64,000 nt of DNA from Streptomyces sp. Mut1 (GTDB lineage: Bacteria > Actinomycetota > Actinomycetes > Streptomycetales > Streptomycetaceae): NCBI RefSeq assembly GCF_030719295.1, contig NZ_CP120997.1, forward strand, positions 1,674,001-1,738,000, in the 5' to 3' direction. How positions within the stretch are numbered: position 1 is the stretch's first letter; every line of letters begins with the position of its first letter. The notes below the pieces were generated by a model, which was given only the letters and a program-made list of their open reading frames with translations, did no database searches and was not told the origin of the DNA. Positions 1 through 64,000 of this stretch are shown piece after piece. Position numbers and translations under genes: made by a program.

Positions 1-1
1 C

Positions 2-502
2 CGCTCCGGCGACTCCCGCATCGGCCGCGCCTGGGTCGCCATCCGCGAGGACGAGACCGCCGCCACCGCCATGGGCATCAACGCCTTCCGGCTCAAGCTG
101 CTCGCCTTCGCCCTCGGCGCCACCCTCGCCGGCCTCGCCGGCACGGTCCAGGCACACGTCAACTACACCGTGACGCCCGAGCAGTACCAGTTCGCCGGCT
201 CCGTTCCCCCGAACTCCGCGTTCCTCCTCGCCGCCGTCATCCTCGGCGGCATGGGAACCCTCAGCGGACCCTTCGTCGGCGCCGCGCTGCTCTACCTGAT
301 CCCGGCCAAGCTGCAGTTCATGCAGGACTACCAGCTCTTCCTCTTCGGCATCGCGCTCGTCCTCCTCATGCGCTTCCGCCCCGAGGGCCTGGTCGCCGAC
401 CGCAGGAAGCAGCTCGAATTCCACGAGACCGACCAGCTCGACGTGCCCAAACCCCGGAAGCCCGACGAGACAGACGCCGGCATCGCCAAGGCGGGGGCGT
501 AA
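2..502 (+). CDS. livM: Branched-chain amino acid ABC transporter permease (LivM), 3' part
   Basis: This is the C-terminal part of a membrane permease of the LivM family, which forms the channel of a high-affinity branched-chain amino acid importer. The frame is open from the first bases, so the start lies upstream of the window. The first visible residues (GDSRIGRAWVAIREDETAA) are the conserved cytoplasmic coupling loop that contacts the ATPases. Hydrophobic segments follow, with a typical GGMGTLSGPFVGA motif and a short charged tail. The next gene begins 5 bases after the stop, so it heads the visible part of a livM-livG-livF operon. Substrate specificity within the family is inferred. Confidence 0.9.
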   Translation, partial: RSGDSRIGRAWVAIREDETAATAMGINAFRLKLLAFALGATLAGLAGTVQAHVNYTVTPEQYQFAGSVPPNSAFLLAAVILGGMGTLSGPFVGAALLYLIPAKLQFMQDYQLFLFGIALVLLMRFRPEGLVADRRKQLEFHETDQLDVPKPRKPDETDAGIAKAGA

Positions 503-507
503 CCACC

Positions 508-1439
<932 letters not shown>

Positions 1440-1443
<4 letters not shown>

Positions 1444-2156
1444 CCGCACTGCTGGAGGTCGAGGACCTCCGCGTCGCCTACGGCAAGATCGAAGCCGTCA
1501 AGGGCATCTCGTTCACCGTCGAGACCGGCCAGGTGGTCACCCTCATCGGCACCAACGGCGCCGGCAAGACCACCACCCTGCGCACCCTCTCCGGGCTGCT
1601 CAAACCCCTCGGCGGCCGCATCCTCTTCGAGGGCAAACCGCTCACCAACATCCCCGCACACAAGATCGTCTCCCTGGGCCTCGCCCACTCCCCCGAGGGC
1701 CGCCACATCTTCCCCCGGCTGACGATCACGGAGAACCTCCTCCTCGGCGCCTACCTCCGCAGCGACAAGGCAGGCATCGAGAAGGACGTCCAGCGCGCCT
1801 ACGACCTCTTCCCCATCCTCGGGGAACGCCGCAAGCAGGCCGCCGGAACGCTCTCCGGCGGCGAACAGCAGATGCTCGCCATGGGCCGCGCGCTCATGTC
1901 CCAGCCGAAGCTCCTCATGCTGGACGAGCCGTCCATGGGCCTCTCCCCGATCATGATGCAGAAGATCATGGAGACCATCGTCGAACTGCGGGCCTCCGGC
2001 ACGACGATCCTCCTGGTCGAGCAGAACGCCCAGGCCGCGCTCTCCCTCGCGGACCAGGGCCACGTCATGGAGATCGGCAAGATCGTCCTCTCCGGCACCG
2101 GAGCGGACCTCCTCCACGACGAGTCCGTCCGCAAGGCGTACCTCGGCGAGGACTGA
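1440..2156 (+). CDS. livF: Branched-chain amino acid ABC transporter ATPase (LivF)
   Basis: Second ATPase of the LivFG pair. The 238-residue length is normal for the family. Walker A (GTNGAGKT) lies at about 37-44, the signature LSGGE at about 138-142, Walker B (LLMLDEP) at about 158-164, and the LivF-typical VEQNAQAAL segment near 200. The start overlaps the livG stop, and a strong hairpin follows the stop codon directly. It is therefore the last gene of the operon. Confidence 0.93.
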
Positions 2157-2160
2157 GCCC

Positions 2161-2214
2161 CAGGAGTACGAGAAAGGCCCGCGCCTCGTGGCGCGGGCCT
2201 TTCTCGTACTCCTG
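2161..2214. terminator. Perfect 25-bp inverted repeat, bidirectional terminator
   Basis: Two perfectly complementary 25-base arms (2161-2185 and 2190-2214) are separated by TCGT. The structure lies between the convergent livF and response-regulator genes, four bases after the livF stop and five bases before the other stop. The position and symmetry fit a terminator serving both strands. Confidence 0.85.
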
Positions 2215-2219
2215 GCAAC

Positions 2220-2870
2220 CTACTCGGCGGCCCGCTTCTTCTCCTCGGCGTCCTCGATCAGCGCCTCGGCGAGCTGCTGCATCGACAGCCGGCGGTCCAT
2301 CGACGTCTTCTGGATCCACCGGAACGCCTCCGGCTCCGACAGCCCGTAGTCCGTCTGCAGAATGCTCTTCGCCCGGTCCACCAGCTTCCGCGTCTCCAGC
2401 CGCTGTGCCAGGTCCGCGACCTCGCTCTCCAGGGCCTTCAGCTCCGAGAACCGCGAGACGGCCATCTCGATGGCCGGCACGACGTCGCTCTTGCTGAACG
2501 GCTTCACGAGGTACGCCATCGCCCCGGCGTCCCTGGCCCGCTCCACGAGGTCGCGCTGCGAGAAGGCGGTGAGCATGAGGACCGGCGCGATGGACTCCTC
2601 GGCGATCTTCTCGGCGGCGGAGATCCCGTCGAGGACGGGCATCTTCACATCGAGGATGACCAGGTCCGGCTTGTGCTCCCGGGCCAGCTCGACAGCCTGC
2701 TGCCCGTCCCCGGCCTCACCGACGACCGAGTAGCCCTCTTCTTCGAGCATCTCTTTGAGATCGAGGCGAATGAGCGCCTCGTCCTCGGCGATGACGACGC
2801 GGGTCGTCAGCGGCGGGACGTGCGACTTGTCGTCGTCGGCGACGGGCTGGGGCGACTCGGGGGTGGTCAC
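2220..2870 (-). CDS. Response regulator with ANTAR RNA-binding domain (PdtaR-like)
   Basis: A cytoplasmic two-component response regulator that is expected to act on RNA (antitermination) instead of DNA. The N-terminal receiver domain (about 23-140) has the acidic pair (AEDE), the phospho-acceptor Asp at about 74 (VILDVKMP), a conserved Thr and Lys123 (LVKPF). The C-terminal ANTAR domain (about 145-205) contains the coiled region and the helix RKLVDRAKSILQTDYGLSEPE pattern (shown in part at RAKSILQTDYGLSEPEAFR). A GTG start follows a GAGGAG ribosome site. No histidine kinase is adjacent, which is usual for this family. It resembles mycobacterial PdtaR; its RNA targets are unknown here. Confidence 0.9.
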   Translation of the reverse strand: MTTPESPQPVADDDKSHVPPLTTRVVIAEDEALIRLDLKEMLEEEGYSVVGEAGDGQQAVELAREHKPDLVILDVKMPVLDGISAAEKIAEESIAPVLMLTAFSQRDLVERARDAGAMAYLVKPFSKSDVVPAIEMAVSRFSELKALESEVADLAQRLETRKLVDRAKSILQTDYGLSEPEAFRWIQKTSMDRRLSMQQLAEALIEDAEEKKRAAE

Positions 2871-2967
2871 GGGGCTCCTCGTTCAGGGCAGGGACTGCTG
2901 CCCTGAGCCTACCCAGCTACGGTATGGTGGTCGCGCAGCGGGTCGAAGGAAACCTTCGATTCTGCCA

Positions 2968-3042
2968 GCCCCGGTAGCCCAATTGGCAGCAGGCAATGGA
3001 TTCAAAACCCATACAGTGTCGGTTCGAATCCGACTCGGGGCA
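2968..3042 (+). tRNA. tRNA with CAA anticodon (Leu by anticodon) but a class I, short-variable-arm body
   Basis: The 75-nt sequence folds as a full cloverleaf. The acceptor stem 2968-2974 pairs with 3035-3041 (last pair G-T), with U8/A9 present. A three-pair D stem (2977-2979 with 2992-2994) carries the conserved GG in its loop. The anticodon stem 2996-3000/3008-3012 has an A-C mismatch at its inner end. The loop TTCAAAA places anticodon CAA at 3003-3005. The T stem 3018-3022/3030-3034 closes a TTCGAAT loop, and the discriminator is A3042. The variable region is only five bases, whereas normal bacterial tRNA-Leu has a long arm. No CCA is encoded. A weak -10-like TATGGT lies at 2923-2928, and short hairpins flank the gene (2943-2959, 3048-3062). 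Confidence 0.8.
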
Positions 3043-3138
3043 CTTTTCCTTCGATCTGAAGGTCGCAGCAAAATTTTGAGTTTTCACGGAAACGTGTGAG
3101 CCGCCACCTTTTCCAGCACCGTTTCGCTGGACTCGGAC

Positions 3139-3909
3139 ATGATCGCCGATGTGTACGACCTTGAAACACGCAAGCGCGCGCTGGCCCTCCTGGATCGCGG
3201 CCTCAGCCAGAACTCTGTAAGCAAGCAGACGGGCATTTCGCGGGCAGCCATTCGTTCTTGGCGGCAGCGGTTGGAGCCCATCGGCCGTGGACGGGCTTCG
3301 GAGTGCCCGCGATGCGCATCCCGGCCATTCGATGACCCGTCCGCGTACGCGTACTTACTCGGGCTCTACCTCGGAGACGGTTGCATCAGCCAGGGCAAAC
3401 GCGGCGTGTACTCACTCCGCATCGCCTGTGCCGACGCATGGCCCGGACTCATCGACGCGTGCAGCGAGGCCATGCAGGTCATTCGGCCGAACAACAAAGT
3501 CTTTCGCGTTCAGCGGCAGGGCTGCCAGTACGTCACATGTCTGAGCAAGCACTGGCCTTGCCTGTTCCCCCAGCACGGTCCCGGCAAGAAGCATGACCGC
3601 ACCATCGAGCCGGCCGAGTGGCAACAGGACATCGTGGACGCACATCCATGGGAGTTCATCCGGGGCCTCATCCACTCCGACGGCTGCCGGGTCATCAACT
3701 GGACCACCCGCACCGTCCGCGGCGAACGGCGGCGCTACGAGTACCCCCGCTACTTCTTCACCAACCTGTCCGCCGACATCCTGGACCTCTTCACCAGCAC
3801 CCTCGATCAGGTGGGCGTCGAGTGGAAGCGCGCCAACGGCAAGAACATCTCCGTAGCCCGACGGGCATCCGTCGCCCTCATGGATGCACACGTCGGGCCG
3901 AAATACTGA
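3139..3909 (+). CDS. HTH plus LAGLIDADG homing endonuclease-like protein, TTA codon
   Basis: A 256-residue protein with an N-terminal helix-turn-helix (about 18-45, GLSQNSVSKQTGISRAAIRS), a CPRC pair (57-60) and two LAGLIDADG-type motifs: YLLGLYLGDGC at 72-82 (Asp80) and WEFIRGLIHSDGC at 171-183 (Asp181). Two motifs with acidic residues fit a monomeric homing endonuclease fold, although many such bacterial proteins have no proven cutting activity. It begins 97 bases after the tRNA. Its composition is less GC-rich than its neighbours, with more A/T at wobble positions. Leu73, inside the first motif, is encoded by TTA (3355-3357), so translation should depend on the rare bldA tRNA. No clear ribosome site precedes the ATG. 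The function is unproven. Confidence 0.75.
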   Translation: MIADVYDLETRKRALALLDRGLSQNSVSKQTGISRAAIRSWRQRLEPIGRGRASECPRCASRPFDDPSAYAYLLGLYLGDGCISQGKRGVYSLRIACADAWPGLIDACSEAMQVIRPNNKVFRVQRQGCQYVTCLSKHWPCLFPQHGPGKKHDRTIEPAEWQQDIVDAHPWEFIRGLIHSDGCRVINWTTRTVRGERRRYEYPRYFFTNLSADILDLFTSTLDQVGVEWKRANGKNISVARRASVALMDAHVGPKY

Positions 3910-3919
3910 GCGAGCCGCC

Positions 3920-5353
3920 CTACTTCGGGCTGTCGTCCTCGCCGATGTGGTGTACGCGCACCAGGTTCGTCGATCCGGCGACGCCCGGCGGGGAGCCGGC
4001 CGTGATCACCACCACGTCGCCCTTCTGGCAGCGGCCGATCTTCAGCAGCTCCTCGTCCACCTGGGCGACCATCGCGTCCGTCGAGTCCACGTGCGGGCCG
4101 AGGAACGTTTCCACGCCCCAGGTCAGGTTCAGCTGGGAGCGGGTGGCCGGGTCCGGGGTGAAGGCCAGGACGGGGATGGGTGAGCGGTAGCGGGAGAGGC
4201 GCTTGACCGTGTCGCCGCTCTGGGTGAAGGCCACCAGGAACTTCGCGCCGAGGAAGTCGCCCATCTCGGCCGCCGCGCGGGCGACCGCGCCGCCCTGGGT
4301 GCGGGGCTTGTTGCGGTCGGTGAGGGGCGGGAGCCCCTTGGCGAGGATGTCCTCCTCGGCCGCCTCCACGATGCGGGACATCGTGCGGACCGTCTCGATC
4401 GGATACTTGCCGACGCTGGTCTCACCGGAGAGCATCACCGCGTCCGTGCCGTCGATGACGGCGTTGGCGACGTCGGAGGCCTCGGCGCGGGTGGGCCGGG
4501 AGTTGTCGATCATCGAGTCGAGCATCTGGGTCGCGACGATGACCGGCTTCGCGTTGCGCTTGGCGAGCTTGACCGCGCGCTTCTGGACGATCGGAACCTG
4601 CTCCAGCGGCATTTCGACGCCGAGGTCGCCCCGGGCGACCATGATGCCGTCGAAGGCGGCGACGATGTCCTCGATGTTGTCGACGGCCTGGGGCTTCTCG
4701 ACCTTGGCGATGACGGGGAGGCGGCGGCCCTCCTCGTCCATCACGCGGTGGACGTCCTCGATGTCGCGCCCGCTGCGGACGAAGGAGAGGGCGATGATGT
4801 CGGCGCCCGTGCGGATGGCCCAGCGCAGGTCGTCGATGTCCTTCTCGGAGAGCGCGGGGACGGAGACGGCGACGCCGGGGAGGTTGAGTCCCTTGTGGTC
4901 GGAGACCATGCCGCCCTCGACGACGGTGGTGCGGACGCGGGGGCCGTCGACCTCGATGACTTCGAGGGTGACGCGGCCGTCGTCGATCAGGATGCGCTCG
5001 CCGGGGGTGACGTCGGCGGCGAGGCCGCTGTACGTGGTGCCGCAGGCGTGGCGGTCGCCCTCCATGGGTTCGACGGTGATGGTGAAGTCGTCGCCGCGTT
5101 CAAGGAGTACGGGGCCTTCGCGGAAGCGTCCGAGGCGGATCTTCGGGCCTTGAAGGTCGGCGAGGATGCCGACGCTGCGGCGGGCCTCGTCGGACGCCTT
5201 GCGGACGCGGTGGTAGCGCTCTTCGTGTTCGGCGTAGCTGCCGTGGCTGAGGTTGAGGCGGGCGATGTCCATTCCCGCCTCGACAAGGCCCTTGATCTGG
5301 TCGTATGTGTCGGTGGCGGGTCCCAGGGTGCAAACGATTTTGGCTCGGCGCAT
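3920..5353 (-). CDS. pyk: Pyruvate kinase
   Basis: Converts phosphoenolpyruvate and ADP to pyruvate and ATP, the last step of glycolysis, in the cytoplasm. The 477-residue length is normal. Visible family motifs are the N-terminal KIVCTLGPAT and ARLNLSHG, the catalytic lysine in VIAKVEKPQA, the metal/substrate-binding GIMVARGDLGVEMP, and VATQMLDSM. The start was chosen at the conserved MRRAKIV. The gene is monocistronic, convergent with the endonuclease-like gene, and has a recognisable promoter with an embedded palindrome upstream. Confidence 0.96.
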   Translation of the reverse strand: MRRAKIVCTLGPATDTYDQIKGLVEAGMDIARLNLSHGSYAEHEERYHRVRKASDEARRSVGILADLQGPKIRLGRFREGPVLLERGDDFTITVEPMEGDRHACGTTYSGLAADVTPGERILIDDGRVTLEVIEVDGPRVRTTVVEGGMVSDHKGLNLPGVAVSVPALSEKDIDDLRWAIRTGADIIALSFVRSGRDIEDVHRVMDEEGRRLPVIAKVEKPQAVDNIEDIVAAFDGIMVARGDLGVEMPLEQVPIVQKRAVKLAKRNAKPVIVATQMLDSMIDNSRPTRAEASDVANAVIDGTDAVMLSGETSVGKYPIETVRTMSRIVEAAEEDILAKGLPPLTDRNKPRTQGGAVARAAAEMGDFLGAKFLVAFTQSGDTVKRLSRYRSPIPVLAFTPDPATRSQLNLTWGVETFLGPHVDSTDAMVAQVDEELLKIGRCQKGDVVVITAGSPPGVAGSTNLVRVHHIGEDDSPK

Positions 5354-5369
5354 GGTTCGACCCTAGACC

Positions 5370-5409
5370 TTACCTATGGGTAGGTAATTGGCTCTGTATG
5401 ACTGTCCAA
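5370..5409 (-). promoter_or_regulatory. pyk promoter with overlapping palindrome
   Basis: On the minus strand a TTGGAC box (5409-5404) is followed after 17 bases by TACCTA (5386-5381), a good vegetative promoter match upstream of pyk. The -10 lies within an 18-bp palindrome, TTACCTA-TGGG-TAGGTAA (5370-5387), placed where a bound repressor would block RNA polymerase. The promoter is read from sequence; the operator is inferred. Confidence 0.5.
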
Positions 5410-5453
5410 CCACCTTTGAATGAAGGGTTATTGACAAGTGTTGAATTGTGCGG

Positions 5454-5477
5454 CGGCGTGCTCGGATGAGCACGCCG
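5454..5477 (-). terminator. Hairpin downstream of the SIMPL-domain gene
   Basis: Ten-base arms CGGCGTGCTC and GAGCACGCCG flank GGAT, 22 bases past the stop of the SIMPL-domain gene. No long T run follows, which is common for Streptomyces terminators. Confidence 0.55.
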
Positions 5478-5498
5478 GGTCGTGCGGTGGGCGGGAAT

Positions 5499-6203
5499 TC
5501 AGAGTTTCGGCGGGGTCATGGTGAAGCGGGCGTTCACCTGGGCGTAGACGGTCTGCTGCTGGGGTTCGAGGTCCATGGCGGGCGGCGGGGCGGCGGCGGC
5601 GCCCGCGAAACCTCCGGGGGCGGGGGGTGCGGCTGCGCCGCGCCGGGCGTAGCCGGCGGGGGCGGCGTTCTCCGCGCCGATGTCGGCGAGCTCCACCAGG
5701 GCGGCGAGCTCCGCGCCGACGGCTCCGGCGTATTCGCGGGCGCGCTGGACGGCTTCGCGGACGGCCTGGCGGCGGGCTTCGCCGTGGGCGGGTGAGGTGG
5801 GGCGCAGGGCCCACCAGGGGCCGCCGACGCGGGTCATGTCGAGGTCGCCGACGCGGGTGATGAATTCGCCGAGGGCGGTGAAGTCGTTGAGGACGGCGGT
5901 GATGTGGACGCGGCCGTGGTAGGCGCGGATCTTCTCGTCGCGGCCGCGCTGGGTGAGTTCGGGGGTGATGGAGAGGGCGCCGGTTTCGAGTTTCTCGACG
6001 GCGTTCCCGTAGCCGCGGGCGAGGTCGAGGACTGTGGTGTTGCGGCGGGTGAGGTCTTCGAGGGCGGCGCGGCGGTCCTTGCCGCGGGCGGTGACGGTGA
6101 TGGAGAGGTGGGCGATCTCGGGGTCGACTTCGAGGCGGGCTTCGCCTCGGACGGCGAGGCGGGGCTGGTCGGGGGTGCCGTAGGGCTGGGCGGTGTCGGT
6201 CAT
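5499..6203 (-). CDS. SIMPL (DUF541) domain protein
   Basis: A 234-residue protein of the SIMPL/DUF541 family, whose biochemical role is unclear. It starts at ATG 6203 (MTDTAQPYGTPDQPRL). The frame is open further upstream, but that extension would run into the leader of the divergent nucleotidase gene and shows no family similarity. The domain runs from about residue 14 (LAVRGEARLEVDPEIAHLSI) to the C-terminus (VYAQVNARFTM). An Ala/Pro-rich insert lies at about 190-215. Unlike many relatives it has no signal peptide, so it is probably cytoplasmic. Confidence 0.8.
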   Translation of the reverse strand: MTDTAQPYGTPDQPRLAVRGEARLEVDPEIAHLSITVTARGKDRRAALEDLTRRNTTVLDLARGYGNAVEKLETGALSITPELTQRGRDEKIRAYHGRVHITAVLNDFTALGEFITRVGDLDMTRVGGPWWALRPTSPAHGEARRQAVREAVQRAREYAGAVGAELAALVELADIGAENAAPAGYARRGAAAPPAPGGFAGAAAAPPPAMDLEPQQQTVYAQVNARFTMTPPKL

Positions 6204-6386
6204 GCGTTCACTGTGGCATCCCGGTGTGACAGTCGGTGCGTCTTCGTGGCGACGGTGGGGGGACAACGGGTGGTCATGGAACGGAAACCTGCCGGGGGTG
6301 TTGCCGGGGGTGGTGCGTGGGTGATTATCTACGCGCGTCGTCCGGCCGTATGCGTTCGATCTACACGCGTCACATGAGGGACAAAC

Positions 6387-6447
6387 CCGCGCACGACGGA
6401 ACGGTGACCGACGCAACGGTGCGCGGCTGAGCCGCGCACGACGGAAC
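6387..6447. repeat. 16-bp direct repeat in nucleotidase leader
   Basis: The sequence CCGCGCACGACGGAAC occurs at 6387-6402 and again at 6432-6447, the second copy abutting a GCGCGGC-TGA-GCCGCGC palindrome (6421-6437). Both lie between the divergent SIMPL and nucleotidase genes, a likely place for regulator binding, though no known box is recognised. Confidence 0.5.
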
Positions 6448-6481
6448 TTCGCACCAAGAGAACTGAGATGTGGGAGACGAG

Positions 6482-8293
6482 ATGCCGCTGAACCGAAGGA
6501 CGTTCCTGGGGACATCGGCCGCGGCCGGCGCGGGTGCGGTGATCGCGGGCGGTGCCGCGGCGCCCGCCCAGGCGCACGGTCGCGGGCCGGGTCATGGGCA
6601 CGGGCATGGGCAGAAGCGGTATTCGTTCACCGTGATGGGGACGACCGACCTGCACGGGAACGTCTTCAACTGGGACTATTTCACCGACGCGGAGTTCGAC
6701 GACAAGGACCACAACGACGTCGGTCTGGCGAAGATCTCGACGCTGGTGGATCAGGTGCGGCGGGAGAAGGGCCGTCACAACACGCTGATGATCGACGCGG
6801 GTGACACGATTCAGGGCACCCAGCTGTCGTACTACTACGCGAAGATCGACCCGATCACGGCGAAGCGCGGTCCGGTGCACCCGATGGCGCGGGCGATGAA
6901 CGCGATCGGTTACGACGCGGCGGCGCTGGGCAACCACGAGTTCAACTACGGCATTCCGGTGCTGCGGAAGTTCGAGGAGCAGTGCGATTTCCCGCTGCTC
7001 GGGGCGAACGCGCTGGACGCGAAGACGTTGCGGCCGGCGTTCGCGCCGTACGTGATCAAGAAGCTGCGCACGCCGCACGGCCGGGATGTGAAGGTGGCGG
7101 TGCTGGGTCTGACGAATCCGGGGATCGCGATCTGGGACAAGGCGAACGTCGGCGGGAAGATGGTGTTCCCGGGTCTGGAGGAGCAGGCGGCGAAGTATGT
7201 GCCGCGGCTGCGTTCGATGGGCGCGGACGTGGTGATCGTGTCGGCGCACTCGGGTAACAGCGGGACGTCGTCGTACGGGGACCAGATTCCGTATGTGGAG
7301 AACGCGGCGGGTCTGGTGGCGGAGCAGGTGCCGGGGATCGACGCGATTCTGGTGGGTCACGCGCATCTGGAGATTCCCGAGTACTTCGTGGAGAACAAGA
7401 AGACCGGGAAGAAGGTCGTGCTCTCGGAGCCGTTGAAGTGGGGGCAGCGGCTGACGCTGTTCGATTTCGACGTGGTGTGGGAGAAGGGCCGCTGGGTGGT
7501 GGAGAAGGCCGGTTCCCGGGTGCTGAACTCGAACACGGCGGCGGAGGACCCGAAGATCACGAAGCTGCTGACGGGCGAGCACAAGAAGGTCGTGGCGTAC
7601 GTCAACCAGGTGATCGGGACGTCGACGGCGGCGATGACGACGGCCGAGGCGGCGTGGAAGGACGAGCCGATCATCGATCTGATCAATGTCGTCCAGACGG
7701 AGACGGTGAAGGAGGCGCTGGCCGGTGGCGAGTACGCGGATCTGCCGGTGCTGTCGCAGGCGTCGTGCTTCTCGCGTACGGCTCGGATTCCGGCCGGTGA
7801 TGTGACGATCAAGGACGCGGCGGGGCTGTATCCGTTCGAGAACACGCTGGAGGCGCGGCTGCTGACGGGCGCGCAGATCCTGGATTACCTGGAGTTCTCG
7901 GCGCGGTATTACGTGCAGACGGCCGCGGGTGCGGCGGTGGACCCGGAGAAGTTGACGAATGCGGACGACACGCCGGATTACAACTACGACGCGGTGTCGG
8001 GTCTGACGTACGACATCGACATCGCGAAGCCGGCGGGTTCGCGGATCGTGGATCTGTCGTTCGAGGGGAAGGCGATCGACCCGGCGGCGCAGTTCGTGCT
8101 GGCGGTGAACAATTACCGGGCGAGCGGCGGGGGTAATTTCCCGCATGTGCCGGGTGCGAAGCAGTTGTGGGCGAATTCGGAGGAGATCCGGAACACGATC
8201 ATCGGCTGGGTGCAGGCGAAGGGTTCGGTGGATGGTGCGCAGTTCGCTTCGGTGGACTGGCGGCTGACGCGGGACGGTACGCCGGTGTTCTGA
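6482..8293 (+). CDS. Tat-exported 5'-nucleotidase / 2',3'-cyclic phosphodiesterase family protein
   Basis: A 603-residue secreted metallophosphatase expected to dephosphorylate extracellular nucleotides. The start was set at ATG 6482 because GGAGA precedes it at good spacing; a GTG at 6470 is in frame but lacks a ribosome site. The N-terminus (NRRTFLGTSAAAGAGAV) is a twin-arginine signal ending in an AQA site. Metal-site motifs follow in order: TTDLHGN, IDAGDTIQG, LGNHEFNYG, VSAHSGNSG and VGHAHLE. A C-terminal 5'-nucleotidase substrate domain follows, including GGGNFPHVPG. A His/Gly-rich stretch lies just after the signal. It stands alone and is probably regulated from the 6204-6481 leader. 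Confidence 0.9.
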   Translation: MPLNRRTFLGTSAAAGAGAVIAGGAAAPAQAHGRGPGHGHGHGQKRYSFTVMGTTDLHGNVFNWDYFTDAEFDDKDHNDVGLAKISTLVDQVRREKGRHNTLMIDAGDTIQGTQLSYYYAKIDPITAKRGPVHPMARAMNAIGYDAAALGNHEFNYGIPVLRKFEEQCDFPLLGANALDAKTLRPAFAPYVIKKLRTPHGRDVKVAVLGLTNPGIAIWDKANVGGKMVFPGLEEQAAKYVPRLRSMGADVVIVSAHSGNSGTSSYGDQIPYVENAAGLVAEQVPGIDAILVGHAHLEIPEYFVENKKTGKKVVLSEPLKWGQRLTLFDFDVVWEKGRWVVEKAGSRVLNSNTAAEDPKITKLLTGEHKKVVAYVNQVIGTSTAAMTTAEAAWKDEPIIDLINVVQTETVKEALAGGEYADLPVLSQASCFSRTARIPAGDVTIKDAAGLYPFENTLEARLLTGAQILDYLEFSARYYVQTAAGAAVDPEKLTNADDTPDYNYDAVSGLTYDIDIAKPAGSRIVDLSFEGKAIDPAAQFVLAVNNYRASGGGNFPHVPGAKQLWANSEEIRNTIIGWVQAKGSVDGAQFASVDWRLTRDGTPVF

Positions 8294-8380
8294 TCCCGGC
8301 GGTTCGGGTGTGCTGTGGGCGGTCGTTCCTCTTCCCGGTGCGGGAGGTGGGGCGGCCGCCCTTTTCGCGTGTGTGGGTGG

Positions 8381-9787
8381 TCAGTTGTTGCGGGTGAGGG
8401 GGGTGGGGGTGGGGTTCTGGGCGGGGATGGCGGGCTGGGTGAGGCCGAAGGTGGTGAAGGCGGTGCGTCGCGGGAGGGGGTAGGGGGTGGTGCCGGTGAG
8501 GTCGTTGAGGATGGTGGCGCTGCGCCAGGCGGCGAGGCCGAGGTCGGGGGCGCCGACGCCGTGGGTGTGGCGTTCGGCGTTCTGTACGTAGATGTGGCCG
8601 GTGATGGCGGGGCCGAGGTCGAGGCGGTAGCGGTCGTCGATGCGGGGGCGGCCGGAGGTGTCGCGGCGCAGGTGGGGGGCGAGCCCTTCGAGGATGTGGT
8701 CGAGGGGGCGTTCGCGGTAGCCGGTGGCGAGGACGACGGCGTCGGTGGTGAGGCGGCTGCGGGTGCCTTGCTGGGTGTGTTCGAGGTGGAGTTCGACGCG
8801 GGTGTTGGCGATGCGGCCGGCGGTGCGTACGGCTACGCCGGGGGTGAGGGTGGCGTCGGGCCAGCCGCCGTGGAGGGTGCGGCGGTAGAGCTCGTCGTGG
8901 ATGGCGGCGATGGTGTCGTGGTCGATGCCTTTGTGGAGCTGCCATTGGTGGGGGACGAGGGTGTCGCGGGTGGGTTCGGGGAGTGCGTGGAAGTAGCGGG
9001 TGTAGTCGGGGGTGAAGTGTTCGAGGCCGAGTTTGGAGTACTCCATGGGGGCGAAGGCGGGGGTGCGGGCGAGCCAGTGGAGTTTTTCGTGGCCGGCGGG
9101 GCGGGCGCGCAGGAGGTCGAGGAAGATCTCGGCGCCGGACTGGCCGGAGCCGATGACGGTGATGTGTCCGGCGTCGAGGAGGCGGTCGCGGTGGTGGAGG
9201 TAGTCGGCGGAGTGGATGACGGGGACGGTGCCGGCGTCGGTGAGGGGTTTGAGGGGTTCGGGGATGTGGGGTTCGGTGCCGATGCCGAGGGCGATGTGGC
9301 GGGTGTGGGTGCGGCCGGGTGAGGCGGCTTCGCCGAGGGCGTCGAGTTGGGTGTGGTCGACTTCGAAGTGGGCGGCCCGGGGGTTCCAGCGGACGGCGTC
9401 GACCCGGTGGCCGAAGTAGAGACCGGGGAGCTGGTCGCTGACCCAGCGGCAGTAGGCGTCGTATTCGGCGCGGTGGATATGGAAGCGCTCGGCGAAGTAG
9501 AAGGGGAAGAGGCGGTCCTGGGTGCGTTGGTAGTTGAGGAAGCTCCAGGGGCTGGTGGGGTCGGCGAGGGTGACGAGGTCGGCGAGGAAGGGGACTTGGA
9601 GGGTGGCGCCGTCGATGAGGAGTCCGGGGTGCCAGTGGAAGGCGGGGCGCTGTTCGTAGAAGGCGGTGGTGAGGGGGGTGGTCACGCCGTGGGCGAGGGC
9701 GGCGAGGGAGAGGTTGAAGGGGCCGATGCCGATGCCGACGAGGTCGTGCGGGCGGTGGGGGTCCTCGGGGGTGGGCCGGTCGGTCAT
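8381..9787 (-). CDS. Lysine/ornithine N-monooxygenase (siderophore type)
   Basis: A flavin- and NADPH-dependent N-hydroxylase of the IucD/SidA/DesB family, which converts an amine (lysine, ornithine or cadaverine) to its N-hydroxy form for hydroxamate siderophores. In 468 residues it shows the FAD motif (GIGIGPFNLSLA, near the N-terminus), the family element HPGLLIDGATLQVPFLADLV (in part), an NADPH motif (VIGSGQSGAEIFLDL) and a C-terminal ATGYRERPL. Its ATG overlaps the stop of the upstream decarboxylase by four bases. By analogy with desferrioxamine synthesis, cadaverine is the likely substrate, but the acyltransferase and NIS synthetase genes are absent nearby. Confidence 0.85.
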   Translation of the reverse strand: MTDRPTPEDPHRPHDLVGIGIGPFNLSLAALAHGVTTPLTTAFYEQRPAFHWHPGLLIDGATLQVPFLADLVTLADPTSPWSFLNYQRTQDRLFPFYFAERFHIHRAEYDAYCRWVSDQLPGLYFGHRVDAVRWNPRAAHFEVDHTQLDALGEAASPGRTHTRHIALGIGTEPHIPEPLKPLTDAGTVPVIHSADYLHHRDRLLDAGHITVIGSGQSGAEIFLDLLRARPAGHEKLHWLARTPAFAPMEYSKLGLEHFTPDYTRYFHALPEPTRDTLVPHQWQLHKGIDHDTIAAIHDELYRRTLHGGWPDATLTPGVAVRTAGRIANTRVELHLEHTQQGTRSRLTTDAVVLATGYRERPLDHILEGLAPHLRRDTSGRPRIDDRYRLDLGPAITGHIYVQNAERHTHGVGAPDLGLAAWRSATILNDLTGTTPYPLPRRTAFTTFGLTQPAIPAQNPTPTPLTRNN

Positions 9788-11187
9788 CGCAGGGTGCTGC
9801 CTTCCTTGAGTTCGGTGGTGAGGTGGGTGACGAGGTCGAGGAGGCGGCGGAGGTCCTCGGGGGTGGTGTGGGGGTTGAGGAGGGTGGCTTTGAACCAGAG
9901 GCGGCCGTGGGCGTGGGTGCGGCCGAGTACGGCGTGGCCGCGGGTGAGGAGGGTGCGGCGGATGGTGGCGACGGTGTGGTCGTCAGCGGCGGTGGGGCGG
10001 AAGAGGACGGTGCTGATGGTGGGGCGGTCGTAGAGGTCGAGGGTGGGGGTGCGGGTGATGAGGTCGGCGAGGTGGTGGGCGGCGGCGCAGGTGCGGTCGA
10101 TGAGGTCGGCGAGTCCGGTGCGGCCGAGTGCCTGGAGGGTGATGGCGATTTTGAGGGCGTCGGGGCGGCGGGTGGTGCGCAGGGAGCGGCCGAGGAGGTC
10201 GGGGAGGCCGGCTTCGGTGTCGTCGTCGGCGTTGAGGTAGGGGGCGTGGTGGTGGAGGGCGTGGAGGTGGCGGCGGTCGGGGACGGCGAGGATGCCGGCG
10301 GATGCGGGTTGCCAGCCGAGTTTGTGCAGGTCGAAGGTGACGCTGTCGGCGCGGTCGAGGCCGTTGACGAGGTGGCGGTGGGTGGGGCTGAAGAGGAGGG
10401 GTCCGCCGTAGGCGGCGTCGATGTGGAGTTCGGCGCCGTGTTGGGCGCAGAGGTCGGCGATGTCGGTGAGGGGGTCGATCTGTCCGGTGTCGGTGGTGCC
10501 TGCGGTGGCGGTGACGAGGAGGGGGGCCTTGCCCTGGTTGCGGGTGAGGGTGTCGTGGAGGGCGGTGAGGTCGATGGTGCCGGTGGGGGCGGGCACGGTG
10601 AGGGGTTCGGGGAGGCCGAGGAGCCAGGCGGCGCGGGCGGTGCTGTGGTGGGCGTTGGTGCCGGTGACGGTCTGGACGGGGCCGTGGCGTTCGCGGGCGA
10701 GGAGGAGGGCGAGTTGGTTGGCCTCGGTGCCGCCGGTGGTGATGACGGCGTCGGGTGCGGGGTGGTGGGGGTAGATCTCGGCGGCGAGCCCGGCGGTGGT
10801 GTCGGCTTCGAGGGTGGAGGCGGCGGGGGCCTGGTCCCAGGAGTCCATGGAGGGGTTGAGGGCGGAGGCGGCGAGGTCGGCGGCGGCGGCGAGGGCGAGG
10901 GGCGGGGTGTGGAGGTGGGCGGCGCAGAGTGGGTCGGCGGGGTCGGCGGCGCCTTCGGTGAGGGCTTGGACGATGGTGGCGAGGGCGTGGTGGGCGCCGG
11001 TTCCCTGGTCGGGGATGAGGGGGGTGAGGGTGGTGCGCATGTGGGGGGTGACGGTGTCGGGTCCGCCTGCGGGGAGGGGGCCGTCGCGGCGGCGGGCGCC
11101 TTCGGTGAGTGCGGTGAGGACGGTGTCGAGGAGGGGGCGCAGTGCGGTGGGTCCGGTGGTGGATCCGGCGAGGGGTGGGGTGGGCAT
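9784..11187 (-). CDS. PLP-dependent decarboxylase (DesA-like, group II)
   Basis: A 467-residue pyridoxal-phosphate decarboxylase of the aromatic-L-amino-acid/2,4-diaminobutyrate type that includes the siderophore lysine decarboxylase DesA. The cofactor lysine lies in FDLHKLGWQP, with HIDAAYGG and TTGGTEANQLAL before it. The start is ATG 11187, preceded by GAAGGA; the frame stays open upstream but reads as Pro/His-rich non-coding sequence. The stop overlaps the monooxygenase start, so the two proteins should be made together. The inferred reaction is lysine to cadaverine. No iron-box sequence was recognised upstream. Confidence 0.82.
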   Translation of the reverse strand: MPTPPLAGSTTGPTALRPLLDTVLTALTEGARRRDGPLPAGGPDTVTPHMRTTLTPLIPDQGTGAHHALATIVQALTEGAADPADPLCAAHLHTPPLALAAAADLAASALNPSMDSWDQAPAASTLEADTTAGLAAEIYPHHPAPDAVITTGGTEANQLALLLARERHGPVQTVTGTNAHHSTARAAWLLGLPEPLTVPAPTGTIDLTALHDTLTRNQGKAPLLVTATAGTTDTGQIDPLTDIADLCAQHGAELHIDAAYGGPLLFSPTHRHLVNGLDRADSVTFDLHKLGWQPASAGILAVPDRRHLHALHHHAPYLNADDDTEAGLPDLLGRSLRTTRRPDALKIAITLQALGRTGLADLIDRTCAAAHHLADLITRTPTLDLYDRPTISTVLFRPTAADDHTVATIRRTLLTRGHAVLGRTHAHGRLWFKATLLNPHTTPEDLRRLLDLVTHLTTELKEGSTLR

Positions 11188-11369
11188 GGGGTGGTTGGTC
11201 CTTCGGGCGTGCGTGGGTGGTGTGCGGGCATGGGTGTGCATGCCAGCTTGTCCGGTTTTCGGGTGGCTCTGCCGGGGAGGCGGATGATCTGAACTCGAAG
11301 GGGTGGCCGCGTGTGGATCGGTCCGGGTTGCCGGTGGTCGGGGTGGTATGCGGGTGTGCTCGTACGGGT

Positions 11370-11409
11370 GTGCCCGGCCTGCTCCTCGGTGGTGGGGCGG
11401 GCCGGGCAC
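11370..11409 (-). terminator. Hairpin downstream of pepN
   Basis: Arms GTGCCCGGCC (11370-11379) and GGCCGGGCAC (11400-11409) form a ten-pair stem, starting 33 bases past the pepN stop. The remaining 11188-11369 stretch holds the leader of the decarboxylase pair, with nothing else recognised. Confidence 0.55.
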
Positions 11410-11442
11410 GGGTGGTGCGGGTCGTTCAGAGCATGTTTCGGG

Positions 11443-13983
11443 TCAGTGGGCGGCGCGTACGGTCAGGGCGCGGCGCAGGTCGTCGAGCTGGTCGGTGATC
11501 TTGCGGCGCAGGGCGGGGGTGAGGGTCTGGTCGGTGAGGGCTTCTTCGCCGAGGTGGAGGCTGTCGGTGTCGATGGCGTGGGCGGGGAAGGCGTGGGCTC
11601 CGGCGGCTTCGGCGATGGCGGGGCCGCGGCGGTTGGCGAGTCGGTTGGCGTCGGGGTAGTAGCGGGGCACGTATGCGCGGACGAGGTCGGTCTGTTCGGG
11701 CTGCCAGAAGCCTTGGGCGATGGCGGTGAAGAGGTAGTTGGAGAGGGTGTCGTCGCTGAACATGGCGTGCCAGGCGGCGGCTTTGGCCTCGGGGGTGGGC
11801 AGGGCGGCGCGGCAGCGGGCGGCGCCTTCCTGGCCGGTGGCGCTGGGGTCGGCTTCGAGGGCGGCGGCGATGGCGGTTTCGTCGGTGGCGCCGAGGACGG
11901 CGAGGCGGGTGAGGATGCGCCAGCGCAGTTCGGGGTCGAGTTCGGGTCCGCCGGGGACGGTGTCGTCGCTGAGCCAGCCCTGGATGGTGTCGGGCTGGGT
12001 GGCGGCGTCGATGAGGTGGCGTACGGCGGTGAGGCGGAGGCCGGGGCGGGTGCCGTCCTCGGTGCGGCGGATGAGGTCGCGGCACAGGGCGGTGAGGGTG
12101 GCGAGGGCGGCGGGCCGGTTGTCGGGGGCGGTGTACCGGGCGGCGATCTGGGTGTCGGCGAAGGTGAGGACGCGTTGGATGATGACGGGGTCGGTCTCGT
12201 GCGGGATGTGGGTGCGGGCGGCTTCGAGGTAGGTGGCGGGGGCCAGTTCGCCGTCTCGGACCATGTCGCGGGCGGCGTTCCAGATGACGGCGCGGGTGAG
12301 GGCGTCGGGGATGCCGGAGAGGCTGGTGAGGACGGTGTTCCAGGAGTGGGGGTCGAGGCGGATCTTGGCGTAGGTGAGGTCTTCGTCGTTGATGACGACG
12401 AGGGCGGGGCGGCGGCCGGGGCGGGTGAGGGGGGTGTCTTCGGGGATGCCGGTCTCGAAGCGTTCGCGCAGGACGAGGGTGGCGGGGCCGTGCCGGGTGT
12501 CGAGGGAGTGGTCGTAGGCGCCGACGCTGATGCGGTGGGGGCGGGTGCCCTGGTGGCCGATGGTGAGGGACCAGGTGGTGTCGGTCTCGGTGGTGTGTGC
12601 GGTGAGGGTGTCGATTCCGGTGGTGCGCAGCCACTGGTCGGCCCAGCCGTGGACGTCGCGGTCGGTGGCCGAGGCGAGGTTGTCGATGAAGTCGGCGAGG
12701 GTGGCGTTGGCGAATTTGTGGCGGGCGAAGTGGGTGTTGATGCCGGCGAGGAAGTCCTTTTCGCCGAGCCAGGCGACGAGTTGGCGCAGGGCGGACGCGC
12801 CCTTGGCGTAGGAGATGCCGTCGAAGTTGAGCAGGGCGGACGCGGTGTCGGGTACGTCGGCGGGGTCGGGGGCGACGGGGTGGGTGGAGGGGCGCTGGTC
12901 GGCGTCGTAGCCCCAGCCCTTGCGGGCGAGGGCGAAGTCGACCCAGATGCCGGGGAATGGGGTCTTGCCTGCTCGAACGGAGTTGAGGCCGTGCGGAAGG
13001 GTGGCTTCGGCGAGGGTCTGGTAGCCCATGTACTCGGCGAAGGACTCGTTGAGCCAGATGTCGTCCCACCAGGCGAGGGTGACGAGGTCGCCGAACCACA
13101 TGTGCGCCATCTCGTGGGCGATGACCATGCCGCGGGTCTGGCGTTCGGTGTCGGTGACGGCCGAGCGGTAGACGAATTCGTCGCGGAGGGTGACGAGGCC
13201 GGGGTTCTCCATGGCGCCGGCGTTGAATTCGGGGACGAACGCCTGGTCGTAGGAGTCGAACGGGTAGGGCTCGTCGAACTTCTCCTGGAACCGGTCGAAG
13301 CAGGCCCGGGTGATGCCGAGGATCTCGTCGGCGTCGGCGTCGAGGTGGGGGGCGAGGGACCGGCGGCAGTGGATGCCGAAGGGCAGGCCGGCGTGCTCGG
13401 TGGTCACGGAGTGCCAGGGGCCTGCGGCGACGGCGACGAGGTAGGTGGAGACCGGCGGCGTGGGGGCGATGGTCCAGCGGCCGTTTCCGGTGTGCTCGGC
13501 GATTCCGTTGCCGAGGACGGTCCAGCCCTCGGGGGCGGTGACGGTGAGGGCGAAGACGGATTTCAGGTCGGGCTGGTCGAACGCGGCGAAGACGCGCTGG
13601 ACGTCGTCCATGAACAGCTGGGTGTAGACGTACGTCTCGTTGTCGCTGGGGTCGGTGAAGCGGTGCATGCCTTCGCCGGTGCGGGAGTAGGTCATCGTGG
13701 CGTCGACGCGCAGTTCGTGGGTCCCGGCGGTGAGGCCGCGCAGGGGGAAGCGGTTCTCGGTGAGGTCCGCGGGGTTCAGCGGCTGTCCGTCCAGGCTGAC
13801 CGAGCGCAGGGTCGCGGGCTTGAGCTCGATGAAGGTGTCACCGGCGGTGCGTGCGGTGAAGTCGATCACGGCGCGGGAGCCGAAGGTCTCCTCCCCCGCG
13901 GTGAGATCGAGTTCGATCGTGTATCGCTGTACGTCGAGGATCTGGGCTCGGGTCTGCGCTTCATCGCGCGTCAGTACGGACAT
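11443..13983 (-). CDS. pepN: Aminopeptidase N (M1 zinc metallopeptidase)
   Basis: Removes N-terminal amino acids from peptides in the cytoplasm. The 846 residues match actinobacterial PepN. The exopeptidase motif GAMENPGLV precedes the zinc site HEMAHMWFGD (HExxH) and the third ligand in WLNESFAEYMG, the M1 family spacing. A C-terminal ERAP1-like helical domain follows. The start MSVLTRDEAQ matches the family. Transcription is separate from the siderophore-like pair, which lies beyond a hairpin. Confidence 0.95.
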   Translation of the reverse strand: MSVLTRDEAQTRAQILDVQRYTIELDLTAGEETFGSRAVIDFTARTAGDTFIELKPATLRSVSLDGQPLNPADLTENRFPLRGLTAGTHELRVDATMTYSRTGEGMHRFTDPSDNETYVYTQLFMDDVQRVFAAFDQPDLKSVFALTVTAPEGWTVLGNGIAEHTGNGRWTIAPTPPVSTYLVAVAAGPWHSVTTEHAGLPFGIHCRRSLAPHLDADADEILGITRACFDRFQEKFDEPYPFDSYDQAFVPEFNAGAMENPGLVTLRDEFVYRSAVTDTERQTRGMVIAHEMAHMWFGDLVTLAWWDDIWLNESFAEYMGYQTLAEATLPHGLNSVRAGKTPFPGIWVDFALARKGWGYDADQRPSTHPVAPDPADVPDTASALLNFDGISYAKGASALRQLVAWLGEKDFLAGINTHFARHKFANATLADFIDNLASATDRDVHGWADQWLRTTGIDTLTAHTTETDTTWSLTIGHQGTRPHRISVGAYDHSLDTRHGPATLVLRERFETGIPEDTPLTRPGRRPALVVINDEDLTYAKIRLDPHSWNTVLTSLSGIPDALTRAVIWNAARDMVRDGELAPATYLEAARTHIPHETDPVIIQRVLTFADTQIAARYTAPDNRPAALATLTALCRDLIRRTEDGTRPGLRLTAVRHLIDAATQPDTIQGWLSDDTVPGGPELDPELRWRILTRLAVLGATDETAIAAALEADPSATGQEGAARCRAALPTPEAKAAAWHAMFSDDTLSNYLFTAIAQGFWQPEQTDLVRAYVPRYYPDANRLANRRGPAIAEAAGAHAFPAHAIDTDSLHLGEEALTDQTLTPALRRKITDQLDDLRRALTVRAAH

Positions 13984-14065
13984 GGGGACATGCTGCCGTA
14001 TCCGCGGGGCGGCGTGCAGGCGGGTTCCGGCGGAACCGGGCGGGGGCGGCCGATCCTTTGAGGGC

Positions 14066-14076
14066 TAAGATTCTTA
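14066..14076. promoter_or_regulatory. Palindrome at the marR-type gene start region
   Basis: TAAGA-T-TCTTA is an 11-bp palindrome 34 bases before the MarR-family ATG, in the divergent pepN/marR region. It shares the context GGGCTAA and TAAG/CTTA half-sites with the two 18-bp palindromes at 25316 and 25423, suggesting autoregulation by the same protein. This is inference from sequence likeness. Confidence 0.4.
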
Positions 14077-14110
14077 CCCCATTGTGTACCTGCGCGGAGG
14101 GTGTGGCGGG

Positions 14111-14623
14111 ATGGCGAAGGACCAGGACGCGGTGGCGTCGATCGTGGCGGACTGGCGGCGCGAGCGGCCCGAGCTGGACACGGCTCCGCTGGAGGTCTTC
14201 GGCCGGCTGCACCGGGCGTTCCTGCGGTACAGCACGGCGATCTCCCGGCCGGTGGAGCGCAAGGGTCTGTCGATGGCGGGGTTCGACGTGCTGACGGCGC
14301 TGCGCCGGGCGGGGGCGCCGTTCCGGCGTACGGCGGGTGAGCTGGCGGATTCCGGGCTGATCAGTTCGGCGGGTGTGACGCTGCGGATCGACCGGCTGGA
14401 GAAGGACGGGCTGATCCGGCGCGAGCGCGATCCGCAGGACCGGCGGGTGGTGCACTCGCGGCTGACGGACGAGGGGCTTTCGCTGATCGACGAGCTGTTC
14501 TCGGAGCATCTGGACAACGAGCGGCGGATGCTGGCGGGGTTGTCGGAGGCGGAGTGCGAGCAGCTGGCGGGGTTGCTGGAGAAGCTGGAGCGGTCGGTGC
14601 TCGACGCGGAGGGCGGTGCGTAG
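14111..14623 (+). CDS. MarR family transcriptional regulator
   Basis: A 170-residue winged-helix regulator. The recognition region is visible in AGELADSGLISSAGVTLRID and the wing in LIRRERDPQDRRVVHSRLTDEG, followed by the C-terminal dimer helices. The start is ATG 14111, with GGAGG ten bases before it; an upstream in-frame GTG (14084) overlaps the operator-like palindrome and has no ribosome site. It lies at the 3' end of the aromatic-catabolism operon and faces it, so it is the natural candidate regulator. MarR proteins of this kind usually release DNA when they bind an aromatic ligand. Confidence 0.88.
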   Translation: MAKDQDAVASIVADWRRERPELDTAPLEVFGRLHRAFLRYSTAISRPVERKGLSMAGFDVLTALRRAGAPFRRTAGELADSGLISSAGVTLRIDRLEKDGLIRRERDPQDRRVVHSRLTDEGLSLIDELFSEHLDNERRMLAGLSEAECEQLAGLLEKLERSVLDAEGGA

Positions 14624-14721
14624 GCGCTCCGCGGGGCACCGGTGAACCCGGTGCGGGTGGGGTCCCCGGTCGGTCGCCGGACGGGCCTGGTTCGTGGGCG
14701 TCCTCGGCCTCGTGCGGGAGT

Positions 14722-14759
14722 CCCCGGCCGCCGGACGGGCTTGCCGCCGGCGGCCGGGG
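14722..14759. terminator. Bidirectional terminator between marR gene and oxygenase operon
   Basis: Thirteen-base perfect arms (14722-14734 and 14747-14759) with a 12-base loop, seven bases before the oxygenase stop. The arms include the CGCCGGACGGGCTT element that recurs elsewhere in the window. Confidence 0.65.
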
Positions 14760-14766
14760 AGGGTCG

Positions 14767-15834
14767 TCAGGCCTTCGCGGCCTGGGTCTCCGCCTCTGTG
14801 CGGTACATGCGGCGGACTCGTACCACGCCCAGGTCGTGCTGGTAGAGGTTCTCCGCCTGGTCGGCGTCGGCGCGCAGGTCCTCCAGCATGACGCGGTCCT
14901 GTTCGAGGACCTCCCAGTGGCGGTCCTCCAGGAGCGTCTTGTACAGGAAGCGCCAGGTGTCGCGCTGCCAGCCGGTGACCTTGCGGTAGCGCCAGAAGAA
15001 GACGGAGCAGCGGTTCTCGTCGATGGGGGTGGCCATGCCGACGATGCCGAACGGGCCGCCGGGGCCGGCGGTCGGCGGGTAGGGGATGGTGAGGTCGACC
15101 CAGTCGACGCCGGTGCGGCAGAGCTCGACCCAGTCGAAGTTGACGCCGCTCTGGTCGGTCTTCTCGAAGAAGAACCCGCGTTCGGTCTCGCGGATGCGGA
15201 AGCGGGCGGTGGTCTGTCCCTCGGCCATGCTGTGCGAGTCGCGGTGGAGGAACGAGCCGTGCATGGGGTCGAGCAGGTTCTCGACGGCGTAGCGCCAGTT
15301 GACGTTCCACTCGGCGTAGCAGAGGAAGGCCGAGGTGCCGGGGTCGGTGAGCGGTTCGGGGAGGGTGAGCGGGGCGGGTTCGGCGTGGGTGTGGTCGCCG
15401 AAGTAGGCGAGGATCGCGCCGCCGGTCTCGATGAGGTGGGGGGCGGCGACGAGCTGTTTGCCTTCGAGGTTGCAGCCGGGCAGGCCGGGGACGGCGGCGA
15501 CGGTGCCGGTGCCGTCGACCTGGACGCCGTGGTACCAGCAGGCGATGCGGTCGCCGAGGTGTTTGCCGAGGGAGAGGCGGGCGCCGCGGTGGGGGCAGCG
15601 GTCCTCCAGCATGTGGAGGGTGCCGTCGGCGCGGCGGAAGAGGAGCCATTCCTCGCCGAGGAGGGTGAGGCGTTTCATTCCGCCGGCGGGGACGAAGTCC
15701 GAGGGGCAGACGGCGTACCACTGGTTGCGGATGCCGGTGGCGAAGAGCCGGTCGGCGGTGCGGTCGCCGGGGCGGGCGACTTCGGAGGGGCGGGTGGGGG
15801 TGCCCTGCGGCACGGGGGTGGTGGCGGTGGTCAT
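14767..15834 (-). CDS. Rieske non-haem iron aromatic oxygenase, large subunit
   Basis: A 355-residue ring-hydroxylating oxygenase or demethylase alpha subunit. The Rieske [2Fe-2S] cluster ligands are C80-P-H82 and C99-W-Y-H102. The mononuclear iron site is in NLLDPMHGSFLH with Asp189, His192 and His197, and a late Asp (EQDRVMLED) probably completes it. The size and QDRVMLE region resemble the phenoxybenzoate/vanillate/toluenesulfonate group, which uses a separate PDR-type reductase and no beta subunit. That reductase is encoded just upstream. It is the last gene of an eleven-gene operon. The substrate is unknown. Confidence 0.9.
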   Translation of the reverse strand: MTTATTPVPQGTPTRPSEVARPGDRTADRLFATGIRNQWYAVCPSDFVPAGGMKRLTLLGEEWLLFRRADGTLHMLEDRCPHRGARLSLGKHLGDRIACWYHGVQVDGTGTVAAVPGLPGCNLEGKQLVAAPHLIETGGAILAYFGDHTHAEPAPLTLPEPLTDPGTSAFLCYAEWNVNWRYAVENLLDPMHGSFLHRDSHSMAEGQTTARFRIRETERGFFFEKTDQSGVNFDWVELCRTGVDWVDLTIPYPPTAGPGGPFGIVGMATPIDENRCSVFFWRYRKVTGWQRDTWRFLYKTLLEDRHWEVLEQDRVMLEDLRADADQAENLYQHDLGVVRVRRMYRTEAETQAAKA

Positions 15835-15841
15835 GGGTGTC

Positions 15842-16072
15842 TCACGCTCCCAGTCGGCGCATCTCGGTGCGGAAGGTGTCCTCGGTCCAGGGGCTGCCGT
15901 CGGGGGCGGGCAGGTCGCGGGCGTTGAGTCCGGCGACGAGTCCGGGCAGGTCGTGGGCTCCGCTGCCGAAGACCTCCTCGATGACGGCGGCGAGCTTCTT
16001 CTCGTACGGGGTGGGCTCGGCGGTGCGGGCCTGGTTCGGGTCGAGGTACTGCGGGCTGGTCGGGCCGGTCAT
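15842..16072 (-). CDS. Small conserved protein between oxygenase and reductase
   Basis: A 76-residue acidic protein (MTGPTSPQYLDPNQARTAEP at the N-terminus, ending EDTFRTEMRRLGA) with no membrane segment. The C-terminal half resembles a short helix-turn-helix like those in serine recombinases (LNARDLPAPDGSPWTEDTFR), a likeness used in automatic annotation of similar small genes. It lies 7 bases from the oxygenase and 21 from the reductase, so a role with the oxygenase system is more likely than recombination. The function is not known. Confidence 0.65.
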   Translation of the reverse strand: MTGPTSPQYLDPNQARTAEPTPYEKKLAAVIEEVFGSGAHDLPGLVAGLNARDLPAPDGSPWTEDTFRTEMRRLGA

Positions 16073-16093
16073 GTCGGCTCCCTTCGGGGCGGT

Positions 16094-17056
16094 TCAGAGG
16101 TCGAGTACGAGGCGGGGGGTGCGGGAGCGGGAGACGCAGAGCATGATCGAGGCGCCGGCTTCGCGTTCGCCGTCGCTGAGGAGGAAGTCGCGGTGGTCGG
16201 GGACGCCTTCGAGGACCTTGGTCTCGCAGGTGCCGCAGATGCCGTCGCGGCAGGAGGAGGCGACGGGGATACCGGCGTTCTCCAGGGCGTCGAGCGCGGT
16301 GGTGCCGGGGGTGACCTCGACGGTGCGTCCGGTGCGGGAGCAGACGACGTCGAAGCCGGTGTCCTGGCCGTCGGGCCGCGGGGCGGCGGGTGCGGCGAAG
16401 CGTTCGGTACGGGCGTCGGGGCAGCGTTCCTCGACGGCGGCGAGGAGGGGTTCGGGGCCGCAGCAGTAGACCTGGGTGCCCGGTTCGAGGGTGCCGAGCA
16501 GGGTGTCGAGGTCGGGGTGGCCCTGTTCGTCCTGGGGGATGAACTCGACGGTGGCGCCGGGGAGCCCGGCGAGTGCGGTGAGTTCGGCGGTGAAGGCCAT
16601 GGAGGCGCGGGTGCGGCCGCCGTGGACGAGTCGCCAGGGGGTGCCGGTGCGGGCGGCCTCGCGGGCCATGGCCAGGAGCGGGGTGATGCCGATGCCTCCG
16701 GCGATGAAGAGGTAGCCGGTGGCGTCGCCCGCTGGGTCGAGCGCGAAGTGGTTGCGGGGGCCCTGGATGTGGAGGGTCTGGCCGGGCCTCAGCTGGGTGT
16801 GGATGTGGGCGGAGCCGCCGCGTGAGGCGGGTTCGCGCAGGACGCCGATGCGCCAGCGGGTGGTGTCGGCGGGGTCGGAGCACAGGGAGTACTGGCGGAT
16901 GCGGCCGCCGGTGTGCACGTCGATGTGGGCGCCGGGCTGCCAGGCGGGGAGGGGGGCGCCGTCGGGGTGGGTGAGTTCGATGCTCAGCACCCCGTCGGCC
17001 TCCCACGTCATGCGGTGGACGAGCAGGTCGAGCCGGGGTTCCTCGGCGGATGTCAT
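16094..17056 (-). CDS. PDR/VanB-type oxidoreductase (flavin plus 2Fe-2S ferredoxin)
   Basis: Electron supply for the Rieske oxygenase. In 320 residues it has a flavin domain (GAHIDVHTG, IRQYSLCSDP), an NAD(P)H domain (IAGGIGITPLLAMAR, YCCGPEPLL) and a C-terminal plant-type [2Fe-2S] domain with ligands in ASSCRDGICGTCETKVLEG and MLCVSRS. This domain order is that of the phthalate dioxygenase reductase family. Its ATG overlaps the stop of the ThDP enzyme gene by four bases. Confidence 0.9.
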   Translation of the reverse strand: MTSAEEPRLDLLVHRMTWEADGVLSIELTHPDGAPLPAWQPGAHIDVHTGGRIRQYSLCSDPADTTRWRIGVLREPASRGGSAHIHTQLRPGQTLHIQGPRNHFALDPAGDATGYLFIAGGIGITPLLAMAREAARTGTPWRLVHGGRTRASMAFTAELTALAGLPGATVEFIPQDEQGHPDLDTLLGTLEPGTQVYCCGPEPLLAAVEERCPDARTERFAAPAAPRPDGQDTGFDVVCSRTGRTVEVTPGTTALDALENAGIPVASSCRDGICGTCETKVLEGVPDHRDFLLSDGEREAGASIMLCVSRSRTPRLVLDL

Positions 17057-18729
17057 GACGGGTTGCCTCCTTCTCCCTGGGTGTCGGCGGCGGTGGCGGT
17101 GGCGGGAAGCTTGACGGGCGGGGTGAACGGGGTGTTCATCGGGCCGAGCGCGACGAGGTCGATCTCGACCAGGGCCGGGCCGGGGGTGGTGACGGCCTCC
17201 TTGATGACGGGCCCCGCGTCGGCCTCGGCGGCGATCCGGGCGTACGGGAGGCCGACGGCGGCGGCGAGCAGGGCGAAGTCGGGGGTGGTGAGGTCGACTC
17301 CGGAGCGGCGGGGGAAGTGGCTGTCCTGCATGTTGCGCAGGACGCCGTAGCCGCCGTCGTTGAAGACGAGGAGGGTGAGGTCGGGCTTCTCCTGGGCGAG
17401 GGTGAGGAGTTCGCCGAGGTGGACGGCGAGGCCGCCGTCTCCGGCGATGACGACGGTGGGGGTGCCGGGGCGGCCGAGTGCGGCGCCGATGCCCATGGCG
17501 AGGCCCTGGCCGATGCCGCCGCCGCGCGGGAAGACGTTGGTGGCCGGGTCGGTGATCTCCAGGAGCCGGTTTCCCCAGGTGGACGACGGGATGGTGACGT
17601 CCCTGGCGATGACGGACCCGGGCGGGCAGGTGTCGCGGATCGCGTCGTTGATCGCCGCCTGCGGCCCGATGGCGTGGCGCTGCGCGGTGCGGGCGCCGGT
17701 ACGGGCCTCGCGTACGCGCTCGGGCCAGCTCGGCTCCGTACCGCCGCTGGTGACGCGGCCCAGGAGGGCGGCGAGTACGGCGGTGGCGTCGCCGGTGAGG
17801 GCGACGGTGGCCGGGTACACGCGGCCGGGGGCGGCCGGGTCCAGGTCGATCTGGATGTGGGTGGCGGGGAGTTCGAGGCCGTAGTCGGCGGTCTCGTTGG
17901 AGCGGAAGTGGGTGCCGATGGAGAGCAGCGTGTCGGCCTCGGCGAGCAGGGCGCGGCCGGCCGGGGCGGTGGCGTAGTTGCCGAGGACCCGGTCGTCGGA
18001 CTCGGGGACGGCGCCGCGGCCGGAGTTGGAGGTGACGAGTCCGGCGTTCAGGGCGTCCAGGAGGGCGGCGACCTCGGGGCGGGCGCTGTTGGCTCCGCCG
18101 CCGGCCCAGAGCAGGGGGCGGCGGGCGGCGGACAGCAGGGCGGCCGCCTCGTCCAGGAGCGCCGCGTCGGGCAGGGCGGGGGCGGGGGCCCGGGGCACGG
18201 GGGTGCCGGTGAGCCGCTGGGGCGCGAACTGGAGGTCGATGGGCCACTCGACGCTGACCGGGCCGTGCGGGGCGGTCAGGGCGCGGGCCGCCGCCTCGCG
18301 CAGGAGACTGCCGGCGTTCTCGGCGTCGGTGACGGTGACGGCGTGGGCGGAGACCGCGCGGAGCATGCCGAGCTGGTCCTTGGTCTCGTGGATGAAGCCG
18401 CGTCCGGAGCCGAGGTGGGCGCTGTCGATCTGTCCGGTGATGTGGAGGACGGGGGTGCCGGAGCTGAGGGACTCGATGAGGGAGCCGGCCGCGTTGCCCG
18501 CCCCGGTACCGGTGCTGGTGAGGGCGCAGCCGAGGTTGCCGGTGGCGCGGGCGTAGCCGTCGGCGGCGTTGACGGCCGCGGCCTCGTGGCGGACGGGGAC
18601 GAAGCGCAGGTCGCGGTCGACGGCTTCGACGAGCGGCAGGTTGTGCACGCTGACGATGCCGAACACCGTGTCGACGCCCAGTCCTCGTAGCGTCTCGACG
18701 AGCAGGTCGCCGCCGTTGGGTCGGGTCAT
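17053..18729 (-). CDS. Thiamine-diphosphate-dependent decarboxylase/synthase family protein
   Basis: A 558-residue protein with the three-domain layout of acetolactate synthase, benzoylformate decarboxylase and relatives. The ThDP-activating glutamate is in RHEAAAVNAADGYAR (H48-E49). The cofactor motif runs from GDGG (about 430) to NDGGYG (about 457). It probably cleaves or decarboxylates a 2-oxo acid formed in the catabolic route. The exact member is not clear: benzoylformate decarboxylase-like and oxalyl/acetolactate-like assignments both fit. It overlaps the downstream reductase gene. Confidence 0.82.
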   Translation of the reverse strand: MTRPNGGDLLVETLRGLGVDTVFGIVSVHNLPLVEAVDRDLRFVPVRHEAAAVNAADGYARATGNLGCALTSTGTGAGNAAGSLIESLSSGTPVLHITGQIDSAHLGSGRGFIHETKDQLGMLRAVSAHAVTVTDAENAGSLLREAAARALTAPHGPVSVEWPIDLQFAPQRLTGTPVPRAPAPALPDAALLDEAAALLSAARRPLLWAGGGANSARPEVAALLDALNAGLVTSNSGRGAVPESDDRVLGNYATAPAGRALLAEADTLLSIGTHFRSNETADYGLELPATHIQIDLDPAAPGRVYPATVALTGDATAVLAALLGRVTSGGTEPSWPERVREARTGARTAQRHAIGPQAAINDAIRDTCPPGSVIARDVTIPSSTWGNRLLEITDPATNVFPRGGGIGQGLAMGIGAALGRPGTPTVVIAGDGGLAVHLGELLTLAQEKPDLTLLVFNDGGYGVLRNMQDSHFPRRSGVDLTTPDFALLAAAVGLPYARIAAEADAGPVIKEAVTTPGPALVEIDLVALGPMNTPFTPPVKLPATATAADTQGEGGNPS

Positions 18730-18764
18730 GTCGGGTGCTCCTGGTGAGGGGTGCGGGCAGGGGG

Positions 18765-19550
18765 TTATGCGACGGCTCGGTTGACGCCGCCGCAGACGTC
18801 GACGGTGGTGCCGGTGATGTAGGAGGCCCTGGGTGAGAGCAGGGCGGTGACGGCGTACGCGACTTCGTCGGCGTTGCCGAGGCGGCCGAGCGCGATGCCC
18901 CGGTCGGCGGCGAGTTCGGCCTGCCAGGCGGGGTAGTCCAGGGGACTGCCGGAGGCGGCGTGGCGGCGTTCCCACTGCCCGGTGTCGATGAGGCCGAGGC
19001 AGACGGAGTTGACGCGGATGTTGTCGGGGGCGAGTTCCTTGGACAGGGAGGTGGAGAGGTTGAGGATGCCGGCGCGGGCGGCGCTGGTGGTCATCAGCCG
19101 GGTCTCGGGCTGTTTGGCGAGGACGGCGTTGATGTTGACGACGGAGGCGGCGCCGGATGCGCGCAGGTGGGGCAGGGCGGCGTGCAGGGGGTTGAGGACG
19201 CCGAAGAATTTGAGTTCCAGCTCCTCGCGCCAGTCGGCGGGGGTGGTCTCGGCGAAGGGTTTCATCCGGGAGGCGCCGGCGTTGTTGACGAGGCCGTCGA
19301 GGCCGCCGAGGTGGTCGGCGGCGGCGTCGGTGAAGGCGCGTACGGCGGCCTCGTCGGTCACGTCGCAGGGGGCGTGGTAGAGCGAGCCGGGTCCGGCGAG
19401 GCCGTCGAGGGCCTTCGCGAGGGCGTCGGCGCGGCGGCCGCAGGTGGCGACGCGGGCGCCTTCCCGGAGCAGTGTGCGGACGGTGGCGAGGCCGACGCCG
19501 GAGCTGCCGCCGGTGACGAGGATGCGGGTGCCTTTCAGGCGGAGGTCCAT
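18765..19550 (-). CDS. SDR-family protein with altered catalytic residues
   Basis: A 261-residue short-chain dehydrogenase/reductase fold. The NAD(P) motif is TGGSSGVG (13-20) and the fold motif NNAG (89-92). The usual Ser-Tyr-Lys triad is not seen: the active-site region reads NINAVLAKQPETRLMTTSAARAG, with Thr155 and Arg159 where Tyr and Lys are expected and no Ser at the normal position (quoted here as NINAVLA and MTTSAARAG). A good AGGAG precedes the ATG. It may have another chemistry or be a non-catalytic partner of the other SDR. Confidence 0.8.
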   Translation of the reverse strand: MDLRLKGTRILVTGGSSGVGLATVRTLLREGARVATCGRRADALAKALDGLAGPGSLYHAPCDVTDEAAVRAFTDAAADHLGGLDGLVNNAGASRMKPFAETTPADWREELELKFFGVLNPLHAALPHLRASGAASVVNINAVLAKQPETRLMTTSAARAGILNLSTSLSKELAPDNIRVNSVCLGLIDTGQWERRHAASGSPLDYPAWQAELAADRGIALGRLGNADEVAYAVTALLSPRASYITGTTVDVCGGVNRAVA

Positions 19551-19657
19551 GTCGCGGCTCCTTGCGGGTGGGTGGGCGGGGCGGTCTGCGGGGCGCTCCG
19601 CGGGGGCGGTTCGCGGGGGCGCTCCGCGGGGGCGCCGGGACCCCGGTGCGGGCGGTG

Positions 19658-19719
19658 TCCTCAATCGCCGGACGGGCTTGGATGTGCCGGGCTGGCCCGG
19701 ATGTGCCGGGCTGGCTCGG
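19658..19719. repeat. Dispersed intergenic element plus 20-bp tandem duplication
   Basis: The 186-base gap between the two SDR genes holds TCCTCAATCGCCGGACGGGC (19658-19677), a short element that recurs in Streptomyces intergenic DNA and at other operon ends in this window. Two copies of a roughly 20-base unit beginning GGATGTGCCGGGCTGG follow (about 19680-19719), as well as GC-rich repeats of CGCTCCGCGGGGG upstream. It interrupts an otherwise overlapping operon. Confidence 0.55.
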
Positions 19720-19736
19720 ATTCGTTCGGGGGTTGG

Positions 19737-20495
19737 TCAGTTCATCGTGAAGCCGCCGTTGACCGCGAAGGTCTGGCCGGTGATGTAGCCGGACTCCTCG
19801 CCGATGAGGAAGGCGATCAGGCCGACCAGGTCGGAGGGTTGCTGGGGACGGGAGATGGCCCGGTTCAGCCGGTACAGCTCGTGGCGTTCGGCCGGGATGT
19901 CCACGGCGGACTCCCCTTCCGTGAGGCCGGGGGCGACCGCGTTGACGGTGATGCCGAGGTCGCCGGTCTCGCGTGCCATGGCCCGGGTCAGGGAGATCAC
20001 CGCGCCCTTGGACGCGATGTAGTGGGCGAGCCGGGGTGAGCCGTAGAGGGCGGCGTCCGATGCGAGGTTGACGATGCGTCCGGCGCCGTTGGCCCGCATG
20101 AGCGGGAGGAGGGCGCGGGCGACGAGCCAGGGGCCGCGGGCGTTGACCGTCATGATGCGGTCCCAGGTCTCGATGTCGATCTCGTGGAACGGTTTGCCGC
20201 CGACCGCGTTGGCGAGCCCGGCGTTGTTGACCAGCCCGTGGAGCCGGCTGCCGTCGTGGGCGAGGGAGTCGGCGAGGGCGGTGACGGAGTGCGGGTCGGC
20301 GACGTCGAGCGGGCGGTAGTCCGCGGTGATGCCGTCGGCGCGCAGTTCTGCCTCCGCCCGCCGGCCGGTGGCCGCGTCGAGTTCGGCGATGACGACGCGG
20401 AATCCGTCGCCGCCGATCCGGCGGGCCGCGGCCAGTCCGAGGCCGCGGCCGGCGCCGGTGACGACGACCGTGCGGGGGGTGTCGTCGGCGGCCAT
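19737..20495 (-). CDS. Short-chain dehydrogenase/reductase (canonical)
   Basis: A 252-residue SDR with an intact TGAGRGLG cofactor motif, NNAG, and the catalytic Ser (NLASDAALYG) and Tyr-Lys pair (HYIASKGAV). It should oxidise a dihydrodiol or alcohol, or reduce a ketone, in the aromatic pathway. Its ATG overlaps the cupin stop by one base (TGATG). The downstream SDR lies beyond a 186-base repeat-bearing gap. Confidence 0.86.
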   Translation of the reverse strand: MAADDTPRTVVVTGAGRGLGLAAARRIGGDGFRVVIAELDAATGRRAEAELRADGITADYRPLDVADPHSVTALADSLAHDGSRLHGLVNNAGLANAVGGKPFHEIDIETWDRIMTVNARGPWLVARALLPLMRANGAGRIVNLASDAALYGSPRLAHYIASKGAVISLTRAMARETGDLGITVNAVAPGLTEGESAVDIPAERHELYRLNRAISRPQQPSDLVGLIAFLIGEESGYITGQTFAVNGGFTMN

Positions 20496-21016
20496 CAGTC
20501 GCGGGTGACGCCGTGCATCGGGGAGTGCTCGGGGTAGGTGGGGACCTGCGGCTTGCGGGTGCCGATGATGACGCAGAACAGGGCGTCGGTGTCGCCCTCG
20601 TTCTTCAGGGAGCGGGCCACTCCGGCGGGGACGACGATCATGTCGCGGTAGCCGAGGGTGCGGTACTCGCTCTCGCCGGCGCCGCGGTGGATGCCGACCC
20701 TGACCCGGCCCTCCAGGACGAAGAACGCCTCCTCCACGTCGTGGTGAGTGTGCTCGGGGCCCTCGGCGCCCGGCGGGAGCAGCATGTTGGAGAGGGTGAA
20801 GCCGCCCGAGGGCAGGATGCGGTTGTCGCTCTCGTGGTTGCCGGTGGCGCCGGAGCCGACGTAGCGGATCTGGGCGCGGCGGTACTGGGCGCCGGCCTTC
20901 TCCTGGAAGGACAGGGTGTCCCAGTCGGGTTCGCGGGAGTCCTTGGTGGCGATGAGGGAGTCGGTGAACTTCGCGAGGTCGCCGTTGTTCTCGTACGGGG
21001 TCTTGTCGATGGGCAC
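20495..21016 (-). CDS. Cupin-domain protein
   Basis: A 173-residue single cupin. The first metal motif is present (EHTHHDVEEAFFVLEG; His89, His91, Glu96). In the second motif (PAGVARSLKN) Arg135 occupies the position of the usual fourth ligand His, so metal binding may be altered. It could be a dioxygenase or isomerase acting on a pathway intermediate. It lies between the alpha/beta hydrolase and an SDR in the operon. Confidence 0.78.
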   Translation of the reverse strand: MPIDKTPYENNGDLAKFTDSLIATKDSREPDWDTLSFQEKAGAQYRRAQIRYVGSGATGNHESDNRILPSGGFTLSNMLLPPGAEGPEHTHHDVEEAFFVLEGRVRVGIHRGAGESEYRTLGYRDMIVVPAGVARSLKNEGDTDALFCVIIGTRKPQVPTYPEHSPMHGVTRD

Positions 21017-21058
21017 GGGATGCTCCTCGGTGTATCGGTGGGGGTGGGGGTCTCGTCG

Positions 21059-21847
21059 TTACGCGGGAACGCGGGCGACGACGTGGAGGTGGGCGCGGAC
21101 CCAGGCGTTGAAGGCCTCGGGGCGTTCCTGGTTGGCCAGGTGTCCGGCGCCGGAGAGGGTGACGTAGACGGATTTCTCCAGGCCGCCCGCCAGGATCTGG
21201 GACTCGTCGGTGCCGGTGACCGTGTCCTGCTCGCCGCACAGGACGAGGGCGGGTGCGGTGATGGCGGGCAGGTCGTCGGTGAGGTCGGCCCCGGCCATGG
21301 CCTCGGCGGCGTATCCGTAGCCGGGGTCGCGGACGGCGGCGGCCATGGTGGCGACGACGTGTTGGACGAGGGCGGGCGGTGCGGCGTCCGAGACGAGGCG
21401 GGGGCCGCGGGCCGCGGCGAAGGCGTCGGGTCCTTCGGCGGCGAGCTGCCCGGCCCGTGCGCGCATCGCCTTCGCCTTGTCCGGGTCGGTGCCGGAGCCC
21501 CGGCTGGAGTCGGCGACGATCAGCGAGGCGACGAGGCCGGGGTGGCGGGCGGCGAGGCGCAGGGCGATGACGCCGCCCCAGGAGACGCCGAGGACGTGGG
21601 CGGGGCCGCCGTGGGCGCGGATGAGGGCGGCGGCGGTGTCGGCGTAGCCGTCGAGGCCGGGGGCGTGGGCGGGGTCGGCGGAGTCCGCGTATCCCGGGGC
21701 GTCCCAGGCCACCACGCGTACCTGGTCGGCGAGGCCGGCGAGCTGGGGGGCGAAGGCGGCGGACGAGGAGCCGATGCCGTGCAGGCAGAGCAGGAGCGGG
21801 GCTTCGGGGTCGCCGGCTTCCCGGGTGTGGATTCCGGCGGCGGTCAC
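21059..21847 (-). CDS. Alpha/beta hydrolase (meta-cleavage product hydrolase-like)
   Basis: A 262-residue hydrolase with oxyanion motif LCLHGIGSS, nucleophile Ser89 in GVSWGG, the acid in LCGEQDTV and the His in SGAGHLANQERPEAFN. Meta-cleavage pathways commonly include such C-C or ester hydrolases. It starts with GTG at 21847, overlapping the aspartate dehydrogenase-like stop (GTGA). The substrate is inferred from context only. Confidence 0.82.
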   Translation of the reverse strand: MTAAGIHTREAGDPEAPLLLCLHGIGSSSAAFAPQLAGLADQVRVVAWDAPGYADSADPAHAPGLDGYADTAAALIRAHGGPAHVLGVSWGGVIALRLAARHPGLVASLIVADSSRGSGTDPDKAKAMRARAGQLAAEGPDAFAAARGPRLVSDAAPPALVQHVVATMAAAVRDPGYGYAAEAMAGADLTDDLPAITAPALVLCGEQDTVTGTDESQILAGGLEKSVYVTLSGAGHLANQERPEAFNAWVRAHLHVVARVPA

Positions 21848-22683
21848 AGGATCTGTCCCGCCCGGCCGACGACGGCGCCGAGGCTGCGGAGCACGGCGTG
21901 CGGGACGACCTGGCTGGTGGCGGGGTTGGCGGCGTCGGGCCGGTGTTCGACCTCGAAGCGGTATGTGCCGTGCGGGCCGGCCGCCTCGATGACGTGCCGG
22001 GTGAGGGTGGCGTCCGGGTCCGCGACGACGACGACCTCCACGAGGTCCGGGTCGCCGGTGGCGAGGGCGACGGACGCGGCGACGTTGGTCGACTTGGGGA
22101 ACTTGGCCGGGACGTCGCGGGCGGTGCCGCGCATGACCTCGACGGGTTCGGTGGTGGTGTGCAGCCGGGCGGTGAGCGCGGCGTCCATCCAGGGCTGGTG
22201 GAGGGTGGCGGGGAGCTTGGTGGTGGTGAGGGTGACCGAGGTGAGGGGGCCGAGTCCGCGGACGGCCTGGAGGAGGTCGAGGCCGCCGACGGCGCCCCCG
22301 GTGAAGTAGACGCGGCCGGGTCCGGCGGCGCGCAGCCGGGCGGTGAGTTCGGGGTCGACCAGGGCTCCGGTGGAGGCGATGAGCAGGTCGGCGCCGCTGG
22401 TGAGGACGCGTTCGGCCCATTCGCGTACGACTCCCTGGCCGGCCGCTTCCACGACGAGGTCGCAGACGGCGAGGGCGTCGTCGAAGGAGAGCTGGGGTGC
22501 GGGGGCGTCGACCAGGGGCCGGTTGTCGATGACGCAGGTGAGTTCGGCGCCGGGGACGCGGCCTTCGGCGAGTGCGGTGCCGACGACGCGTCCGATGGCG
22601 CCCCAGCCGACGAGGCCGATGCGGCGCACGGGGCGGTCGGGACGGGCGGGGGTGTCCGGCCGGGGGGTGAGGGTGGCGGTCAC
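21844..22683 (-). CDS. L-aspartate dehydrogenase family protein
   Basis: A 279-residue protein with an N-terminal Rossmann fold (GLVGWGAIGRVVG, about 23-35) and the DUF108/aspartate dehydrogenase C-terminal domain, recognised by FPKSTNVAASVALA. The family oxidises L-aspartate to iminoaspartate, or runs in reverse, with NAD(P). In a catabolic operon it may act on a different amino or imino acid, which would point to a nitrogen-containing aromatic substrate. It begins with GTG and overlaps both neighbours by four bases. Confidence 0.8.
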   Translation of the reverse strand: MTATLTPRPDTPARPDRPVRRIGLVGWGAIGRVVGTALAEGRVPGAELTCVIDNRPLVDAPAPQLSFDDALAVCDLVVEAAGQGVVREWAERVLTSGADLLIASTGALVDPELTARLRAAGPGRVYFTGGAVGGLDLLQAVRGLGPLTSVTLTTTKLPATLHQPWMDAALTARLHTTTEPVEVMRGTARDVPAKFPKSTNVAASVALATGDPDLVEVVVVADPDATLTRHVIEAAGPHGTYRFEVEHRPDAANPATSQVVPHAVLRSLGAVVGRAGQIL

Positions 22684-23729
22684 GCGGTCACCTCTTCGGT
22701 GGTGTCGGCGGTGGTGTCGGCGAGAGGGCCGGGGGTGGCTTCGGCGAAGGGGCGCGGGGTGGCTCCGGCGAAGGGGCGCGGGGTGGCTCCGGCGAAGGGG
22801 CGCGGGGTGGCTCCGGCGAGGGGGCCCGGGTCGGGGGTGCCGGCCATGTGGGAGCGGATCGCGGGCGAGGGCGGTCCGGCGGTGCCCCACAGGTCGGAGA
22901 GGTCGGGGGTGCGGCGCCAGACCTTGGCGATCCAGGCGTCCTCGACGATCTGCGCGACCTCGGAGGTGTATTCGCAGACAAGTCCGGCCGGGTCGGTGAA
23001 GTAGGAGAAGGTGTTGTTGCCGGGGCCGTGCCGGCCGGGCCCCCACTGGGGGCTGATGCCGTGGTGGCGGAGCCGGCCGAGGCCGCGCATGAAGTGGTCG
23101 ACGTCGCTCATCTCGTAGGCGACGTGGTTGAGGGAGGTCCACTCGGCCTGGTTGAACGCGATGCAGTGGTGGTCGGCGTTGCAGCGCAGGAAGGCCATCT
23201 GGTGCTCGGACCAGTCGGAGACGCGCAGCCCGAGCACGGAGGTGTAGAAGGCGACGGCGGCGTCGATGTCCGTGGTGTTGAGGACGGTGTGGGTGACGCC
23301 GACGGGCACGGCGGCGTCCCGGCCGCGCGGGGTGACGGCGTGGGTCTGAGCGCTGAGTTCGATCAGCCGGCCCTCGGGGTCGGTGAAGCGGAGCCCGTAG
23401 CCGCCGCCGGCCTGGTCGAGGGGGCCGGGACCGGCGACGGGGACGATGGACCGGGCGAGGAGCCGGCGGGCGGCCTCGTCCACCTCGGCGGGGGTGGCGA
23501 CGGCGAAGGCGATGCGGCCGAGCCCGTTGTGTTCGCCGCGGGTCAGCTGGAGGACGTGGTGTTCCTCGCCGGTGCCGCGCAGCCAGGTGGTGTCGGTGTC
23601 GCGTTCGACGGGTTCCAGGCCCCAGACCTCCGCGTAGAAGTCGGCGGACTCGGTGAAGGCGGGGGTGCGGAGTTCGACGGAGCGCAGGGCGCGGAGCCGG
23701 GCGATCGGCTGGGGGTGGGGGTGGGGCAT
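22680..23729 (-). CDS. Two-domain VOC protein, extradiol dioxygenase-like
   Basis: A 349-residue protein with two vicinal-oxygen-chelate modules, the layout of type I extradiol (catechol 2,3-) dioxygenases. Module 1 begins LRSVELRTPAFTESADFY. Module 2 carries VTHTVLNTTDIDAAVAFY (ligand His), HHCIAFNQAEWTSLNHVAYE (ligand His, in part) and SYFTDPAGLVCEYTSE (ligand Glu). It is the likely ring-cleavage enzyme. The tail after about residue 300 is low complexity with repeats of PRPFAGAT encoded by a 24-base tandem repeat, and is probably not needed for catalysis. Confidence 0.85.
   Translation of the reverse strand: MPHPHPQPIARLRALRSVELRTPAFTESADFYAEVWGLEPVERDTDTTWLRGTGEEHHVLQLTRGEHNGLGRIAFAVATPAEVDEAARRLLARSIVPVAGPGPLDQAGGGYGLRFTDPEGRLIELSAQTHAVTPRGRDAAVPVGVTHTVLNTTDIDAAVAFYTSVLGLRVSDWSEHQMAFLRCNADHHCIAFNQAEWTSLNHVAYEMSDVDHFMRGLGRLRHHGISPQWGPGRHGPGNNTFSYFTDPAGLVCEYTSEVAQIVEDAWIAKVWRRTPDLSDLWGTAGPPSPAIRSHMAGTPDPGPLAGATPRPFAGATPRPFAGATPRPFAEATPGPLADTTADTTEEVTA
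22742..22830. repeat. 24-bp tandem repeat inside the VOC gene
   Basis: Three exact 24-base units (22742-22765, 22766-22789, 22790-22813) plus a degenerate fourth encode the repeated PRPFAGAT tail. The unit keeps the reading frame, so copy number can change by slippage without breaking the protein. Confidence 0.85.
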
Positions 23730-23767
23730 GGTGTTCTCCCGCTCGGGTGGGTGGGGCGCGTGCGGTG

Positions 23768-25252
23768 TCAGTGGGCGGCGGCCCAGGGCAGCGGGGTGGT
23801 GTCGGTGGCCCAGTAGAGGGACTTCTGCCGTTGGTAGCCGCGGATGAGGTCGCGGCCCTTCTCGGTGCCGATGCCGCTGTCCTTCAGCCCGCCGAACGGG
23901 GTGGAGATGCTGAACTGCTTGTACGTGTTGATCCAGACGGTCCCCGCGTCGATCCGGCGGGCGAGGCGCCAGGCACGGGCGTGGTCGCGGGTCCAGATGC
24001 CGCAGGCCAGGCCGTAGACGCTGGCGTTGGCCCGGGTGACGAGGTCGTCGTCGTCATCGAAGGGCAGGGCGACCAGGACCGGGCCGAAGATCTCCTCCTG
24101 GCAGACCCGGGCGGTGTGGGGGAGCCCGTCCAGGACGGTGGGCAGGTAGTAGGCGCCGGCCCGGTGGCGCGGGCCCTCGGGGGCGGCTCCCCCGCACCGG
24201 ACGGTGGCGCCCTCCTCGCGGGCCAGGTCGACGTAGGCGGCGACGCTGTCGCGGTGGCGGTGGTGGACGAGCGGGGCGACCTGGGTGTCCGGGTCGGTGC
24301 CGGGGCCGACGCGCAGCTTCTGCGTACGGGCGACGAGTTCGCCGAGGAACTCCTCGTAGCGGGAGCGGTGGACGAAGAGGCGGGAGCCGGCGATGCAGCT
24401 CTGCCCGGTGGAGGAGAAGACGCCGTACATGACGCCGGCGAGTGCCTGCTCCAGGTCGGCGTCCTCCAGGACGATCGTCGGTGACTTTCCGCCGAGTTCG
24501 AGGGAGACGGGGATCAGTTTGTCGGCGGCGGCGTGGGCGAGGGTGCGGCCGGTGGCCGTACCGCCGGTGAAGGTGATCTTCCCGACGGCCGGGTGGCGCA
24601 CGATCGCGTCGCCGATGACGCTGCCGCGCCCCGGCAGGACCGAGAGCAGCGCGGTGGGCAGGCCGGCCTCGGTGAGCGCCTGGTGGACGAGGCGGCCGAG
24701 CGCGAGGGCGACGAGCGGGGTCCACTCGGCGGGCTTGAGGAGGACGGCGTTGCCGGCGGCGAGCGCGGGGGCGAGCTTCTGGGCGTCGCTGGCGATCGGC
24801 GAGTTCCAGGGAGTGATCGCGCCGACGACGCCGATGGGTTCGTGGACGCTCATCGTGACGTACGGGCCGCGCGCGGGGGTGAGGGCGTCCTCGGCGGTCT
24901 CCAGGGCGGCGGCGGTGTAGCGGAAGGTGCCGGCGGCGCTGAGGACGAGGGCGCGGGTCTCGGTGCGGCACTTGCCGGTGTCGGCGGTCTGGAGGGCGGA
25001 GAGCCTCTCGGCGCTCTGCTCGACGAGGTCGGCGACGCGGTGCAGCAGCCGGGCGCGGAGGTGGGCGGGCAGCTCGCGCCAGGCGGGGTCCTGGGCGGCG
25101 TGGGCGGCCGCGGTCGCGGCTTCCTCGACGTCTTCGAGGGATGCGGCGTGCACGGTGGCGATGACCTGGCCGGTGGCCGGGTCGGCGGTCTCGATGAGGG
25201 CGCCCCGCCCCTGGCGCCACTGTCCTGCGACCAACACCTCGTCGGCAAGCAT
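23768..25252 (-). CDS. Aldehyde dehydrogenase (semialdehyde dehydrogenase-like)
   Basis: A 494-residue NAD(P)-dependent aldehyde dehydrogenase. It shows VGAITPWNSP, the cofactor motif FTGGTATG, catalytic Glu in LELGGKSP and catalytic Cys in STGQSCIAG. The start was placed at 25252 because GGAGG lies seven bases upstream; an open frame reaches 25294 without a ribosome site. It is the first gene of the eleven-gene minus-strand operon. It probably oxidises a ring-cleavage semialdehyde, as in the dehydrogenase branch of meta pathways. Confidence 0.87.
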   Translation of the reverse strand: MLADEVLVAGQWRQGRGALIETADPATGQVIATVHAASLEDVEEAATAAAHAAQDPAWRELPAHLRARLLHRVADLVEQSAERLSALQTADTGKCRTETRALVLSAAGTFRYTAAALETAEDALTPARGPYVTMSVHEPIGVVGAITPWNSPIASDAQKLAPALAAGNAVLLKPAEWTPLVALALGRLVHQALTEAGLPTALLSVLPGRGSVIGDAIVRHPAVGKITFTGGTATGRTLAHAAADKLIPVSLELGGKSPTIVLEDADLEQALAGVMYGVFSSTGQSCIAGSRLFVHRSRYEEFLGELVARTQKLRVGPGTDPDTQVAPLVHHRHRDSVAAYVDLAREEGATVRCGGAAPEGPRHRAGAYYLPTVLDGLPHTARVCQEEIFGPVLVALPFDDDDDLVTRANASVYGLACGIWTRDHARAWRLARRIDAGTVWINTYKQFSISTPFGGLKDSGIGTEKGRDLIRGYQRQKSLYWATDTTPLPWAAAH

Positions 25253-25315
25253 CGGTTGGCCTCCTGCGGTCGTAGCGGTTCTCGGTCCGGCCACGGGAGC
25301 CGGTTACCTCAGGGC

Positions 25316-25333
25316 TAAAAAGCTAAGTGCTTA
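25316..25333. promoter_or_regulatory. Operator-like palindrome, operon side
   Basis: The 18-base imperfect palindrome TAAAAAGCTAAGTGCTTA lies 64 bases upstream of the aldehyde dehydrogenase start. It shares AAGCTA-GTGCTTA (13 of 14) with the site at 25423. Two matching sites in one divergent promoter suggest a shared dimeric regulator, most simply the MarR protein at 14111. Confidence 0.55.
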
Positions 25334-25383
25334 AGTAACTGCCCGCAAGCCCCCCGGGCAAAAACTCTTTTGCTCCCGGGGTC

Positions 25384-25414
25384 TTGACGGCCGCCACCCC
25401 CGGACGGATAGAAC
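25384..25414 (+). promoter_or_regulatory. Candidate promoter for the MFS transporter
   Basis: TTGACG (25384-25389) and TAGAAC (25409-25414) are spaced by 19 bases; a slightly shifted -10 would give 18. The second palindrome begins nine bases downstream, a placement suited to repression. A further dyad, GCAAAA-ACTC-TTTTGC within CCCGGG repeats, lies at about 25353-25380. Confidence 0.4.
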
Positions 25415-25422
25415 TTAAGCCC

Positions 25423-25440
25423 TAAGAAGCTAGGTGCTTA
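25423..25440. promoter_or_regulatory. Operator-like palindrome, transporter side
   Basis: TAAGAAGCTAGGTGCTTA matches its own reverse complement at 14 of 18 positions (consensus TAAGnAnCTAGnTnCTTA). It is the closest relative of the site at 25316. It lies 147 bases before the transporter ATG, just past the candidate promoter. Confidence 0.55.
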
Positions 25441-25587
25441 CAGAGGTTCGTGGGCGACGTCACCCGCCCCACGGGCACCGCGTGCCGCTCCCCCACCCGT
25501 ACGCTCGGCTGACCCACATCCCTCTGCAAACCCGTACACCTGGCTCCCCAACCGCTCCGGCCCCCCGCGGAGCAGGAGGAACCCTGG

Positions 25588-27024
25588 ATGAGCACCGACA
25601 TCTCGCAGGACGCCGCACCGGGCTCCTCGCCCGGCGGCACCACCCGCACCGCCGTCGCGGCCCGCTTCGAGCGGCTGCCGCCCTCCCGCTGGCACGTCAC
25701 CGTCCGCCTGATCGTGGGTGTGGTCACCTTCTTCGAGGCGTTCGACCAGCTGCTGATCGCCTACGCGCTGCCCGAGCTGCGTGACGAGTGGCACCTGAGC
25801 ACGGGCGACGCCACCGCCGTCCTCACCGTCGGCTCGGTCGGCATGCTCGTCGGCGCCCTGCTCTCGGGGAGGCTCGCGGACCGCTACGGCCGGGTGAAGG
25901 TGATCGCGTACTGCGTGGCCGCTTCGGGCCTGGTCAGCCTGGCCCTGACCGCCTGCACCTCGCTCACCCCGTTCCTGGCGCTGCGCTTCGTCCAGGGGCT
26001 CGCGATCGGCGGCGAGGTGCCGGTGGCCGCCGCCTTCATCAGCGAGATCACGCGCAGCTTCAAGCGGGGCCGCTTCGTCCTGCTGTACGAGCTGGTCTTC
26101 CCGGCGGGCCTCACCGTCGGGGCGCTGGTCGCGGCCTGGGTGGTCCCGGCGGCCGGCTGGCGCACCATGTTCGCGGTCGCCGCCGTGCCCGGGCTGCTGG
26201 CCTTCCTCGTCCAGCGCCGGGTCCCGGAGTCGCCCCGCTGGCTCGCGGACCGGGGCCGGCTCGCCGAGGCGGAAGCGGTGATGACCGAGATCGAGGCGAA
26301 GGTGGTGGCGGCGACGGGGCAGCCGCTCCCCGCCCCGGGTACGCCGAAGACCTCCCCCGCCACCGCTCCCCGGGCCGCCACCGCCACCGCGGCGGAGCGC
26401 GCCGCGACCGGCGTGCGCGGCCTGTTCACCGGCCGCTACCGGCGCCGCACCCTGGTCGTCGGCGCGATCTGGTTCACCGGCTACTTCGTGAACTACGGCG
26501 TGACGTCCTGGCTGCCCAGCATCTACAAGGACGAGTACGGCCTCACCCTCTCCGACGCCCTGCTCTACTCCACGGTGACCTCGGTCGCCGGCCTGATCGG
26601 CTGCCTGGTCGTCGCCCTCACCGTGGACGCCCTGGGCCGCCGGCGGATCTTCGCGATCTGCCTCGGCGCCTCGGCCGCCCTCCTGCTCACCCTGGCCGCG
26701 CTCGGCGCCGGCTCCCCCGTCCAGGTCCTGATCTGGACCTCGCTCTCGGCGGTCGGCTTCTTCGGCTCCAACATCTGCCTGTACCTGTACACGCCCGAGC
26801 TGTACCCGACCCGGATGCGGGCGCTGGGGTGCAGCGTCGGCGGCGCGGTCAACCGGCTGGGCGTGATCCTCGGCCCGATCCTCGTCGGCGTGGTCTACGC
26901 GGCCAACGACAGCGTGACCGCCGTCTTCGTGATGCTCGCCGCGGTGGCGGTGGTCGGCGCGGTGGTCGCCGGCACCCTGGCGGAGGAGACCGCGAACCGG
27001 CCCCTGGAGGAGATCTCCCCCTGA
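25588..27024 (+). CDS. MFS transporter (aromatic acid/nicotinate-type symporter)
   Basis: A 478-residue, 12-helix major facilitator protein. The loop motifs GRLADRYGRVKVI and the sugar-porter-like PESPRWLADRGRLAEAEA are clear. It belongs with the NiaP/aromatic-acid symporter side of the superfamily. GCAGGAGGA precedes the ATG. It is divergent from the catabolic operon and shares its regulatory region, so it probably imports the operon's substrate. The substrate itself is not readable from the sequence. Confidence 0.88.
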   Translation: MSTDISQDAAPGSSPGGTTRTAVAARFERLPPSRWHVTVRLIVGVVTFFEAFDQLLIAYALPELRDEWHLSTGDATAVLTVGSVGMLVGALLSGRLADRYGRVKVIAYCVAASGLVSLALTACTSLTPFLALRFVQGLAIGGEVPVAAAFISEITRSFKRGRFVLLYELVFPAGLTVGALVAAWVVPAAGWRTMFAVAAVPGLLAFLVQRRVPESPRWLADRGRLAEAEAVMTEIEAKVVAATGQPLPAPGTPKTSPATAPRAATATAAERAATGVRGLFTGRYRRRTLVVGAIWFTGYFVNYGVTSWLPSIYKDEYGLTLSDALLYSTVTSVAGLIGCLVVALTVDALGRRRIFAICLGASAALLLTLAALGAGSPVQVLIWTSLSAVGFFGSNICLYLYTPELYPTRMRALGCSVGGAVNRLGVILGPILVGVVYAANDSVTAVFVMLAAVAVVGAVVAGTLAEETANRPLEEISP

Positions 27025-27059
27025 GACCGGGGCGCGGGAGGCCAGGAGGGCCGGGGAGG

Positions 27060-27398
27060 CTACCGCTCCCCGGCCCTCGCCGCGTCGTTGACCGACTCCT
27101 CCGCGATGCGCTCGTGGTGGCGGATGACCTCGGCGACCACGAAGTTCAGCAGCTTCTCGGCGAAGGCCGGGTCCAGGTGGGCGCTCTCCGCCAGCTCGCG
27201 CAGCCGGGCGATCTGCCGGGCCTCGCGGGCCGGGTCGGCCGGGGGCAGCTGGTGGGCGGCCTTGAGGTGGCCGACCTGCTGGGTGCACTTGAAGCGCTCG
27301 GCCAGCATGTGGACGACGGCCGCGTCAATGTTGTCGATGCTCTGGCGCAGCCGGTTCAGTTCGACGCGTACGGAGTCGTCGATGTCGCTCGTGGTCAT
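27060..27398 (-). CDS. Chorismate mutase (AroQ)
   Basis: A 112-residue all-helical AroQ-type chorismate mutase, which converts chorismate to prephenate for phenylalanine and tyrosine. Family residues are in ELNRLRQSIDNIDAAVVHML, ERFKCTQQVGHLKA and the C-terminal EKLLNFVVAEVIRHH. No dehydratase or DAHP synthase domain is attached. It converges on the MFS gene and is not part of the catabolic operon. An orthologue is found at this place in other Streptomyces, so it is backbone. Confidence 0.88.
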   Translation of the reverse strand: MTTSDIDDSVRVELNRLRQSIDNIDAAVVHMLAERFKCTQQVGHLKAAHQLPPADPAREARQIARLRELAESAHLDPAFAEKLLNFVVAEVIRHHERIAEESVNDAARAGER

Positions 27399-27449
27399 GG
27401 TCAGCGAGCTTAGGGCCTCGCGGGCCCACGAAGATCCGCCGGACAGGGC

Positions 27450-28328
27450 CTAGGGGATGACCGTCGGCGGGTGCTCGGCGTCGGGGACCCGGTCGCTCCA
27501 GCCGCCCGGCACACTGCGCCCCTGCTGTTCGCGGAAGCGGACCGGGGCCATGCCCACCCGGCGGGCGAACAGGCGCGAGAAGTACGCCGGGTCGTCGTAG
27601 CCGACGCGGCGGGCCACGGCCGCGACCGGCAGGTCGCCGGTGGCCAGGAGTTCCTTGGCACGGCCGAGCCGGATGCCCAGGAGGTAGTCCTTCGGGCTGC
27701 ACCCCGCTCCCCGGCGCACCACCGTCCGCAGCTCGGCGGACGTCATGCCGTGCCGGGCCGCGTGCTCGGCCACCGACAGCGGCTGGAAGGCGTCCCGGGC
27801 CAGTGCCTGGAGGACCGGATCGCCGTCCGGGCCGACATCGGCGCGGGCCCTGCGCAGCGCGACCAGGAGTTCGTGGACGGCCGCCCCGGTCTCCACCTCC
27901 AGGAGCGGGTTGCCGCGCCGGGCAGCGCGGACCATGCGGCCGACCGCGGCGCGCGGGGCGGCGGTGTCGGCCAGCGGGACCAGGGGGCGGTCCGGCTCGA
28001 TGTAGCCGAGCTCGGTGTACGTGGTGGTGGCGGGCCCGGTGAAGTCGACGAAGCTCTCGTCCCAGCCGGTCGCCGGGTCCGCGCCGTAGTGGTGCGGGGT
28101 GCCCGGGGTCAGCCAGATCAGGCTGGGCGCGGTCACGGGCACCCGGCGCCCGTCCGGCCCGGCGAACCACCCGCTGCCCGCGTTGATGACGACGGCCACG
28201 TGGTGGTCGAGGGTGCGCGGGCCCACGGTCGGCAGCGTGCCGTGCTGGAGGCCGACCCCGAGGCAGACCAGGCCGAGGCGGTGGTGGAGCGGGCTCGGGG
28301 TGAAGAAACGCATCCAGGTGTGGTACAT
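27450..28328 (-). CDS. AraC family transcriptional regulator
   Basis: A 292-residue regulator with an N-terminal cupin-like ligand domain (HHVAVVINAGSGWF, LIWLTPGTPHHYGADP) and a C-terminal double helix-turn-helix (about 195-290, RLGRAKELLATGDLPVAAVA, then RRVGYDDPAYFSRLFARRVG). It is divergent from the GH35 gene across 148 bases, so it most likely controls that glycosidase in response to a sugar. Confidence 0.88.
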   Translation of the reverse strand: MYHTWMRFFTPSPLHHRLGLVCLGVGLQHGTLPTVGPRTLDHHVAVVINAGSGWFAGPDGRRVPVTAPSLIWLTPGTPHHYGADPATGWDESFVDFTGPATTTYTELGYIEPDRPLVPLADTAAPRAAVGRMVRAARRGNPLLEVETGAAVHELLVALRRARADVGPDGDPVLQALARDAFQPLSVAEHAARHGMTSAELRTVVRRGAGCSPKDYLLGIRLGRAKELLATGDLPVAAVARRVGYDDPAYFSRLFARRVGMAPVRFREQQGRSVPGGWSDRVPDAEHPPTVIP

Positions 28329-28476
28329 CGGCTGTCACTCCCCCGGTCCTCGCCTCGCGCGCCGCAGCCGCACGGGCGCTGCGTCCAAACAGCCATGATC
28401 TTTGTCCATGGACCGGCCGCACACCAGGGGTGAGCCTGGACCGACACATTCCGCGCACATGGAGAGAACGAGCACG

Positions 28477-30264
28477 ATGGCTGACTTCACCGTGGGGGAC
28501 GACGGCTTCCGGATCGACGGGAGGCCCGTACGGCTGCTGTCGGGGGCCCTGCACTACTTCCGGGTGCACGAGGCCCAGTGGGACCACCGGCTCGCGATGC
28601 TCCGGGCGATGGGTCTGAACTGCGTGGAGACGTACGTCCCGTGGAACCTCCACGAGCCGGCGCCCGGCCGTTTCCGGGACGTCGGGGCGCTCGGCCGGTT
28701 CCTGGACGCGGCGCAGCGGGCCGGGCTGTGGGCGATCGTGCGCCCCGGGCCGTACATCTGTGCGGAGTGGGAGAACGGTGGCCTGCCCGCCTGGGTGACC
28801 GGCCGGTTCGGGCGGCGGGTCCGGACCCGGGACGAGGACTATCTCGGCGCGGTGCGCTCCTGGTTCGCCGCGCTGCTGCCGCAGGTCGCGGAGCGGCAGA
28901 TCGGCCGCGGCGGCCCGGTGATCATGGTGCAGGCCGAGAACGAGTACGGGAGTTACGGCACCGACGAGGTGTATCTGCGCCGCGTGGCCGAGATGCTCGG
29001 CGAGTGCGGCGTGGGCGTTCCGCTGTTCACATCGGACGGCCCCGAGGACCACATGCTCACCGGTGGTTCGGTGGCCGGTCTGCTCGCCACGGCGAACTTC
29101 GGCTCGGGCGCCCGTGAGGCGTTCCGGGTGCTGCGCCGCCACCGGGCGACGGGCCCGCTGATGTGCATGGAGTTCTGGTGCGGCTGGTTCGAGCACTGGG
29201 GCGCGCCGCCGGTCGTCCGGGACCCGGCGCAGGCCGCCGGGGCGCTGGCGGAGATCCTGGAGTGCGGGGCGTCGGTGAACGTCTACATGGCGCACGGCGG
29301 CACGAACTTCGCGGGCTGGGCGGGCGCCAACCGCTCGGGCCCGCTCCAGGACGGGGAGCTGCGGCCGACGGTGACGTCGTACGACTATGACGCGCCGGTC
29401 GACGAGTACGGCCGGGCCACGGAGAAGTTCCGCCTGTTCCGCGAGGTCCTCGCCGGGTACGCGGACGGGCCGCTGCCGGAGCCGCCGCCCGAGCCCGTCG
29501 GACCGGCCGCCCCGGTGCGGGCCGAGCTGACCGAGTGGGCGCCGCTGCCCGCCGTGCTGGAGGCGCTGGGTGAGGAGGAGTCCGAGGAGTCCGGGGTGCC
29601 GCCCACCTTCGAGGAGCTGGGCGTCGACCGGGGCCTGGTGCGTTACCGGGTCGCCGTGCCGGGTCCCCGCCGCCCGTACACCCTGGGTGTGGCGGGGCTG
29701 CGGGACCGGGCCGTGGTGTACGTGGACGGGGAGCTCCGGGGCGTGCTGAGCGAGGAGGCGGCGGACCTGGCGGAGCCGGTGGCCGGGCCCGCCGAAGTGG
29801 AGCTGTGGGTGGAGTCGCTGGGCCGGGTCAACTACGGGCCGCGCCTGGGCGAGCCGAAGGGGATCACCGGGGGTGTGCTGCATGAGCGCCAGTACCTGCA
29901 CGGGGTGCGGGCGCGGGCGCTGCGGCTCGACGCGTTCGACGAGCCGGGCGCGGTGGCGGGGGTCGCGTTCGCGCCGGTCGACGGGTCCGGCACTACGGGC
30001 CTGTACCGGGGCGCGTTCGAGATCGCGGGCGCGGACGGCCTGGACCACGCCGGTCTCGAACTCCCCGGCTGGACGCGCGGATTCGTCTGGGTGAACGGCT
30101 TCTGCCTCGGCCGCTACTGGTCGGTGGGGCCGCAGCGGACGCTGTACGTGCCGGGGCCCGTGCTGCGGGAGGGTGCCAACGAGGTGTGGGTGCTGGAGAC
30201 GGAGGGCGCGGGGGCGCCGTACGTCGAGCTGGGTCCGGGGCTGCCGGTGCGGGCGGGCCGCTGA
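28477..30264 (+). CDS. Glycoside hydrolase family 35 beta-galactosidase
   Basis: A 595-residue beta-galactosidase. The catalytic domain starts GDDGFRIDGRPVRLLSGALH. The acid/base Glu lies in MVQAENEYGSYG and the nucleophile Glu in LMCMEFWCGWFEHWG. C-terminal beta domains follow, ending with the sugar-binding-like GFVWVNGFCLGRYWSVGPQR. The start is ATG 28477, with GGAGA 12 bases upstream; upstream in-frame starts lack support. There is no signal peptide, so it is cytoplasmic and would need imported galactosides. The adjacent AraC gene is its probable regulator. Confidence 0.9.
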   Translation: MADFTVGDDGFRIDGRPVRLLSGALHYFRVHEAQWDHRLAMLRAMGLNCVETYVPWNLHEPAPGRFRDVGALGRFLDAAQRAGLWAIVRPGPYICAEWENGGLPAWVTGRFGRRVRTRDEDYLGAVRSWFAALLPQVAERQIGRGGPVIMVQAENEYGSYGTDEVYLRRVAEMLGECGVGVPLFTSDGPEDHMLTGGSVAGLLATANFGSGAREAFRVLRRHRATGPLMCMEFWCGWFEHWGAPPVVRDPAQAAGALAEILECGASVNVYMAHGGTNFAGWAGANRSGPLQDGELRPTVTSYDYDAPVDEYGRATEKFRLFREVLAGYADGPLPEPPPEPVGPAAPVRAELTEWAPLPAVLEALGEEESEESGVPPTFEELGVDRGLVRYRVAVPGPRRPYTLGVAGLRDRAVVYVDGELRGVLSEEAADLAEPVAGPAEVELWVESLGRVNYGPRLGEPKGITGGVLHERQYLHGVRARALRLDAFDEPGAVAGVAFAPVDGSGTTGLYRGAFEIAGADGLDHAGLELPGWTRGFVWVNGFCLGRYWSVGPQRTLYVPGPVLREGANEVWVLETEGAGAPYVELGPGLPVRAGR

Positions 30265-30337
30265 GTCAACCCCGGGGCGGCCGCCGAGGTCTACAGTGGC
30301 GAGGAGTCCGGAGCGGCGCGCGAGTGGGGGTGGGCAG

Positions 30338-31246
30338 GTGCCGGAGAGCCCCCGTCGCAGCCCGGTGGAGCACGGTTTCCCGCATCTGGCCACGGTCCGT
30401 TCGGCGATCACCGCGCTGTACCGGCGGCTCTCGTACGACGGGGTCCAGCAGTTCGCCTCCAGCCTCGCCCCGGTCGACGCCGCGTTCGCCGACACGGACG
30501 ATCTCCATGGGGGCGCGCAGCGGGTGGCGCGGGCGATGGTGCACCACTTCCGGCTGCCCGACGCGCGGATGATCGTGGCGTTCCGGTCGATGGAGCACGC
30601 GGGCAGTGTCGAACTCGCGGCGGGCCCCGAGTACTTCATCGAGCTGAACGACCGCTTCCGTACGCACCGCCGGGACATCGGCGCGGCCCTGTCGCACGAG
30701 GTCACGCATGTGCTGCTGCACCGGCTCGGCCTCGAATTCCCCGGGACCCGTGACAACGAGATCCTGACCGACACGGCGGCGGCCTATCTGGGGGCGGGCT
30801 GGCTGCTGCTGGACGCGTTCCGCGAGGACGCCACGTCCAGTCAGAAGCTGGGCTACCTCACCCCGGAGGAGTTCGGGTACGTGCTGGCCAAGCGGGCGCT
30901 GGTGTTCGGCGAGGACCCCTCGCCGTGGTTCACCAGCCCGCAGGCGTACACCGCGTACACCGAGGGCCGGGCGCGGGCGCTGCGGGAGAGCGCGCAGCCG
31001 CCGCTCACGGCGGCCGGCTGGGCGGGCCGCCGCAGGTACGCGAAGGACCGGCGGTACGCGCTGGACCACCCGGGCGCGGGGGCGGCACCGGGCCGGGAGG
31101 TCCCGTACGGCTTCGAGACCACCGGGGACGGGCTGCGGGTCTCCTTCCCGTGCCCGACCTGTCACCAGCGCAACAGGGTGCCGGTCCGGGGCCGGGTGCG
31201 GGTGCGGTGCGGGCTGTGCCGCACGGTGCTGGACTGCACGACCTGA
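30338..31246 (+). CDS. HExxH zinc-protease-like protein with C-terminal zinc ribbon
   Basis: A 302-residue cytoplasmic protein starting at GTG 30338. The centre has a metalloprotease-like helix, LSHEVTHVLLHRLG (His-Glu-x-x-His), with a downstream acidic residue in NEILTDTAAAYLG. The C-terminus carries a four-Cys ribbon (CPTCHQ and CGLC). I do not recognise a named family. The protein could be a peptidase or a metal-binding protein. It begins 73 bases after the GH35 gene and may be co-transcribed with it, though the functions look unrelated. Confidence 0.7.
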   Translation: MPESPRRSPVEHGFPHLATVRSAITALYRRLSYDGVQQFASSLAPVDAAFADTDDLHGGAQRVARAMVHHFRLPDARMIVAFRSMEHAGSVELAAGPEYFIELNDRFRTHRRDIGAALSHEVTHVLLHRLGLEFPGTRDNEILTDTAAAYLGAGWLLLDAFREDATSSQKLGYLTPEEFGYVLAKRALVFGEDPSPWFTSPQAYTAYTEGRARALRESAQPPLTAAGWAGRRRYAKDRRYALDHPGAGAAPGREVPYGFETTGDGLRVSFPCPTCHQRNRVPVRGRVRVRCGLCRTVLDCTT

Positions 31247-31289
31247 GCGTCCCGGTGCGGGGGCTCCGCCCCGGGCCCCGCTCCTCAGT

Positions 31290-31318
31290 CGCCGGAGGGG
31301 CTTGTCGCCCCTCCGGCG
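31290..31318. terminator. Bidirectional terminator
   Basis: CGCCGGAGGGGC and GCCCCTCCGGCG pair as a 12-bp stem with a TTGTC loop, between the convergent HExxH and helicase genes. It includes a variant of the dispersed CGCCGGACGGGCTT element. Confidence 0.75.
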
Positions 31319-31329
31319 AACGGGCCTGC

Positions 31330-32904
31330 TTACGCCGCGCGACGCCCACGCGAGGGCGCTGCGCCCCGGCCGGTCCCGCGCGAAGCGCCACCGGCGGCGG
31401 CCCCGGTGCCACCCGCGCCACCGCCGCGTCGCCCGCGGCCCCGGCTGCCCGAGCGGACCCGGGTCCCGGTACCCGTACCCGCTCCGTTCCCGGCCGGCCG
31501 GGTGCGCGGCTTGGGCTGGGTGGGCTGCGGGACCTCTATGACGACCGCGACACCGGACGGTTCGCGTGCCCCGGTGATCCGGGTCAGCTCCTCGTCGCTG
31601 GACTTGATGCGGGTGGTGCGCGGCGCGATGCCCGCGTCCTGCATCAGCCGGGTCATCTCCCGCTTCTCCTCGGGCAGCACCAGCGTGACGACGCTGCCGG
31701 ACTCCCCGGCCCGCGCGGTGCGCCCGCCGCGGTGCAGGTAGTCCTTGTGGTCGGTGGGCGGGTCCACGTTGACGACGAGGTCGAGGTCGTCGACGTGGAT
31801 GCCGCGCGCCGCCACGTTCGTCGCGACGAGGGCGGTGACCTGGCCGTTCTTGAACTGGTCCAGGGTCCGGTTGCGCTGCGGCTGGGAACGCCCGCCGTGC
31901 AGGGCGGCGGCCCTCACCCCGCTGGCCAGCAGCCGCTTGGCGAAGCGGTCGGCGGCGCGCTTGGTGTCCACGAACATGATCACGCGGCCCTCCCGGGCGG
32001 CGATCTTCGTGGCGACGGCCTTCTTGTCGGTCTCGTCCAGCACATGCAGCACGTGGTGCTCCATGGTGGTGACGGCGCCGGCGGACGGGTCGACCGAGTG
32101 CACGACGGGGTCGGTGAGGAACATCTTGACCAGGCGGTCGATGTTCTTGTCGAGGGTCGCGGAGAACAGCATCCGCTGTCCGTCCGGCTCGACCTGCTTG
32201 AGCAGGGCGACGACCTGCGGCATGAAGCCCATGTCGGCCATCTGGTCGGCCTCGTCCAGGACGGTGATGGCGACCTGGTCCAGGCGGCAGTCGCCGCGCT
32301 CGATGAGGTCCTTGAGCCGGCCCGGGGTCGCGACGAGCACCTCGGCGCCGCGCCGCAGCGTGGCCGACTGCTTGGTGATCGACATGCCGCCGACGACGGT
32401 GGCCAGGCGCAGGTTGACCGCGGTGGCGTACGGGGTCAGGGCGTCGGTGACCTGCTGGGCGAGCTCGCGGGTCGGGACGAGGACGAGGACCAGGGGTGCC
32501 TTGGGCTCGGCGCGGCGGCCGGCGGTGCGGGCCAGGAGCGCGAGGCCGAAGGCGAGGGTCTTGCCGGAGCCGGTGCGGCCCCGGCCGAGGATGTCCCGGC
32601 CGGCCAGCGAGTTCGGCAGGGTGGCGCCCTGGATCGGGAACGGTTCGGTGACGCCCTGCGCGGCAAGGGTTTTCAGCAGGGCGGCGGGCATGTCCAGCTC
32701 GGCGAACGCCTCGACGGCGGGCAGTGCGGGGGTGATGGTCTCGGGCAGCGCGAATTCGCCCTGCGGCGGCGTGGCCCTGCGACGGGGCGACGCCTTTCCG
32801 GATCCCTTGCCGGAACCCTGTGCGGTTGCCTTTGCCTGGGCCGTACCGCGCCCCCTCGACGGGCGGTTGCGGGCGGGACGGTCCTGACGTTCGGAGCGGG
32901 TCAT
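31330..32904 (-). CDS. DEAD-box RNA helicase
   Basis: A 524-residue ATP-dependent RNA helicase. A basic N-terminal arm (about 1-50) precedes the core: Q motif (EPFPIQGATLPN), motif I (RTGSGKT), PTRELAQQ, TPGRL, DEAD as VLDEADQMADMGF, SAT in LFSATLDKN, and motif VI HRGGRTARAG. The C-terminal 80 residues are Arg/Gly-rich, typical RNA-binding tails. The start is ATG 32904 with an AGGAGG site. It follows a cold-shock gene with a hairpin between, so it is likely cold-inducible and helps unwind RNA at low temperature. Confidence 0.93.
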   Translation of the reverse strand: MTRSERQDRPARNRPSRGRGTAQAKATAQGSGKGSGKASPRRRATPPQGEFALPETITPALPAVEAFAELDMPAALLKTLAAQGVTEPFPIQGATLPNSLAGRDILGRGRTGSGKTLAFGLALLARTAGRRAEPKAPLVLVLVPTRELAQQVTDALTPYATAVNLRLATVVGGMSITKQSATLRRGAEVLVATPGRLKDLIERGDCRLDQVAITVLDEADQMADMGFMPQVVALLKQVEPDGQRMLFSATLDKNIDRLVKMFLTDPVVHSVDPSAGAVTTMEHHVLHVLDETDKKAVATKIAAREGRVIMFVDTKRAADRFAKRLLASGVRAAALHGGRSQPQRNRTLDQFKNGQVTALVATNVAARGIHVDDLDLVVNVDPPTDHKDYLHRGGRTARAGESGSVVTLVLPEEKREMTRLMQDAGIAPRTTRIKSSDEELTRITGAREPSGVAVVIEVPQPTQPKPRTRPAGNGAGTGTGTRVRSGSRGRGRRGGGAGGTGAAAGGASRGTGRGAAPSRGRRAA

Positions 32905-32932
32905 AACGGAATGTCCTCCTGGGACAGCACGA

Positions 32933-32967
32933 GCCGGGGCCCGCACCTTCACGGTGCGGGCCCCGGC
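32933..32967 (-). terminator. Strong hairpin between cold-shock and helicase genes
   Basis: Fifteen-base perfect arms (32933-32947 and 32953-32967) with a five-base loop lie 21 bases past the cold-shock stop. It may be a partial terminator that lets some transcripts continue into the helicase gene. Confidence 0.6.
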
Positions 32968-32988
32968 TGCGAGGTACGCGTCCGGCAA

Positions 32989-33192
32989 TTAGGCCGGGAC
33001 GATGTTCTCCGCCTGCGGGCCCTTCTGGCCCTGCGTGACGTCGAAGGTGACCTTCTGGCCTTCCAGGAGCTCGCGGAAGCCCGAGGTGGCGATGTTCGAG
33101 TAGTGGGCGAAGACGTCGGCGCCGCCGCCGTCCTGCTCGATGAAGCCGAAGCCCTTTTCAGAGTTGAACCACTTCACGGTTCCAGTAGCCAT
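32989..33192 (-). CDS. Cold-shock protein (CspA family)
   Basis: A 67-residue single cold-shock domain that binds single-stranded RNA and DNA and melts RNA structure. The RNP motifs KGFGFIEQ and DVFAHYSNI are intact. The start is preceded by TAGGAG. The leader is AT-rich relative to the genome and holds a small inverted repeat (33223-33241). The downstream helicase gene supports a shared role in RNA handling. Confidence 0.95.
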
Positions 33193-33222
33193 GTCATTCT
33201 CCTAAGGAGGTGCAGTGCCGGA

Positions 33223-33241
33223 AATTCGCACTTTACGAATT
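33223..33241 (-). promoter_or_regulatory. Inverted repeat in cold-shock gene leader
   Basis: AATTCG (33223-33228) and CGAATT (33236-33241) with a seven-base loop form a weak AU-rich hairpin about 30 bases before the cold-shock start. Such leader structures can act as temperature-sensitive elements; that role is inferred only. Confidence 0.35.
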
Positions 33242-33280
33242 CCAAGTCGCCGCATTGAGCCCCACTCCGGAGAAAGCCGG

Positions 33281-33321
33281 AAAAACAATAAAGCGCCTGA
33301 CGAAGCATTCCCGTCAGGCGC
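33281..33321 (-). terminator. Intrinsic terminator after the tetR-type gene
   Basis: On the minus strand a ten-pair stem (33321-33312 with 33302-33293) is followed by TTTATTGTTTTT (33292-33281), a classical stem plus T-tract and unusual for this GC-rich genome. It lies about 80 bases past the TetR gene stop and upstream of the cold-shock gene, so it should isolate the two. Confidence 0.75.
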
Positions 33322-33402
33322 ACATAAAGTTCATGGGTACCAAAACTGCAACGGGAACACCGTAGCACGATCCGGCGGCGGGTGTCGGGCGGGCGGGACG
33401 TG

Positions 33403-34014
33403 TCAGTGCCGCAGGGCGATTCCGTCCAGGACCATCGACAGGTACTGGCGGGCGATCTCCTCGGGGCTGTGGCGCCCGCCGGGCCGGTACCAGGACGCCG
33501 CGACCCAGACGGTGTCGCGGACGAACCGGTAGGTGAGACGGATGTCCAGGTCGGCGCGGAAGGTGCCATCGGCGACGCCGCGCTCCAGGGTGCCGAGCCA
33601 GGCCTTCTCGAACTTGCGCTGCGAGTCGTCCAGGTACTGGAACCTCGGCTGGGCGGCCAGGTGCCGGGCCTCCTTCTGGTAGATGGCGACGACGTCGCGG
33701 TGCCGGTCGATCTCCCGGAAGGACTCGGTGACCAGCGCCTCGATGGTCTCCCTGGGGCCGAGCCCGGCTTCCAGCACCACGTCGTACCCCTCCCAGAGCT
33801 CGTTCAGGAAGGTGGAGAGGATCTCGTCCACCATCGATTCCTTGGAATCGAAGTGGTAGTAGAGGCTGCCCGCGAGCATTCCGGCCGCGTCCGCGATCCT
33901 GCGCACGGTCGTGGCGTTGTATCCCTGGGCGGCGAAGACCTCGGCGGCGGTGGCGAGCAGTTCGGCGCGGCGCTCGGGCGAGGGGGTCCCCTGGGGCTTC
34001 TTCTTGGTAGGCAC
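33403..34014 (-). CDS. TetR family transcriptional regulator
   Basis: A 203-residue TetR/AcrR-type repressor. The N-terminal helix-turn-helix (about 14-60) includes VFAAQGYNATTVRRIADAAG and GSLYYHFDSKESMVDEIL. The ligand domain is longer, with features of the KstR2-like group that responds to acyl-CoA ligands. It stands alone on the minus strand, followed by an intrinsic terminator. The target is not evident. Confidence 0.88.
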   Translation of the reverse strand: MPTKKKPQGTPSPERRAELLATAAEVFAAQGYNATTVRRIADAAGMLAGSLYYHFDSKESMVDEILSTFLNELWEGYDVVLEAGLGPRETIEALVTESFREIDRHRDVVAIYQKEARHLAAQPRFQYLDDSQRKFEKAWLGTLERGVADGTFRADLDIRLTYRFVRDTVWVAASWYRPGGRHSPEEIARQYLSMVLDGIALRH

Positions 34015-34062
34015 CCGCCCATTCTCCCGCCCGCGGCGCGGCTCACGGGCCGAAGGCCGCCC

Positions 34063-34569
34063 TCAGGCGTCCCGCGGGGGCGTCCCCTCGTCGTTGCCCC
34101 GGCGGATCGTGCGCAGCGGGCGGCCGGGCCGCCAGGTGCTGATGACGAGGGTGTCGCCGCCCTCCAGGCCGACGCGCACCACCTCGGTGGGCTCGACGCG
34201 GAAGAGGTGGAAGGGCTCGGGGGGCTTGCGCTCCTCGATGAAGCGGGCGAGCACGGCGGGGTCGGTCACCTCGACCGCGCGCCCGGAGATCCGGACGTCC
34301 CCGTCGGCCATCTCGGCGTCCGGCCCCGGGTTGGCGTGCACCGAGAAGCGGGGGTCGCGGCGCAGGTCGAGGGCCTTGCGGGAGTTCGGCATCATGCCGA
34401 GATGCGGTTCGTCCCGCCAGAAGTCGACCTCCAGGCCGGTGAGCCGGGGCGATCCGTCCGTGCGGAGCGTGGCGAGGACGTGGTGGCGGTACCGCGCGAA
34501 CCGCCGGCGCACGGTGTCGGCGAAGACGGGCTCGGCGGTCCGGAAGTCTGTCCAGGAACTCGAAGTCAT
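34063..34569 (-). CDS. Pyridoxamine 5'-phosphate oxidase-like flavin/F420-binding protein
   Basis: A 168-residue split-barrel protein of the PPOX superfamily (RFARYRHHVLATLRTDGSPR, LGMMPNSRKALDLRRDPRFS). Many actinobacterial members bind F420, FMN or haem, and true PLP synthesis is unlikely. The start is ATG 34569. A strong palindrome lies 17 bases upstream, between this gene and the divergent rhomboid gene. Confidence 0.8.
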   Translation of the reverse strand: MTSSSWTDFRTAEPVFADTVRRRFARYRHHVLATLRTDGSPRLTGLEVDFWRDEPHLGMMPNSRKALDLRRDPRFSVHANPGPDAEMADGDVRISGRAVEVTDPAVLARFIEERKPPEPFHLFRVEPTEVVRVGLEGGDTLVISTWRPGRPLRTIRRGNDEGTPPRDA

Positions 34570-34585
34570 GAGGTCATCGAACCCG

Positions 34586-34614
34586 GGAATCCCGACATCC
34601 TCTGTCGGGATTCC
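34586..34614. promoter_or_regulatory. Perfect palindrome in divergent promoter region
   Basis: GGAATCCCGACA and TGTCGGGATTCC are perfect 12-base arms separated by TCCTC. The site lies 16 bases before the PPOX-type gene start and 141 bases before the rhomboid start. It is either a dimer operator or a leader hairpin. Confidence 0.5.
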
Positions 34615-34755
34615 GGCGGGACCTGCCACGGCCCACCCGTTCGGACGCCTTCGCGGCCCGCGGAGCCCGGCTGCGGGGTGCGGTGCCGCGTTCGCTATCT
34701 TGATCGCCGCCGCCCCCACCGGCCTCTGGTCCCCGTACAGACGAAGGAGCCGGCC

Positions 34756-35679
34756 ATGGAGGCCGCCGTCACCACGTGCTACCGCCATCCCTCGTACGAG
34801 ACGTATGTGAGCTGTGTCCGCTGCGAGCGCTTCATCTGCCCGGACTGCATGCGCGAGGCGGCTGTCGGCCATCAGTGCGTGGAGTGCGTGAAGGAGGGGC
34901 ACCGCTCGGTCCGGCAGGCTCGGACGGCGTTCGGCGGTGCGGTGGCGCGCGGCGCGGTGCCGGTCGTCACCTACGTACTGATCGGCCTCAACGTCCTGGG
35001 GTACCTGGCGGAGCTGATCCGTCCGGAGGTCGTGGACCGGTTCTCGATGACGGGGGCCGGGCTGACCGGTCCGGACGGCGGCCGGTACCTGTACGTGAGC
35101 GGGGATCTCCCCGGCTTCGACGTGATCGGCGTACTGGACGGTGAGTGGTACCGGCTGCTGACCGGGTCCTTCCTGCACCTGCCGCCGGGCGATTCCGCGC
35201 TCGGTTCGGTGCCGTTCGGTGTGCTGCACATCGTGTTCAACATGTACGCGCTGTGGAATCTGGGCAGGCTCGTCGAGGAGCAGCTCGGGCGGGCCCGGTA
35301 TCTGGGGCTGTACCTGCTGTCCGCGCTCGGCGGTTCGGTGCTGGTCTACCTGATCGTGCCGTCCGACTCCGTGGTGGGCGCCTCGGGTGCGATCTTCGGT
35401 CTCGCGGCCGCGTTCTACGTGATCAGCCGCCGTCTGGGCCGGGACATGGGGGCGGTCAACCGCTTCCTGGCCGTGTTCCTGATCTGGATGCTGATCTCGG
35501 CGGGCTTCACCTCCTGGCAGGCGCACCTGGGCGGGCTGCTGACCGGGGCGGCGGTGACGGTCGTGTACGCGTACGCCCCCGCCGGGCGGCGTACGGCGGT
35601 GCAGGCGGCCGGGTGTGTGGTGCTGGCGGCGGTGCTGGTGCTTCTGGTGGTCCTCAAGACGTCGGCGCTGACGGGCTGA
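34756..35679 (+). CDS. Rhomboid family intramembrane serine protease
   Basis: A 307-residue membrane protease. The first 60 residues form a small zinc-finger-like cap with several Cys/His (CYRHP, CVRCERFICPDC, HQCVEC), common in actinobacterial rhomboids. Six or seven membrane segments follow. The nucleophile Ser is in VVGASGAIFGL, the catalytic His in SWQAHLGGLLTG, and the oxyanion Asn/His region in HIVFNMYALW. GAAGGAG precedes the ATG at 34756. Confidence 0.92.
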   Translation: MEAAVTTCYRHPSYETYVSCVRCERFICPDCMREAAVGHQCVECVKEGHRSVRQARTAFGGAVARGAVPVVTYVLIGLNVLGYLAELIRPEVVDRFSMTGAGLTGPDGGRYLYVSGDLPGFDVIGVLDGEWYRLLTGSFLHLPPGDSALGSVPFGVLHIVFNMYALWNLGRLVEEQLGRARYLGLYLLSALGGSVLVYLIVPSDSVVGASGAIFGLAAAFYVISRRLGRDMGAVNRFLAVFLIWMLISAGFTSWQAHLGGLLTGAAVTVVYAYAPAGRRTAVQAAGCVVLAAVLVLLVVLKTSALTG

Positions 35680-35715
35680 GCGGGTCCGGGGTGCCAGGTC
35701 TGACACGATGACCGC

Positions 35716-36945
35716 ATGCGGAACGATCACTCCACTTCCGTGGGCCCGCGCCTCGGGGCCCGGGTCCGGCGGCTGCATCCGCTGGACTGGCTGGCGGGCG
35801 GGCTGCTTCTGACCGGAGTGGTCGCCGCGGCGACCGGGCTGCTGCCCGCCGGTCCCGCCCAGGACCAGATGCGGCGCATCGGGCCGCTGCTGGCGTTCCT
35901 GGCCACGGTGATCGTGCTGGCGGAACTGGCGGGCCGGGCCCAGGTCTTCGATGTGGTGGCGGCCTGGGTGGCCCGAGCGGGCCGGGGCCGTTATCCGCTG
36001 CTGTTCGCGCTGTGCGTGGCGTTCGCCTCGCTCACCACGATCACCCTGAACCTGGACACCACGGCCGTCCTGCTCACTCCGGTGATGCTGGCGCTGGCCG
36101 GCCGGGTGGGCATCGCGGCGGTGCCGCTCGCCATGACGACGGTGTGGCTGGCCAACACCGCGAGCCTGCTGCTGCCGGTGTCGAATCTGACCAACCTGCT
36201 GGCGGCGGAACGGGTGGCGCTGTCGCCCACCGGTCTCGCGGCCGTGATGTGGCTGCCGCAGCTGGCCGCGATCGGGGTGACGGCCCTGTGCCTGTGGGTG
36301 TTCTACTGGCGCCGTGGCCGGCGGGGCGCCGACACGTACACCCCGCCGCCGGTGCCCTCCCCCGACGACCGGGTGCTGCTGGGTGTCAGCTCGGTGGCGT
36401 GCGCCGGGTTCCTGCTGGCGATCCTGGTCGTGGACGTGCCGCTGTGGTCGGCCTCGCTGGTGGCGATGGCGGTCGTGGTGGCGGCCTACGCGGTGCGGCG
36501 CCGCGCGGAGCTGCGGCTGTCGCTGGTGCCGTGGCGGCTGCTGGTCCTGGTGCCCGGGATGTTCCTGGTCGTGGAGACGGTCGACGCGCACGGGCTGCAC
36601 GGGCTGCTGGTGCGGGCGCTCGGCTCGGACGACGGCCTCGCGGGCATGCTGCGCACGGCCGGGGTCGGCGCGGGGCTCGCCAACGTGCTGAACAACCTTC
36701 CGGCGTACGTGGCGGGCGAGGCGGTCGTCCCGGCGGGCAACCACCATCAGCTGCTCGCCCTGCTGGTCGGGGTCAACGCGGGCCCGCTGGTCACGCCGTG
36801 GGGGTCGCTGGCGACGCTGCTGTGGTTCGAGCGGTGCCGGTGGCAGGGGACGCGCATCGGGGTGCGGCGGTTCGCGCTGACCGGTCTGGTGCTGGCGGTG
36901 GGGGCGACGGGCGCCGCCACCTGTGCGCTGGCCCTGACCGTCTGA
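35716..36945 (+). CDS. ArsB/SLC13-type ion transporter
   Basis: A 409-residue protein with about ten or eleven membrane segments of the ion-transporter superfamily (SLC13/ArsB/CitM). It has the twin helical-hairpin motifs TLNLDTTAVLLTPV and ANVLNNLPAYVAGEAVV, and the loops TASLLLPVSNLTNLL and GVNAGPLVTPWGSLATLLW that form the substrate site. Arsenite or dicarboxylate export/uptake are both possible. No ars regulator or reductase is adjacent, so arsenic resistance is not supported by context. Confidence 0.83.
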   Translation: MRNDHSTSVGPRLGARVRRLHPLDWLAGGLLLTGVVAAATGLLPAGPAQDQMRRIGPLLAFLATVIVLAELAGRAQVFDVVAAWVARAGRGRYPLLFALCVAFASLTTITLNLDTTAVLLTPVMLALAGRVGIAAVPLAMTTVWLANTASLLLPVSNLTNLLAAERVALSPTGLAAVMWLPQLAAIGVTALCLWVFYWRRGRRGADTYTPPPVPSPDDRVLLGVSSVACAGFLLAILVVDVPLWSASLVAMAVVVAAYAVRRRAELRLSLVPWRLLVLVPGMFLVVETVDAHGLHGLLVRALGSDDGLAGMLRTAGVGAGLANVLNNLPAYVAGEAVVPAGNHHQLLALLVGVNAGPLVTPWGSLATLLWFERCRWQGTRIGVRRFALTGLVLAVGATGAATCALALTV

Positions 36946-36976
36946 GGCCGGGCGGCGCCCGGCCCCGAATGCGCCA

Positions 36977-37018
36977 CGGCGCCTGCCGAATCGTCCGGTC
37001 GGGGACGGGCAGGCGCCG
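36977..37018. terminator. Bidirectional terminator between transporter gene and gltD
   Basis: Eleven-base arms CGGCGCCTGCC (36977-36987) and GGCAGGCGCCG (37008-37018) lie between the convergent transporter and gltD genes. Confidence 0.65.
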
Positions 37019-37062
37019 CGTTCAGTTCCGCACGCCGTTGTACGGGACGTCTGTGTGCCGTG

Positions 37063-38523
37063 TCAGACCATCAGCGAACGGTCCGTCGGGCGGATCGGGG
37101 CCGGCAGTGCGCTGGCTCCGGTCAGGAAGCGGTCCACGCCGCGTGCCGCGGAGCGGCCCTCGGCGATGGCCCACACGATGAGGGACTGGCCGCGGCCCGC
37201 GTCTCCGGCGACGAAGACGCCGCCGACGTTGGTGGCGTAGTCCTCGTCACGGGCGACGTTGCCCCGTGCGTCGAGCTCCAGACCGAACTGCTGGACCAGG
37301 CCGTTGGCCTGGTCGGTGCCGGTGAAGCCCATCGCGAGCGTGACCAGCTGCGCGGGAATGGTCCGCTCGGTGCCGGGCTTCTGCTCCAGCTTACCGTCCT
37401 TGAACTCCACCTCGACGAGGTGGAGGGCCTGGACGTTGCCGTCCTCGTCGCCCTCGAAGTGCGTGGTCGAGACGGAGTAGACCCGCTCGCCGCCCTCCTC
37501 GTGCGCGGAGGTGACCTTGTAGAGCATGGGGAAGGTCGGCCAGGGCTGGTTGGCGTTCCGCTCCTCGCCCGGCCGGGGCATGATCTCCAGCTGGGTGACG
37601 GACAGGGCGCCCTGGCGGTGTGCGGTGCCGACGCAGTCGGCGCCGGTGTCGCCGCCGCCGATGACGACGACGTGCTTGCCCTCGGCGGTGATCGGGGAGA
37701 CCGTCAGGTCGCCCTCCTGCACCTTGTTGGCGAGCGGCAGGTACTCCATCGCGAAGTGCACGCCGTTCAGCTCACGGCCCGGGACGGGCAGGTCGCGCGA
37801 GACGGTGGCGCCGGCGGCGATGACCACGGCGTCGTAGCGGCGGCGCAGCTTCGCGGCGTCGATGTCCCGGCCGATCTCGGTCTCGGTGCGGAACTTGGTG
37901 CCCTCCGCGCGCATCTGCTCGACGCGGCGGTTGATGTGCGACTTCTCCATCTTGAACTCGGGGATGCCGTAGCGCAGGAGGCCCCCGATGCGGTCCGCCC
38001 GCTCGTAGACGGCGACCGTGTGGCCGGCCCGGGTCAGCTGCTGGGCGGCGGCGAGTCCGGCCGGGCCGGAGCCGATGACGGCGACGGTCTTGCCGGAGAG
38101 GCGCTCGGGCGGCTGCGGGGTGACGTCGCCGTTGCCCCACGCCTTGTCGATGATCGAGACCTCGACGTTCTTGATGGTGACGGCCGGCTGGTTGATGCCG
38201 AGCACGCACGCCGACTCGCAGGGGGCCGGGCACAGCCGCCCGGTGAACTCCGGGAAGTTGTTCGTGGCGTGCAGCCGCTCGGACGCGGCGGACCAGTCCT
38301 CGCGGTAGGCGTAGTCGTTCCACTCGGGGATGAGGTTTCCGAGCGGGCAGCCGTTGTGGCAGAACGGGATGCCGCAGTCCATGCAGCGGCCGGCCTGCTT
38401 GCTGATGATCGGGAGCAGCGAGCCGGGAACGTAGACCTCGTTCCAGTCCTTGACGCGCTCGCCCACCGGGCGGGTCTCGGCGACCTCGCGGCCGGTGGTC
38501 AGGAAGCCCTTGGGGTCAGCCAT
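37063..38523 (-). CDS. gltD: Glutamate synthase (NADPH), small subunit
   Basis: Delivers electrons from NADPH to the large subunit. The 486 residues show two N-terminal cysteine clusters for 4Fe-4S centres ([17 protein letters not shown] and [13 protein letters not shown]), an FAD motif ([13 protein letters not shown]) and an NADPH motif ([13 protein letters not shown]). It overlaps gltB by eight bases and is downstream of it, the standard gltBD order. Confidence 0.96.
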
Positions 38524-41500
38524 TGGTCGCCGCCTCCATCATCTTCTCGGTGGTCTCCTGCTCGGAGAGACCGGCGAGCTCAGCGGCGTCCTTGGCGGCG
38601 AGCACTGCCTTGTAGGTGGACGGGATGATCTTGCTGAAGCGGGCCACTGCGGTGTCCCACTCGGCGAGGAGCTTCCCGGCGACAGTGGAGCCGGTCTCCT
38701 CCTGGTGGCGGCGCACGACGTCGTGCAGCCACTGCTTGTCGGTGCCGGTGAGCTCCTCGACCGCGCCGAGGTTGCCGGCGTTGACGTTGTCGCGGTTCAG
38801 GTCGATGACGTAGGCGACGCCGCCGGACATGCCGGCCGCGAAGTTGCGTCCGGTCTCGCCGAGCACCACGGCGTGGCCGCCGGTCATGTACTCGCAGCCG
38901 TGGTCGCCCACGCCTTCGGAGACGACGGTGGCGCCGGAGTTGCGGACGCAGAACCGCTCACCGGTACGGCCGCGCAGGAACAGCTCGCCGCCGGTCGCGC
39001 CGTAGGCGATGGTGTTGCCCGCGATGGTGGAGTACTCGGCGAGGTGGTCGGCGCCGCGGTCCGGGCGGACGATGACGCGGCCGCCGGACAGGCCCTTGCC
39101 GACGTAGTCGTTGGCGTCGCCCTCCAGGCGCAGGGTGACGCCGCTGGGCAGGAAGGCGCCGAAGGACTGGCCGGCGGAGCCGGTGAAGGTGATGTCGATG
39201 GTGTCCTCGGGCAGGCCCGCACCGCCGAACTTCTTCGTCACCTCGTGGCCGAGCATGGTGCCGACCGTCCGGTTGATGTTGCGTACGGCGATCTGCGCGC
39301 GGACCGGCTGGGCGCTCTCGGGGCTGTCAGCCTTGAGGGCGTCGGCCGCGAGCTTGATCAGCTCGTTGTCGAGGGCCTTGGCCAGTCCGTGGTCCTGCTC
39401 GGTGTTCCGGTACCGGACCGCGCTCTCGGGCAGCTCGGGGACGTAGAACAGCGGGGCGAGGTCCAGGCCCTGCGCCTTCCAGTGCGTGACGGCGCGGTCG
39501 GTGTCGAGCAGCTCGGCGTGGCCGACGGCCTCCTCGATCGTCCGGAAGCCGAGCTCGGCGAGGAGTTCGCGGACCTCCTGGGCGATGAACTCGAAGAAGT
39601 TGACGATGTACTCGGCCTTGCCGGAGAAGCGGTCGCGGAGGACCGGGTTCTGGGTGGCGATGCCGACCGGGCAGGTGTCGAGGTGGCAGACGCGCATCAT
39701 GACGCAGCCGGAGACGACGAGCGGGGCGGTCGCGAAGCCGAACTCCTCTGCGCCGAGCAGCGCGGCGATGACGACGTCGCGGCCGGTCTTGAGCTGTCCG
39801 TCGGTCTGTACGACGATGCGGTCGCGCAGGCCGTTGAGCAGCAGCGTCTGCTGGGTCTCGGCGAGGCCCAGCTCCCAGGGGCCGCCCGCGTGCTTGAGCG
39901 AGGTGAGCGGGGAGGCGCCCGTTCCGCCGTCGTGGCCGGAGATGAGGACGACGTCCGCGTGGGCCTTGGAGACACCGGCCGCGACCGTGCCGACGCCGAC
40001 CTCGGAGACCAGCTTCACGTGGATGCGGGCCGCCGGGTTGGCGTTCTTGAGGTCGTGGATCAGCTGGGCCAGGTCCTCGATGGAGTAGATGTCGTGGTGC
40101 GGGGGCGGGGAGATGAGGCCGACGCCCGGGGTGGAGTGCCGGGTCTTGGCGACCCAGGGGTAGACCTTGTGGCCGGGCAGCTGGCCGCCCTCGCCGGGCT
40201 TGGCGCCCTGGGCCATCTTGATCTGGATGTCGTCCGCGTTGACCAGGTACTCGCTGGTGACACCGAAGCGGCCGGAGGCGACCTGCTTGATGGACGAGCG
40301 GCGGGCCGGGTCGTAGAGGCGGTCGGCGTCCTCGCCGCCCTCGCCGGTGTTGGACTTGCCGCCCAGCTGGTTCATGGCGATGGCGAGGGTCTCGTGCGCC
40401 TCGCGGGAGATCGAGCCGTAGGACATGGCGCCCGTGGAGAAGCGCTTGACGATGTCCGCGACGGACTCGACCTCTTCGATGTCGATCGCCTCGCGGTCCG
40501 GCTTGAAGCCGAACAGGCCGCGCAGCGTCATCAGCCGCTCGGACTGCTCGTTCACCCGGTCCGTGTACTTCTTGAAGATGTCGTACCGGCGGTTGCGGGT
40601 GGCGTGCTGGAGGCGGAAGACCGTCTCCGGGTCGAACAGGTGCGGCTCGCCCTCGCGGCGCCACTGGTACTCGCCGCCGATCTCCAGCGCGCGGTGCGAC
40701 GCGGAGATGCCGGAGGCGGGGTAGCCCTTGGTGTGCCGGGCGGCGACCTCCCTGGCGACGACGTCGAGCCCGGCGCCGCCGATCTTGGTGGCGGTGCCGT
40801 TGAAGTACCGGTCGACGAAGGCCTGGTCGAGGCCGACGGCCTCGAAGACCTGGGCGCCCCGGTAGGAGGCGACGGTGGAGATGCCCATCTTGGACATGAC
40901 CTTCAGGACGCCCTTGCCCAGGGCGTGGATGAGGTTGCGGATGGCCTGCTCGGCCTCGATGCCCTCGATGAAGGTGCCGGCGCGAACCAGGTCCTCGACG
41001 GACTCCATGGCCAGGTACGGGTTGACGGCGGCGGCGCCGTAGCCGATCAGCAGCGCGACGTGGTGGACCTCGCGGACGTCACCGGCCTCGACCAGCAGGC
41101 CCACCTGGGTGCGCTGCTTGGTGCGGATGAGGTGGTGGTGGACGGCGGAGGTGAGCAGCAGCGAGGGGATCGGCGCGTGCTCGGCGTCGGAGTGCCGGTC
41201 GGACAGGACGATCAGGCGGGCGCCGTCCTCGATGGAGGCGTCGACCTCGGTGCAGATCTCCTCGATCCGCGCGGCCAGCGCCTCGCCGCCGCCGCCCACC
41301 CGGTACAGGCCGGAGAGCGTGGCGGCCTTCATGCCCGGCATGTCGCCGTCGGCGTTGATGTGTATGAGCTTGGCCAGCTCGTCGTTGTCGATCACCGGGA
41401 ACGGGAGCGCGACGCTGCGGCAGGAGGCGGCGCCCGGCTCCAGGAGGTTGCCCGAGGGGCCCAGCACGGAGCGCAGCGAGGTGACGAGCTCCTCGCGGAT

Positions 41501-43075
41501 GGCGTCCAGCGGCGGGTTGGTGACCTGTGCGAAGAGCTGGGTGAAGTAGTCGAAGAGCAGCCGGGGGCGGGCCGAGAGCGCGGCGATGGGCGAGTCGGTG
41601 CCCATGGAGCCGAGCGGTTCGCCAGCGGTGCGGGCCATCGGGGCGAGGATGACGCGCAGCTCTTCCTCGGTGTAGCCGAAGGTCTGCTGGCGGCGGGTGA
41701 CGGAGGCGTGCGTGTGCACGATGTGCTCCCGCTCGGGGAGGTCCTCCAGTTCGATCTCGCCGGTCTCCAGCCACTCCTGGTAGGGGTGCTCGGCGGCGAG
41801 GGACGCCTTGATCTCGTCGTCCTCGATGATGCGGTGCTCGGCGGTGTCCACGAGGAACATCCGGCCGGGCTGGAGGCGGCCCTTGCGGACGACCTTGGCG
41901 GGGTCGATGTCCAGGACGCCGACCTCGGAGGAGAGCACGACGAGGCCGTCGTCGGTGACCCAGTAACGGCCGGGGCGCAGGCCGTTGCGGTCGAGGACCG
42001 CGCCGACCTGGACGCCGTCGGTGAAGGTGACGCAGGCCGGGCCGTCCCAGGGCTCCATCATCGCGGAGTGGTACTGGTAGAAGGCGCGCCGTGCTGTATC
42101 CATGGAGTCGTGGTTCTCCCACGCCTCGGGGACCATCATCAGCACCGAGTGCGGCAGCGAGCGGCCGCCGAGGTGGAGCAGCTCCAGGACCTCGTCGAAG
42201 GAGGCGGAGTCGGAGGCGTCGGGGGTGCAGACGGGGAAGATCCGGTCGAGGGGCGCGTCACCGAAGAGGCCGGAGGCGAGCTGGGACTCGCGGGCCTTCA
42301 TCCAGTTGCGGTTGCCCTTGACCGTGTTGATCTCGCCGTTGTGCGCGACGAAGCGGTACGGGTGTGCGAGCGGCCAGCTCGGGAAGGTGTTCGTCGAGAA
42401 GCGCGAGTGGACCAGCGCGACGGCGGTGGCGAAGCGGGGGTCGGAGAGGTCCGGGAAGAAAGGTTCCAGCTGCCCGGTGGTGAGCATCCCCTTGTAGACG
42501 ATCGTGCGGGCGGAGAGCGACGGGAAGTAGACCCCGGCCTCACGCTCGGCGCGCTTGCGCAGCGCGAAGGCCTTGCGGTCCAGGGCGATGCCGGTGCTCT
42601 CGCCGTCCGCCACGAACAGCTGGCGGAACTCGGGCATGGTGGCGCGGGCGCCGTTGCCGAGGATGTCCGGGGTGACCGGGACCTCGCGCCAGCCGAGGAC
42701 GTTCAGGCCCTCCTCGCCCGCGATCCGTTCCAGGGCGTCGACAGCGGCGGCGGAGTCGTCGGCGGGCAGGAAGGCGATGCCGACGGCGTAGGCGCCGGCG
42801 TCGGGGAGGGCGAAGGGGGCTTCGGCGCGCAGGAAGGCGTCCGGCACCTGGAGGAGGATTCCGGCGCCGTCACCGGAGTCCGGCTCGGATCCGGTGGCTC
42901 CGCGGTGTTCGAGGTTGCGCAGGACGGTCAGCGCCTGCTCGACCATCTCGTGGCCGGGCACACCGGTCAGTGTGGCTACGAAGCCCACGCCACAGGCGTC
43001 GTGCTCGTTGCGGGGGTCGTACATTCCCTGCGGGGCGGGGCGACCGTCCATGGGCGACCAGGCGTCGGTGCGCAT
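38516..43075 (-). CDS. gltB: Glutamate synthase, large subunit
   Basis: Transfers the glutamine amide nitrogen to 2-oxoglutarate to give two glutamates, the GOGAT step of ammonium assimilation. In 1519 residues it has the amidotransferase domain with catalytic Cys28 (EHDACGVGF, after a short leader that is removed in the family), the FMN synthase domain ([19 protein letters not shown]), the 3Fe-4S cysteines ([15 protein letters not shown]) and a C-terminal beta-helix domain. A promoter candidate lies about 70 bases upstream. Confidence 0.97.
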
Positions 43076-43473
43076 CGGCTCTCCCGTCGTCGTCGTGGCA
43101 TATGCAGTGCCGAGGGACGACGTTGGCCCTCTGCGAAAGTTGGTGCAGATTACATGATGGGTCGCTTCTCACAAAGCGGATGGATCGTCCAACATACGGA
43201 CACCGTCGATGACGGTGGGAGGGTCGCTGTCGGAGGATCGGCGCCCGGGACCCGAGAAACCCAGGCGACGTTGCCTGTGGTGTCTACGGCTCTTGCCCGG
43301 TGGGAGAGAAAACGAAACCGCCGGGTAATGGCTACTTATGTGTAGCCCTGCATAGAGACTCATTTTACGGCGCGTGCGGCCGTCACGCCCAGTGGCGCGG
43401 ACCAAGACGTACGTCACACGGATGGCGCGCGGATGAGGCCGTTACGGGCCGATCGCGTGAGCGCGAGGCGGTC
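43076..43473 (-). promoter_or_regulatory. gltB upstream region with promoter candidate
   Basis: This 398-base stretch holds no gene that I can support. On the minus strand, TTGTGA (43174-43169) and TAATCT (43152-43147) are spaced by 16 bases and would start transcription about 65 bases before gltB. The remainder is less GC-rich than coding DNA around it and includes the end region of the VIT-type gene. No GlnR box was recognised. Confidence 0.4.
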
Positions 43474-44208
43474 TCAGCCTCCGACGGCCACACCGAACAG
43501 CGCGCCGAGCCCGTAGGTGATCGCGGCGGCCGCGCCACCGAGCGTCAGCTGCCGCAGCCCGCTGAACCACCAGCTGCGGGCCGTGACCCGGGCCACCACG
43601 GCACCGCAGCCGAACAGCCCCACCAGGGCGAGCAGCACGGCCGACCACAGGGTGTCCGCGCCCAGCAGGTAGGGCAGGACCGGCAGCAGCGCGCCCAGCG
43701 CGAAGGCGCCGAACGAGGACACGGCCGCCACCAGCGGGGAGGGCAGGTCGCCGGGGTCGATGCCCAGCTCCTCGCGGGCGTGTATTTCGAGGGCCTGCTC
43801 GGGGTCGCGCGAGAGCTGCCGGGCGACCTCACGGGCCAGCACCGGCTCGACACCCCGGGACACGTAGAGCTCGGCCAGCTCCCGCTCCTCGTCCACCGGG
43901 TGCTTGCGCAGCTCGCGCCGCTCGACGTCCAGCTCCGCCTCGACCAGCTCGCGCTGGGAGGCCACGGAGGTGTATTCGCCGGCCGCCATGGAGAAGGCGC
44001 CCGCGGCCAGACCGGCCAGGCCCGTGATGACGATGGTGCGGTGCGAGACGGCGCCGCCCGCGACACCGGTCATCAGGGCCAGGTTCGAGACGAGCCCGTC
44101 CATCGCGCCGAAGACCGCGGGACGCAGCCAGCCGCCGTTGACGTCACGGTGGGTGTGGTTGTCCCGGTGTGCCTCGTGCAGTACGGCGTCGGTCTCGATG
44201 ATGGCCAC
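43474..44208 (-). CDS. VIT1/CCC1-type divalent metal transporter
   Basis: A 244-residue membrane protein of the vacuolar iron transporter family, moving Fe2+ or Mn2+ across the cytoplasmic membrane, probably outward. An N-terminal pair of helices (PAVFGAMDGLVSNLALMTGV, AGLAAGAFSMAAGEYTSVAS) precedes a cytoplasmic metal-binding helical segment rich in Glu/Arg (about 85-150). Three C-terminal helices follow. The ATG is 44208. Its leader contains the inverted repeat that also precedes the opposite operon. Confidence 0.86.
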   Translation of the reverse strand: MAIIETDAVLHEAHRDNHTHRDVNGGWLRPAVFGAMDGLVSNLALMTGVAGGAVSHRTIVITGLAGLAAGAFSMAAGEYTSVASQRELVEAELDVERRELRKHPVDEERELAELYVSRGVEPVLAREVARQLSRDPEQALEIHAREELGIDPGDLPSPLVAAVSSFGAFALGALLPVLPYLLGADTLWSAVLLALVGLFGCGAVVARVTARSWWFSGLRQLTLGGAAAAITYGLGALFGVAVGG

Positions 44209-44284
44209 AGCTGTCCCTCTCCCCTTCTCCGGGAACGGCGTTCACCCGCTCCGCCCCCGCTCGACACCATCGAAAGTACGCACG

Positions 44285-44389
44285 AAAAAGGGCCCCCGCC
44301 AGCAAGGAAGGCCGTACTTACCACCCTGCGTAACCGGATAGGTACGGCTTGCCTTGCTGTCCGGAAGGTTTCATCCGACTGGGCTTTTT
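44285..44389 (+). promoter_or_regulatory. Long inverted repeat / candidate structured leader between VIT gene and ARH operon
   Basis: In the 270-base divergent gap, 18-base arms at 44300-44317 and 44342-44359 pair with two mismatches (CAGCAAGG and CCTTGCTG at the base, GCCGTAC and GTACGGC at the top). TTAC/GTAA extends the stem inward. AAAAAG (44285-44290) can pair with CTTTTT (44384-44389) to close an outer stem. On the minus strand a run of T (44290-44286) follows GC-rich sequence. It could be a leader RNA for either gene or a protein-binding dyad; no known riboswitch class was recognised. Confidence 0.5.
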
Positions 44390-44478
44390 GTACGGATAAC
44401 CGGCCTTCGCGCGCGCTCCGCGTGGAACGGATCCCACAGAGACGAGAACTGGCTCGGTACGAGCGAAGGGTCGACGCG

Positions 44479-45591
44479 ATGGAGACGGTCGCAGGAAATC
44501 CGGCGGCGCCGCGGGCGGGCGGCACACAGACGGCCCGGCTCCCGGCCGGTCCGGACCGGGACACACCGGGTGACCGGGCCAGGGGCGCGCTGCTCGGCCT
44601 CGCGGTCGGCGACGCGCTCGGCGCCCCGGCGGAGAACATGCGGCCCTCCGAGATCCGCCGCCGCTGGGGCCGGATCGAGGGCTTCGTCAGCGACGACCCG
44701 GCCGGCACCGACGACACCGAGTACGCGATCTTCTCCGGGCTGCTGCTGGCCCGGCACGGTTCGGCGCTGACCGTCACCGATGTGGAGCGGGCCTGGCGGC
44801 TGTGGATCGCGGACCTGGACGAGGGGCCGTTCCGGGGCGCGGGCTTCAGCGAGCGCGGCACGCTGGAGAACCTGCGCCGGGGCCTCGCCGCCCCGATCTC
44901 CGCCCAGCACCGGCACGCCTGGAGCGACGGCCTGGCGATGCGGGCCGCGCCCTTCGGCGTCTTCGCGGCCGGGCACCCCGCCGAGGCGGCCCGGCTGGTC
45001 GCGGTCGACGGCCGGGTCAGCCACGAGGGCGAGGGCATCTACGGCGGCCAGGCCGTCGCCGCGGGCGTGGCGGCCGCGATGACCGGGGCCGGTGTCACCT
45101 CCGTGATCGCCGCCGCGCTCTCCGTCGTCCCCATGGACTCCTGGACGGCCCGCTCGCTGCGCCGCGCGGTGACGGCCGCGCGGCGCCCCTACCCCGACCG
45201 GCTCACCGGGGAACGCGCGCTGCGCTCGGCCGTCGTGGTCGGCGGCTACCCGTGGACGGACCTGGCGCCGGAGGCGGTGGGCCTGGCCTTCGGCGCGTTC
45301 GCGGCGGCGCGCGGCGACTTCCGTACGGCGGTGCTGACGGCGGTCAACATGGGCCGGGACGCCGATACGACGGCCGCGGTGGCGGGTGCGCTGGCCGGGG
45401 CGCTGCACGGGGCTTCGGCCGTCCCGCGCGTCTGGGCGGACGCGATCGGGCCGGTGCGCGGGAGCTGCCTGCCCTCGATGCGCGGGTACCACGTCCTGGA
45501 CATCGCGGATCTGCTCGCTCCGGACCGAGCGACGAGAGCCGACGGCGGCGAGGCCCCGCGCGGGCCGGACGCCGGGGCGGTGCGGCGGTGA
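44479..45591 (+). CDS. ADP-ribosylglycohydrolase family protein 1
   Basis: A 370-residue DraG/ARH-type hydrolase, a binuclear-metal enzyme that removes ADP-ribose or related ribosyl groups. After a 34-residue polar extension it has GALLGLAVGDALGAPAE (Asp45, Glu52), the metal motif TDDTEYA (77-83) and the C-terminal NMGRDADTTAAVAGALAGA (Asp294, Asp296, Thr297), so both metal half-sites are intact. The start is ATG 44479 with GAAGGG eight bases before it. It leads a seven-gene operon and overlaps the next gene by four bases (GTGA). Confidence 0.88.
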   Translation: METVAGNPAAPRAGGTQTARLPAGPDRDTPGDRARGALLGLAVGDALGAPAENMRPSEIRRRWGRIEGFVSDDPAGTDDTEYAIFSGLLLARHGSALTVTDVERAWRLWIADLDEGPFRGAGFSERGTLENLRRGLAAPISAQHRHAWSDGLAMRAAPFGVFAAGHPAEAARLVAVDGRVSHEGEGIYGGQAVAAGVAAAMTGAGVTSVIAAALSVVPMDSWTARSLRRAVTAARRPYPDRLTGERALRSAVVVGGYPWTDLAPEAVGLAFGAFAAARGDFRTAVLTAVNMGRDADTTAAVAGALAGALHGASAVPRVWADAIGPVRGSCLPSMRGYHVLDIADLLAPDRATRADGGEAPRGPDAGAVRR

Positions 45592-46796
45592 GCGGGGTGC
45601 GGCGGGCCCGGATCGAGGGGCTGCTGATCGGGCTGGCGGCCGGCGACGCGGCGGGGTGGCCGGCCGCGCGCCACCGGGCGGCCCGGATGCCGGAGTGGAC
45701 CCGGCGCCTGACCCGCGAGCTGGACACCTTCGCCGAGCAGAACGCGACGACCACACTGCCCGTCCCCATCGCGCTCAACCAGCCCCCGGAGCCGCTGCGG
45801 CTCGGCCCGTCCGACGACGCCGAGTGGGCGGCCTTCGCGGCGGGCACCGTACTCGCCGCGGCCACCGGTCCCCGGGACGGCCGCTCCCCCGGCCGCCGGA
45901 TGCGGGCCGCCGTGGACAGCGCCTGGAACGCGCTGGCCGCCGAGGTCGCCGCTGCCGCCGCCCGCGCGCCCGAGGTCGAGTCGGCGGTGCTGCCACTGCG
46001 CGCCCGGATCTCGGTGCGGGCCGGGCTCGGCAACCTCGCCGCCGGGCTCCGCCCGCCCGCCACCGGCCACGACAACCCGCACTACTTCGACGACGCGGCG
46101 TGCGTACGGGCGGCCGTGCTCGCCGTCGTCCACCCCGGCGACCCGGTCGCGGCGGCGGCCCTCGCGGAGTTCGACGCCCGCTACACGCAGGACGGCGACG
46201 GGGTGCACGGGGCGCGGGCCATGGCCGCCGCGAGCGCCGAGGCGCTGGGCGGCGCGGACGTCGACACGGCGGTGAACGCCGCGCTCGACCAGCTCCCCGA
46301 GGGCACCGAGATCGCGCGCAACGCCGCCCACGCGGTCCGGATCGCCCGGGAGTTCGCCGGGGAGCGGGCCGGGGCGTTCGCCCTGGTCCCCGTGCTGGAG
46401 CATCAGATCGTGGACCACGTCTACAGCTACGGGATCGCCGCCGCCGAGACCGTCCCGGTCGCCCTCGCCCTGACCACCGCGGCCCGGGGCGACCTCGCGC
46501 AGGCGGTGCCCGCGGCGGCCTGCCTGTCCAGGGTGGCTGATTCGGCGCCCGCCCTGGCCGGGGCGCTGACCGGGGCCCTGGGATCGCTCGGCTCCGTACC
46601 CGACGGCTGGCGCGAGGCGTGCCGGACGCTGGCCGGGTGTGCGCTGCCCCGGTTCGCGGGCACGGATCTGATCGAACTCGCCGGGCTGCTGGCAGCCACG
46701 GAACCGGCACCCGGAGGTGGACAATTCGGGCATGACATCCACAGTGCCCCTGGCGCCCCCGACGTCCGCGTCCCCCACGACACCCACGCTCGATGA
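45588..46796 (+). CDS. ADP-ribosylglycohydrolase family protein 2, diverged metal site
   Basis: A 402-residue paralogue starting with GTG. The fold markers remain (GLLIGLAAGDAAGWP, PSDDAEWAAFAAGTV), but Glu after the GD motif is replaced by Arg. The C-terminal metal motif, normally G-x-D-x-D-T/S, reads SRVADSAPALAGALTGALG and keeps only one Asp. It may have a different reaction or act as a non-catalytic partner. The last 65 bases overlap the next gene in another frame, and its tail (GHDIHSAPGAPDVRVPHDTH) is low complexity. Confidence 0.8.
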   Translation: MSGVRRARIEGLLIGLAAGDAAGWPAARHRAARMPEWTRRLTRELDTFAEQNATTTLPVPIALNQPPEPLRLGPSDDAEWAAFAAGTVLAAATGPRDGRSPGRRMRAAVDSAWNALAAEVAAAAARAPEVESAVLPLRARISVRAGLGNLAAGLRPPATGHDNPHYFDDAACVRAAVLAVVHPGDPVAAAALAEFDARYTQDGDGVHGARAMAAASAEALGGADVDTAVNAALDQLPEGTEIARNAAHAVRIAREFAGERAGAFALVPVLEHQIVDHVYSYGIAAAETVPVALALTTAARGDLAQAVPAAACLSRVADSAPALAGALTGALGSLGSVPDGWREACRTLAGCALPRFAGTDLIELAGLLAATEPAPGGGQFGHDIHSAPGAPDVRVPHDTHAR

Positions 46797-47925
46797 CCGG
46801 ATCGCGGGCGCCCTGCTCGGCGCCGCGGTCGGCGACGCGCTCGGCGGCCCGGTCGAGGGCCGCCCCCCGGAGCAGATCGTGGCGCGCCACGGCGGCCGGA
46901 TCACCGGCGTCGTCGGCCCGTGGGACGGCGCCGACTGGCGCACCGCCCGCCCGATCGCCCCGTACCACAAGGGCGACGGGCACGTCACCGACGACACCTT
47001 GATGACCCATGCGCTGGTGCGGGTGTACGGGAAGGTGCGCGGCCATCTCGACGCGTACGCGGTGGCCGACCACCTCGTGCCGGAACTGATCGGCGAAACA
47101 CGCTGGATTCCGGAGCTGGAGGCCGAGGCGCTGCCGCTCCAGCGGGTCTTCCTCGCCGAGAAGTGGATCGTGGCCCGGCTGCACTACGGGCACGTCGACC
47201 CGCGCGAGGCGGGCTGCGGAAACATCGTCAACTGCGGGGCGGCGATGTACATGGCGCCGGTCGGGCTGGTGAACGCCGCCCAGCCGCACGCCGCGTACGC
47301 CGAGGCGCTCGATGTGGCGGGCGCCCATCAGTCCAGTTACGGCCGGGAGGCGGCGGGCGTCTTCGCGGCGGCCGTCGCCGCGGCCTGCGCCCCCCGGGCG
47401 ACGCCCGCCTCGGTCGTGGAAACCTGTCTGTCGCTGGCCAAGGACGGCACCCGGGCCGCGATCGAGGCCGTCTGCGAAACCGCCGCCCGCCACCAGGACT
47501 TCGAGGCCGCGCTCGCCCCGCTGCGTGAGGCCGTCGCCCCCTTCGACACCGTCGGTCCCGACTACCGCGCGCCCTCGCTCGGCGCCCGCCGCCCCTCACG
47601 GCTGCACGCCATCGAGGAACTCCCCATCGCGCTCGGCATGCTGCTCGTCGCGGGCGGGGACTACCGGCGGGCGGTGCTCGGTTCGGTCAACTACGGGCGC
47701 GACTGCGACTCGATCGCCACCATGAGCGGCGCGCTCGCGGGCGCCCTGCACGGCGAGCGGGCCGTCCCCGCCGACTGGGCGACGACGGTGGCCGAGGCCA
47801 GCCGCCTCGATCTGCGTGCCCCGGCCCGGACCCTGGCGGAGGTGGCCCGCGAGGTGTTCGCGCAGGACACCGACCGCCGCCGGGCCCACGAGGCCGCCTT
47901 CGCCACGCTGGCGGGCACCCCGTGA
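46732..47925 (+). CDS. ADP-ribosylglycohydrolase family protein 3
   Basis: A 397-residue paralogue with an intact metal site: GALLGAAVGDALGGPVE, GDGHVTDDTLMTHAL (86-89) and NYGRDCDSIATMSGALAGA (Asp324, Asp326, Ser327). The middle region, with AGCGNIVNCGAAMYMAPVGL and AHQSSYGREAAG, is characteristic of a subgroup also found beside ribokinase-type kinases. The ATG at 46732 is preceded by GGAGG at a long spacing; no later in-frame start is available before the conserved domain. Confidence 0.85.
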   Translation: MTSTVPLAPPTSASPTTPTLDDRIAGALLGAAVGDALGGPVEGRPPEQIVARHGGRITGVVGPWDGADWRTARPIAPYHKGDGHVTDDTLMTHALVRVYGKVRGHLDAYAVADHLVPELIGETRWIPELEAEALPLQRVFLAEKWIVARLHYGHVDPREAGCGNIVNCGAAMYMAPVGLVNAAQPHAAYAEALDVAGAHQSSYGREAAGVFAAAVAAACAPRATPASVVETCLSLAKDGTRAAIEAVCETAARHQDFEAALAPLREAVAPFDTVGPDYRAPSLGARRPSRLHAIEELPIALGMLLVAGGDYRRAVLGSVNYGRDCDSIATMSGALAGALHGERAVPADWATTVAEASRLDLRAPARTLAEVAREVFAQDTDRRRAHEAAFATLAGTP

Positions 47926-49304
47926 CCACGGCGGTGCGCGTGACCTGGGTGCAGCCGGAGGACCTGGTGGGCCACGAGCTGCGGCAGGCCGCCGAGGACG
48001 GGCGCGACGCGCGCGACATCGCACGCCGGTGGTACGAGGCCGGCGGCTCCCCCGCCCCGGAGCGCGCGGGCGCCTCCGCCCCGGGCGCCCCGCCCGGACT
48101 GCGCGCGGTCGCCGAACGGCTGCTGGACGAACTCGCCCAGCTGGAATCCCCGCTGGCGGACGACGAACCGACCGGCCTGGACGCGATCCGGGCCGCCTGC
48201 CCGCAGTGGCCGCACCCCCGGACCTGGCAGGCGGCGGCCGGCCGGGAACGGCTGCACGCGGCCTGGCTGGGGCGCGCGGCCGGCTGTCTGCTGGGCAAAC
48301 CCGTCGAGAAGCTGCCGCTCGAAGGCATCCGCGCCCTGGCCCGCGCCACCGGGAACTGGCCGCTGGACACCTGGTTCACCGCCCGGGGCCTGCCCGCGTC
48401 GCTGGCGGCCACCTACCCGTGGAACCGGCGCTCCGCCGCCACCTCGCTGGCCGAGAACATCGACGGGATGCCCGAGGACGACGACCTCAACCACCCGCTG
48501 CTCACCCTGCTGCTGCTCCAGCGGCACGGCCGGTCGTTCACCACCGCCGACCTGGCCCGGCTGTGGCTGGACGAGCTTCCGGCGGGGCGTACCTTCACCG
48601 CCGAGCGGATCGCGTACCGCAATCTGCTGGACGGGGTGGAGCCGCCGGACACCGCCCGCCACCGCAACCCGTTCCGGGAGTGGATCGGCGCCCGGATCCG
48701 CGCCGACATGCACGGCTGGACCCGGCCGGGCGACCCGGCGGGTGCGGCGGAGCAGGCGTACCGCGACGCGGTCCTCACCCACACCGGGAACGGCGTCTAC
48801 GGGGCGATGTTCACGGCGGCGGCGCTGGCCGAGGCGGCCGCGGGCGAGACCGATGTGCACGGCTGCCTGGCCACCGGGCTGCGGGTGGTGCCGCCGCGCT
48901 CGCGGTACGCCCGCGCGGTGCGGGACGGCATCGCGGCGGCCCGCGCGGAACATGATTTCGATACGGTCGTCGACCACCTGCACGCGGTGTACGGCAGGTA
49001 TCACTGGGTGCATGTGCTGCCCAACGCGGCCCTGCTGGCCGCCGCCCTCACCCATGCCGACGGCGACTTCACCGGTTCCGTCTGCAAGGCCGTCTCCGGC
49101 GGCTGGGACACCGATTCCAATGGCGCGACCGCCGGTTCGCTCGCCGGACTGCTCGCCGGGCGGCCCGACGCGCTGCCGGACCGGTGGACCACCCCGCTGA
49201 AGAACCGGCTCGCCACGTCCGTCCCCGGATTCGACTCGGCCGGCTTCGACACCCTGGCCGGCCTGACCCACCGGCTCACCCACGAGGAGGCACTCCGCCC
49301 ATGA
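47922..49304 (+). CDS. ADP-ribosylglycohydrolase family protein 4, N-terminally extended
   Basis: A 460-residue paralogue with a roughly 105-residue N-terminal extension before the core. The core motifs are LGRAAGCLLGKPVEKLPL (Cys in place of the usual Asp, as in one known subgroup), GMPEDDDLNHPLL and VSGGWDTDSNGATAGSLAG. It starts with GTG overlapping gene 3 by four bases, and its stop overlaps the ribokinase-family start (ATGA). Sequence divergence from the other three suggests a distinct substrate. Confidence 0.85.
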   Translation: MTTAVRVTWVQPEDLVGHELRQAAEDGRDARDIARRWYEAGGSPAPERAGASAPGAPPGLRAVAERLLDELAQLESPLADDEPTGLDAIRAACPQWPHPRTWQAAAGRERLHAAWLGRAAGCLLGKPVEKLPLEGIRALARATGNWPLDTWFTARGLPASLAATYPWNRRSAATSLAENIDGMPEDDDLNHPLLTLLLLQRHGRSFTTADLARLWLDELPAGRTFTAERIAYRNLLDGVEPPDTARHRNPFREWIGARIRADMHGWTRPGDPAGAAEQAYRDAVLTHTGNGVYGAMFTAAALAEAAAGETDVHGCLATGLRVVPPRSRYARAVRDGIAAARAEHDFDTVVDHLHAVYGRYHWVHVLPNAALLAAALTHADGDFTGSVCKAVSGGWDTDSNGATAGSLAGLLAGRPDALPDRWTTPLKNRLATSVPGFDSAGFDTLAGLTHRLTHEEALRP

Positions 49305-50185
49305 CCAGAGTCGCGGTGCTCGGCAGCACCAATATGGATCTTGTGGCCTACGTCGACCGGGCCCCGGAGCGCGGGCAGACCGTCACCGGCCGGGAGTTCC
49401 GCACCATCCCCGGCGGCAAGGGCGCCAACCAGGCCGTCGCCGCGGCCCGCGCGGGCGGCGACGTGCTGATGATCGGCGCGGTCGGCGACGACGAGTACGG
49501 CGTACGGATGCGGGAGAGCCTGGAGCACTCCTGCGTCGACACCGATCTCCTGCACACCGCCGAGGGCCCCAGCGGCACCGCGCACATCGTGGTCGACGCC
49601 CAGGGCTCCAACGCGATCGTGGTCGTCCCCGGCGCCAACGGCACCGTCACCTCGCTCGGCCCCGGTGAGATCGCCGCCATCGCCGAGGCCGATCTGCTGC
49701 TGCTCCAGCTGGAGCTGCCGCTGTCGGCGGTGATCGAGGGCGCCAGGGCCGGTCACGCCCAGGGTGTACGGACCCTGCTCACCCCCTCCCCCGTGCGGAA
49801 ACTGCCCGCCGAACTCCTCGACCACGTCGATCTGCTGATCCCCAACGAGCACGAGGCGGCCGAGCTGTCCGGCTACGAGGAGCCGCACGCGGCGGCGGAG
49901 ATCCTGCTCTCCCAGGTCCCGGCGGTGCTCATCACGCTCGGCGCGAAGGGCTGCCTGTACGCGGCCCGGGGCAGCCGCACGATCCACTTCCCCGCCCCGG
50001 AGGTCATCGCCGTCGACACCACGGGCGCCGGGGACACCTTCGTCGGCACGCTCGCCGTGGCGCTCGGCGAGGGCCGTCCGGTGCCGCAGGCCATCGCCTG
50101 GGCCTCGGCGGCCGCCGCGCTCTGCGTGCAGAAACCGGGCGCCTCGGTCTCCATGCCGTACCGCAGCGAAATCGACGCCGCGTGA
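49301..50185 (+). CDS. Ribokinase-family (PfkB) carbohydrate kinase
   Basis: A 294-residue kinase close to ribokinase. N-terminal GSTNMDLVAYVDRAPERGQT and the substrate-site GGKGANQAVAAARAGG are typical. The C-terminal signature DTTGAGDTFVGTLAVALGEG holds the catalytic Asp. It should phosphorylate ribose or a nucleoside-like product. Coupled translation with four ribosylglycohydrolases suggests that it captures the sugar they release. The gene overlaps both neighbours by four bases. Confidence 0.88.
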   Translation: MTRVAVLGSTNMDLVAYVDRAPERGQTVTGREFRTIPGGKGANQAVAAARAGGDVLMIGAVGDDEYGVRMRESLEHSCVDTDLLHTAEGPSGTAHIVVDAQGSNAIVVVPGANGTVTSLGPGEIAAIAEADLLLLQLELPLSAVIEGARAGHAQGVRTLLTPSPVRKLPAELLDHVDLLIPNEHEAAELSGYEEPHAAAEILLSQVPAVLITLGAKGCLYAARGSRTIHFPAPEVIAVDTTGAGDTFVGTLAVALGEGRPVPQAIAWASAAAALCVQKPGASVSMPYRSEIDAA

Positions 50186-51381
50186 GCGCGCCGGGGGCGG
50201 CGCCGCTGACCGGGCTGCGCGTCGTCGATCTCGCCACGCTGTTCGCGGGCCCGCTCTGCGCCACGATGCTCGGCGACTTCGGCGCCGAGGTGATCAAGGT
50301 CGAGCACCCCACCCGCCCCGACCCCTCCCGGGGTCACGGGCCCGCGAAGGACGGCATCGGCCTGTGGTGGAAACTGCTCGGCCGCAACAAGCGGAACCTG
50401 ACGCTGGACCTGTCCTGCCCGGACGGCCGCGATCTGCTGCTGCGGCTGGCCGGGAGCACCGATGTGATCATCGAGAACTTCCGGCCGGGCACGCTGGAAC
50501 GCTGGGGCCTCGGCCCGGAGGAACTGCACGCCGTCAACCCACGGCTGGTGCTGGTCCGTGTCACGGGCTTCGGCCAGTTCGGCCCTTACGCCCACCGGCC
50601 CGGCTTCGGGACCCTCGCCGAGGCGATGAGCGGCTTCGCGGCGATCACCGGTGAGCCGGACGGGCCGCCGACGCTGCCGCCGTTCGGGCTGGCCGATTCG
50701 ATCGCGGCGCTCGCCACGGCGTACGCGGTGATGGCGGCGCTGGCCGGCCGCGACCGCACCGGCGAGGGGCAGGTGGTCGACATGGCGATCATCGAGCCGA
50801 TCCTGACCGTGCTCGGCCCTCAGCCGCTCTGGTACGACCAGCTCGGTTACGTACAGCCGCGCACTGGCAACCGCTCGCGCAACAACGCCCCCCGCAACAC
50901 CTACCGCACATCGGACGGCCAGTGGGTAGCCGTCTCCACCTCCGCGCAGTCCGTCGCGGAACGGGTGATGCGCCTGGTCGGGCGGGCGGAGCTGATCGAC
51001 GAGCCGTGGTTCGCCTCCGGCACCACCCGCGCGGAGCACAGCGACGAGCTGGACGAGGCCGTCGGCCACTGGATCGCCCGGCACACCCGGGACGAGGCCC
51101 TGTCCGCGTTCGAGAAGGCGGAGGCAGCCATCGCACCCGTCCACGACATCCGGGACGTGATGGAGGACCCGCAGTACCGCGCTCTGGACTCCGTCACCGA
51201 GGTGGACGACCCGGAGCTGGGCCCGCTGCGGATGCAGAACGTCCTCTTCCGGCTCTCCCGGACCCCGGGGGCGATCCGCTGGACGGGCCGCCCGCACGGG
51301 GCCGACACCGAGGAGATCCTCACCGAGCTGGGGCTGAGCGGCCCGGAGATCTCGGCGCTGCGGGCGGAGCGGGTGCTGTGA
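50182..51381 (+). CDS. Class III CoA-transferase (CaiB/BaiF family)
   Basis: A 399-residue family III CoA-transferase, which moves CoA between carboxylic acids. The N-terminal LRVVDLATLFAGPLCATMLGDFGAEVIKVE and FRPGTLERWGLG are family hallmarks (quoted in part). The catalytic Asp lies in FGLADSIAALATAYAVM. It starts with GTG overlapping the kinase gene. Together with the following lyase it could activate and cleave a dicarboxylic or hydroxy acid, as in citramalate or itaconate breakdown. Confidence 0.88.
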   Translation: MSAPGAAPLTGLRVVDLATLFAGPLCATMLGDFGAEVIKVEHPTRPDPSRGHGPAKDGIGLWWKLLGRNKRNLTLDLSCPDGRDLLLRLAGSTDVIIENFRPGTLERWGLGPEELHAVNPRLVLVRVTGFGQFGPYAHRPGFGTLAEAMSGFAAITGEPDGPPTLPPFGLADSIAALATAYAVMAALAGRDRTGEGQVVDMAIIEPILTVLGPQPLWYDQLGYVQPRTGNRSRNNAPRNTYRTSDGQWVAVSTSAQSVAERVMRLVGRAELIDEPWFASGTTRAEHSDELDEAVGHWIARHTRDEALSAFEKAEAAIAPVHDIRDVMEDPQYRALDSVTEVDDPELGPLRMQNVLFRLSRTPGAIRWTGRPHGADTEEILTELGLSGPEISALRAERVL

Positions 51382-52190
51382 GCGCGGCGGCCCCGCTCAC
51401 CCTGCTGTACGTGCCCGGGGACCGGGCGGACGTGATCCGCAAGGCGGCCGTCTCGGGGGCGGACGTGGTGATCGTGGACCTGGAGGACGCGGTCGCCCCC
51501 GACCGCAAGGAGTACGCGCGCTCGGCGACGGTGGAACTCCTCTCCGACCCGCCCTCCGCCACGGCGGCGCCGGTCCATGTCCGGGTCAACGACGAGGCGG
51601 ACGTGCTGGCCCTGGCGGGGCTGCCGGGGCTCGGCGGGCTGCGGCTGCCGAAGATCACCCACGCCGCGTCCGTCCACCACATCGCGGCGCTGGCCCCCGG
51701 GGTCGCCCTCTGCCCGCTGCTGGAGTCCGCCCTCGGCATCGAGCACGCCTACTCGGTGGCCTCCGCCCACCCCCAGGTCCACGCGGTCGCCCTGGGCGAG
51801 GCGGACCTGAGGGCCGATCTGGGCGTACGGGAGGACGCGGGGCTCGACTGGTCGCGCAGCCGGGTGGTGGTCGCCGCCCGTGCGGCCGGCCTGGCACCGC
51901 CGGCCCAGTCGGTCTTCCCGGACATCCGGGACCTGGACGGCCTGTGGTCCTCGTGCGCCCACGGCCGGGCGCTGGGCTTCCTGGGCCGGGCGGCGATCCA
52001 CCCCCGGCAGCTCCCTGTGATCGAACGGGCGTTCCGGCCGACCCCGCAAGAGGTCGAAGCGGCCTGGCACGTCGTGGAGGCGGCCCGCGACCAGGCAGGA
52101 GCCCAGGCCCTCCCGGACGGCCGCTTCGTGGACGCGGCGGTGGTCGCACAAGCGCAACGCACGCTCGCCCTGGCCGAGCGCGAGCGGTGA
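51378..52190 (+). CDS. CitE/HpcH-type CoA-ester lyase
   Basis: A 270-residue TIM-barrel lyase of the citrate lyase beta/malyl-CoA lyase group. It shows LLYVPGDRADVIRKAAVSGA, VIVDLEDAVAPDRKEYAR (metal-binding Glu/Asp), LPKITHAASV, PLLESALGI and ALGEADLRADLG. It should cleave a 3-hydroxyacyl-CoA to acetyl-CoA plus an oxo acid. It is the last gene of the operon, followed by a terminator 52 bases downstream. Confidence 0.86.
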   Translation: MSAAAPLTLLYVPGDRADVIRKAAVSGADVVIVDLEDAVAPDRKEYARSATVELLSDPPSATAAPVHVRVNDEADVLALAGLPGLGGLRLPKITHAASVHHIAALAPGVALCPLLESALGIEHAYSVASAHPQVHAVALGEADLRADLGVREDAGLDWSRSRVVVAARAAGLAPPAQSVFPDIRDLDGLWSSCAHGRALGFLGRAAIHPRQLPVIERAFRPTPQEVEAAWHVVEAARDQAGAQALPDGRFVDAAVVAQAQRTLALAERER

Positions 52191-52242
52191 CCCGGCGCCC
52201 CGCCTGACCGCTTTGTCCGCGATCGCCGGACGGGCTGGATAG

Positions 52243-52281
52243 GGGTGAGGGGCCGCCGAGAATCTCGGCGGCCCCTCACCC
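52243..52281. terminator. Bidirectional terminator, 19-bp arms
   Basis: Perfect arms 52243-52261 and 52263-52281 lie between the convergent lyase and lgt genes. A copy of the dispersed CGCCGGACGGGCT element precedes it (52224-52236). Confidence 0.8.
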
Positions 52282-52296
52282 GGTTGTCGCGCGACG

Positions 52297-53244
52297 TCAG
52301 CCCTTGGCCGCCTCGGCAGCCCCATCCGCCTTCGGCGCATCCGCGTCCGCATCCGCATCCGCGTCCACGGCCTCATCGGAGGTCCCAGAGGCCTCGCCCT
52401 CGGGCTCGTCCGACGACTCCGACGCCTCCAGCGCCCCGGGTTCGACGATCTCCTCGCGCCCCGGCCGGATCTTCGCCGAGACCACGATGTACGCGACCGC
52501 CAGGACGAACACGATCAGCGCGGTCCACACGTTCAGCCGCAGGCCCAGGATGTGGTGGGCCTCGTCCACCCGCATGTACTCGATCCACGCGCGCCCGGCG
52601 CAGTACGCCGCGACGTACAGCGCGAACGCCCGCCCGTGTCCGAGCTTGAAGCGGCGGTCGGCCCAGATGACGAGGAGCGCCACACCGACGCACCACAGCG
52701 ACTCGTACAGGAAGGTCGGGTGGTAGGTGCCGGCCACCCGGTTCGGGCCTTCGCTGATCTTCAGCGCCCACGGGACGTCGGTCTGCCGGCCGTACAGCTC
52801 CTGGTTGAACCAGTTGCCCCAGCGGCCGCAGGCCTGGGCGAGGGCGATGCCGGGGGCGAGCGCGTCGGCCCAGGCGGGCAGCGGGATCCCGCGGCGGCGG
52901 CAGCCGATCCAGGCACCGACCGCGCCCAGCGCGATCGCACCCCAGATACCGAGGCCGCCCTGCCAGATCTTGAAGGCGTCGACCCAGTTCTCACCGTCGC
53001 TGAAGTACAGCTGGTAATCGGTGATGACGTGGTAGAGCCGGCCGCCGACAAGCCCGAAGGGCACCGCCCAGACGGCGATGTCGGCGACAGTGCCGGCGGT
53101 GCCTCCTCGGGCGACCCAGCGCTTGTTGCCGAACCAGACGGCGACGAAGACACCGATGATGATGCAGAACGCGTAGCCGCGGAGCGGGATCGGTCCGAGA
53201 TCGATCACGCCGGTCGACGGGCTGGGAATGTAGGCAAGGTTCAT
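52297..53244 (-). CDS. lgt: Prolipoprotein diacylglyceryl transferase
   Basis: Membrane enzyme that adds diacylglycerol to the lipobox Cys of prelipoproteins. In 315 residues it has seven membrane segments and the Lgt signature CGRWGNWFNQELYGRQTDVP, plus GGLGIWGAI and the conserved RPTFLYESLW-like HPTFLYESLW. The C-terminal 60 residues are an acidic, cytoplasmic low-complexity tail with an (Asp-Ala) run encoded by short repeats, an extension common in Streptomyces. Confidence 0.94.
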   Translation of the reverse strand: MNLAYIPSPSTGVIDLGPIPLRGYAFCIIIGVFVAVWFGNKRWVARGGTAGTVADIAVWAVPFGLVGGRLYHVITDYQLYFSDGENWVDAFKIWQGGLGIWGAIALGAVGAWIGCRRRGIPLPAWADALAPGIALAQACGRWGNWFNQELYGRQTDVPWALKISEGPNRVAGTYHPTFLYESLWCVGVALLVIWADRRFKLGHGRAFALYVAAYCAGRAWIEYMRVDEAHHILGLRLNVWTALIVFVLAVAYIVVSAKIRPGREEIVEPGALEASESSDEPEGEASGTSDEAVDADADADADAPKADGAAEAAKG

Positions 53245-53341
53245 GACAGCATCGACGCTACCTTGCCGGGCGGGAGGTACGGCAACCCGCCCGGCAACGT
53301 CTGGGTAACGAGCGGGTCATCGATTCCCCCGACCGGCCCTG

Positions 53342-53406
53342 GGGCCTGTCGTCACATTCCCGTCGTTCGCCCGGAGGGCGGCAGACGGGAATGTGACGAC
53401 AGGCCC
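53342..53406 (-). terminator. 23-bp perfect inverted repeat after the DsbA-like gene
   Basis: Arms 53342-53364 and 53384-53406 are perfect complements, starting GGGCCTGTCGTCACATTCCC, with CGCCC-GGA-GGGCG in the loop. The inner end touches the stop codon of the DsbA-like gene. It probably terminates transcription before lgt; the length also resembles small mobile inverted-repeat elements. Confidence 0.65.
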
Positions 53407-54224
53407 TACGGCGTGGGCGTCGCGGTGCCCGGTTTCTTGCCCTTGTTGGCCTCGGCGACCCACTTCTTCAGGTTGGCCACGGAGATCGCCTCGTCGCCGT
53501 TCTTCGGGAAGACCGACTTCCCGTTGAGCAGCACGGTCGGGGTGCCCTGGAAGCCGCCGTCGCGGAAGGCCTGGTTCGACTTCTCGACCCAGGAGTCGTG
53601 CTTGCCGTCCTCGACGCAGCTGCGGAATCCGGGCGTGTCGAGCCCGTCGACCTTCTTGGCGAGCTTGATCAGCTCGGCGTTGTCACCGAAGGTGTCCTCG
53701 GTCTCCTGCGGCTGGTTGCGGTACAGCACGTCGTGGTAGGCGGAGAACTTGCCGGCGTCCTGCGCGCAGGCCGCGGCGTTGGCCGCCTTGAGGGAGCCGC
53801 TGCCGCCCATGTTGCCGTCGATGATCGTGGCCAGGTGGTAGTCGACCTTGATCTGGCCGTCCTGCTCCAGCTCGTGGAGCGTGTCGCGGAACGCGTTCTC
53901 GAACTGGGCGCAGACCGGGCAGCGGAAGTCCTCCCAGATGGTGAGGGTGGACGGGGCGTCGTCCGCGCCGACCCGGATCGCCAGGGCGTCCTTGCCGGTC
54001 GCGCCCGAAGGCGCCACGGCCGGGCCGGACGCCTTGGACTTGTCGCCCTTGCCGTCGGTATTGGCCGCGATCACGCCGATGACGGCGGCCAGTCCCAGCA
54101 CCCCCACCACGGCGGTGGACACGATCAGCGTCCGGCGGCGGCGGTCTCGCGCCCTCGCCTCCTCGCGCTGCTGGATCAGCCGGTCTCGCGCGGCCCTCTT
54201 GCCTTGCTGGTTCTTCTCGCTCAC
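53406..54224 (-). CDS. Membrane-anchored DsbA-like thiol oxidoreductase
   Basis: A 272-residue protein with a basic N-terminus, one membrane anchor (about 33-53, LIVSTAVVGVLGLAAVIGVI) and an extracytoplasmic thioredoxin-fold domain of the DsbA/DsbG type. The active site is FRCPVCAQFE. Two further Cys (AACAQDAG and FRSCVEDG) may form a second disulfide. The start is GTG 54224; the open frame upstream overlaps trpA and was not used. It probably oxidises or isomerises disulfides in secreted proteins. Confidence 0.87.
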   Translation of the reverse strand: MSEKNQQGKRAARDRLIQQREEARARDRRRRTLIVSTAVVGVLGLAAVIGVIAANTDGKGDKSKASGPAVAPSGATGKDALAIRVGADDAPSTLTIWEDFRCPVCAQFENAFRDTLHELEQDGQIKVDYHLATIIDGNMGGSGSLKAANAAACAQDAGKFSAYHDVLYRNQPQETEDTFGDNAELIKLAKKVDGLDTPGFRSCVEDGKHDSWVEKSNQAFRDGGFQGTPTVLLNGKSVFPKNGDEAISVANLKKWVAEANKGKKPGTATPTP

Positions 54225-54300
54225 AACCGCAGCAACGACCCGGGGAGGCACTCGCGTGCCTCCCCGGGCCGAGGTCCACCCGTTCGGATGACGCCCGGTG

Positions 54301-55109
54301 TCAGCGCTTTCGAACACCTTCGGCGAGGTCGGCCGCCAGCGAACGGACGGCGGCGAGGCCCGCCGCCTCGTCGGGGGCGTCCAGCATCCGCTTCACGAAG
54401 GCCGATCCGACGATGACGCCGTCGGCGAAGCCGGCGACCTCCGCGGCCTGGGCCGCGTCGGATACGCCGAGGCCGACACAGACCGGCAGCTCGGTCGTGG
54501 CGCGGGTGCGCCGCACCAGGTCCTGGGCCTGGGCGCCGACCGAGGCGCGGGTGCCGGTGACGCCCATCAGGGAGGCCGCGTAGACGAAGCCGGAGCCGGC
54601 CTCAGTGATGGTGGCGATCCGCTCGTCCCTGCTGCTGGGAGCGACGACGAAGACGGTGGCCAGACCGTGCCGCTCGGCGTGCTCGCGCCACAGCGCGGAC
54701 TCCTGGACCGGCAGGTCGGGCAGGATGCACCCGGCGCCGCCCGCGGCGGCGAGCTCGGCGGTGAAGCGCTCGACGCCGTACCGGTCGATCGGGTTCCAGT
54801 ACGTCATGACGAGGATCGGTGCCCCGGTCGCCTCGTACGCCTCGCGCACCGTGCGCATCACGTCGGCGATCTTCACGCCGCCGCGCAGCGCGATGTCGTC
54901 GGCGGTCTGGATGACCGGGCCGTCGAGCACGGGGTCGCTGTGCGGCAGCCCCACCTCGACGACGTCGGCGCCGCCCGCGACGACCGCCTTGACGGCCTCG
55001 ATGCCGCCGTCCACGGTCGGGAAGCCGGCCGGCAGGTACGCGATCAGCGCGGCCCGGTCCTCGGCGCGCGCGGTGGCGAGCGTGGTGCTCAGCAGTTCGG
55101 TGTTGCCGC

Positions 55110-55113
<4 letters not shown>
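54301..55113 (-). CDS. trpA: Tryptophan synthase alpha subunit
   Basis: Cleaves indole-3-glycerol phosphate to indole and glyceraldehyde 3-phosphate. The 270 residues carry [13 protein letters not shown], the catalytic region [20 protein letters not shown] (Glu and Asp), GCILPDLP and the phosphate-binding [11 protein letters not shown] and GVIVGSAFV. It overlaps trpB by four bases and is downstream of it, giving coupled synthesis of the alpha-beta complex. Confidence 0.96.
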
Positions 55114-56396
<1,283 letters not shown>

Positions 56397-56541
56397 CGTG
56401 GAGTTGCTCCTCGTCATGGCATGGCTGGTTGCAGCGTGTGCGCCGTGAGCGGAGCGCCGCCTCGGCCCGGGGCCGGGGCGGATGCGGGCGCGCGGAACCC
56501 GGCCCTGGTGGGCCGGGGTGTCACGGCGGCCGGGGCTCGCT

Positions 56542-56706
56542 CTACTGCGCGGACCCCGTGCGCCATCGCATGCCGTTGACCTGACCGGGCTCGTCGCCGA
56601 TCACGTACCGCACCCGCCGGCCGTGCACACGGCGTGCCGGGGCCCGGCAGCCGCGGTGCCACGACGGCAGTGCGCAGCGCATCGGCTCGGGGTGCGGGAG
56701 GGACAT
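56542..56706 (-). CDS. trpM: TrpM, small tryptophan-operon protein
   Basis: A 54-residue basic peptide ([20 protein letters not shown] at the N-terminus) that begins nine bases after the trpC stop and lies between trpC and trpB, where Streptomyces have the small gene trpM (trpX). In S. coelicolor this gene has been linked to tryptophan metabolism and development, though its mechanism is unclear. It has three Trp or Trp-adjacent positions and many Arg. A GC-rich hairpin (56498-56517) and 145 non-coding bases separate it from trpB. Confidence 0.7.
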
Positions 56707-56714
56707 GGCGCGGC

Positions 56715-57524
56715 TCAGCTCCGGCCGTGGCGCAGGGCCGGGTGGGCGCCGGCGGCGACCAGGTCGGCTACGGCGGTGCGCGGGTCGCGGCCGGTGACCA
56801 GGGACTCGCCGACGAGCACGGCGTCCGCGCCGGCGTTGGCGTAGGCGATGAGGTCGTGCGGGCCGCGGACGCCGGACTCGGCGACCTTGACGATGTGGTC
56901 GGGGATCTCGGGGGCGACGCGCTCGAAGGTGGAGCGGTCGACCTTGAGGTCCTTCAGGTTGCGCGCGTTGACGCCGATGATCCTGGCGCCCGCCTCCACG
57001 GCACGCTCGGCCTCCTCCTCGTCGTGCGCCTCGACCAGCGGCGTCAGGCCGATGGACTCGGCGCGCTCGATCAGGGAGACCAGCGCCTCCTGTTCGAGGG
57101 CGGCGACGATCAGCAGCACGAGGTCGGCACCGTAGGCGCGGGCCTCCCACAGCTGGTACGAGGTGACGATGAAGTCCTTGCGCAGGATCGGGATGTCGAC
57201 CTTGGCGCGGACGGCCTCCAGGTCGGCCAGCGAGCCGCCGAAGCGGCGCTCCTCGGTGAGGACGGAGATGACGGAGGCCCCGCCGGCCTCGTAGTCCGCG
57301 GCGAGCGCGGCCGGGTCGGCGATGGCGGCGAGCGCGCCCTTGGAGGGGCTGGAGCGCTTGACCTCGCAGATGACCGTCACGCCCTCGCCGCGCAGGGCGG
57401 CGACGCCGTCCTTGGCCTGGGGGGCGCGGGCGGCGCGTTCCTTGAGCTCGTCGAGGCCGACGCGCGCCTGCCGCTCCGCAAGGTCGGCGCGGACGCCGTC
57501 GATGATCTCGTCGAGCACACTCAC
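56715..57524 (-). CDS. trpC: Indole-3-glycerol phosphate synthase
   Basis: Closes the indole ring from carboxyphenylaminodeoxyribulose phosphate. In 269 residues it has [44 protein letters not shown] and [10 protein letters not shown], all TrpC hallmarks. The start is GTG 57524 ([20 protein letters not shown] follows), with GGAAGG upstream; the longer open frame is not needed. Confidence 0.95.
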
Positions 57525-57650
57525 GCGAGCGGCCCCCTTCCGGAACGGTGACAACGGAACGTACAGGCCACAGGATCAGCCACTCAGATGGTATCCGCAG
57601 GAGGCCGCTGGGCCCGCATCCGGCCACCGCCTGTCCCACAACCTGGGCAT

Positions 57651-58178
57651 TCAGGGAGCGATCGCCGACCCGAACGGCAGATTCCGGACGACGGTGAAGA
57701 TCAGCAGTACGGCTCCGATCCCCCACCAGTGGACCGGCCTCAGAGCGAACCGCCAGGGCCTCCCGGCCGCCTCGCGGACCATCCACACCGCCCAGAGCAC
57801 GGCGAAGAGCCCGTACCCGACGACGGCCAGGGCATTGGAGCCGAAGGCGGCCGCCAGGTCTCCGTGGGCGAAGGCGTGGGCGCTGCGCAGTCCGCCGCAG
57901 CCGGGGCAGTAGATGCCGGTGAGCCGCAGCAGCGGGCAGACGGGGTAGTGGCCCGGCTGGTTCGGGTCGACCGTCGCCACGTAGCCGAAGGCACCGACGA
58001 CGGCGGCCAGGACGCCCACCGGGGTGGCGATCCGGCGCAGCCGGGAGGAGCCGCCGGGCGCGGCGGGGAAGAGCGGCGGGGGGCCCGCCGGGGGGCCGGG
58101 GGCGGGCGGCGGTCCGGCGTCCACCGGCAGGGGGGCCCGGTCGGGTGGTACCGGGGCGGGGGTAGGCGATGCGTCCAC
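57651..58178 (-). CDS. DUF2752 membrane protein
   Basis: A 175-residue membrane protein with a Pro-rich N-terminus and three or four membrane segments. The DUF2752 core CPLLRLTGIYCPGCGGLRSA has a conserved Cys pattern that may bind metal. It starts with GTG 58178. It lies in the trp region between trpC and another small membrane protein, a conserved Streptomyces arrangement. The function is unknown. Confidence 0.82.
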   Translation of the reverse strand: MDASPTPAPVPPDRAPLPVDAGPPPAPGPPAGPPPLFPAAPGGSSRLRRIATPVGVLAAVVGAFGYVATVDPNQPGHYPVCPLLRLTGIYCPGCGGLRSAHAFAHGDLAAAFGSNALAVVGYGLFAVLWAVWMVREAAGRPWRFALRPVHWWGIGAVLLIFTVVRNLPFGSAIAP

Positions 58179-58255
58179 CCGGTGATTGTCGCCCCTGACG
58201 CGCGAAGGCGCAGCCCCGGCCGGGGCCGCGCCTCGTATGCGCGGGTCGCGCGGGG

Positions 58256-58504
58256 TCAGGAGGTCTGCGCGTGGCCGGCGCGGGCCCTGGCGGCGGCCAG
58301 GTCGGCCGACTCCTTCGGCATGCCGAGTCCCGCGACCTTCATCGCGAGGCCGACGACACCACCGATGAGGACGACGCCCATGCCGGCCCAGAAGCCGAGC
58401 GGGTTGGCCGCGACCATGAAGACGCCCGCGACGCAGAAGCCGATGAAGGCGATGATGACACCGGTCCAGGCGGCCGGGGTGTGTCCGTGGCTGCTGCCCG
58501 CCAT
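58256..58504 (-). CDS. HGxxPAAW-motif small membrane protein
   Basis: An 82-residue protein with the N-terminal motif HGHTPAAW and two membrane segments (TGVIIAFIGFCVAGVFMVAA and FWAGMGVVLIGGVVGLAM). This small family is conserved in actinobacteria next to trp genes; no function is established. Confidence 0.82.
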   Translation of the reverse strand: MAGSSHGHTPAAWTGVIIAFIGFCVAGVFMVAANPLGFWAGMGVVLIGGVVGLAMKVAGLGMPKESADLAAARARAGHAQTS

Positions 58505-58641
58505 GAGTTGCTCCTCGTTGGTGTTGCGCTGTTGGAATCGCTCGGGTGGCTGTACGCACGGCCGGTGCCGCTGTGGGTGCCGCTGTGCTGTGAGCTCACG
58601 GCCATTGTCCCGTACGTGCGGGTAGGACGTGAGCTGGGGGG

Positions 58642-59298
58642 TCATGCCTCGCGCGTCGGGTCCTCGCCGCGGTCCAGGGCCTTCCACAGGTCCTCGGGCC
58701 GGTCCGGGTCCGGGGCCCTGGGGGCCTTGCGGGGGCGGGGGCTGCCGTCGCGCTCGTAGCGTCCCGACATCGTGGGCCAGCGGCTGCCGTAGCGCAGGGC
58801 GAGCAGCCCGGCGAGCAGGATCAGCAGGCCGCCCGCCGCCGTGACGTAGGGCCAGGCGGTGTGGGTGAGGGCGGTGATGGTCGCGGAGCTGTCGCCGCTG
58901 GTCTGCGCGGCCTTCTCGTCGAGCGCCCCGCTGTCGGAAGCGCCGAGGAAGGCGCTCAGCGCGGCGCCGAGCCCGCTGAGCGCGAGCAGTCCCGCCACCA
59001 CGCGCCGGCCGGCGGCGCGCACGGCGAAGACGGCGACGAGGGCGGCCAGGCCCACGATGGCGAGGGCGGCGGGCAGTCCGGTGACGTCCTGGCCGTCGGC
59101 GCTCAGGGGCAGGGTGCCGCCGCCGACCTGGGCCTTGCCCTCGGCCCAGGTCTGCCCGGAGGCGAGCAGGACGACGGTCGCGCCGGCCGCGCCGAGGAGC
59201 AGGCCGGCGGCCAGGCTGCGGCGGTTTCCCGCGCTGTCGGGCGCGGCGGCGGCTTCGGCACGTGGCTGGGGTACGGGGACAGCACTCACGTACTCCAC
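58642..59298 (-). CDS. Trp-region conserved membrane protein (TIGR02234-type)
   Basis: A 218-residue protein with four membrane segments. An extracytoplasmic loop between segments 1 and 2 contains GQTWAEGKAQVGGGTLPLSA, and the C-terminal tail is charged (GRYERDGSPRPRKAPRAPDP). It matches the membrane protein long noted between trpE and trpC in actinobacteria. The start is taken as GTG 59298; GTG 59289 is equally possible. The gene is 58 bases after trpE. Confidence 0.82.
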   Translation of the reverse strand: MEYVSAVPVPQPRAEAAAAPDSAGNRRSLAAGLLLGAAGATVVLLASGQTWAEGKAQVGGGTLPLSADGQDVTGLPAALAIVGLAALVAVFAVRAAGRRVVAGLLALSGLGAALSAFLGASDSGALDEKAAQTSGDSSATITALTHTAWPYVTAAGGLLILLAGLLALRYGSRWPTMSGRYERDGSPRPRKAPRAPDPDRPEDLWKALDRGEDPTREA

Positions 59299-59356
59299 TA
59301 TCCCTTACCGGCCCGCGGCGGCCCACCGCGCCCCTCGCCGTGGGCCGGGGCCCGGC

Positions 59357-60844
59357 TCAGGCGGCGCCGAGGCGGTTGGCGGTGTGGACGGCGCGGAGCA
59401 CCGCCGCCGCCTTGTTGCGGCACTCGTTGTCCTCGGCGACCGGGTCGGAGTCGGCGACGACGCCCGCCCCGGCCTGGACGTAGGCGGTGCCGTCGCGCAG
59501 CAGGGCGGTGCGGATGGCGATGGCGGTGTCGGAGTCCCCGGCGAAGTCGAGGTAGCCGACGCAGCCGCCGTACAGGCCGCGGCGGGTGGGTTCCAGCTCC
59601 TCGATGATCTGGAGGGCGCGGGGCTTGGGGGCGCCGGAGAGGGTGCCGGCGGGGAAGCAGGCGGTCAGCACGTCGAAGGCCGTGCGGCCCTCGGCGACGC
59701 GGCCGGTGACGGTGGAGACGATGTGCATCACGTGCGAGTAGCGCTCGATGGACATGAAGTCGACCACCTCGACGCTGCCCGGTTCGCAGACCCGGCCCAG
59801 GTCGTTGCGCCCGAGGTCGACGAGCATCAGGTGCTCGGCGCGCTCCTTGGGGTCGGCGAGGAGTTCGTCGGCGAGCGCCTGGTCCTCCTGCGGGGTGGCG
59901 CCGCGGTGCCGGGTGCCGGCGATGGGGTGGACCATCGCCCGGCCGTCCTCGACCTTGACGAGTGCCTCGGGGCTGGATCCGGCGACGTCGAAGCCGTCGA
60001 ACCGGAAGAGGTACATGTACGGCGAGGGGTTGGTGGCGCGCAGGACCCGGTAGACGTCGAGGGCGCTCGCCGTGCAGGGCGTCTCGAAGCGCTGGGAGGG
60101 CACGACCTGGAAGGCCTCGCCGGCCCGGATGCGCTCCTTCACGTCCTCGACGGCGTCCTGGTAGGCCTTGCCGCCCCAGAGCGCGGTGTACGGGGGCAGC
60201 TCGGAGGCGGGCAGGGCGGCGGGGGCGTTCTCCACGGGGCGGCGCAGGTCCCGCTCCATCGCGTCGAGCCGGGCGACCGCGTCGCCGTACGCCTCGTCGA
60301 CGCCGGTGGCCAGGTCGTTGTGGTTGATGGCGTTGGCGATGAGCAGGACGCTGCCGTCCCAGTGGTCCAGGACCGCGAGGTCGGAGGTGAGCAGCATGGT
60401 CAGCTCGGGCAGCTTCAGGTCGTCGCCGCCGCTGTCGCCGATCTTCTCCAGGCGTCGCACGATGTCGTAGCCGAGGTAGCCGACCATGCCGCCGGTGAAG
60501 GGCGGGAGGCCGGGTTCCTGGTCGTGCGGGGTGTGCAGGGTCTCGATGGTGGCGCGCAGGGCCTGGAGCGGGTCGCCGTCGACGGGGACGCCGACGGGCG
60601 GGGTGCCGAGCCAGTGGGCCTCGCCGTCGCGGGTGGTGAGAGTCGCGGCGCTGCGTACGCCGATGAAGGAGTAGCGCGACCAGGTGCGGCCGTTCTCCGC
60701 GGATTCGAGGAGGAAGGTGCCGGTGCGTTCGCCCGCGAGCTTGCGGTAGAGACCGACCGGGGTGTCGCCGTCCGCGAGGAGGCGGCGGGTGACGGGGATG
60801 ACGCGCCGGTCGACGGCCAGCTTGCGGAACGTGTCGAGGTCCAT
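59357..60844 (-). CDS. trpE: Anthranilate synthase component I
   Basis: Makes anthranilate from chorismate, the first step of tryptophan synthesis, with a TrpG amidotransferase encoded elsewhere. In 495 residues the feedback-binding motif LLESAENG is intact, implying tryptophan inhibition. The chorismate-binding domain shows [38 protein letters not shown] and [20 protein letters not shown]. It begins 11 bases after hisI, so there is no room for a leader-peptide attenuator directly before it. Confidence 0.95.
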
Positions 60845-60855
60845 GGCGGCAGACC

Positions 60856-61236
60856 CTACTGTCCGAGCAGGACGTCGGCGTCGAAGCAGGTGCGGTCACC
60901 CGTGTGGCAGGCGGCGCCCGTCTGGTCGACCTTGACGAGGACGGTGTCGGCGTCGCAGTCCAGGGCGACGGACCTGACCTGCTGGATGTGGCCCGAGGTG
61001 TCGCCCTTGACCCAGTACTCCTGGCGGCTGCGCGACCAGTAGGTGCAGCGGCCGGTGGTGAGGGTGCGGTGCAGCGCCTCGTCGTCCATCCAGCCCAGCA
61101 TCAGTACCTCGCCGGTGTCGTACTGCTGGGCGATGGCCGGGACCAGTCCGTCGGCGCCGCGCTTGAGGCGGGCGGCGATGGCGGGATCGAGGGCGCTGGC
61201 GGGGCGGGGGGTGCCGGGCGTGGGCGTGCTGGTCAT
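60856..61236 (-). CDS. hisI: Phosphoribosyl-AMP cyclohydrolase
   Basis: Third step of histidine synthesis: opens the adenine ring of phosphoribosyl-AMP. In 126 residues it has [31 protein letters not shown], the zinc/magnesium Asp cluster in [12 protein letters not shown] and the zinc Cys residues in [12 protein letters not shown]. It leads the minus-strand hisI-trpE run; the divergent gene starts 84 bases away. Confidence 0.95.
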
Positions 61237-61320
61237 GCGCCCATTGTGCCGTGGTGGCGCGGGGCGTCCCGGCGTGCGTCCACTGGGCGGACGGGGGACG
61301 GCGGCCGTACGCTGGCGGGC

Positions 61321-61953
61321 ATGTCGACCCATGCGAAGCGCGAACGACTTCTGCTCGCCGACCTGTTGGAGGCGGCGGGCCCGCAGGCCCCGACCCTCTG
61401 CCACGGCTGGACGGCCCGTGATCTCGCGGCCCATGTGGTGGTGCGGGAGCGACGGCCGGACGCGGCGGCCGGGCTGGTCGTCGGACCGCTGCGGAACCGG
61501 CGTGACCGGGTCATGGCCGAGTTCACCGCGAAGCCGTACGAGGAACTGATCCAGCTCATCCGTACGGGTCCGCCGCGGATGTCCCCGTTCGGGCTGAAGC
61601 AGCTGGACGAGGCGGCGAACACGGTGGAGTTCTACATCCACGCCGAGGACGTGCGCCGGGCCCAGCCCGACTGGTCGGCGCGGGAGCTGGACCCGGTCTT
61701 CGCCGATGTCCTGTGGTCGCGTACGGAGAAGGCGGCCCGGATGCTGGGCCGCAAGGCGCCGGTGGGTCTGGTCCTGCGCCGCCCGGACGGGCAGACCGCG
61801 GTGGCGCACCGGGGCACGCCGGTGGTGACGGTGACCGGTGAGCCGGGCGAGCTGCTGCTGTTCGCGTTCGGGCGGCAGGAGGCGGCGCGGGTGGAGCTGG
61901 AGGGTGAGCCGGACGCGATCGGCCGGGTGACGACGGCGAAGCTGGGCATGTGA
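61321..61953 (+). CDS. TIGR03085/DinB-like family protein
   Basis: A 210-residue protein with the four-helix maleylpyruvate isomerase/DinB-like fold ([52 protein letters not shown]). Conserved His residues ([17 protein letters not shown]) suggest a metal site. The family is widespread in actinobacteria, and some relatives use mycothiol. It is divergent from hisI. No substrate is known. Confidence 0.83.
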
Positions 61954-62011
61954 CCCGCCCGCGCCTCGTACGCGGTGCCCGGCGCGGGAGTCGTACGTAC
62001 GTGCGCCCGGT

Positions 62012-63259
62012 TCAGCGCGGGAGTTCGGCGCGGCGCAGTGGGGTGAGGACGAGGCCGGTGAGGGCGCCGGCCGCGCATGTCCCGGCGCTGGTGACGAAGA
62101 CGGGACCGGTGCCCCACAGGGCGACGGCGGCTCCGGTGACGGGGTAGCTGAGCGGTGCGAGGGCGTGGGTGAAGAGCGTGGAGACCGAGGTGACCCGGCC
62201 GAGGTAGGCGGGGTCGGCCGCGGTCTGGATCAGCGCGCCGCACAGGGCGCCGCCGAGTCCCGCGAAGAGTCCGATGAGGACGGCGACCCCCGCGGCGAGG
62301 GGCAGGGAGGGTGCGTACGCCAGGGCGCCGATGGCGACCGCGCCGATCAGCACGGTGACGCACATGGTGAGCCCGGCCCTGGGTGCCCGGCCGCGCACGG
62401 TGAGGAGCAGTGCGGAGGCGCCCGCGCCGACGCCGAAGGCGGCGACGATCCAGCCCATGCCCGAGGCGCCCCAGCCGCGTTCGTCGCTGAGCAGGATCAG
62501 GCCGAGGTTGAGGGGGCCGACGAAGCCCAGTTCGCTGAGGGCGACGACGAGCATGACGGGGCCGAGCAGCGGGTGGCGGCAGATGTACCGCAGCCCGTCG
62601 GCCAGTTCGCGCCGGGCGGTGCCGGCGGGTTCTGCCGCGTCTTGTTCGGGCAGCGGGCTCATCCGTACGGCCAGCAGGAGGGGCAGCGAGACGGCGAAGA
62701 GCACGCCGGCCGCGCCGAAGGCGAGGACCGGTCCGCCGAGGGCCACGGCCGCGCCGCCGAGCGGGGCGCCGACGACGTTGGCGGTGCGGGCGGCGAGGCC
62801 GCGCATGCCCTGGACGCGGGCGAGCTGGGAGGCGGCGGTGATCCTGGGCGGCAGGGCGCCGACGGCGGGCAGGAAGAGGGCGTCGACCGCGCCGAAGACA
62901 AGCGCGACGGCGACCAGCATCCACACCGTGGGCGAGGTGAGGAGCAGGGTGCCGGCCAGGCCGAGGATGACGAGGCAGCGCGCGGTGTCGCTCGCGACGA
63001 CCACGCGGCGCGGCCCGAGCCGGTCGGCGAGCACTCCCCCGCCCAGCAGCAGCACGGCCCGGGGTATGGAGCCCACGGCGAGCACCAGGCCGGTCTGCGA
63101 GGCGGTGCCGGTGCGGGTGGCGGCCCAGGCGAGGGCCATGTAGTAGACGCTGTCGCCGACCATGGACGCGGTGTACGCGCCGAGCCAGCGCAGGACGTTG
63201 CCGTCGCGGTGGGCCGGGCGGCCGGGTGCCTCGTCGAAGACGGGCAGGGTGGCGGTCAC
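62012..63259 (-). CDS. MFS transporter, probable efflux
   Basis: A 415-residue 12-helix major facilitator of the enterobactin exporter/macrolide efflux-like group ([58 protein letters not shown]). The start is GTG 63259, which has AGAGGA before it; a GTG at 63280 lacks a ribosome site. The upstream ArsR-type regulator gene ends 25 bases away, and the two form an operon. Confidence 0.85.
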
Positions 63260-63284
63260 GGGATCGTCCTCTCGGGTCACCGGG

Positions 63285-63872
63285 TCAGGTCCGGAACGGG
63301 AAGCCGTACAGGTGCAGGGCGACGTTCTCGCGGTTCTCGGTGTCCCCGGCCTCCTCGCGGGTGCGGCCCTGTGCCTCGTACCGCTTGACGAGCGCGTCCA
63401 TCTCGCGTTCGAGGGCGGCGAGCTCCTCGGGGTTCAGCCGGGCCAGGTATTCCGAGCCGAAGGAGGCCCTGCGCCACTCGGGTGCCCAGCCGGGGGTCGC
63501 GTCGAGGTGGCGGCGGTACATGTCGACGTGCTGTTCGAAGGAGAGCCGGCTGACGGCGGCGTGCGTGGCGACCTTCTCGGGGGCGTCGCGGAAGTCCTCG
63601 TCGTAAAAGCGCAGCCCCTTGGACGCGGGCTGCCACCAGCGCTCACGGGCATCGCTCCCCTGCCCCTCGGCCTCCTCGATCAGGCCGTGCTCGGCGAGCT
63701 TGCGCAGGTGGTAGCTGACGAGCGAGACCGCTTCGTCGACCTGCTCGGCGAGCTGGGAGGCGGTGGCCTGCCGGGCGATGTACAGCGCCCGGTAGAGCTT
63801 CATCCGCAGGGGGTGCCCGAACGCCTTGAGGGTGCCGAGGTCGGAGACCCGGCGTGATTCGTCGCTTGCCAT
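63285..63872 (-). CDS. ArsR-like winged-helix transcriptional regulator
   Basis: A 195-residue regulator. The winged helix spans about 12-75 (LGTLKAFGHPLRMKLYRALY, ASQLAEQVDEAVSLVSYHLR, LAEHGLIEEAEG) and is followed by a helical C-terminal part. It is of the PF12840/ArsR type, which often represses a neighbouring exporter and lacks the metal Cys sites of classic ArsR. A perfect palindrome lies 28 bases upstream of its ATG and is its likely operator. Confidence 0.87.
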   Translation of the reverse strand: MASDESRRVSDLGTLKAFGHPLRMKLYRALYIARQATASQLAEQVDEAVSLVSYHLRKLAEHGLIEEAEGQGSDARERWWQPASKGLRFYDEDFRDAPEKVATHAAVSRLSFEQHVDMYRRHLDATPGWAPEWRRASFGSEYLARLNPEELAALEREMDALVKRYEAQGRTREEAGDTENRENVALHLYGFPFRT

Positions 63873-63899
63873 GCCCCGACCGTAGATAGGAAAGGAAAG

Positions 63900-63921
63900 T
63901 TGCGCAATATCTATTGCGCAA
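63900..63921. promoter_or_regulatory. Perfect palindromic operator upstream of arsR-type gene
   Basis: TTGCGCAATA and TATTGCGCAA flank TC, a 22-base perfect palindrome in an AT-rich patch 28 bases before the regulator's start. The size and location fit autoregulation by a winged-helix dimer. Past this site (to 64000) I see no further gene. Confidence 0.65.
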
Positions 63922-64000
63922 TAAAAGTTGCACGCCTGCTTCCGGGGCGCTGCGCGGTGACAGGGCGCGGGGGCGGGGACTGTGCGGGGGCACAGGCGGG

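Follow-up and report, generated by a model that had tools for sequence, protein, structure and literature searches.

An actinobacterial operon of ADP-ribosylhydrolase-fold proteins that probably serves the catabolism of an imported sugar conjugate

Introduction

One of the systems closest to the locus described here is yegTUV of Escherichia coli, which, according to the available part of its description, has features shared with the present operon and its relatives, namely a predicted ARH-family hydrolase (YegU), a PfkB-family sugar kinase (YegV), an NHS-type transporter and a dedicated repressor, YegW/GgaR (PMC10819704). Streptomyces coelicolor is reported to have many more ADP-ribosylhydrolases than transferases, which has been read as a sign of a lively ADP-ribosylation metabolism (consulted portions of PMC5087735 and PMC9411070). 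Four of its eight listed ARHs, SCO2028–SCO2031, are probably the counterparts of those in the present operon, the whole of which would correspond to SCO2028–SCO2034. Both (S)-citramalyl-CoA and (R)-HMG-CoA are substrates of the mycobacterial beta-hydroxyacyl-CoA lyase Rv2498c (excerpt of PMC6689899). Within the accessible parts of the literature, no source was recognised as describing a gene set of this kind. We propose that it encodes an as yet uncharacterised pathway, widespread in actinobacteria, whose ARH-fold enzymes, of a kind known for taking ADP-ribose off proteins, probably break down an imported sugar–acid conjugate.

Layout of the locus

The window, that is, the whole stretch of 64,000 nucleotides from Streptomyces sp. 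Mut1 that was analysed, carries seven genes, A–G, whose frames are all open and overlap at each junction (Table 1). The overlaps are four bases long between A and B (45588–45591), C and D (47922–47925), D and E (49301–49304), E and F (50182–50185), and F and G (51378–51381), and 65 bases long between B and C (46732–46796), or 80 bases if the GTG at 46717 is the start of C. The G+C content at third codon positions of A–G is 0.93–0.95. The operon (44479–52190) is flanked by VIT/gltB and lgt. A sequence-only reading of this DNA had described seven overlapping plus-strand genes with five four-base overlaps and one of 65, and the frames and coordinates agree; its four DraG/ARH-family genes of 370, 402, 397 and 460 residues all pass the PF03747 cut-off, and its remark that no ADP-ribosyltransferase is encoded nearby is true of the eight flanking genes identified by Pfam (VIT, gltD, gltB, lgt, DsbA-like, trpA, trpB and trpC).

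Table 1. Features of the operon and its upstream region (positions in the window)
Feature	Position	Strand	Assignment	Supporting match or remark
Upstream region	44209..44478	+	intergenic region 5' of A	no LacI-type operator at <=2 mismatches, unlike LacI-keeping relatives
A	44479..45591	+	ARH-fold hydrolase (DraG-like), 370 aa, probable partner of B	PF03747, 207.7 bits
B	45588..46796	+	diverged ARH-fold protein, 402 aa	PF03747, 106.1 bits
C	46732..47925	+	ARH-fold hydrolase, 397 aa	PF03747, 171.9 bits
D	47922..49304	+	ARH-fold hydrolase, 460 aa, N-terminal extension of ~100 residues	PF03747, 160.9 bits
E	49301..50185	+	PfkB-family ribokinase, 294 aa	TIGR02152, 305.3
F	50182..51381	+	family III (CaiB/Frc) CoA-transferase, 399 aa	PF02515, 415.2 bits
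G	51378..52190	+	HpcH/HpaI (CitE-like) beta-hydroxyacyl-CoA lyase, 270 aa	PF03328, 108.8 bits

Metal sites of the ARH-fold proteins

All four ARH-fold proteins score above the PF03747 cut-off of 26.2 bits; A aligns to DraG (2woe), and D shares the ARH fold in a fold comparison that barely covers its first ~100 residues. The di-metal ligands, E, DD and DxD-T/S (letters aligned to DraG), are kept at all six positions in A (17–18 of 18 aligned rows, with one gap) and in every residue-bearing row of C (79 rows, 1–3 gaps) and D (77 rows; gaps across A, C and D, 0–4). In B, the glutamate is replaced by R and the first D of DxD by V, so that two canonical ligands are lost. None of its 19 aligned rows keeps either residue, the glutamate position being R in 13, D in 4 and a gap in 2, and the first aspartate position V in 14, N in 4 and I in 1; judged by the ligands in these rows, B does not qualify as a catalytic ARH. 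The B profile matches A (E 1.2e-48), and B always co-occurs with A in 66 related loci (from the best 80 of 580 matches), and B is probably a non-catalytic partner of A. That the metal motifs of the four differ, as noticed earlier, is confirmed by the ligand columns of B versus A, C and D, but the idea of four ADP-ribosylglycohydrolases acting alongside each other has to be given up for B, which without these two ligands looks non-catalytic.

A recent tandem duplication of the four genes was rejected, as A, B, C and D each form a clade of their own (SH-aLRT 98, 100, 97 and 100, respectively) in a quick tree of 65 chosen rows, made without bootstrap and accompanied by a long-branch warning from the tool. 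Eight of the PF03747 matches in the window's genome are substantial, and half of these lie in the operon.

Conservation of the gene set

Genomes were scanned with C as the bait, which is hence present in all scanned loci. Of 580 matches, ordered by their similarity to L039, a divergent copy, the best 80 were kept; 79 of them are from Actinomycetota, and L154 ([Kitasatospora] papulosa) came without a lineage. The 66 loci of at least 18.9 kb among these best 80 were retained and 14 shorter ones dropped. Presence was counted by tblastn at a query coverage of at least 30% and, for the 66 loci and a class sample, also at an identity of at least 30%, with the threshold set at 33–35% for LacI and E in the 66-locus count. 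Genes of the relatives were called with a simple codon model, L170 and L173 having no rows in one gene listing.

Together with the bait, F and G are present in all 66 loci (from the best 80 of 580 matches) and D in 65; LacI, MalF and MalG were found in 59 and the substrate-binding protein (SBP) in 58. The kinase E is present in 45 of these loci and absent from 21. Either A and B or a glycosidase-fold (GH-fold/FGE) protein occurs in 66/66, the latter taking the place of A/B in 49. Since A/B are so often replaced and the kinase is only present in 45 loci, the core of the set consists of C, D, F and G. The idea that A/B and the GH-fold/FGE protein strictly exclude each other was rejected, both being found in 1/66 loci and in 9/20 of the class sample; in that sample of 33 further C-bearing loci, all 12 genes occur in 9/20 outside the genus. 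Gene order is not strictly fixed either, since F–G precede C and A–B follow D in L039, L108, L109, L132 and L162, and L173 is without D and E. Of the 68 loci listed, 18 have an esterase-like gene within or next to the cluster (19 gene calls, PF00756 being checked on three). Linkage of an ARH, a PfkB kinase and a transporter, as in the yegTUV module, was found among the 66 loci, 45 of which have E, and also in the paralogue clusters L042, L044 and L050.

The operon is present in 13 of 15 sampled Streptomyces genomes, and in the 13 loci the flanking gltB, VIT, lgt, dsbA, trpA and trpB are conserved too, as would be expected of a chance neighbourhood inherited only in close relatives. Outside the genus, however, these flanks are absent and the gene set is still together, the linkage being kept across many actinobacterial families with differing flanks, which leaves that explanation refuted and with practically no likelihood. 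The neighbourhood search suggested with the sequence-only reading thus came out in favour of a linkage that survives outside close relatives.

Regulator, operator and importer

LacI and a complete CUT1-type sugar importer are linked to the set in 58 of the 66 loci (from the best 80 of 580), as in a LacI-controlled CUT1 sugar operon, and the SBP profile matches many sugar-binding proteins. A palindromic operator, TGKAAACGTTTMCA (at most two mismatches), lies 5' of LacI in 59 of 60 loci, with three sites elsewhere in 1.21 Mb of the same loci, the consensus having been written after palindromes were seen in these loci. TTGGAAACGTTTCCAA is a candidate target sequence for LacI (L117 or L149).

The conserved set, the regulator, the importer and the operator together favour a substrate-induced catabolic operon over reversible ADP-ribosylation, in which proteins, nucleic acids or small molecules would lose ADP-ribose through the action of A, C and D, with E, F and G as unrelated passengers. 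PF03747 membership and DraG-type metal sites speak for the latter, as does the listing of SCO2028–SCO2031 as uncharacterised DraG/ARH homologues in a species with named ADP-ribosyltransferases (parts seen of PMC5087735 and PMC9411070). Nevertheless, the linkage of LacI and the importer with D, F and G, the operator before LacI and the lack of a transferase among the eight flanking genes oppose it. Scores also fall far under the cut-offs of the DraG equivalog TIGR02662 (A, 79.3 versus 337.05) and the Tri1 equivalog NF041672 (A, 53.4 versus 490), C and D being lower and B giving no match in both cases. SCO2028 and SCO2030 are probably the counterparts of A and C. Both were inactive on U-alpha-ADPr, a single substrate (available text of PMC13036486). 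As the main role, reversible ADP-ribosylation is judged less likely on account of the importer, LacI and operator linkage, and we regard it as quite improbable.

The window's own locus has no linked importer, and no LacI-type operator (at most two mismatches) was found in the window. No LacI orthologue was found in its genome, the best match being 39% identical and none above 41%. MalF, MalG and an SBP 63% identical to an operon-linked one are kept elsewhere on the chromosome. At a threshold of E 1e-60, the importer's SBP was found in the window's genome and in eight of 13 other operon-bearing Streptomyces genomes and not found in the remaining five; it was in neither of the two sampled genomes without the operon, a number too small to weigh. 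The five genomes suggest that the substrate in the genus may be internal, and the operon could have been re-used in this lineage for an internal metabolite, such as a ribosylated or damaged cofactor to be salvaged, after loss of LacI and separation of the importer; retention of the operon in 13 of the 15 sampled genomes of the genus fits this as well. Against it, the SBP persists in the nine genomes mentioned, and two loci named Streptomyces, L160 and L166, still have LacI and importer in place, and we consider such re-use unlikely.

Kinase, CoA-transferase and lyase

E passes the ribokinase model TIGR02152 (cut-off 299.65), falls under another, NF008353 (257.3 versus 341), and aligns to the solved ribokinases 6znx and 1gqt. 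F passes PF02515 (cut-off 23.3 bits) and lies under every equivalog cut-off listed; its best solved relative is 4ed9, and SUGCT (9br7) also matches (E 2.6e-48). G lies under the RipC/Ccl model NF038242 (145.1 versus 375), and its glutamate and aspartate line up with those of solved lyases in four of the five alignments shown. In L093, L095 and L097, F–G adjoin a TRAP (DctM)-like gene (Pfam only on the L093 copy), which fits a free organic acid. Elsewhere, relatives of F–G neighbour PrpD, an amidohydrolase, an FAD enzyme, and Liv or TRAP transporters; these contexts, assigned by Pfam for L091, L092 and L093 genes and by clustering for the remainder, suggest a di- or tricarboxylic acid substrate.

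Proposed function

A–G is likely an operon for the breakdown of a sugar conjugate taken up from outside and, with similar likelihood, the intracellular half of a LacI-repressed operon for an acylated one. The conserved set, the CUT1-type importer and LacI of the relatives, the operator-like palindrome and the metal sites of A, C and D are read from sequence, and from them we infer the following steps. The importer would take up a glycoside bearing a beta-hydroxy (di)carboxylic acid, whose sugar bonds would be split by the A/B pair (the GH-fold/FGE protein in most relatives), C and D by the di-metal ARH mechanism. Where required, E would phosphorylate the sugar set free, a furanose that may be ribose or one resembling it; with succinyl-CoA or a comparable compound as the donor, F would transfer CoA to the released acid, and G would split the beta-hydroxyacyl-CoA into acetyl-CoA and an oxo acid. 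The acid would in this way undergo CoA activation and C–C cleavage, F and G being present in all 66 loci (from the best 80 of 580). Points that speak against the proposal are the missing LacI orthologue in the window's genome, the five operon-bearing Streptomyces genomes in which the SBP was not found, and the absence of E from 21 of the 66 loci.

The earlier proposal of a catabolic route thus stands as far as a single catabolic unit is concerned, given the conserved linkage, importer and LacI, whereas the capture of ribose by phosphorylation becomes optional, since the kinase is dispensable. Hydrolysis of ribosyl conjugates is modified in that the bond cut by A/B may be an ordinary glycoside, as the GH-fold/FGE protein stands in for them in 49 of the 66 loci (from the best 80 of 580). 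With their catalytic sites of ADP-ribosylhydrolases kept, A, C and D may act on ADP-ribose-type substrates. The chances are about even that, in a nutritional pathway widespread in Actinomycetota, the ARH-fold enzymes work as di-metal glycosidases on a sugar conjugate other than one of ADP-ribose, are partly interchangeable with the GH-fold/FGE protein and are coupled to steps in which the aglycone acid is activated with CoA and split by a retro-Claisen reaction.

As the substrate we favour a furanoside acylated with a beta-hydroxy acid. A furanoside or riboside as the conjugate is a tentative assignment, somewhat short of an even chance, and ribose itself, which rests on one kinase family, is unproved. 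An alpha-hexoside (glucoside-like), with the ribokinase handling a minor product, is rather unlikely: E passes the TIGR02152 cut-off, and the shared GH fold shows no substrate, the activity of the GH-fold/FGE protein being putative and its Foldseek TM-scores low, none of those listed for the full-length model exceeding 0.38. For the acid part, an HMG or citramalate type is doubtful; HMG-acylated plant glycosides exist (partial text of PMC11044239), which is a lead and not evidence.

If the catabolic reading is true, half of the eight S. coelicolor ARHs, like 4/8 PF03747 matches in the window's genome, would serve a sugar-conjugate pathway, much of the excess of ARHs over transferases would be explained and re-annotation called for. 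Should the glycosidase reading hold, part of the ARH family would be catabolic glycoside hydrolases, not erasers of protein modification. With a conserved gene set, an operator and an importer to work from, the substrate can be sought through growth tests, binding assays and metabolomics.

Comparison with known systems

With DraT/DraG and ARH1/ARH3, the operon shares the fold (D) and, in A, C and D, the di-metal ligands; it differs in having a kinase, a CoA-transferase, a lyase and, in relatives, an importer, in having no transferase among the examined flanks, and, for DraG, in equivalog scores of A, C and D far under the cut-off. F belongs to the same family as human SUGCT, the succinate-hydroxymethylglutarate CoA-transferase, but stays under all listed equivalog cut-offs. 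The dissimilation of itaconate begins with a CoA-transferase, and G belongs to the same CitE-like lyase family as RipC/Ccl of itaconate/citramalate dissimilation and Rv2498c; unlike the RipC/Ccl pathway, A–G is without a hydratase, has a lyase under the RipC cut-off and is fed by hydrolases, plus a sugar importer in relatives. Compared with A–G, E. coli yegTUV has one ARH and neither CoA-transferase nor lyase, and the window's copy differs from it in having no linked transporter. The regulator is of the GntR family in yegTUV versus LacI in the relatives of A–G, and the transporter is MFS in the former and ABC in the latter.

The seven-gene operon

The sequence-only reading had proposed a seven-gene catabolic operon for ribosyl conjugates; the operon is real, with A–G overlapping one another on the plus strand as it described, and its view of the operon's nature was a good guess, made without tools. 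The ribokinase E is the sole member above an NCBIfam equivalog cut-off (TIGR02152, 305.3 versus 299.65); the ARH-fold proteins A, C and D fall far under the DraG and Tri1 equivalog cut-offs, and F and G under all NCBIfam cut-offs listed.

Genes of the operon and the unlinked importer genes in the Mut1 genome
Feature	Position	Strand	Matches and remarks
A	44479–45591	+	PF03747 (Pfam)
B	45588–46796	+	PF03747 (Pfam); no NCBIfam match
C	46732–47925	+	PF03747 (Pfam)
D	47922–49304	+	PF03747 (Pfam)
E	49301–50185	+	PfkB (Pfam); ribokinase TIGR02152 (NCBIfam)
F	50182–51381	+	CoA_transf_3 (Pfam)
G	51378–52190	+	HpcH_HpaI (Pfam)
MalF–MalG–SBP	L188:8124–11094 (contig 1, about 6381623–6384593)		orthologues of the operon-linked importer genes, at a separate site

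PF03747 matches ten times in the genome (7.99 Mb, 4 contigs); eight of these matches are substantial, A–D among them. A possible ARH remnant lies on contig 1 (118752–119168), where a PF03747 match that is weak and interrupted by two in-frame stops overlaps a short strong one. By position, the S. coelicolor equivalent of A–G is probably SCO2028–SCO2034. The excerpted text of PMC9411070 gives SCO2028–2031 as uncharacterised DraG/ARH homologues.

Conservation of the gene set

A search for D in 197 genomes of the class yielded matches at 1e-10 in 40; in 33 of these, one being the window's own genome, a match reached at least 52% identity across most of the ARH domain. Longer regions were read around these matches and around paralogues. 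The gene set recurs in families without common flanks. Among the 33 class-sample loci with C (own genome excluded), A, B, F and G were each found in 31, D in 32 and E in 27, while LacI, MalF-like, MalG-like and SBP genes accompany the set in 18 of 20 loci outside the genus, the remaining two (L040, L084) being interrupted by contig ends.

A second scan used a C alignment as query, with one genome per species. The best 80 of 580 confirmed relatives were analysed (79 Actinomycetota, one without lineage), and counts were taken on the 66 of these 80 loci that span 18.9 kb or more. All 66 have C (the bait), F and G; D occurs in 65, E in 45, LacI, MalF and MalG in 59 each, and SBP in 58; 16 loci carry only A and B, 49 only a glycosidase-fold/FGE protein (GH-FGE), one both and none neither. 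The commonest order is LacI–MalF–MalG–SBP–(A–B)–C–D–(E)–(GH-FGE)–F–G; in L039, L108, L109, L132 and L162, F–G lead and A–B follow D. L117:13310–15151 and its relatives encode an alpha-glycosidase-like TIM barrel, itself without a Pfam match, fused to a C-terminal FGE/EgtB-like domain.

Probable loss of the importer and regulator genes from the operon

The seven of the 66 loci lacking LacI are Streptomyces with gltB/lgt flanks (L154 is titled [Kitasatospora] papulosa). Since four other Streptomycetaceae loci (L158, L160, L166 and L171, two of them named Streptomyces) retain LacI and the importer immediately before A, the arrangement in the window is best explained by gene loss inside the genus. 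Its gltB–VIT and lgt–dsbA–trpA–trpB flanks are kept in 13 other operon-bearing genomes read in the genus. The VIT-family gene (43474–44208) is divergent from A, one intergenic region being common to both; this neighbour is also present in the 13 same-genus loci and eight loci of the best-80 scan, and absent in L158, L160, L166 and L171.

With the SBP of L160 as query, the window's genome gave one match at 1e-15 (63% identical, 6383355–6384527), beside which stand MalF and MalG orthologues, 67–75% identical to the operon-linked copies of the same four loci. An APH-family phosphotransferase adjoins these genes, and other neighbours read like glycogen/trehalose enzymes. SBP was detected at 1e-60 in eight of 15 other same-genus genomes, all among the 13 operon-bearing ones; the other five of the 13 gave no match at this threshold. 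No LacI orthologue is evident among 18 matches in the window's genome (best 39% identical, none above 41%); for comparison, LacI of the four linked copies is 52–57% identical to that of another family (L041).

Perfect palindromes such as TTGGAAACGTTTCCAA lie upstream of LacI in several loci. Within a stretch running from 350 bases before LacI to 30 bases into the gene, the consensus TGKAAACGTTTMCA (up to two mismatches) has a site in 59 of 60 loci, with three sites in their other 1,208,003 bases. Its core has a form common among LacI-family operators. No such site was found in the window, L188 or ten Streptomyces loci examined.

The CoA-transferase and lyase

Close F relatives without the ARH set nearby, many with G, stand beside PrpD-like, amidohydrolase, racemase-like and FAD enzymes (Pfam was run on L091, L092 and L093 genes only), and sometimes adjoin Liv-type importers or else a TRAP (DctM)-like gene. 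In genome G121, the contig with the A–D operon has 1.85 kb left, from which E, F and G are all absent; F–G lie on a different contig next to the DctM gene. These contexts, including the split, are consistent with a free carboxylic acid as the substrate of F and G. G matches PDB entry 6aq4 (E 6.1e-23), Rv2498c, a distant CitE-like relative that cleaves (R)-HMG-CoA and (S)-citramalyl-CoA according to the excerpted text of PMC6689899. Because this enzyme cleaves both esters and F resembles SUGCT, HMG or citramalate is a plausible, though unproved, candidate for the acid.

Related clusters

In L088, L091, L092, L096 and L098–L101, close F relatives, often with G, accompany PrpD-like, allantoinase-like, racemase-like, FAD and cyclase genes and an IclR-type regulator, apparently a separate uncharacterised acid-catabolism cluster. 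L050:2463–10813 carries a distant relative of D together with a DHDPS-family aldolase, an Opp-type ABC transporter, an FCD-type GntR regulator and a PfkB kinase, and would be another ARH cluster for catabolism in which the downstream enzyme differs. An alpha-amylase family gene (L042:12577–14058) adjoins a LacI/importer/D/E/A/B paralogue cluster. Immediately after G, L110:17834–20140 and relatives encode proteins of about 770–870 aa, clustered with an esterase; in the one examined (L110), PF00756 lies at the N terminus and a hydrophobic stretch at the C terminus, and a beta-propeller repeat is also present.

Comparison with known systems

As a kind of system, a LacI/CUT1 catabolic operon is ordinary. 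What is new is that the gene set is widely conserved, that importer, regulator and operator are missing from the window's copy, that subunit B is degenerate, that the kinase is optional and that a protein of glycosidase fold can stand where A/B would be. No description of ARH-fold hydrolases in such an operon, joined to a CoA-transferase/lyase pair, came up in searches of open-licence papers. The nearest described unit is yegTUV, whose function is also unknown in the excerpted text of PMC10819704.
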